Virus record (IMG/VR): IMGVR_UViG_3300027822_000036
Coordinates: 1-24,300 of that record
Direction: 5' to 3' (one strand)
Length of the DNA: 24,300 nucleotides
Origin: a virus
The notes below the pieces were generated by a model, which did not search any database, had not been told where the DNA came from, and was given only the letters and a program-made list of their open reading frames with translations. A program made the position numbers and the translations under genes. Numbering within the stretch: the stretch's first letter is position 1; each line of letters starts with the position of its first letter. This document shows, in pieces, positions 1-24,300 of this stretch.

Positions 1-258
1 CACAACCTACAAGCTGTATTCTGGTCTGCGAATCGTGCATGCAGAATGTACGCATATCAAGACATGCTCTCCACATTGACAAGTGGGGGAAATCGCTTCA
101 ACACTGATGGAACATTGCGTACATCTGTACTCAGCACGACACTCAACGTTCTACAAGTGGTTCGTGAGGAGCTGGCAGAAGCAAAAATGGGTACGCAGTA
201 CACCGATCAGTCTTTGCAAGTCTCTATCAGTGGGGTCGATCCGGATAGTTTGCGATAA
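1..258 (+). CDS. Hypothetical protein, C-terminal part (gene starts before the window)
   Basis: The reading frame is open from the first base and ends at TAA 256-258, so this is the last 85 or so residues of a gene that begins upstream. The product is mostly helical in character, with a stretch around VVREELAEAKMG, and it ends in SGVDPDSLR. An internal ATG at 46 could start a 70-residue protein, but nothing favours it over continuation from upstream. The gene ends 9 nt before the large terminase gene and is in the same frame. That is where a small terminase or other packaging gene is often found, but I recognise no small-terminase helix-turn-helix in the visible part, so function is unassigned. 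Confidence 0.6.
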   Translation, partial: HNLQAVFWSANRACRMYAYQDMLSTLTSGGNRFNTDGTLRTSVLSTTLNVLQVVREELAEAKMGTQYTDQSLQVSISGVDPDSLR

Positions 259-267
259 GTTTGTGCC

Positions 268-1578
268 GTGGTACAACAGACATACACGCCGTGTGGTGCA
301 GCGAAAAAAATTTTCGACTGCAGGGACCCCGAAGTACTAATTGCTGGTCCTGCGGGCACTGGAAAATCATATGCGTGTTTGATGAAACTATACGCAAGTG
401 CTTTTGCGAACGCTGGTGCACGGTTTCTCATTGTAAGAAAAGTCCAGGCGTCCCTCTCATCAAGCGCATTGGTCACGTGGCGTAAACATGTGATACAGCC
501 AGCTGTGCAATGCGGATTACTGAACTACTATGGTGGTTCCGCAGTCGAGCCACCACAGTACCGGTTCTCGAACGGTTCGTCCGTCATGCTAGGTGGCATG
601 AACAATGCAGATAGAGTGCTTAGTACGGAGTTTGACATAATTTACGTGCAAGAGGCGACTGAACTTGCACTTGTTGACTGGGAGATATTGGTATCTCGAT
701 TGCGAAATGGAAAAATCTCGTATCAACAGATCATCGCTGATTCAAATCCCTCCAGTGAACATCACTGGATAAAACAGCGGTGCAACGAGGGGAAAACGAC
801 GCTTTTTCACTCGAAACACCAGGACAATCCTCTTTTCTGGGATTCTAAAAAAGAAGACTGGACAGTAAAGGGTGAGTCGTACCTATCTCATTTGCGTGCG
901 CTCACTGGGGTGCGCCGTGAGCGCTTGTATGAAGGTCGGTGGGTTTCTGAGGAGGGGACGATTTTTGTTGGGTTTCATGAGCGTGTACACGTTATTGAGC
1001 CATTCGAGATTCCCTCTGATTGGCTTCGCTATCTTACGATCGACTTTGGGTACACAAACCCATTTGTCTGTCAGTGGTGGGCGATTGACCCCGATGGCCG
1101 TGCATACATGTATAGGGAAATTTATCGTACACAACGTCTTGTGGAGGACCACGCAAAACAGATACAAGAGTACATTGATGAGGACGGGGTGTCGCCCGAG
1201 TCTGTCTTGGCCGATCACGATGCAGAGGGTCGAGCAACCCTGGAGAAATACCTGCGACGCAGCATAAAACCTGCAAAAAAAGATGTGCTTCGTGGTATAG
1301 AGGCAGTACAGTCAAGATTTCGCATACCAGAGGACAAAAAACCTCGTTTGTGCTTTTTCTCCGACAGTCTTGTAGAGCGTGACCTACGCCTACGAAACCG
1401 TGGAAAACCATGTTCAACCGTCGAAGAAATTGCAGGTTACGTGTGGTCAAATAGAAAAACAGAATCAGGTGTTGACCACCCGGTGAAAACGAACGACCAC
1501 GGCGTGGATTGCATTCGGTATATGATTGCTCACATTGATCTGCGAGTTACCCCGTCATTTTTGTCTGTTGAGGTCTAG
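268..1578 (+). CDS. terL: Terminase large subunit (DNA packaging ATPase/nuclease)
   Basis: This is the motor that pumps phage DNA into the prohead through the portal and cuts concatemers. Visible in the 436-residue product are a Walker A motif GPAGTGKS at residues 27-34 and a Walker B region FDIIYVQEA at 122-130 with catalytic Glu129. The residue before that Glu is Gln rather than Asp, a variant seen in phage terminases. The ATPase coupling segment is ADSNPSSEHHW near 157-167. The C-terminal RNase H-like nuclease has candidate metal ligands Asp259 (TIDFGYTNP), Asp316/Asp318 (ADHDAEGR) and Asp410/Asp414 (DHGVDCIRY). The start is GTG at 268; length and motif spacing fit a complete protein. It is followed by the portal gene after one small membrane gene. 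Confidence 0.96.
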   Translation: MVQQTYTPCGAAKKIFDCRDPEVLIAGPAGTGKSYACLMKLYASAFANAGARFLIVRKVQASLSSSALVTWRKHVIQPAVQCGLLNYYGGSAVEPPQYRFSNGSSVMLGGMNNADRVLSTEFDIIYVQEATELALVDWEILVSRLRNGKISYQQIIADSNPSSEHHWIKQRCNEGKTTLFHSKHQDNPLFWDSKKEDWTVKGESYLSHLRALTGVRRERLYEGRWVSEEGTIFVGFHERVHVIEPFEIPSDWLRYLTIDFGYTNPFVCQWWAIDPDGRAYMYREIYRTQRLVEDHAKQIQEYIDEDGVSPESVLADHDAEGRATLEKYLRRSIKPAKKDVLRGIEAVQSRFRIPEDKKPRLCFFSDSLVERDLRLRNRGKPCSTVEEIAGYVWSNRKTESGVDHPVKTNDHGVDCIRYMIAHIDLRVTPSFLSVEV

Positions 1579-1580
1579 GC

Positions 1581-1724
1581 GTGCGTTTTCAAGCACTTTT
1601 CCCCATTGCCGCTGCAATATGTTTTGTTTTGTTTGCCTCCCACTACGGGGTACAGTACGGGTATTTCATTCTCGGCTGTTTTTTGCTATATATTGAATGG
1701 CGTATCTCTGACAAGGAAGAATAA
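1581..1724 (+). CDS. 47-residue two-helix membrane protein
   Basis: This short frame starts at GTG 1581, only 2 nt after the terminase stop, and ends at TAA 1722-1724, 8 nt before the portal ATG. It fills the gap exactly. The product has two hydrophobic stretches, about residues 3-19 (FQALFPIAAAICFVLFA) and 24-40, separated by a short polar turn, and a charged C-terminus (RISDKEE). This is the layout of a small hairpin membrane protein. Holin-like or membrane-tethering roles are possible, but holins are not usually placed between terminase and portal, and I do not assign a function. The evidence is the fit between flanking genes and the hydrophobicity pattern; no homolog is recognised. Confidence 0.6.
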   Translation: MRFQALFPIAAAICFVLFASHYGVQYGYFILGCFLLYIEWRISDKEE

Positions 1725-1732
1725 GTTTTTGC

Positions 1733-2854
1733 ATGGCCCGATCCACAATTGGCGACATAAGGCAAGTTTTTAATAGACGAAAAAACAGCTCATCCGCTAT
1801 GTCTGATACGCCAATCACCTCTCCACCAAACAGCATTGGCAGTTTCTTCGGTGGGTCCGATCGCTCTCAGATGGACATGTTCTCCCGAGTCTCCACCCTC
1901 TGGTCCGCAATTAACTTGCGGATGAACGCTGTGTCGAAAACAACATTTCGCTTGTACCGTGGGAATATCGGTGATGGGGCCAAAACAGAGGTTACAAAGC
2001 ATCCGGCTCTCGTTGTGCTTCAGCAACCCAATCCGGACACCTCTCGCACAGAATTTTTTCGCACCTGGCAAGCGCATAGGGATCTCACAGGAAAGGCGTA
2101 CATCTATGTCGCAAAATCAAGCACTCCGGGCTTTTCTAATCGCCCTTTGTACATTTATAACCTCCGTCCCGATCTAACCGATCCAGTTACCGACGAACTC
2201 GGGGAGACAACAGGCTATAGGTACACTCCGCCCAGTGGAGGGGGGCAGGTTATCTACGACGCAGCGGATATCGATTTCATGCGATACATCGATCCGGCTA
2301 ACCCGATAAGCGGTATTGGCCCGGTGAAGTCTCTCTTCACTGAGCTGCATTCATCTGCTCTGGCCTCCGACTGGCAGCGATTCTTTTTTCTCAACTCTGC
2401 GAACCCCGGCGGGGTACTTGAGTACGATCAGGTACTCGAAGACCATGAGATGGAACGAATCGTAAAGCAACTTGAAGAATTGCATAAAGGTGTACGCAAT
2501 TCTCACAGAGTGCTCATTGCCAATGGGGGGAGGTGGCAGTCGAACGCTCAGAACGTACGGGACATGCAGTTCCCAGAGTTACGGGAAGGGCTGAGAGACG
2601 CTGTCCTGGAGACCTTCGGGGTACCAAAAATTCTGCTCGGCCAGACAAACAATGTGAATAGAGCGTCCGCTGAAACTGCAGAGTACATTTTTGCAAAATG
2701 GGTCATAGAGCCTATCCTCGTCGACCTCCGAGAGTGGCTAAATTACTGTTTTCTCCCACGTTTCTCCAGCACAGATAGGTTTGGACGCTTGTACTTTGAT
2801 TTTGATTCCCCCGTGAAAAATCCCGACGAAGAGGAAGGGACCAGCGATGAGTAG
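1733..2854 (+). CDS. Portal protein (HK97-type phage portal family)
   Basis: The product (373 residues) forms the dodecameric ring at one capsid vertex through which DNA enters and leaves and to which the neck attaches. Family features include SRVSTLWSAINLRMNAVSKTTFRLYRG near the N-terminus, the P-L-x-Y-N-L region (RPLYIYNLRPD), the conserved NPGGVLEYD segment in the middle, and FGVPKILLGQ followed by NRASAETAEYIF near the C-terminus. Length is normal for the family. The start is ATG 1733; a later in-frame ATG at 1799 would remove 22 polar residues and is an alternative. The end overlaps the protease gene by 8 nt, consistent with translational coupling. Confidence 0.94.
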   Translation: MARSTIGDIRQVFNRRKNSSSAMSDTPITSPPNSIGSFFGGSDRSQMDMFSRVSTLWSAINLRMNAVSKTTFRLYRGNIGDGAKTEVTKHPALVVLQQPNPDTSRTEFFRTWQAHRDLTGKAYIYVAKSSTPGFSNRPLYIYNLRPDLTDPVTDELGETTGYRYTPPSGGGQVIYDAADIDFMRYIDPANPISGIGPVKSLFTELHSSALASDWQRFFFLNSANPGGVLEYDQVLEDHEMERIVKQLEELHKGVRNSHRVLIANGGRWQSNAQNVRDMQFPELREGLRDAVLETFGVPKILLGQTNNVNRASAETAEYIFAKWVIEPILVDLREWLNYCFLPRFSSTDRFGRLYFDFDSPVKNPDEEEGTSDE

Positions 2855-3740
2855 CACACGGGTACAAAGACTCCTTCCCACGTCAAATCAGCCTTGGTTC
2901 CGATTTCAAAATCGTGTATCCCCTGATTCTGACACTACGTGTATCTACATCATGGACGATATTGGCTATTACTATGTGACGTCGCAAGATTTTGTGCGTC
3001 AGCTTAATAATGTCGTGACTCCGAAGATTGATTTGCACATTAACACAATGGGTGGGGATGTTTTTGAGGGTGTCGCAATATTCAACGCTTTGCGCAACCA
3101 CACTGCAAGAGTAAGAGTGATTGTCGATGGGATGGCTGCGTCCATAGGGGCAGTGATCGCAATGGCAGGTGATGAGATTGTCATGAACACTGGCAGCATG
3201 ATGGTCGTGCACGAGGGGCATACATATGCATCTGGTACTGCCTCGGCACTCAGAGATATCGCAAATACAGTGGAGATGGTGACCCTCAACATCGCAGAAA
3301 TTTTTGCTTTGCGGGCTGGGGGGGATGCAAAGAAATGGCTTGAGTTTATGACTGCGACCGAAAAAAATCTAGGCACAATGTTTACCGCAGAGCAGGCAGT
3401 TGAAGTTGGACTTGCGGATAGTGTTGCTGATTTTGGAGGGTCGAGTGAGGGGGCGACTACTGATAAATTGACCACTGGGGGCGCATCTAGCGAGGATTCT
3501 ATCACTGATGATGCGCCTACTTCTTCTGGGAATCTCCAGCCTAGTGTTAATGTCACGAGAAATGAAAAATGGTACACCGAGGTAAATTTAAATGACTTTG
3601 CCGATTTGGCTTCTAGGCACAATGGCAGTTCTGGCGTCGGTACCGATACTACAGCGGCTACTTTGACGGAGAGTCGTGTTTCTGCCGAGCACATGCAAAA
3701 TATTCTTTTTGGCTTTAGAAAGAGGTTTCCCCCCACATGA
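2847..3740 (+). CDS. Prohead (head maturation) protease, ClpP-like serine protease
   Basis: It cleaves the capsid protein N-terminal domain and itself during head maturation. The 297-residue product has a ClpP-like fold in the first 190 or so residues. The oxyanion strand is INTMGGDVFEG (65-75), the nucleophile Ser99 lies in DGMAASIGAV, and catalytic His122 is in MVVHEG. The FTAEQAVEVGLADSV segment is the usual end of the domain. The third catalytic residue is not obvious: in ClpP an Asp follows the TER-like segment, and here TEKNLG carries Asn. Many phage members also diverge at this point. The last 100 residues are Ser/Thr/Gly-rich and of low complexity. A GGAAGGGA ribosome site precedes ATG 2847. 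The stop overlaps the capsid ATG in an ATGA. Confidence 0.93.
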   Translation: MSSTRVQRLLPTSNQPWFRFQNRVSPDSDTTCIYIMDDIGYYYVTSQDFVRQLNNVVTPKIDLHINTMGGDVFEGVAIFNALRNHTARVRVIVDGMAASIGAVIAMAGDEIVMNTGSMMVVHEGHTYASGTASALRDIANTVEMVTLNIAEIFALRAGGDAKKWLEFMTATEKNLGTMFTAEQAVEVGLADSVADFGGSSEGATTDKLTTGGASSEDSITDDAPTSSGNLQPSVNVTRNEKWYTEVNLNDFADLASRHNGSSGVGTDTTAATLTESRVSAEHMQNILFGFRKRFPPT

Positions 3741-5152
3741 CTGCGACGATGACATCCTCAGGCGAGACCTCTGCGTACACGCCTGAGGATCTTACCCGCT
3801 TACTCGACCCAAAAAATACAAAAGAATTCTCTGAGCTGTACGATAAGGGCAATTTTCCCGTTTTTCTGCAAAACTATCTGAACAATTTTGCAGAAGAGAG
3901 CCAGGCTCATATCGATGCTCAAATCGACGCCCAAATGGGTGCGGTACTGACAGAGCTGCTGAAAAAATTTCCTGAGAATACAGGAAACCGTCCCCCCACC
4001 CAAGCGTCTGTCGTGGTGGAAGAGGAGGGCATTCGTCGCATTTATTCCAGGAGAAAAACACACCTACCGAACAAAAAAGCTCCTGGTGCGCCGCTTGACA
4101 GTCTGAGACGTCCGCTTCACGACTATTTTATGGCGGTGACTGAGCGTGCTCGTGACGTTGTAGATCCACACAATCTTAAAGAACTACATGCCCAGTCGGA
4201 AGCAGCACGTCAGAAATACAACAATGATTATGGGACGGTGATACCTGCGGAGGGTGGTATTCTCATTCCGGAGACACTCCGGTCGGAGATTATGTCTCTC
4301 GCACTGGAAGCCTCTATTGTACGTGGACGTGCAACTCCAATTGCTATGCAAGGCGGGAACGTCATTATTCCTGCTGTGGAGAGTTCATCGCACGCTGAGA
4401 GTGTTTTCGGCGGTGTCGTCGCCACCTGGCAGGATGAGGCTACCGCCCCTGCAACAACATCAGCGACGTTTCGGGGTATCGAATTGAACCCGAAAAAACT
4501 GATGTTGAACTCATCCGTGGCAAATGAATTGATGGCCGATAGTCCAGCTTTTGAAAGCTGGTTTATGGTTGCGATGCCTGAGGCGCAAGCCTATTTTGAG
4601 GATCTTGCATTCATCGATGGAAATGGTACGTCCCGCCCACAAGGGTTTAAGAACGCTTCTGCTGCGGTGACGGTTGCTGCAGAGGTAGGGCAGCCTGCGA
4701 CGACCATCGTGTGGGAGAACTTGGTCAAAATGTTTTCCCGAATGCTTCCACAATCATTGAACAATGCTGTTTGGATAGCGAATTTGGATACATTCCCCGA
4801 GTTGGCGACAATGGCGCAGTCTGTTGGTACAGGTGGAAGTGCCGTTTGGCTGGAAAACGGGGAAGAATCACGGCCAATGAGCATTCTCGGCCGTCCGCTC
4901 GTTTTCTCTGAGAAAATGGAAACTCTGGGTACTGCAGGTGACATTATGTTTGTCGATCTGAAGTATTATTTGGTGGGAGACAGACAGTCAATACAGTTTA
5001 CATCTAGTATGCACAGTTCTTTCACATCTGACAAGACCGATTTCAAGGTCATATCACGAGTGGACGGCCGCCCTTGGCTGTCAACTGCGCTGACTCCTCG
5101 AAAAAGTGCGTCGACTTTGTCTCCGTTTGTCAAACTTGCGACGAGATCCTGA
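3737..5152 (+). CDS. Major capsid protein, HK97 fold, with N-terminal scaffold-like delta domain
   Basis: This is the shell protein (471 residues). The first 165 or so residues are charged and partly coiled-coil (FAEESQAHIDAQIDAQMGAV near 50-70). They behave as the delta domain that replaces a separate scaffold and is removed by the upstream protease. The HK97-type core begins around GTVIPAEGGILIPETLRSEIM and continues with the typical E-loop/P-domain region (AVESSSHAESVFGGVVATW), FRGIELNPKKL, and LAFIDGNGTSRPQGF, which is characteristic of the Phage_capsid family. The C-terminal part has the usual GRPLVFSEKME and MFVDLKYYLVGDRQ segments. The start ATG 3737 overlaps the protease stop (ATGA). 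No separate scaffold gene is present, in keeping with the long N-terminal domain. Confidence 0.95.
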   Translation: MTATMTSSGETSAYTPEDLTRLLDPKNTKEFSELYDKGNFPVFLQNYLNNFAEESQAHIDAQIDAQMGAVLTELLKKFPENTGNRPPTQASVVVEEEGIRRIYSRRKTHLPNKKAPGAPLDSLRRPLHDYFMAVTERARDVVDPHNLKELHAQSEAARQKYNNDYGTVIPAEGGILIPETLRSEIMSLALEASIVRGRATPIAMQGGNVIIPAVESSSHAESVFGGVVATWQDEATAPATTSATFRGIELNPKKLMLNSSVANELMADSPAFESWFMVAMPEAQAYFEDLAFIDGNGTSRPQGFKNASAAVTVAAEVGQPATTIVWENLVKMFSRMLPQSLNNAVWIANLDTFPELATMAQSVGTGGSAVWLENGEESRPMSILGRPLVFSEKMETLGTAGDIMFVDLKYYLVGDRQSIQFTSSMHSSFTSDKTDFKVISRVDGRPWLSTALTPRKSASTLSPFVKLATRS

Positions 5153-5161
5153 GGTCTTGCT

Positions 5162-5632
5162 ATGACAACGATGATTCAGGGCGATGAGGTACGGGCAATC
5201 GCAGGTGGTATTTTCGTTAGTCGTGCAACTGCGACGCTACCACAGACAGGGGCAGAATCACTTTTTACCATCACCGGAGGCGGTGTGCATGTTGTCTCTC
5301 TTATTGGAGAGGTGACAACGGTGATCGAGACGCAGATAAATGCTACAAAACTTGTATTCAATCCGACTGCGACAGGCGCAAGTACAGACCTGTGTGCGAC
5401 ATTGGATATCACTGCTGATGCGGTAGGTACGTTTTATTCGCTCACTGGGACTGCAGCAACCGCTATGACAGCAGGACTACAATGTCTCGTGTCAAGCTTG
5501 CAGCTGGCGAGTCCGTTGTACCTTGAACCTGGGGCGATCGAGCTGGATTGTGGAGCGAGTAATACGGGGTCCGTTGCTTGGAAGCTACTGTACTACCCCT
5601 ATGACAATGGTGCAGCGATCGTAGCAGCCTGA
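5162..5632 (+). CDS. Hypothetical virion protein after the capsid gene (possible head decoration)
   Basis: The product is a 156-residue, Gly/Ala/Thr-rich, beta-strand-rich protein of low charge with two repeated-looking Thr/Ala stretches (VFNPTATGASTDLCATLDITADAVG and LTGTAATAMTAG). It has no signal peptide or membrane segment. It lies 9 nt after the capsid gene, where head decoration or minor capsid proteins are commonly encoded. I do not recognise a named family with confidence, so the decoration role is inferred from position and composition. The start is ATG 5162; a second in-frame ATG follows three codons later. Confidence 0.75.
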   Translation: MTTMIQGDEVRAIAGGIFVSRATATLPQTGAESLFTITGGGVHVVSLIGEVTTVIETQINATKLVFNPTATGASTDLCATLDITADAVGTFYSLTGTAATAMTAGLQCLVSSLQLASPLYLEPGAIELDCGASNTGSVAWKLLYYPYDNGAAIVAA

Positions 5633-5652
5633 TTTCACAGTGAAAGGTAAAA

Positions 5653-6078
5653 ATGGTCTTTGAAGGACTAGGGTTCACATTTAATGTCATTGCTGCTGCA
5701 AGTGGCGTGCATATTCCTATGTCACGGGCGCAGGTAATCTCATTCGTAACGTTTGAGGATGACGGATCGACAATTCTCACGCTAAAAGAGTCTATTGGCG
5801 GAGCATCAGAACAGAATCTTGTCAAAATTGACCGTTTCTGGAAATCACCTGGAATCGGTGGTGCGTGGACAGAGGTCACACAGACTGCAGCTGCAACAGC
5901 CGACCTGGCTGATGATACGACAAATGATTCGATGGTTGTGACAATTCGTGCTCGCCAATTATCTGATGGGTTTGATTCCGTCGAGGCGACGGTCGATGGT
6001 GGAATTTGTATTGCGGTAATCTATAGTTTGGCAGAGATGGCCAACCCGAGTTCGTTGCCGTCCAATCTGGTTGTGTAA
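5653..6078 (+). CDS. Hypothetical virion protein
   Basis: The product is 141 residues, beta-rich and soluble. An AAAGG ribosome site sits a few bases before ATG 5653. The segment SIGGASEQNLVKIDRFWKS with following Trp and Thr/Ala stretches resembles small structural proteins seen behind capsid genes in actinobacterial siphophages, but I cannot name the family. A short dyad (TTTCAC-a-GTGAAA) lies just upstream, next to the previous stop. The gene ends at TAA 6076-6078 and is followed by an unusual non-coding gap. Function is unassigned; a role in the head or connector is inferred from position only. Confidence 0.7.
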   Translation: MVFEGLGFTFNVIAAASGVHIPMSRAQVISFVTFEDDGSTILTLKESIGGASEQNLVKIDRFWKSPGIGGAWTEVTQTAAATADLADDTTNDSMVVTIRARQLSDGFDSVEATVDGGICIAVIYSLAEMANPSSLPSNLVV

Positions 6079-6224
6079 AAGGACCCAACGCTTGTTAGAC
6101 AGGGATATACAAGTGTTGTTGCGATAGATTGATGATGTCGGTAGCCGACATGGCAGCTGGTCAGGCACGGGGTCTGCGTGTGTCCTTGCAGACTTCGTGC
6201 CGTTTCTACTTTGATGGGATTTTG
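6079..6224 (+). other. Structured non-coding gap with three consecutive RNA hairpins
   Basis: This 146-nt gap is the longest in the structural operon. Three dyads follow one another. Arms 6088-6095 and 6109-6116 give 8 pairs including one G-U, with a 13-nt loop. Arms 6135-6141 and 6145-6151 (ATGTCGG/CCGACAT) are perfect, with a 3-nt loop. Arms 6164-6177 and 6188-6201 give 14 pairs including two G-U, with a 10-nt loop. The third stem is GC-rich and is followed by GTTTCTACTTT, so it could act as a partial terminator. Alternatively the block is an mRNA processing or translational control element, or a small RNA. One frame is open through the gap from TTG 6129, but the peptide it would add does not look like the family of the downstream protein. 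Confidence 0.55.
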
Positions 6225-6710
6225 TTGGCAAGCGGAATTTTTGTCCAAACATTCGTAAATATCTTCACTGGGGATGCGAACGCTCCTGACCTGTCAGATA
6301 GCACCTCCGGAGCGTTCAAATGCGCACTGTTCACTACCATGCCAACAGCAATACAACTGCAGACAGCAACTACATACAACGCATTCGGCACTGAGCATGC
6401 AGCAACAGGAAACTACACGACAGGTGGGATTGTCGTCCCGAATAGCGGTCCCGCACCCACATTCACAAACTCTGACAATAATGTGTACTGGGACATAGCC
6501 GATGTTGCGTTTACCGGTACCGGGGCCAGTGACCTCACTGTATCCGGGGTGAATGGGTGCGTCATCTACCAGGACAGCAAAACGGGAGACCCCCCAGTTG
6601 TCGCAATAGATTTTGCAACTCCACAGTCTGTTACCATCGGCAGGTTGACTGTTTCATGGGCTGTGCCAGGAGCTACCGGCGGCGTATTCTACGTGGACTT
6701 GGCCGTTTGA
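6225..6710 (+). CDS. Phage structural protein of the small MANGIY-type family (function unknown)
   Basis: With a TTG start at 6225 the product is 161 residues and begins MASGIFVQTFVNIFTGD. This matches how a widespread phage structural family begins (an M-A-x-G-I-Y-like start followed by a short helix). The body continues as that family does: FKCALFTTMPTA, then TAYNAFGTEHAATGNYTTGGI, VYWDIADVAFTG and GCVIYQDS. A GGGA lies 5 nt before the TTG. Longer starts at TTG 6129, ATG 6132, 6135 or 6150 would translate through two strong hairpins and add about 32 residues without a convincing ribosome site, so I prefer the shorter form. It sits among head and connector genes. The biochemical role of the family is not known to me. 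Confidence 0.78.
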   Translation: MASGIFVQTFVNIFTGDANAPDLSDSTSGAFKCALFTTMPTAIQLQTATTYNAFGTEHAATGNYTTGGIVVPNSGPAPTFTNSDNNVYWDIADVAFTGTGASDLTVSGVNGCVIYQDSKTGDPPVVAIDFATPQSVTIGRLTVSWAVPGATGGVFYVDLAV

Positions 6711-6721
6711 TTGGGGGCTAG

Positions 6722-7534
6722 ATGCCGATAATATCTCTCACTACGGTTGCGAGCGAGACCCATCCTGCGGGCAGCGGAGGAAACACATGGCTCACCTCCG
6801 CATCAGCGGACAAAACAATCGGGCTGGCATTTTCTGAAGGTGTTACGGTCCCAAAAGACGCAACTATTGTATCTGCAGTCATAAATCAGCATTTTTTGGT
6901 GCAAGCTGCAGAGGGAATGAAAGTAACCCCGAAGCTTCTTGCAGAAGACGATGCGACGACGAGTGCGCCGTTTGTCTGGATCTACGCTGGTTCGACATAC
7001 GATGGGGTGGAGCACGATTTTACTTCTGTTGGCACGGGAGTGTTTTTTCTCGATATCGACATAACATCATCGGTGCAATCTGTAGTGAATCGTGCAGGAT
7101 GGGTCTCGGGAAACCATGTCGGTGTGCAGTATGAGATGGTCCTGACTGGCATCAACAAGGTCTTTTGTCGAGTTTCTGAAACCAAGCTAGAAATCGTGTG
7201 GAATTTTGCGGATGTTGCTGGTGCTATGTCCGGAATTCCTACACCTACGGTAGAGACTGTTGCTTCGGAGATTGAGGAGACGACAGTTTTTCCTGAGCCA
7301 GTGCATGGGAGATACAAGGTTTTGTACCCTGTTGGTTTGGGTCATGCAGTAGGGGCATGGGAAAGTCTTTTAGCAGTGCAACAGCGACAATCAGTGTTTA
7401 CCGCTGAGTGGGAGGCGAGTGCTCCTGAGGCATGCCCGAATGACGGGACACCACTTTTGGAGGGACCAAACGGTGATTTGGTTTGTCCGTTTGACGAGTG
7501 GGTTTGGTCTGGGCATCCGTTGGATAAGGCGTAA
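6722..7534 (+). CDS. Structural protein with C-terminal zinc-ribbon-like Cys pair motif
   Basis: The product has 270 residues. Residues 1-165 or so are a beta-rich domain (for example VSAVINQHFLVQAAEGMKVTPKLLAEDD) that resembles carbohydrate-binding or fibre beta-sandwich modules. A linker follows, and then a segment of about 70 residues that includes HGRYKVLYPVGLGHAVGAWESL. The C-terminus reads CPNDGTPLLEGPNGDLVCPFDEW: two CP-x-D knuckles 16 residues apart, a short motif common at the ends of actinobacterial phage virion proteins. With only one Cys per knuckle, metal binding would need other ligands or a partner chain. ATG 6722 follows a GGGGGC ribosome site. It is probably a head-to-tail or head-surface component; the exact role is not clear. 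Confidence 0.75.
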   Translation: MPIISLTTVASETHPAGSGGNTWLTSASADKTIGLAFSEGVTVPKDATIVSAVINQHFLVQAAEGMKVTPKLLAEDDATTSAPFVWIYAGSTYDGVEHDFTSVGTGVFFLDIDITSSVQSVVNRAGWVSGNHVGVQYEMVLTGINKVFCRVSETKLEIVWNFADVAGAMSGIPTPTVETVASEIEETTVFPEPVHGRYKVLYPVGLGHAVGAWESLLAVQQRQSVFTAEWEASAPEACPNDGTPLLEGPNGDLVCPFDEWVWSGHPLDKA

Positions 7535-7535
7535 C

Positions 7536-8591
7536 ATGGATATTTGGTATTGCACACGAGAGGATCTTCAATTCTCTACAGATACGTACTACTCATCTGC
7601 GATAAACACCCAAATCGACATAGTCATTGCATCGGCATCACGAAAAGCCGAAAGCCGGGAACTCTGCAACAGAGTCTTTTATCCCACGTTCAACGCAACA
7701 AAATATATGGATTGGCCTGCGAATCCTCGATCAAAATCGTGGCGTCTCTGGGCTGAAGGATTCGACATTATCAGTGTCGACACGCTTGTTGTTGCAGATC
7801 AAACGGTGTCTTCTGCAGATTTTTTCCTGGAGCCAGTGAATGCCGGGCCGCCGTACTATGCGATAGAGATGAAAAAAGATGGTGACACTGCGTCTTTTTC
7901 CAGCAGTGCTACCAGCCAGCGAGCTGTCGAAATAACTGGTACTTTTGGGTATACTGCCACCACTGTTTCTATCGGTACGATAACTGCGAATATAGACACA
8001 TCTGAAACGGCCGTTTCCCTGAGCACACCACTGAACTGGGGAGTTGGGTCTCTTTTGGTGGTGGGCGCAGAGTGGATGCGAATAATAGATCGTGCTTGGG
8101 GAGACACAACAGTTGATGCGACAAACTCTCTCACTGCTGCGAGTAACGACAGAACACTGTTAGTGGGGTCCACTGCAACGTTTCTTCCTGGACAGCTTTT
8201 GCGTATGAACGCTGAGACATTACGTGTGGAGACGGTAGATTCTGCAACACAACTTACTGTTACACGAGCTGTTCATGGATCTGTTCTCGCAGCTCACAGC
8301 ACTGATTCTCTCTACGCACAGAACGACGCTACGGTTGAACGTGCTATTCTCGGCACAACAGCAACGTCACACAGTAGTGGCGACGCTGTTTCTGCATGGG
8401 AAGTGCCAAGCGTTTTACGGACGTATGTCATAGCGGAAGCGACAGTGATGTTGCAACAGCAGGCAAGTGCGTACGGACGGACGATTGGAGCTGGAGACGG
8501 GGCCAGAGAGGCTCGTGGTGCAGGACTTGCAAGTGAAAGAATGGCGTTACGTGACAGCTATCGACGTCGATCACGCATTTTCTCAGTGTAG
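7536..8591 (+). CDS. Head-tail connector / adaptor protein with inserted beta domain
   Basis: I chose ATG 7536, one base after the previous stop, rather than starts lying inside the preceding gene. The 351-residue product starts with a connector-like segment (MDIWYCTREDLQFSTDTYYSSAINTQ) and ends with a helical, Arg-rich tail (MLQQQASAYGRTIGAGDGAREA ... RRSRIFSV), as head-completion proteins do. Between them are two copies of a beta motif of the S-x-G-x-L-L-x-V/M-x-E-x-M/L-R type: LNWGVGSLLVVGAEWMRII and FLPGQLLRMNAETLRVE, followed by TVTRAVHGSVLAAH. This motif is frequent in phage neck and tail proteins. Its place before the tail-completion and tail terminator genes supports a role in joining head and tail. 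The assignment rests on architecture and position. Confidence 0.72.
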   Translation: MDIWYCTREDLQFSTDTYYSSAINTQIDIVIASASRKAESRELCNRVFYPTFNATKYMDWPANPRSKSWRLWAEGFDIISVDTLVVADQTVSSADFFLEPVNAGPPYYAIEMKKDGDTASFSSSATSQRAVEITGTFGYTATTVSIGTITANIDTSETAVSLSTPLNWGVGSLLVVGAEWMRIIDRAWGDTTVDATNSLTAASNDRTLLVGSTATFLPGQLLRMNAETLRVETVDSATQLTVTRAVHGSVLAAHSTDSLYAQNDATVERAILGTTATSHSSGDAVSAWEVPSVLRTYVIAEATVMLQQQASAYGRTIGAGDGAREARGAGLASERMALRDSYRRRSRIFSV

Positions 8592-8614
8592 GTGCGCTTT
8601 TTAGTTAGGATTCA

Positions 8615-8983
8615 ATGGCTGAAGTACGGCTGAATGTCGAGGGATTTCCCTACCCTGGTGTCGCAAGAGTTGCTGTCGGGGCAGCGACAGATGAGGCGAT
8701 TGTCGGACTTTCGAGCCACACGCTGCGGTTTTTGCGCCACTCTACGAAAATCTATAAGCATCCGACAGGTCGCTACAAGGGAAGCATTGTACAAATAAAA
8801 ACGGCGGATTCTACGACAATCACCGATGGCGGAGTGGTGTATGGCCCGTGGTTGGAATTCGGTGGGAGAGGTTTCGCAGGATACTCTTTGTGGAAGAAGG
8901 CGTACCAAGAACTTATTAGTGTCTCCAGGAGAAGTACAGAAGACGAGATTTTGCAGAGCGTAAAGAAATCGATGGGAACGTGA
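8615..8983 (+). CDS. Tail-completion / neck protein, HK97 gp10-like
   Basis: The product (122 residues) contains the hallmark TTITDGGVVYGPWLEFGG followed by RGFAGYSLWKKAYQEL. The Y-G-x-W-L-E-x-G core and aromatic segment are typical of HK97 gp10-like minor tail or neck proteins that help close the connector and attach the tail. The N-terminus (LNVEGFPYPG) and the HPTGRYKGSI strand also fit. ATG 8615 is preceded by AGGA at suitable spacing. It sits directly upstream of the tail terminator, the usual order. Confidence 0.85.
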   Translation: MAEVRLNVEGFPYPGVARVAVGAATDEAIVGLSSHTLRFLRHSTKIYKHPTGRYKGSIVQIKTADSTTITDGGVVYGPWLEFGGRGFAGYSLWKKAYQELISVSRRSTEDEILQSVKKSMGT

Positions 8984-8989
8984 AATAAC

Positions 8990-9454
8990 TTGGCGGCTCT
9001 TAATATTCGTGCAATTCTCGCACGTCTCACGACCTACGCAGAAACTCTTGGCATTTTTGATGCGGTATTTATTGGGAATTCGCCTACCACACTACCTGCA
9101 TCAGGACTTGCGTGCGCTATATCTGTCACTTCTCTTACACCATCTGTGGCATTCTCTGGATTGAGCAGCACTTCTTGCGTTCTCACATGCAATGTGCGAA
9201 TTTACAAGAACAAAATGACCGCACCAATAGACCTCGTCGATGTTGCTGTGTGGGATGCAGCGGAGAAAATGTACGGGCAGCTTCACACATCAGTCGGATT
9301 GTCGGGGGACGCTGTTGTGACAGACATTTTCCAGATAGAGCGCATTGAGATGACGGCAATTTCCGGGTTTGTCCCTGGAGACAGCGGGTTTTATCAGGTA
9401 GTGGACCTCACGGTTCCTATTATTTTCGAGGATGTGTGGGTGCAAAATGGCTAA
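8990..9454 (+). CDS. Tail terminator protein (actinophage type)
   Basis: The product (154 residues) begins at TTG 8990 (MAALNIRAILARLTTYAETLG). It closely resembles tail terminator proteins of Streptomyces-type phages: an N-terminal helix, a central SGLSSTSCVLTCNVRIYKN strand pair, DAAEKMYGQL, and a C-terminal GFYQVVDLTVPIIFEDVW. Tail terminators cap the finished tail tube and join it to the neck. The last 8 nt overlap the first tail tube gene. The TTG start is chosen because it gives the family's usual N-terminus right after the preceding stop. Confidence 0.85.
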   Translation: MAALNIRAILARLTTYAETLGIFDAVFIGNSPTTLPASGLACAISVTSLTPSVAFSGLSSTSCVLTCNVRIYKNKMTAPIDLVDVAVWDAAEKMYGQLHTSVGLSGDAVVTDIFQIERIEMTAISGFVPGDSGFYQVVDLTVPIIFEDVWVQNG

Positions 9455-10166
9455 ACAATCCGGCCTGGGGATGCTCATGGTTCTCGACCAGTACCATCTA
9501 TCAGGGGATATCGGATCGCTTGAAATAGGCAGTGAAACTCCCCTATTGGATGTCACTGGCATAGATAAGTTTGCTTATGAGCGTATTGTGGGGCTAAGAG
9601 ACTCGAAAATGGCGTTTGAGGGGTTTTTTAATCCTTCTGCAGGTCAATTCCATCCTGTTCTTGCGACGCTACCGACAACGGATGTTCTTTGCACGGTCAC
9701 ATACGGACAGACGTTGGGTGTTACAGCGACGAGCATTAATGCGAAACAAGTGGATTACACTATGTCTCGTGGTACGGACGGAGCGATAGCTCTTAGCACA
9801 GAGCTACAGGGAAACGGAAATGCGCTCGACCATTGCAATCTACTTACATCCGGGGTACAGACGTTTACGGGTGCAGCGAACGGTAGCGGCTGGGATGCAG
9901 GGGCATCATCCACCAACGGATTACAGGCGTATTTGCATGTTACGGCGTTTACCGGGACAGATATTACGGTGGCACTGCAAGAATCGTCCGATGATGGGTT
10001 AGGAGACGCATACGGCAACGTAACAGGCGGGGGATTTACCATCGCAACGGACGTTACAGCAGAACGTATTACTGTCACCGGAAACCTTGAACAATGGTTA
10101 CGCATTGCAGTGACCGGGACATTTACCTCGGCTGATCTGCTTGTCTCTATGTGCAGGAATCCATAA
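9447..10166 (+). CDS. Major tail (tube) protein with C-terminal beta-sandwich domain
   Basis: I start this at ATG 9447, giving 239 residues; an ATG at 9432 in the same frame adds only MCGCK. The first 125 or so residues are the tail tube fold (MAKQSGLG ... LLDVTGIDKFAYERIVGLRD ... MAFEGFFNPSAGQFHPVL ... QVDYTMSRGTDGAIALSTEL). After a Gly-rich link comes a second domain of about 100 residues with LQAYLHVTAFTGTDITVALQ and EQWLRIAVTGTF, an Ig/discoidin-like decoration common on actinophage tail proteins. The tube domain is paralogous to the protein at 10871-11278, sharing VTG-x-D, A-x-ER and FNP-x-x-x-Q positions. It probably forms the outer-decorated tail tube. Confidence 0.88.
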   Translation: MAKQSGLGMLMVLDQYHLSGDIGSLEIGSETPLLDVTGIDKFAYERIVGLRDSKMAFEGFFNPSAGQFHPVLATLPTTDVLCTVTYGQTLGVTATSINAKQVDYTMSRGTDGAIALSTELQGNGNALDHCNLLTSGVQTFTGAANGSGWDAGASSTNGLQAYLHVTAFTGTDITVALQESSDDGLGDAYGNVTGGGFTIATDVTAERITVTGNLEQWLRIAVTGTFTSADLLVSMCRNP

Positions 10167-10167
10167 T

Positions 10168-10581
10168 ATGCATGTGCCATACCAGCGAAAAACTGAAATT
10201 TTTACTCTCAATTCTCCAGTAAAGACCCACTGGCGAACACTTAGCTGTCAAGAAGCAGACTGCCAAGCGCACCAAAAGGGATGGAAAACGGTACTCAATG
10301 TCGAAACTGATCTTGGCAGACGGCAAGAATTTTATATACGAAAGTACAGCGGTCGCCATTTTACTGTAGAGAAAATTGCAGACGGCATGCTCCAATTTAT
10401 TTTTCCTCCAGGGCAGACATGCTTTCAGTCTGATCAACATCGTATCCAAATACGGGAGGAGAATTTTCTTGTATTTAACGGCCGAGGAAGTCGAAAAAAT
10501 TCGTTACAGATAGCGCATAAAAAACCTGATTTGTGGGTGGAGCACTTTTCCGAATCACTCGACAAAATACGTAAGGAATAG
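10168..10581 (+). CDS. Conserved actinophage tail-region protein with Cys motif, unknown function
   Basis: ATG 10168 lies one base after the tail tube stop and gives 137 residues; an in-frame TTG at 10141 would overlap the tube gene and is less likely. The product is basic and has the pattern C-Q-E-A-D-C-x4-K-G-W (LSCQEADCQAHQKGW), then SGRHFTVEK, FIFPPGQTCFQSDQHRI, ENFLVFNGRG and KPDLWVEHFSESLDKI. This set of short motifs is familiar from proteins encoded beside the major tail gene in Streptomyces-type phages. The conserved Cys residues suggest metal binding. Biochemical function is unknown. Confidence 0.8.
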   Translation: MHVPYQRKTEIFTLNSPVKTHWRTLSCQEADCQAHQKGWKTVLNVETDLGRRQEFYIRKYSGRHFTVEKIADGMLQFIFPPGQTCFQSDQHRIQIREENFLVFNGRGSRKNSLQIAHKKPDLWVEHFSESLDKIRKE

Positions 10582-10583
10582 CA

Positions 10584-10871
10584 ATGGGGAAAGTTTCTGG
10601 TCTTAATCTCAAGTATGGGTTCAATGATTATGGGTTCAACGATCTCGAATCTCTCGCAAAACCCGTATATGACGGCGATACGAGCATTTATCCCTCTTCA
10701 AGGCAAAAACTACAAAAGTTACCCGAGGATGAACGAATTGGAAGGTTGAGACAAAAACTACAAGAGTTATCCGAGGATGAACGAATTGGAAGGTTGAGTT
10801 TAGAGGAGGATCAGGAACTCTACAGAGAAATTTGTAGAGAAATTCACAAAGAAATGTACGGGGAGCAGTAA
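10584..10871 (+). CDS. Small charged helical protein with internal tandem repeats
   Basis: The product has 95 residues and no recognised family. The N-terminus holds a tandem YGFND repeat (YGFNDYGFND). The middle holds two consecutive 16-residue repeats ending in EDERIGRL. The C-terminus is strongly charged and helical (EEDQELYREICREIHKEMYGEQ). The repeats are nearly identical in DNA, so the expansion is recent. The gene begins 2 nt after its neighbour behind an AAGGA ribosome site and ends in a TAATG overlap with the second tail tube gene. It is therefore part of the tail operon and translationally coupled. A role as a linker or assembly factor is a guess from position and composition. Confidence 0.72.
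   Translation: MGKVSGLNLKYGFNDYGFNDLESLAKPVYDGDTSIYPSSRQKLQKLPEDERIGRLRQKLQELSEDERIGRLSLEEDQELYREICREIHKEMYGEQ
10614..10643 (+). repeat. 15-bp tandem duplication encoding YGFND twice
   Basis: Copies at 10614-10628 and 10629-10643 differ by one silent base (AAT versus AAC in the Asn codon). They keep the reading frame. Confidence 0.85.
10701..10796 (+). repeat. 48-bp tandem duplication encoding a 16-residue charged repeat
   Basis: Copies at 10701-10748 and 10749-10796 match at 45 of 48 positions. The differences change Lys to Glu and Pro to Ser and leave one Arg codon synonymous. The in-frame length suggests repeat number may vary between relatives. Confidence 0.9.
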
Positions 10872-11278
10872 TGGCAAAAACTTCTGGGCTTGCGTGGACA
10901 ACGCTCACTGTCGGTGATGCCGGAGGAACTGACCGTGACTTGCGTGGAGATATCACAGGCATGGACGTCACTCTGCCACGTGAAACGCAAGATGTCACTG
11001 GCTTGGATAGGTCTGCAATGGAGCGATTGCTACTCCTTGCTGATTTTTCTGGGTCATTTGAAGGTGTATTTAATCCTGCGTCAAATCAGGCGCATGATGT
11101 GTTCAAGACAGTTACATCGACGAGCGTTTTACGAACAATTACGCTCACTGTTGCAGGTGCGACGCTCGCAAATGAGTGCTATCTCACTGACTACGCAATT
11201 ACCCGGGATTCTTCTGGGGCATTGACGTTCAATGTTCCGTTTAGCCTTGGCGATGGGACAGTACCCACATGGACGTAA
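10871..11278 (+). CDS. Second tail tube protein (short paralog)
   Basis: The product has 135 residues: MAKTSGLAWTTLTVGDAGG, then DITGMDVTLPRETQDVTGLD, MERLLLLADFSGSFEGVFNP and YAITRDSSGALTFNVPFSLGDG. It is clearly the same fold as the tube domain of the protein at 9447-10166 but lacks the C-terminal decoration domain. Similar short tail proteins are common in Streptomyces-type phages. The start overlaps the previous stop in TAATG, and the end overlaps the chaperone gene by 10 nt. Which of the two paralogs is the main tube subunit cannot be told from sequence. One possibility is mixed tubes; another is that one copy serves the tail tip or neck end. Confidence 0.85.
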   Translation: MAKTSGLAWTTLTVGDAGGTDRDLRGDITGMDVTLPRETQDVTGLDRSAMERLLLLADFSGSFEGVFNPASNQAHDVFKTVTSTSVLRTITLTVAGATLANECYLTDYAITRDSSGALTFNVPFSLGDGTVPTWT

Positions 11279-11700
11279 CAAGTAGTGGATTCAGCCCTAA
11301 AAAGAGTTCGTACAAGATAGTTTTTGCAGATCCGAACGATGATTTACTGGGACTGGAAATCACTGTACGTGAGTTCACCATTGGCGAGTTACGCTCACTC
11401 ATGAGGGTTCAAGGTGCAATTAGCAGTGAACAAGTTGGCGTAAAAACTGAAACCGCCTTAGAAGTATTCGATTTTTTCGGAAAATCCCTCATTTCCTGGA
11501 ATATTGTCGACGAAAACAATAGTCCAGTCCCAGCTAACGCCGAAGGTCTGGACTATCTCGGACTTGCAAGCGTCATTAAAATTATCAATGTGTGGATGGA
11601 AGAGGTGGCGCAAATCTCCACCCCTTTAGATCATCGCTTGAACAATGGCACGCCGATGGAAATTCCGCAGGAGATTTTGAAAACGCACCTAACGAGCTGA
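11269..11700 (+). CDS. Tail assembly chaperone, short (G-like) form
   Basis: The product (143 residues) lies between the tail tube gene and the tape measure gene, the fixed place for lambda G-type tail assembly chaperones. It has the typical acidic, helical make-up (YKIVFADPNDDLLGLEITVREFTIGELRSLMR ... ALEVFDFFGKSLISWNIVDENNSPVP ... LGLASVIKIINVWMEEV). Chaperones of this kind coat the tape measure protein before tube polymerisation. A canonical -1 slippery heptamer occurs near its end, so a fraction of ribosomes should make a longer fusion with the next frame. The start ATG 11269 overlaps the end of the tail tube gene. Confidence 0.87.
   Translation: MDVTSSGFSPKKSSYKIVFADPNDDLLGLEITVREFTIGELRSLMRVQGAISSEQVGVKTETALEVFDFFGKSLISWNIVDENNSPVPANAEGLDYLGLASVIKIINVWMEEVAQISTPLDHRLNNGTPMEIPQEILKTHLTS
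11622..11628 (+). promoter_or_regulatory. Candidate programmed -1 frameshift site C CCT TTA
   Basis: In the chaperone frame the codons are ACC CCT TTA, giving the heptamer C-CCT-TTA, which fits X-XXY-YYZ with CCC and TTT. Slipping back one base moves ribosomes into the frame that runs to 11870. A weak downstream stem is possible between 11631-11636 and 11654-11659 (CATCG/CGATG plus one T-G pair). No other heptamer of this class fits in the overlap; TTG AAA at 11677-11682 is not canonical. Confidence 0.75.
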
Positions 11701-11870
11701 TAGACGCAGATCTCATTCTTGGGATTTGCGATAGATTCTGCTGTTTGCCTTCTCAGGTATTTGATGAGGGGGCGAGCTTACTGCGCTTATTGGAGATAGA
11801 GGCGATTGCGCATCCGGACAAATTTGAGATAGACACTGACACTCATGGTGCAGAAAACTTGGGAATGTAA
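11628..11870 (+). CDS. Tail assembly chaperone, frameshift extension (T-like part)
   Basis: This is the -1 frame segment that would be joined to the upstream chaperone after slippage at 11622-11628, giving a fusion of about 200 residues. It runs RSSLEQWHADGN, then ENAPNELIDADLILGICDRFCCLPSQVFDEGASLLRLLEIEAI, ending AENLGM. The helix around CCLPSQVFDE is like the C-terminal domain of GT-type proteins, which contacts the tape measure. The frame is open from ATG 11592, so a separate gene starting there is formally possible, but that start has no good ribosome site and lies deep in the upstream gene. The stop overlaps the tape measure ATG (TAATG). Confidence 0.8.
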   Translation, partial: RSSLEQWHADGNSAGDFENAPNELIDADLILGICDRFCCLPSQVFDEGASLLRLLEIEAIAHPDKFEIDTDTHGAENLGM

Positions 11871-13732
11871 TGGCCGGTGGCTCAAATGCAATAGAAATTG
11901 TCATCACTGGTAAAGACACTTCGGCCCCGGCGTTTAATAGGGCCGAAAGCAGCCTTGATGGGTTGGTGGGGGCATCTGAGAATGCTACACGAGCATTGCG
12001 AAGAACCAGTGATGAGGGTTTTGACAAAGCAACAGACGCATCGGATCGTACAGAACAGCGTGTCCTAGGGTTGCGAGACGTCTTTACCGGTTTCCAGGAT
12101 CTTTCGACTGCAGAAGGGCCAGTGGATTATCTCACTGGATTGGGGGACCTTGCGTCTGGAGTGGCGAATTTTATCATTCCTACGATGCAAACTTTGACGA
12201 AGACGGTCATTGCGAATTCTGTTGCCTGGATAAAAAACGCTGCGGCTTGGGCTATTTCGATGGGTCCGGTGATCATCGCTGTTCTTGCAGTTATTGCAAT
12301 TGTCGTGCTTCTTGTCAAAAACTGGGATAAAGTAAGCGAAGTTGCGGTAAATGTGTGGAATACCGTAAAGGATGCCACCAAAGACGCAGCAGAAAAAATA
12401 AAAGACTTTTTCTCTCCTGTCACTGATTTCATGGCCAAAGTCTTTAGTGACGTAAAAGACATTGCTATAGTGGCATTTTCAGGGATAAAGGAAGTATTTT
12501 CCGGTCTTCTTTCCATAGCAAAAACAGTGTTCAATGGCATTATGTTCGTTGCTACACCGGTGTTCAATGTGATTGCGACTGTAGCAAAAATAGCGTTTAC
12601 AGTGATCACCTACTTACTCGGAGTGGTGTATCGCACAGGGGTGCAAGTTTTTAGGGGACTCTCGGTAGTTGCAAAAGTGACCTTTTCTGTCCTAAAGGTT
12701 GTCTTTTCTGGTCTTCTTGCCGTAGCAAAGATTGTATTCGGCGGGATCATGATCGTTGCGAAGGGGATTTTCACTGTCATCGCAACAGCCGCAAAAGTAG
12801 CGTTTACCGTGATAACGTATTTATTTGGAGTGGTCTATCGAATAGGGGTGCAGGTATTCAGGGGACTTTCAGTAGTCGCAAAAGTGGCCTTCGTTGTCAT
12901 TTCAGGACTCGCTAAAGTGTTCTCTGCAGTAATGCGAGTAGCTTTTCAGGTAGTGCTTACTGTAGCGACAACAGTATTTAATGCAGTTCTTGCAGTGGCA
13001 AAACCAGTTTTTGCCGCCCTCGCAGCAGTTGCGAGAGTCTACGTAGCCGTGTTGAGAACTATTTTTCAAGTAATTCTCACAGTAGCGACGGCTGTATTCA
13101 ATGCTGTTCTCGCTGTCGTAACACCTATTTTCAATACTCTTTTGAGCATCGCAAAAATTTACCTAACGGGCGTGCAAGTTGTGCTAAGAACAGTTCTTGC
13201 AGTGGCAAGAACTGTATTTAATGCTGTTTTGTCTGTCGTGCAGACAGTATTCAGCGCAATATCATCTGTCGTCTCAGTTGCGATAGGACCAGTAAAGGCG
13301 GTGATACGGTCTGTTCTTGCCGTTGGAAAATCGGTATTCAACAGTCTGTACAATACTGTCGCAAGTGTTTTTCGGCGTATAAAAAGCACCGTGAAAAGTG
13401 CGGTAAATTTTGTAAAAAGACAAGTGCGTTCCATTGCGAATGCCATAAGTAGCATACCTGGTGCAGGTGTTGTTAAGAACATCCTCGGTTTTCAACACGG
13501 CGGCGTCACCGGCTCAGGGTTGTCGACTGTCGGAGAGCGAGGGGTAGAAATTGTTAGAGGCGCAGGTAAGAGGGTGGTTTCTGCGGCAGACACAGGAAGA
13601 GTTCTAAGAGGACAACAGGGTGCAGGGACGTCGATAATTGTGAATGTGTCGGGAAGTGTCGTTTCAGAGAGAGATTTAGTGTCAGTGATACGTGACGAAT
13701 TTCTTCGTGGCGGATTCGGAGGTGTGAGATGA
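11870..13732 (+). CDS. Tape measure protein
   Basis: The product (620 residues) sets tail length and is ejected into the host membrane during DNA entry. The N-terminus (IEIVITGKDTSAPAFNRAESSLDGL) and the C-terminal GFQHGGVTGSGLSTVGERGVEIVRG are standard tape measure signatures. A strongly hydrophobic segment lies near residues 130-150 (GPVIIAVLAVIAIVVLLV). From about 160 to 500 the chain is an unusual run of hydrophobic repeats of about 11 residues (VFNAVLAVAKP-like units), including a 69-residue tandem duplication. At roughly 0.15 nm per residue this predicts a tail near 93 nm, short for a siphovirus. No lysozyme or peptidase domain is visible. The start overlaps the chaperone stop; the end overlaps the next gene in ATGA. 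Confidence 0.93.
   Translation: MAGGSNAIEIVITGKDTSAPAFNRAESSLDGLVGASENATRALRRTSDEGFDKATDASDRTEQRVLGLRDVFTGFQDLSTAEGPVDYLTGLGDLASGVANFIIPTMQTLTKTVIANSVAWIKNAAAWAISMGPVIIAVLAVIAIVVLLVKNWDKVSEVAVNVWNTVKDATKDAAEKIKDFFSPVTDFMAKVFSDVKDIAIVAFSGIKEVFSGLLSIAKTVFNGIMFVATPVFNVIATVAKIAFTVITYLLGVVYRTGVQVFRGLSVVAKVTFSVLKVVFSGLLAVAKIVFGGIMIVAKGIFTVIATAAKVAFTVITYLFGVVYRIGVQVFRGLSVVAKVAFVVISGLAKVFSAVMRVAFQVVLTVATTVFNAVLAVAKPVFAALAAVARVYVAVLRTIFQVILTVATAVFNAVLAVVTPIFNTLLSIAKIYLTGVQVVLRTVLAVARTVFNAVLSVVQTVFSAISSVVSVAIGPVKAVIRSVLAVGKSVFNSLYNTVASVFRRIKSTVKSAVNFVKRQVRSIANAISSIPGAGVVKNILGFQHGGVTGSGLSTVGERGVEIVRGAGKRVVSAADTGRVLRGQQGAGTSIIVNVSGSVVSERDLVSVIRDEFLRGGFGGVR
12476..12889 (+). repeat. 207-bp tandem duplication inside the tape measure gene
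   Basis: Copy one is 12476-12682 (residues 203-271) and copy two 12683-12889 (residues 272-340). By eye 52 of 69 residues are identical, and the second half (AFTVITYL-x-GVVYR-x-GVQVFRGLSVVAKV) is nearly unchanged. The duplication preserves frame and would lengthen the tail. Confidence 0.88.
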
Positions 13733-14640
13733 GCCAATTTCATATACCAAATGAAGCCGAGCTTGCAATGATCGATCTCATTTTGGGGGAGGACTGGAAG
13801 TTGCATCTCTTTCGTCTCGACGTCATAAGCGGACTTACCCCAGCACAAATCGCAGCGCTTGACGAGACAGATTTCACAGAAGCTAATTTTCCTGGGTACG
13901 CAAACGTCACACTATCTGTTGCTTCTTGGGTGACATCAGAAGGAGACCCTGCAGAAGGTTCTTACGCAACGCAGACGTTTACCAGGTCGTCCACAGGATC
14001 ACCACAGAACATATATGGCTATTACTACACAAAATCGTCTAACGGGAAGCTTCGAGGTTTTCGCCAGCTTGATGCGCCAATCACCATAACATCGCTGGAC
14101 GAAAAAATAGAAATCACCCCAGTGATCCATTTCTCAGGTAGTTCGGGAGATACTGTGCCAATAGGAACAAGTGTTGATTTTCGAGGAACAACTGCGCCAG
14201 ACGGATATCTCCTGGAAAATGGGAGTAACGTTTCCAGGACGACATATGCAGATCTTTTTGCTGTAGTCGGGACCTCATATGGGTCGGGAGACGGATCAAC
14301 GACGTTCACTCTCCCCGATTCCAGGGGTAGATTTTCGCTTGGTATTGCCGCATCCGGTACTGGATCTGTTTTGGCAGAGACCGGGGGCGCACTGGAACAC
14401 ACGCATGACCTTAGTGGGGTGGGGGCAGGAGTCGAACTCTATTTGGATACCGGATCGGATTCGGTCATTGGGTCATTGACGACGCTCACATCATGGACTG
14501 CAGGGCGAGCGTACAATGCGACAGGCGATGTCGTTTCTACTGATACAGGCACAAAAACTGAGGGGACTCCTATACAAGGTAGTACACAGGGGTCGAATCC
14601 TGCGTATCTCGTAGCAACACGCATAATTCGTGCAACATGA
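13729..14640 (+). CDS. Tail fibre protein with phage tail collar domain
   Basis: The product has 303 residues. Residues 1-125 or so form an N-terminal module common in phage virion proteins (MIDLILGEDWKLHLFRLDV ... FTEANFPGYANVTL ... NIYGYYYT), likely for attachment. A tail collar domain follows around residues 143-205: VPIGTSVDFRGTTAPDGYLLENG, RTTYADLFAVVGTSYG, and FTLPDSRGRFSLGI. The C-terminal end (TEGTPIQGSTQGSNPAYLVATRIIRAT) matches the usual end of collar-domain fibres. It probably forms a trimeric fibre that helps bind the host surface. The start overlaps the tape measure stop (ATGA). Confidence 0.9.
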   Translation: MSQFHIPNEAELAMIDLILGEDWKLHLFRLDVISGLTPAQIAALDETDFTEANFPGYANVTLSVASWVTSEGDPAEGSYATQTFTRSSTGSPQNIYGYYYTKSSNGKLRGFRQLDAPITITSLDEKIEITPVIHFSGSSGDTVPIGTSVDFRGTTAPDGYLLENGSNVSRTTYADLFAVVGTSYGSGDGSTTFTLPDSRGRFSLGIAASGTGSVLAETGGALEHTHDLSGVGAGVELYLDTGSDSVIGSLTTLTSWTAGRAYNATGDVVSTDTGTKTEGTPIQGSTQGSNPAYLVATRIIRAT

Positions 14641-14654
14641 AATTTTGATTTTAA

Positions 14655-17600
14655 ATGCCTGATGCTCCAAGATGGGTCGCAGAATCAACAGATAACTACA
14701 CGGTAAACGTCACAACATTTACCGTCAACCTCCCCGCCAGCATCGAAGCAGATGACATTATAGTATGTTCCGTTAACTTGGAGGGTGTACGGACAGACGC
14801 AGCGTTCCCCACAACAGGTGACTTCACCCAACTTGCACGGTCGGACACCGGTGTCACGATGCTTTTGTTCGGAAAAGTCTCAGACGGGAATGACTCTTCG
14901 GACACACACGATGTTGATCTACCGACATCTGCGAGTGGTTCTGCTATCACATGGGTAATTCGTGGAGCAAATCCAACGATGGTGGAGGGCTTAGGCTACA
15001 ACCTCTCCACCGCAGTGACTGGGTCAGGTACGAGTGTCGATCCGCCAAACGTTAATGGCTCATGGGCAGAGAAAAATCTTTTTATCGTTGTAGGAGGGGC
15101 CGCCGACGACGATGAGACGGTAACGGCATGGCCCACGAGTTACACACATCGACAGACGCAGGTCAATGGAGGCGGAGGAACAAATAACGGTTCGACATCG
15201 TTTTTTGCTGCTCGGCAGGTGGACGCAACCTCCGATAATCCTACAGCTCTTACGCTTTCCGCATCAGAGAACTATGTAGTGTACACTCTCGTGCTGCGAC
15301 CGATTTTGCCTCTACGGCAACCGGGGGGAGCATATGCGGATGGCGCAGGAACGATTGCGTTTACCCCAAATCCGGAAATTGGGCAGGTAGATAGCAATAT
15401 CGAGATTGTGTGGGATTTCGATGGTGACGGAGATTTTTCCGAGGCGATAGAAAACATCACCTCGTACGTTATCAGTGCAGAGACGAGTGTGGGCAGGGAC
15501 AGTGCAAGCCAGCTGAACGGGAAAGTCAATCCCGGACGGTTTCGTGCGACACTTGACAATTCGGACGACAGATTTTCGTTTTTTAACTCAAGCTCGCCTC
15601 TGAATACCTCACCTTTCTCACTTGACGATGGCAAGTTGTTGCGAGTGCAGATAGCTGGCACATCCGATACCGATCCGGTGCTATTGGCGAAGGACTATTT
15701 TAGCGGCACTGGTGCGTTGGGTGGGTCCCCCGACCAGGCGGGGAATACCTGGGAGGTGGTAGAGAATGGGGGGCACTATCGGAGTGGGACAGGAGTTGCA
15801 CGTCCGATGCGCCCGTATGTGTCTTCTACGGATTATCGTTCTGTTGACGTGGTCGATTTGGGTGTTGATGCATGTTTCATGCAAGCAACGTACATTCTTA
15901 GGGACATCCAGACGAACCTAGGTGTCGTCTACAGACTGACAGATGAAGACAACTACGGTTTGATCGCTGTAGAGGCGAATGCTTCTAACTTTTTAGATGT
16001 ACAACACTGGACAAATACAGCGGGGACGTTTGTCAAAACAGGACAAATTACCATAGAAGACACAACAGAACTCACATTACAAGTGCTTATCTCTGGCACA
16101 ATTCTGTCAATTTTTATCAATGGGGATCTACGATTTACCCCGACCGCCTATGGGACGGGCGGTCAAAAATATGGCATCTATAGTCAGTGGCCTGCAAAAG
16201 ACGCTCCAGAATGGGATGAATTTTGTGTCTGGAACACATGGGGAGGATTCACAAATGCAGACGTACTGTGGACAGGAAGAGTCACGAGTGTAGTGCCGAC
16301 AGCTGAGCCAGGGGGGAAAAAATTTGCGGCTTTGGAGGCGGAGGGTCCACTCTCTATGGCTGCGAATACCGATGTGGATAGTATCGAAACTGTTGGTGCG
16401 GACGAAGGAGCAAGCGAGGGGACGTCTGTATCTATAGCGGTTGGTCATGCGCTACGACGAGGTGGCTTGTTGCATCCAGTGGGGGACATAAATCCGACAA
16501 ATTCCGCTTTGGTACTCAATTGTGGAGGACATGCTTATACGCAAAGAAATCTCCTTAGTCTTCTGCGTGTGTATGAGAATACCGATCTCGGATACGTATT
16601 CGAGTGCAATGAGGGACGTGTGTGTTTTCTGTACAATCACATGCTAAGTGCGAATCCTCCAACCACAGAGTTTTCAGATCTACCAGGGGCGCAATATGTG
16701 TATGAGTCCATGCAGCTGCACGATTGGCGAGGTGAGCGGGTAAATCGTGTGGTCTCCCCTGTGCCGCCGTATCTGCCGAACATCGTTGCCGGACAATCTC
16801 CTGGCACATCGTCAAGTTCCGGGGTAGCAAATGCAGTAGACATGCAAGTGCCTGCTACATTGATCGCCGTAGGGGATTTGGCAGTCTTATTTATCGTGTC
16901 GACTGTGCATGACAGTGCAGAGCAATGGGTAACGCCGTTTGGATGGCACAATTTGCGTGATGCGGGCACTGAACTTGGAAAAGTGCGTGTGTACGCAAAG
17001 GTCCTTACAGCTGATGACGTAACAAATCGCCCTGTCACGACATTTTACAACGACAGTGCTAGCTCAGGTGGATCATGGGAGATGCATGCGCTTTACCTAC
17101 GTGACTGGTACGGCAGCGTAGAATCAGGTACGGCAATTGCCGTTTCAGGATACGGTGAACCAGAAACGGGATCTATCGCTCGGCAAGGACAAAACACCAC
17201 CCCTGTACTCAGCTGTCCTTGGGGTGCGACGGCTACTGTCTACCTGGCGTGCATTGGCGGAATGGATGGAGGAACTGCTTCCGGAGGCGGTGACGTTCCG
17301 TCGATTACTGCATCTGCGACGCCATTTGGTATGTACCATCTAGACGATGCAATGCGCCAGGGGCTAGGGACCAATGCGTTTGATGTGGGGTATCAGACTG
17401 CAGGCGCAAATAGGGCAGTTGATGTTTTTCCTCCGGGGTCTTTTCTCAATCCTCCTGTAGGGTTCGACTTTTTGGAAACAGTTGTCCTTGCAGTACGAGG
17501 AAATGAGGGACAGCCTCCTCCTAGTCTGGGTGGACGTGTTGTCATCAGTGACAATGAGGTTTCACAGTTTGATCTTGGGGCGATAAAGACGTGGAAACAC

Positions 17601-17888
17601 ACGGATTCTGTTTTCAGTTCTGTGACGGATGCGGAGAATTTTAATTCGCAAGTCCTCGCAAAATATGCAGACCCACTGCCACTTGTCACCATTTCGTTTA
17701 CTGCAACGAAGCGTGTGGATTACCGGTATCAGGCGTACATACGCCGGTTCGGGGACAAGATTCATCTTGTTGCTACGGGTAATTCTGGCATGGGCATTGA
17801 TAGGAACTATCTTATTGTCGCTATACGTCACCGTTGGTCACACGGAGTGACTTCATGGATTACGGAATGGGACCTTAGTCCGGCTTGA
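14655..17888 (+). CDS. Large minor tail protein (tail tip, likely host recognition)
   Basis: The product has 1077 residues and is the largest in the window. Residues 1-220 are a beta-sandwich-like domain ending YTLVLRPI. Next is a tail-hub segment of actinophage type that begins with a calcium-loop motif DFDGDGDFSE (254-263) and has GRFRATLDNSDDRFSFFN, SPFSLDDGKLLRVQIAG and, later, LWTGRVTSVVPTAEPGGKKFAALEAEGPLSM. Between the last two lies a lectin-like fold (YFSGTGALG ... GVVYRLTDEDNYGLIAVE). A second copy of the N-terminal type of domain appears around residues 735-955 (VPATLIAVGDLAVLFIVS ... ETVVLAVRG). It probably combines a distal tail or hub role with receptor binding. ATG 14655 has no clear ribosome site, although it lies 14 nt after the previous stop. 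Confidence 0.85.
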   Translation: MPDAPRWVAESTDNYTVNVTTFTVNLPASIEADDIIVCSVNLEGVRTDAAFPTTGDFTQLARSDTGVTMLLFGKVSDGNDSSDTHDVDLPTSASGSAITWVIRGANPTMVEGLGYNLSTAVTGSGTSVDPPNVNGSWAEKNLFIVVGGAADDDETVTAWPTSYTHRQTQVNGGGGTNNGSTSFFAARQVDATSDNPTALTLSASENYVVYTLVLRPILPLRQPGGAYADGAGTIAFTPNPEIGQVDSNIEIVWDFDGDGDFSEAIENITSYVISAETSVGRDSASQLNGKVNPGRFRATLDNSDDRFSFFNSSSPLNTSPFSLDDGKLLRVQIAGTSDTDPVLLAKDYFSGTGALGGSPDQAGNTWEVVENGGHYRSGTGVARPMRPYVSSTDYRSVDVVDLGVDACFMQATYILRDIQTNLGVVYRLTDEDNYGLIAVEANASNFLDVQHWTNTAGTFVKTGQITIEDTTELTLQVLISGTILSIFINGDLRFTPTAYGTGGQKYGIYSQWPAKDAPEWDEFCVWNTWGGFTNADVLWTGRVTSVVPTAEPGGKKFAALEAEGPLSMAANTDVDSIETVGADEGASEGTSVSIAVGHALRRGGLLHPVGDINPTNSALVLNCGGHAYTQRNLLSLLRVYENTDLGYVFECNEGRVCFLYNHMLSANPPTTEFSDLPGAQYVYESMQLHDWRGERVNRVVSPVPPYLPNIVAGQSPGTSSSSGVANAVDMQVPATLIAVGDLAVLFIVSTVHDSAEQWVTPFGWHNLRDAGTELGKVRVYAKVLTADDVTNRPVTTFYNDSASSGGSWEMHALYLRDWYGSVESGTAIAVSGYGEPETGSIARQGQNTTPVLSCPWGATATVYLACIGGMDGGTASGGGDVPSITASATPFGMYHLDDAMRQGLGTNAFDVGYQTAGANRAVDVFPPGSFLNPPVGFDFLETVVLAVRGNEGQPPPSLGGRVVISDNEVSQFDLGAIKTWKHTDSVFSSVTDAENFNSQVLAKYADPLPLVTISFTATKRVDYRYQAYIRRFGDKIHLVATGNSGMGIDRNYLIVAIRHRWSHGVTSWITEWDLSPA

Positions 17889-17903
17889 TACCTAGGGGGA
17901 GGG

Positions 17904-17932
17904 TTGCTTCCTATTATTGGTTGTGATACAAT
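17904..17932 (+). promoter_or_regulatory. Candidate promoter for the gene at 17960
   Basis: TTGCTT (17904-17909) and TACAAT (17927-17932) are separated by 17 nt and lie in the first sizeable gap after the tail operon. The -10 is good and the -35 matches only TTG. The -10 falls inside the dyad at 17912-17940, so binding there would block initiation. Confidence 0.45.
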
Positions 17933-17940
17933 CAATAATA
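17912..17940. promoter_or_regulatory. 29-bp dyad: operator-like palindrome or hairpin
   Basis: Arms 17912-17924 and 17928-17940 around a GAT centre match at 12 of 13 positions (TATTATTGGTTGT / ACAATCAATAATA); the remaining G-T could pair in RNA. It is AT-rich and not followed by a T run, which favours a protein-binding operator over an intrinsic terminator for the tail operon, though either is possible. Confidence 0.6.
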
Positions 17941-17959
17941 TCTTTACTGAGGAGTAAAA

Positions 17960-18517
17960 ATGAGAGCGGCGTACAACGACCTATTGCCCGAAGAACTGCA
18001 ATCGCAAAATCTTGCAATGGACGAAGAGAGAAGTTACGGCACAAACGTATCTCTGGTGAATTGGCGGAAAGTGCGCCAAATGTACACAGAGTCCCTTGTC
18101 AGGCACTTGGGCAAAGAAATGCCTGCTCACTCGTGGACCACGGATGAGATTTTGCGTCATCCTGCCATTATTGAGGAAATAGGGATACTCGACAAACTTG
18201 CATACCTCACATCAGCAATTGCACAAACAGTGTATATTTCATATCTTTTTGTGGAGGACGGGCTTTCAGAACACACGTTGCACGAGGCAGAGCAGACATT
18301 TCGGGAGTCACTGGACGAGGGTGTCTTGCTCGATGAAAATGATGATCGGATGAACATTAGTTTAGAAGCGCTTTTGCAGCTTTGCTACCAGTCGTTCAGT
18401 ACATGCACGCTCATGCACAGTAAAGAAGAGTACGCACAAGCTGTCTGCGTCAATCTCGAATTTTATCTGGGACGTCACGGAGACACAATGTTTCGCTATG
18501 AGAATGTTGTTATTTGA
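17960..18517 (+). CDS. Hypothetical protein, first gene after the tail operon
   Basis: The product has 185 residues and I do not recognise it. ATG 17960 is preceded by GAGGAG at good spacing, one of the strongest ribosome sites in the window. The chain is acidic, largely helical and without membrane segments or a signal peptide. Features include a Trp-containing helix (VNWRKVRQMYTESLVRHL), IGILDKLAYLTSAIAQTVYISYLFVEDG, and a Cys-containing helix (ALLQLCYQSFSTCTLMHS). It stands alone between two gaps that each carry dyads, which suggests its own transcription unit. Position between the tail genes and the DNA polymerase hints at an early or regulatory product, but no DNA-binding motif is evident. 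Confidence 0.8.
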   Translation: MRAAYNDLLPEELQSQNLAMDEERSYGTNVSLVNWRKVRQMYTESLVRHLGKEMPAHSWTTDEILRHPAIIEEIGILDKLAYLTSAIAQTVYISYLFVEDGLSEHTLHEAEQTFRESLDEGVLLDENDDRMNISLEALLQLCYQSFSTCTLMHSKEEYAQAVCVNLEFYLGRHGDTMFRYENVVI

Positions 18518-18531
18518 TAGCAACTCGTAAG

Positions 18532-18544
18532 ACACTGTTAGTGT
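18532..18544 (+). other. Small hairpin in the gap before the DNA polymerase gene
   Basis: ACACT-GTT-AGTGT is a perfect 5-bp stem. An outer alternative pairs GACAC 18531-18535 with GTGTC 18559-18563. It lies in the 148-nt gap 18518-18665, whose only other marked feature is the 13-bp hairpin at 18572-18611. Confidence 0.35.
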
Positions 18545-18571
18545 AGGTAACATCAATGGTGTCGGAAAAGA

Positions 18572-18611
18572 AGGTTCCCACTCTCTGACGAAAGAAAAAG
18601 AGTGGGAACCT
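18572..18611. terminator. 13-bp perfect hairpin, terminator-like
   Basis: The arms AGGTTCCCACTCT (18572-18584) and AGAGTGGGAACCT (18599-18611) are exact reverse complements around a 14-nt A-rich loop. On the plus strand the following bases are GTCCCTTGGTCTTG, a poor T tract. On the minus strand the stem is followed by TTCTTTTCC, a better one. It may end transcription from the gene at 17960. A ten-codon frame (ATG 18556 to TGA 18588) runs through the left arm, so a leader-peptide attenuator is an alternative. Confidence 0.55.
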
Positions 18612-18665
18612 GTCCCTTGGTCTTGCGATCATCCGTCACAGATGACACACAAAGGATAGTAGATA

Positions 18666-20576
18666 ATGGTAATGCATACCACATTAGAAGATAGACGTGT
18701 GCGTTCATGGGAGACATTCCTTGGTTCGTCATTCGTCCGTGTACACGCTCCTGAGCAAAACACACGAGATTGGGAATCTTCTTGGGAGAACTTTTCCCGA
18801 ACGAACGACACTACTCCTATGTGGGGATTGGACTCAGAATTTACCGTACCAGAAACACAAGGAGCTTTCTGGTCACCTAATTTCAATCTAAGATTGGTCC
18901 AGATTGGGAGCAAATCAGACGCTTGGGTTTTTCGCATGGACGATCCATACCAGCGACACATAGCTACAACATTTTTCCAAGACACTCGTAATCAGTTTTG
19001 CTCTCACACGAATGCCGATGTGCATGCAATACAAATGGGTCTAGGCGTCGACATCAGTAAGCAAAACTGGAACACACATACACTCGCAAGGATGAATAGC
19101 CAGCGAAGTTTTCGCATTCCAAGTCCTATAACACCAGGGAAATACCTGGAAAAATTCGACTTGAAACACGTTGCGACCTGTTATGGCATGCCACAGCTCT
19201 CTCAAGCTGCGGATAATCTAAAATTACAGCTCTGTGATTTGGGCCATCGAGAAGGATGGGAGAAAAAAGGCACGAGAAACGCAGAGACGTGGGGTTGGAA
19301 CAACATCCCGCTGGATCACGAGGACTATCTGATATACGCAGGACTGGACGCCATTGCTGTCCGAGTAATCCTCGATCGGCTGTGTGCGGAGACCAGGGCG
19401 CCGAATGTATTGTTGAAAAATGATGCAAACAGATTTAACGGTGTAACTGCACGTATGCGGCACCGTGGTATGAAGTTGGATGTTCAAAAAGCTGAAGAAA
19501 CACATGATGAGTGCGAAAGGAAAATTGAGAAGCTGAATGGAGAGATACGAGAAATTACAGGAGGAATAGGACATACGCAGAACCAGGCACTAGGTGGATG
19601 GCTCCTTGGGCATGGGCTGGATACAACACAACACCCAACTACTGCGACAGGAAAAGTAAGTCTTGCGAAGAACGACCTACCGAAGTTAGCCAACCAAAAG
19701 CTGGATGCGACTGCGCAAGCGTTTCTAGAACCGTATCTTGAGACAAAGAAGCTGGTGAATGCTCTACGCACTACAAAGACGTACCTGGATCGTGTGGATG
19801 CAAGAGGAATTTTACACCCAACTTTTCACGTTGTTGGTGCGTCAACTGCACGTATGGCTGCTGCAGACCCGAATGTGATGAATGTAAACCCACGTTTGCG
19901 TTCTCTGTTTCTGCCGTACAACGAAAATCAAGTGCTTATTAGCGTTGATTTTTCTCAAGCAGAACTACGAGTCCTTGCAGGTCTCACGCAAGAACAACGA
20001 ATGGTAGATGTGTACCTGCGAGGAGGAGACCTGCACCAAGAGACAATGGACAACTTGCATTGTGATCGTAGGTTGGCGAAAATTGTCAACTTTATGGTCG
20101 CTTACGGCGGCGGAGCAAATGCGGTAAGTGAAAGTGCAGGTTGCACTTTTGACGAGGCAAAAGATCTCATTCAAAAATTTTGGCAAAGCTATCCCGCAGC
20201 GCTTGCGTTTCGTAATCATCTCTCTAAGTTAGATGATTACGTTGAGACATTCGTGGGTCGAAAAATACCCGTGTACCTCACTTCCGATGGGGTGCCTGCG
20301 ACGCACAAAAACCTTAATTATGCCATTCAATCGTCTGCTCGTGAATTGTTGGCGCAAGCAGTTCTTCGGATGGTAGAAAATGGAATAGACTGCCAAGTTT
20401 GGAATCTAATTCACGATGAGGTAGTCATTTGCGTTGATCGTGCAGATGCAAAAGATGCGACACGAGAATTAGAGGAGGCGATGCGGGGTACCGGATACTT
20501 TTTTGGGGTGCCGATCGTCACGGACACGACAGTCTACGTGGAGGAGGAAACAGGCATCTCCCGATGGGGCAAGTAA
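18666..20576 (+). CDS. DNA polymerase, family A, with 3'-5' exonuclease domain
   Basis: This is the replicative polymerase of the phage (636 residues). The N-terminal DEDD exonuclease has motif I Asp56/Glu58 (GLDSEF), motif II around HTNADVH (114-120), and motif III Tyr224/Asp228 (YAGLD). The polymerase domain has motif A with Asp428 (DFSQAELRVLAG), motif B Arg468/Lys472/Phe476/Tyr480 (RRLAKIVNFMVAYG), and motif C Asp584 (IHDEVV). All catalytic residues are present. There is no 5' nuclease domain, as is usual in phage enzymes. The start is ATG 18666; a second in-frame ATG lies two codons on, and AAAGGA sits upstream at rather wide spacing. It is preceded by a hairpin-rich gap and followed by the 42-bp palindrome, so it may be its own transcription unit. 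Confidence 0.96.
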   Translation: MVMHTTLEDRRVRSWETFLGSSFVRVHAPEQNTRDWESSWENFSRTNDTTPMWGLDSEFTVPETQGAFWSPNFNLRLVQIGSKSDAWVFRMDDPYQRHIATTFFQDTRNQFCSHTNADVHAIQMGLGVDISKQNWNTHTLARMNSQRSFRIPSPITPGKYLEKFDLKHVATCYGMPQLSQAADNLKLQLCDLGHREGWEKKGTRNAETWGWNNIPLDHEDYLIYAGLDAIAVRVILDRLCAETRAPNVLLKNDANRFNGVTARMRHRGMKLDVQKAEETHDECERKIEKLNGEIREITGGIGHTQNQALGGWLLGHGLDTTQHPTTATGKVSLAKNDLPKLANQKLDATAQAFLEPYLETKKLVNALRTTKTYLDRVDARGILHPTFHVVGASTARMAAADPNVMNVNPRLRSLFLPYNENQVLISVDFSQAELRVLAGLTQEQRMVDVYLRGGDLHQETMDNLHCDRRLAKIVNFMVAYGGGANAVSESAGCTFDEAKDLIQKFWQSYPAALAFRNHLSKLDDYVETFVGRKIPVYLTSDGVPATHKNLNYAIQSSARELLAQAVLRMVENGIDCQVWNLIHDEVVICVDRADAKDATRELEEAMRGTGYFFGVPIVTDTTVYVEEETGISRWGK

Positions 20577-20597
20577 TATATACCTGGTAATTAAATA

Positions 20598-20603
20598 TAT
20601 AAT
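20598..20603 (+). promoter_or_regulatory. Perfect -10 box (TATAAT) upstream of the palindrome
   Basis: TATAAT occurs in the AT-rich gap after the polymerase gene. No good -35 lies 16-18 nt upstream. If used, the transcript would begin just before or in the palindrome at 20617-20658 and carry it in its leader. Confidence 0.3.
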
Positions 20604-20616
20604 CGGGTAACATGTA

Positions 20617-20658
20617 ATAAAGGAAAGGGTATGGTGTACACCATACCCTTTCCTTTAT
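20617..20658. terminator. Perfect 42-bp palindrome, bidirectional terminator-like
   Basis: All 21 base pairs match around the GT|AC centre with no spacer. As RNA it forms a GC-containing core (GGGTATGGT/ACCATACCC) flanked by an A/G-rich left arm and a T-rich right arm (TTTCCTTTAT). This is the layout of an intrinsic terminator that works on both strands. It begins 40 nt after the polymerase stop and ends 17 nt before the next ATG. A frame beginning at the ATG inside it (20631) was not used. Confidence 0.75.
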
Positions 20659-20675
20659 CTACAAAAGGACACAAA

Positions 20676-21020
20676 ATGCGATGGTACAAGGACATATCGG
20701 ACAAGCTAGATCAACTTCCTGCGGGATGGCTGCGAAGAAACACTTTTCTCGCCATGCTAGAAGCAGGAGCGTTTCTCTCCGGGGTTATTGGTGTCTACCG
20801 AAGCGGTTACCAGGGGATTGACGCACTATTTTTCTTCTGCGTCACTCTTATGTATGTTGCCGTGCAAGCGGTCTCACGTGTCCGTCACGTGATCGACGTG
20901 CTCACGAACGATGCACTGTACGAGCAGTATGTTGGTCCTTCCGTGACACGAGCAGAGGCGAGGACACAAAAGTCGAAGGAGAAAGCGCTTCGTGGCCAGG
21001 TGAGCCATGATCGGGTTTGA
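20676..21020 (+). CDS. Small two-helix membrane protein
   Basis: I start this at ATG 20676, 6 nt after AAAGGA, giving 114 residues; a longer start would lie within the 42-bp palindrome. The N-terminus is amphipathic and charged (MRWYKDISDKLDQL). Two hydrophobic helices follow at about residues 23-41 (FLAMLEAGAFLSGVIGVY) and 49-68 (IDALFFFCVTLMYVAVQAV). The C-terminal 40 residues are charged (RAEARTQKSKEKALRG). No family is recognised. It overlaps the next membrane protein gene by 14 nt and heads a three-gene set ending in a membrane ATPase, so it may be a partner of that ATPase. Holin-like topology is an alternative reading. Confidence 0.75.
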   Translation: MRWYKDISDKLDQLPAGWLRRNTFLAMLEAGAFLSGVIGVYRSGYQGIDALFFFCVTLMYVAVQAVSRVRHVIDVLTNDALYEQYVGPSVTRAEARTQKSKEKALRGQVSHDRV

Positions 21021-21447
21021 GATTCTCTGGTGCGCTTTTCTTGGGGTTCTTATCTATTTGGAATTTTTCCGTAGGAAGAAACCCCAAGAAAGTAGCACGT
21101 ACACAGAAACTACTAATGTCGTCGACACTGATATCAGTGAGATACGTGTCGACGCAAGCAAACATACGGACACCAGTCGGCATGTCACTGTGGACAACAG
21201 TCAAAGTACAATTATGCCGAAGTATTTGTTCGTCCACGCAAAAGGTCCCGTGGAGTTGCGATTCGGCATTCCACGTGAGCCAGTGGGTGCGTACGATCCT
21301 GCAGTCATCGACACGGCAGTAGCGATGCTGATTGATGGTGCGACCCCAGCAGAGCTGGAACGAATTATACATACACTGCCTGAGCAGGTAGCACTCACTA
21401 CACTGGCTCGTTTGAGCTTGGAAGCAGACGAGAGGCACAGGGGATGA
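21007..21447 (+). CDS. Single-pass membrane protein with soluble C-terminal domain
   Basis: The product has 146 residues. One N-terminal hydrophobic helix (GFEILWCAFLGVLIYLEFF, about 3-21) is followed by a basic patch RRKK. That places the remainder in the cytoplasm by the positive-inside rule, although the short N-terminus leaves topology uncertain. A Ser/Thr/Asp-rich linker leads to a compact C-terminal domain (YLFVHAKGPVELRFGIPREP, DPAVIDTAVAMLIDGATPAELERIIHTLPEQVALTTLARL). No known family is recognised. AGGTGA precedes ATG 21007, which overlaps the upstream gene; the ATPase gene follows after 3 nt. The tight spacing suggests a common complex with the flanking membrane proteins. Confidence 0.75.
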   Translation: MIGFEILWCAFLGVLIYLEFFRRKKPQESSTYTETTNVVDTDISEIRVDASKHTDTSRHVTVDNSQSTIMPKYLFVHAKGPVELRFGIPREPVGAYDPAVIDTAVAMLIDGATPAELERIIHTLPEQVALTTLARLSLEADERHRG

Positions 21448-21450
21448 GTC

Positions 21451-24270
21451 ATGGCTCTACTCGACCTGAAAGAGATTTTTGAGAGCGCAGCAAATTTCCG
21501 TCTTTTGCGATCTTTGTCGAATGACGGAGATCGCATTGAGCGTGCGCCTGTGCCTAGTGTACCTATAAAGGTATGGTTGTATGTGCCTGTCTCAGTGTGG
21601 GTTCCCATTTTTCTGGCGATGCTCTCATCCGGGACGAGCATGCGCTGGTCAGTGACCTGGGCGTCGACAATTGCCTTTTTTGTTTACGGGCTGTTTCTTC
21701 TGCAAACGCTTTTGGCCGCCGGGCTAAACTCTCTTTTTGCCATGCTGTGGGTTTGTGGATTTTACGCACTGGTTTTTTTCATGATTGCATGGACATTGCA
21801 CAGAACTCTTTTTCTTGTATTTTTCTGGGGCATTGTCGGTACCGCTCTGGTTGTTCTTGCACTAGTCGTGTCTTATTCAGTGACGATACTAGCACGACTG
21901 CGGCGTGGCACGATCCTATCTACTCAGGATGTACTACCGTTTTGGTCATCCAAACCCAAAAAGTCGCAGACCGTAACTCTACAGCTTCTCCCGGAAAGCG
22001 ATTTTGACACTCTCCCCCTGGAAGCAGCAAGTAAAATCTTGGGTCTTGCCGTGGTGCGTGCTGGCGAAACGGACACTGTCGTCCGAGCGGTGACTCAAGT
22101 TAGAGGTGATGCTCTGTCTATCTACGTTCAGGTTCCTGAAAACATGGAAGAGGTTTTTGCCGCACAAATGCCAAAAGGCATACAAATTCGGCGAATACCA
22201 GAAAGAGTGCTCGCCGATTGGCCCCACAAAAACGCAAACGTGGGTGTTGCACGGGCAAGTTTTCATCCGCAACGCCGTAGCAATGCTCTCGTCGGAGCAT
22301 TGGAGTCCATCACCATACAGGACCCACACATTCAGATAGAAAAGGCAGCAAAGAATTTTACTGACACCGACGCTGCATATGTCGTTGTGGATGTCGGCCC
22401 GGTTGAACAGGGAGAGGCGGAGAAATATCGAAAAGCCGCTCGTGATGCGGGCGGGCAGCTTACAAATACAGACGCAATAGGAATATGCGATATAAGTATA
22501 GCCGCAGTAGCAGCAACAGAAGCACGAGCGCAGCAAATCGCCACAAACATTAGCGCCGCTCTACGGCTGGGACTGGATTCCGGACAAAATATACTCCAAG
22601 AGCGTATGCACAAAACTGGGACGCACGCTGCTCGGCGATTTGATACCAGCATGCGTGCGGCGAAAATCGATAAGCAGCGTGCGTGGATGATGGCAATCGG
22701 CCCCCTCACTCCTCTCTTTCTCCCTCCTATAAATCAGGTCACACTTACGGAGACTGCAGGCCAGGAGGCGATTGGGGAAAGTCTACTTCCTGCATGGGAC
22801 GGGAAAAATTCTCGATATGCTCTGCCTATTGGAGCAGTGGGCGGGGATATTAAAGCTGCAGATTTGCAGGATTTTGTCGCTTGGTTGCTCGTTGCTCCCT
22901 CTGGTGGAGGAAAAACAAGCGCACTTGTGACCGCTGTTGTTTCCTACCTCGTCGCTCAGCCAGATGCATCTGCAACAATTATCGTTCCTGATGCACAAAC
23001 GGCGAACATGCTCAGTTACTACCTCCAGGATAGAGAAGATCCGGATGCTCGCACGCATATGCAAAAACGCCTCTATGTTATCGACATGGACAATAAAGAA
23101 GATGGTGTACTACAGAAGGCGATGAACCCTCTGTTTGTGCCAAAAGGATCGAATCGTGGCCAGGTGGATAACATTGCGAGTGGTGCATTTAGTGCTATTT
23201 GTTCCGCCGGTGGATGGCAGACCGACAATGCCCCTAAAATCAGGAGAGTACTCAAAGTACTCATCACCTCACTGGTAGTGGCAAACAGCCGCTTGCCGGA
23301 AGACATCCAAACCACGGTATTCCAACTCGCCACTATGGTGCGAGAAGACCCAAAATCAATTGCATTCCAAGAGAAAATTGTCTCTCTTCTGCCGGAAAAC
23401 ATCGCAGGAGATTGGGAAAGGGTGCAGCGAAGTTCTGTTGAAGGGCCGCTTGAGATCGTTGACAGCGCAAAAGTGGACGACACGATGTACACCATGCTGG
23501 GGTCGTCAAAAACCCGATGGTCGCCACAAATGGACGTTGGGCACGGAAAAATCACACTCATTCAGCTTCGTACCGGCAAAGACCAGCATGTCGGTAACAT
23601 ATTTGGCTCATTTCTTGCAGCGTACTTGCGCCAATCAGTGTACAACCGGGCTGACATGGCGGACGCCAGAGAACACCCACCACATCTCATTATTATGGAC
23701 GAGGCACCAGCATTTATTGGGGCATTCCGAGACTCCATAAATCTCCTTTTGACCCAAGGTCGCAAAAGCAATATGCCACTGATTTTTGCAGCGCAGAATT
23801 TCGGGCAGCTTCCTTATGGCATAAAAGACGTTGTACTGGCGAATGCCAGTTTGCTTCAGGTTGCATTTAACACGCAAGATGACGCAGACGAATGCCGAAA
23901 GAAATTGCTTGTGCCCGATTGCCTACCTCTTACTGGTTTGAAATATCAGATGTGTGCAATTGCACGTTCACCACACCAAGAAAATCCGTTGCAACACAAC
24001 CTGCTGCAAGTTCTAGATCCGAAAGAAGAACTTGGAAAACTGGGAAAATTGCCATACCCGCAATTGCAAGATGGCGAGGGTGTGTCGTTTGAAACAGTTG
24101 CACAACACCAGAAAACTCTTGTGCAACGCATCATAAGTTGTGATGTCGATGCAATTGCAGATGACGGATCTCACAATTCAGCTGCCAGCATTGTCCACGA
24201 AGACGTAACGGAGCCAGAATTCACAGATGGTGTTCCGAAATCGACAAAGAAATTTTGGGATCTAGATTGA
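21451..24270 (+). CDS. Membrane-anchored VirD4/VirB4/HerA-like P-loop ATPase
   Basis: The product (939 residues) looks like a type IV secretion or conjugative coupling ATPase. Four hydrophobic segments lie near residues 40-59, 67-90, 92-114 and 119-148. A cytoplasmic alpha/beta region (about 165-450) precedes the motor domain. The motor has Walker A APSGGGKTS (482-490), Walker B HLIIMDEAPAF with Asp750/Glu751, and LLLTQGRKSNMPLIFAAQNFGQLP with the sensor Gln782 typical of the VirD4/FtsK/HerA clan. Such proteins form hexameric pumps that move DNA or protein through a membrane pore. The phage has a separate terminase, so packaging is unlikely to be its job. AGGGGATGA precedes ATG 21451. No relaxase or other transfer gene is visible here. 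Confidence 0.85.
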   Translation: MALLDLKEIFESAANFRLLRSLSNDGDRIERAPVPSVPIKVWLYVPVSVWVPIFLAMLSSGTSMRWSVTWASTIAFFVYGLFLLQTLLAAGLNSLFAMLWVCGFYALVFFMIAWTLHRTLFLVFFWGIVGTALVVLALVVSYSVTILARLRRGTILSTQDVLPFWSSKPKKSQTVTLQLLPESDFDTLPLEAASKILGLAVVRAGETDTVVRAVTQVRGDALSIYVQVPENMEEVFAAQMPKGIQIRRIPERVLADWPHKNANVGVARASFHPQRRSNALVGALESITIQDPHIQIEKAAKNFTDTDAAYVVVDVGPVEQGEAEKYRKAARDAGGQLTNTDAIGICDISIAAVAATEARAQQIATNISAALRLGLDSGQNILQERMHKTGTHAARRFDTSMRAAKIDKQRAWMMAIGPLTPLFLPPINQVTLTETAGQEAIGESLLPAWDGKNSRYALPIGAVGGDIKAADLQDFVAWLLVAPSGGGKTSALVTAVVSYLVAQPDASATIIVPDAQTANMLSYYLQDREDPDARTHMQKRLYVIDMDNKEDGVLQKAMNPLFVPKGSNRGQVDNIASGAFSAICSAGGWQTDNAPKIRRVLKVLITSLVVANSRLPEDIQTTVFQLATMVREDPKSIAFQEKIVSLLPENIAGDWERVQRSSVEGPLEIVDSAKVDDTMYTMLGSSKTRWSPQMDVGHGKITLIQLRTGKDQHVGNIFGSFLAAYLRQSVYNRADMADAREHPPHLIIMDEAPAFIGAFRDSINLLLTQGRKSNMPLIFAAQNFGQLPYGIKDVVLANASLLQVAFNTQDDADECRKKLLVPDCLPLTGLKYQMCAIARSPHQENPLQHNLLQVLDPKEELGKLGKLPYPQLQDGEGVSFETVAQHQKTLVQRIISCDVDAIADDGSHNSAASIVHEDVTEPEFTDGVPKSTKKFWDLD

Positions 24271-24300
24271 GATGTGCAACCTGCAACCGCAATTTGCAAT
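24267..24300 (+). CDS. Start of a further gene (partial, possible CxxC protein)
   Basis: A TTG at 24267 overlaps the ATPase stop (TTGA) with GGGA 6 nt upstream, and the frame reads MRCATCNRNLQ to the window end. The C-x-x-C knuckle would suit a small zinc-binding protein. ATG 24272 in another frame (MCNLQPQFA) is the alternative. Too little is present to decide. Confidence 0.3.
   Translation, partial: MRCATCNRNLQ

Follow-up and report, generated by a model that had tools for sequence, protein, structure and literature searches.

The MOBC relaxases are represented in Pfam by the family PF13814 (Replic_Relax) (PMC5357655). These relaxases have been reported to possess a restriction-endonuclease-like active site, and TraX, their prototype, to bind direct repeats in its oriT (PMC12857230). 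The plasmid CloDF13 encodes a relaxase of this type, MobC, which belongs to MOBC1 (PMC12857230), and a membrane coupling protein with three helices in a membrane domain of approximately 150 aa, and it needs the channel of a co-resident plasmid for its transfer (PMC7431656). This precedent shows that a MOBC relaxase and a membrane coupling protein can be all the transfer machinery that a mobilizable element carries. In Streptomyces plasmids, the translocase TraB recognises short repeats of 8 bp (PMC12857230).

In phages, pairs formed by a translocase and a Replic_Relax protein have been annotated for years as oddities, as in phages Pony, Andromeda and Bolokhovo. A Replic_Relax gene was found here in 57 Bacillus, Geobacillus and Staphylococcus phage records, with an FtsK-type translocase gene alongside in the records inspected. 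The roles suggested for this pair include DNA injection (PMC3853050), prophage induction (PMC9476937) and plasmid-type replication and segregation (PMC9658697), and no test of any of them was found in the literature. In addition, of two B. subtilis phages that are 96% identical, one carries the FtsK and Replic_Relax cassette and the other lacks it (PMC9476937), so that the cassette is accessory in these phages. In the Bolokhovo record (MT514532.1, 43525-43986), the annotated Replic_Relax gene (43807-44082) is start-truncated, and the domain match begins at 43525 in an open frame of 236 aa.

The DNA analysed in the present study, referred to as the window, corresponds to an entire IMG/VR record (IMGVR_UViG_3300027822_000036; 24,300 bp), in which an earlier note, made from the sequence, had described a conjugation-type membrane ATPase encoded beside a tailed-phage polymerase, in an element already provided with a terminase. 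Both the terminase large subunit and the polymerase were confirmed by Pfam and PHROGs (Table 1), and the former identifies the element as a tailed phage, whose window also encodes, according to the same two resources, a portal, a ClpP-like head protease and an HK97 capsid protein. The search for the same gene in related phages, which had been proposed as a check, returned an orthologue in the only close relative of the virus present in IMG/VR, a record of 55.3 kb (3300027822_000016; 55,299 bp; hereafter G001); scans of IMG/VR with two alignments and with the relaxase described below revealed nothing beyond this relative. G001 has a terminal overlap of 256 bp, in which three positions are mismatched, and is therefore in effect complete and circularly permuted, with approximately 55.0 kb. 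When the ATPase profile and PF13814 were searched in 30 phage contigs with related terminases, many of which are fragments, no match was obtained.

Table 1. Coordinates of the features discussed. L002 and L005 are regions of G001, given in reverse orientation; features of G001 lie outside the window.
Feature	Sequence	Coordinates	Strand	Remarks
Terminase large subunit	Window	268..1578	+	Pfam and PHROGs
Short tandem repeats (15 bp x2, 48 bp x2)	Window	10614-10643 and 10704-10798		Small gene between two tail-region genes
Family A DNA polymerase (PolA)	Window	18666..20576	+	PF00476 E=2.3e-46; phrog_17 E=6e-80; flanks the module
Small membrane protein, 129 aa	Window	20631..21020	+	Overlaps the beginning of the following gene; likely same operon
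Small protein, 146 aa, one N-terminal membrane segment	Window	21007..21447	+	Ends 3 bp upstream of the ATPase gene; likely same operon
Membrane-anchored, coupling-protein-like DNA-translocase ATPase, 939 aa	Window	21451..24270	+	Open reading frame without internal stop
Remainder after the ATPase stop, 30 bp	Window	24271..24300	+	Contig stops here
Orthologue of the 129-aa gene	G001	L002:5169-5591		80% identity; dN/dS 0.14
Orthologue of the 146-aa gene	G001	L002:5578-6042		63% identity; dN/dS 0.21
Orthologue of the ATPase gene	G001	L002:6046-8901		
12-bp-period coding repeat	G001	L002:8743-8795		DEIA, ATPase C-terminus
Array of 12-13 bp direct repeats, ~557 bp	G001	L002:8898-9454		Between the ATPase and Replic_Relax genes; consensus GTGAAATTGCTC, ~45 copies
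Replic_Relax / MOBC-type relaxase	G001	L002:9584-10621		Next gene after the ATPase; PF13814 E=3.6e-11
12-bp-period coding repeat	G001	L002:10538-10614		GNRV, relaxase C-terminus
Membrane protein, 350 aa	G001	L002:10717-11769		After the relaxase; ~4 membrane segments; possible C-terminal helix-turn-helix
12-bp-period coding repeat	G001	L002:11331-11485		EIA, 350-aa membrane protein
Four tandem similar genes, 187-205 aa	G001	L005:7577-10344 (G001rc 24956-27723)		One scanned, no known family

The window and G001 share 80% identity in the ATPase and 91% in the terminase, and the order polA, two small membrane genes and ATPase is common to both. The dN/dS value of the ATPase gene was 0.13, compared with 0.04-0.10 for the structural genes, from which the gene is judged to be under purifying selection, and its GC3 (0.46) falls among those of the phage genes (0.41-0.55). 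Thus, the possibility raised in the earlier note that the ATPase region had been joined to the phage genes by a chimeric assembly was excluded, since a second virus holds the gene at this level of identity and constraint and in the same gene order. With regard to the host, the closest cultured terminases are those of Thermobifida phage P1312 (51%) and of Streptomyces phages (39-45%), the nearest ATPases and relaxases belong to Streptomyces plasmids, and G001 has an r1t-type holin, a holin of Gram-positive phage type; on these grounds the host is likely to be an actinobacterium. Among genomes, Planctomycetota were also found to hold relatives of the terminase, and no host record for the phage was found.

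The ATPase is composed of membrane segments (residues ~37-140), a middle domain (~170-440) and a motor (~450-830). All the motifs reported earlier were found where they had been placed, and the four N-terminal membrane segments were confirmed: the Walker A sequence APSGGGKTS occupies residues 482-490, the stretch LIIMDE supplies D750/E751 of Walker B, Q782 is present, and hydropathy locates the membrane segments at about 37-55, 74-92, 95-113 and 122-140. In fact, G485, G487, K488, D750, E751 and Q782 are invariant in 10 homologues. AlphaFold models of the ATPase (with two sequences) and of the relaxase (alone) were of very low confidence, with mean pLDDT of 35 and 37, respectively; the helices of the former match the hydropathy segments.

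When the ATPase was searched alone against Pfam, NCBIfam, PDB and PHROG, no significant or informative family was retrieved, and thus the initial label of "VirD4/VirB4/HerA-type" rested on motifs until homologues were added. Against plasmids, tblastn returned only ATPases of Streptomyces and Kitasatospora and one DUF87 protein of Bacillus, the best match (E=3e-8) covering residues 372-802. Additionally, an HMM built from eight plasmid ATPases, with no phage proteins, recovered the window ATPase at E=1.2e-25 over residues 331-813, and composition-shuffled versions of the ATPase did not match the homologue HMM. The identity between the phage and plasmid proteins is approximately 21%. In the motor-domain tree, VirB4 proteins formed a separate 100/100 clade, and the phage pair was found opposite to it, with the coupling-protein-like ATPases, on a long branch whose exact placement is tentative. 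These comparisons indicate that the nearest relatives of the ATPase are putative coupling-protein ATPases of Streptomyces and Kitasatospora conjugative plasmids. The conjugation-type assignment of the earlier note is therefore upheld by homology over residues 331-813. A VirB4 identity was rejected given that the HMM of VirB4 proteins from the same plasmids did not match, that these proteins form the clade mentioned above and that the NCBIfam VirB4 model reached just E=0.028; an FtsK/SpoIIIE identity was rejected as the Pfam search did not return FtsK_SpoIIIE at E<=0.1; and a soluble defence HerA was rejected owing to the lack of a DUF87 match in Pfam and to the four membrane segments, which are unlike such proteins.

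The curated coupling-protein (T4CP) families T4SS-DNA_transf, TrwB_AAD_bind and TraG-D_C gave no significant match either, with T4SS-DNA_transf reaching E=0.12, below the cut-off, for the orthologue. Considering that the homology is instead to a plasmid ATPase in coupling-protein position, the protein was named coupling-protein-like and not a VirD4 member. Among the features that characterise a T4CP, the N-terminal membrane domain is present, as is the RecA-like motor with both Walker motifs (A and B) and its conserved Gln, and linkage to a relaxase is found in G001 and in the plasmids, at a position before which the window ends.

In seven Streptomyces plasmids inspected, a replication-relaxation gene comes immediately after that of the ATPase, and in several of them this pair lies within runs of conjugation genes (VirB4, VirB6-like, NlpC/P60, TcpC). 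The complete order tcpC-virB4-virB6-nlpC-ATPase-Replic_Relax was verified in an actinobacterial genome (G183), and the pair recurs, more distantly, in further actinobacteria and in some Chloroflexota genomes. Since VirB4 is separately present in these loci, it is inferred from gene content that the ATPase holds the coupling-protein position. The two small genes upstream of the phage ATPase showed no detectable homology to the small genes that precede the plasmid ATPases. It was also observed that PLSDB types NZ_CP108475.1, NZ_CP109189.1, NZ_CP109414.1 and others as "non-mobilizable" despite their type IV transfer genes or Replic_Relax gene, so that MOB-suite is apparently blind to this relaxase family in large Streptomyces plasmids.

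The earlier note had pointed to the genes beyond position 24300, where a relaxase or VirB4- and VirB6-like genes could lie. A relaxase-type gene is indeed the next one in G001, VirB4 and VirB6-like genes were not detected there, and the downstream region of the window itself lies off the contig. The relaxase of G001 reached 44.0 bits with PF13814, for which the curated cut-off is 25.3, and E=8e-31 with a plasmid-only HMM, its nearest relatives being relaxases of Streptomyces plasmids. Residues D171, E192, D194, K206 and Y210 were kept in 16/16 proteins compared, and the invariance and fold class suggest that D171, E192, D194 and K206 could be PD-(D/E)XK-like catalytic residues. The gene that follows, encoding a membrane protein of 350 aa, has a layout suggestive of DUF2637/SpdB, and its comparison with this family was sub-threshold (E=0.19) in one search and gave no match in a second.

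The nuclease-like character of this active site bears on another explanation, in which the ATPase would form, with its PD-(D/E)XK-like partner, a HerA-nuclease pair for defence or counter-defence, cutting competing DNA. The PADLOC model mad8, which is HerA-like, matches the ATPase weakly (E=1.4e-7); however, this match is generic, as the same model also covers plasmid transfer ATPases (E=1.7e-17 in locus L007 and E=1.7e-6 in locus L008). Considering also that the ATPase has four membrane segments, that the partner matches Replic_Relax and that the pair sits in conjugation operons elsewhere, such a function is highly improbable. Therefore, neither of the ATPase families that had been put forward as refuting matches, a simple FtsK or a defence HerA with a nuclease partner, is supported, despite the nuclease-like active site of the partner.

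In G001, the ATPase and relaxase genes are separated by a repeat array that is by far the strongest tandem array of the genome. Counted over the whole G001 genome, the motif GAAATYGC has 47 occurrences on the coding strand and four on the other, compared with 3.3 expected. The array is a candidate oriT or ori, or else a minisatellite. The latter, originating by slippage, could be proposed since repeats with a 12-bp period are also found inside three neighbouring coding regions, namely the C-termini of the ATPase and of the relaxase and the next gene, two of which share the array motif. The window contig stops at the point expected for the beginning of the array; the assembly may thus have broken at repeats, although this position proves nothing alone. 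A 21-mer repeat match in another contig was discarded, as the contig is GC-poor, the repeat in it is short and coding, and no module was found in the part examined.

The array is also relevant to a role in replication or segregation, which is nearly as likely as mobilization, both being short of probable. According to this explanation, the Replic_Relax protein would nick at the array to initiate replication of the rolling-circle type or late replication. The membrane ATPase would anchor or move DNA intracellularly, with no cell-to-cell transfer. In line with this, the relaxase matches phrog_9381, annotated as replication initiation by nicking (E=2.5e-8), the module has polA as a neighbour and, in the relative, an Hjc-like resolvase gene as well, and a long iteron-like array suits an origin. 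Moreover, the Replic_Relax genes of the 57 Firmicutes phage records, adjoining a translocase gene where inspected, suggest a role in phage life, and an intracellular role can be argued since some of these phages have no known plasmid phase. On the other hand, the phage already has PolA, and its relative a Prim-Pol/D5 protein, PolA and an SF2 helicase of its own; a four-helix membrane anchor of the coupling-protein type would be unneeded for replication, and the FtsK and Replic_Relax cassette is dispensable in the B. subtilis phages (PMC9476937).

The reading preferred here, although tentatively, is that the ATPase would serve as the coupling protein of a plasmid-type module for DNA mobilization, made of two parts and carried by a tailed phage, probably actinobacterial. 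A further step, which is possible but rather doubtful, is that the phage spreads by two routes, in virions and, in the form of naked DNA, through conjugation channels provided by host plasmids, with its own coupling protein and relaxase and with the 45-copy array as origin of transfer. In such a mechanism, the N-terminal winged-helix-like part of the relaxase would bind the repeat array as an oriT/clt-like site, its PD-(D/E)XK-like domain would nick the DNA there, and the membrane ATPase would receive and pump the nicked DNA. The episomal phage genome would then borrow the channel of a co-resident conjugative plasmid, in a CloDF13-like manner, or, alternatively, the DNA might pass between compartments in a filamentous host. 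A borrowed channel is proposed considering that the phage has no detectable one of its own: HMMs for TcpC, VirB4, VirB6-like, NlpC/P60, CpaF and small channel genes, most of which recovered their targets in control plasmid loci, detected none in G001 or in the window. Consequently, a self-transmissible conjugative element is not supported, there being no mating channel detectable in the complete relative, and the same result disfavours a self-contained transfer or secretion apparatus. The interpretation of the earlier note is nevertheless supported in part: the homologous plasmid ATPase and the relaxase gene next to the phage ATPase in G001 make a plasmid-like transfer module a serious reading.

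Several observations speak against mobilization. The array and the relaxase are seen in one relative alone, as the window ends shortly after the ATPase gene; the ATPase is placed on a long branch and is distant in sequence from the plasmid proteins; and the plasmid gene pairs touch or nearly touch, with no comparable repeat array found beside the plasmid ATPases. An episomal phase likewise draws no support from the gene content of G001, since no integrase, partition or plasmid-type Rep gene was recognised among the genes scanned, of which many small ones were matchless.

The absence of a channel, together with the resemblance of the pair to the coupling and relaxase parts of actinobacterial plasmids, would also fit interference, in which the phage proteins would act as strays that take up, or wrongly feed, the channel used for conjugation by co-resident plasmids and so block their transfer. 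A mismatched (chimeric) coupling protein was indeed shown to cut plasmid transfer about tenfold (PMC7431656). Nevertheless, neither the array nor an intact relaxase active site would be required for this purpose, and interference is improbable. An involvement in DNA entry, as suggested for the FtsK-type protein of phage Pony (PMC3853050), is more improbable still. In this case, once the tail has attached, the ATPase, which has both a membrane anchor and a DNA-motor domain, would draw the entering phage genome across the membrane, and its nuclease-fold partner would process the ends; however, such a role would require the protein to be present in the virion or to be made before entry is complete, and the gene sits with polA, outside the head and tail genes. 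To our knowledge, there is no precedent for a coupling protein in DNA entry.

If mobilization were true, an active virus would be found to cross the line that separates phages from mobilizable plasmids, and phage host range and gene flow would gain a second route. The present case ties the phage-borne pair to a conjugation lineage, with its membrane-anchored, coupling-protein-like motor in place of FtsK, its kept active-site residues and its prominent candidate DNA site, and the question of a phage-borne mobilization kit thereby becomes testable.

Compared with known systems, the Streptomyces and Kitasatospora plasmids (NZ_CP108475.1, NZ_CP109189.1 and pFRL4, NC_023284.1) share with the phage a homologous ATPase motor and preceding domain and an adjacent Replic_Relax gene. 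They differ in that most carry VirB4, VirB6-like and NlpC/P60 genes, accompanied in many cases by Tad-type pilus genes, and in that their ATPases have 0-1 N-terminal membrane segments, compared with four in the phage; no array of this kind was found beside them. CloDF13 MobB-MobC, likened here by description, resembles the phage module in pairing a MOBC relaxase with a membrane coupling protein while lacking its own channel, whereas it belongs to a small enterobacterial plasmid and not to a phage. In the TraB/clt system of Streptomyces plasmids, a translocase ATPase also has a repeat array as DNA site; nonetheless, TraB is FtsK-type and moves double-stranded DNA, and its repeats differ in sequence and length from those of G001. 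Finally, Andromedavirus, Pagevirus, Geobacillus NIIg9.7 and MVC_VPHSA1, among the Bacillus, Geobacillus and Staphylococcus phages, present a translocase gene with Replic_Relax directly after it, with the same D, ExD and K residues, and in view of these Firmicutes records the claim of the earlier note that such a pump is not normally found in tailed phages must be qualified. Their translocase, however, is FtsK-type, with ~390-430 aa, compared with the coupling-protein-like protein of 939 aa, and their Replic_Relax protein is short (~200-236 aa). Therefore, the FtsK and Replic_Relax pair of Firmicutes phages was already known, and what is new is its membrane coupling-protein version with a giant repeat array.
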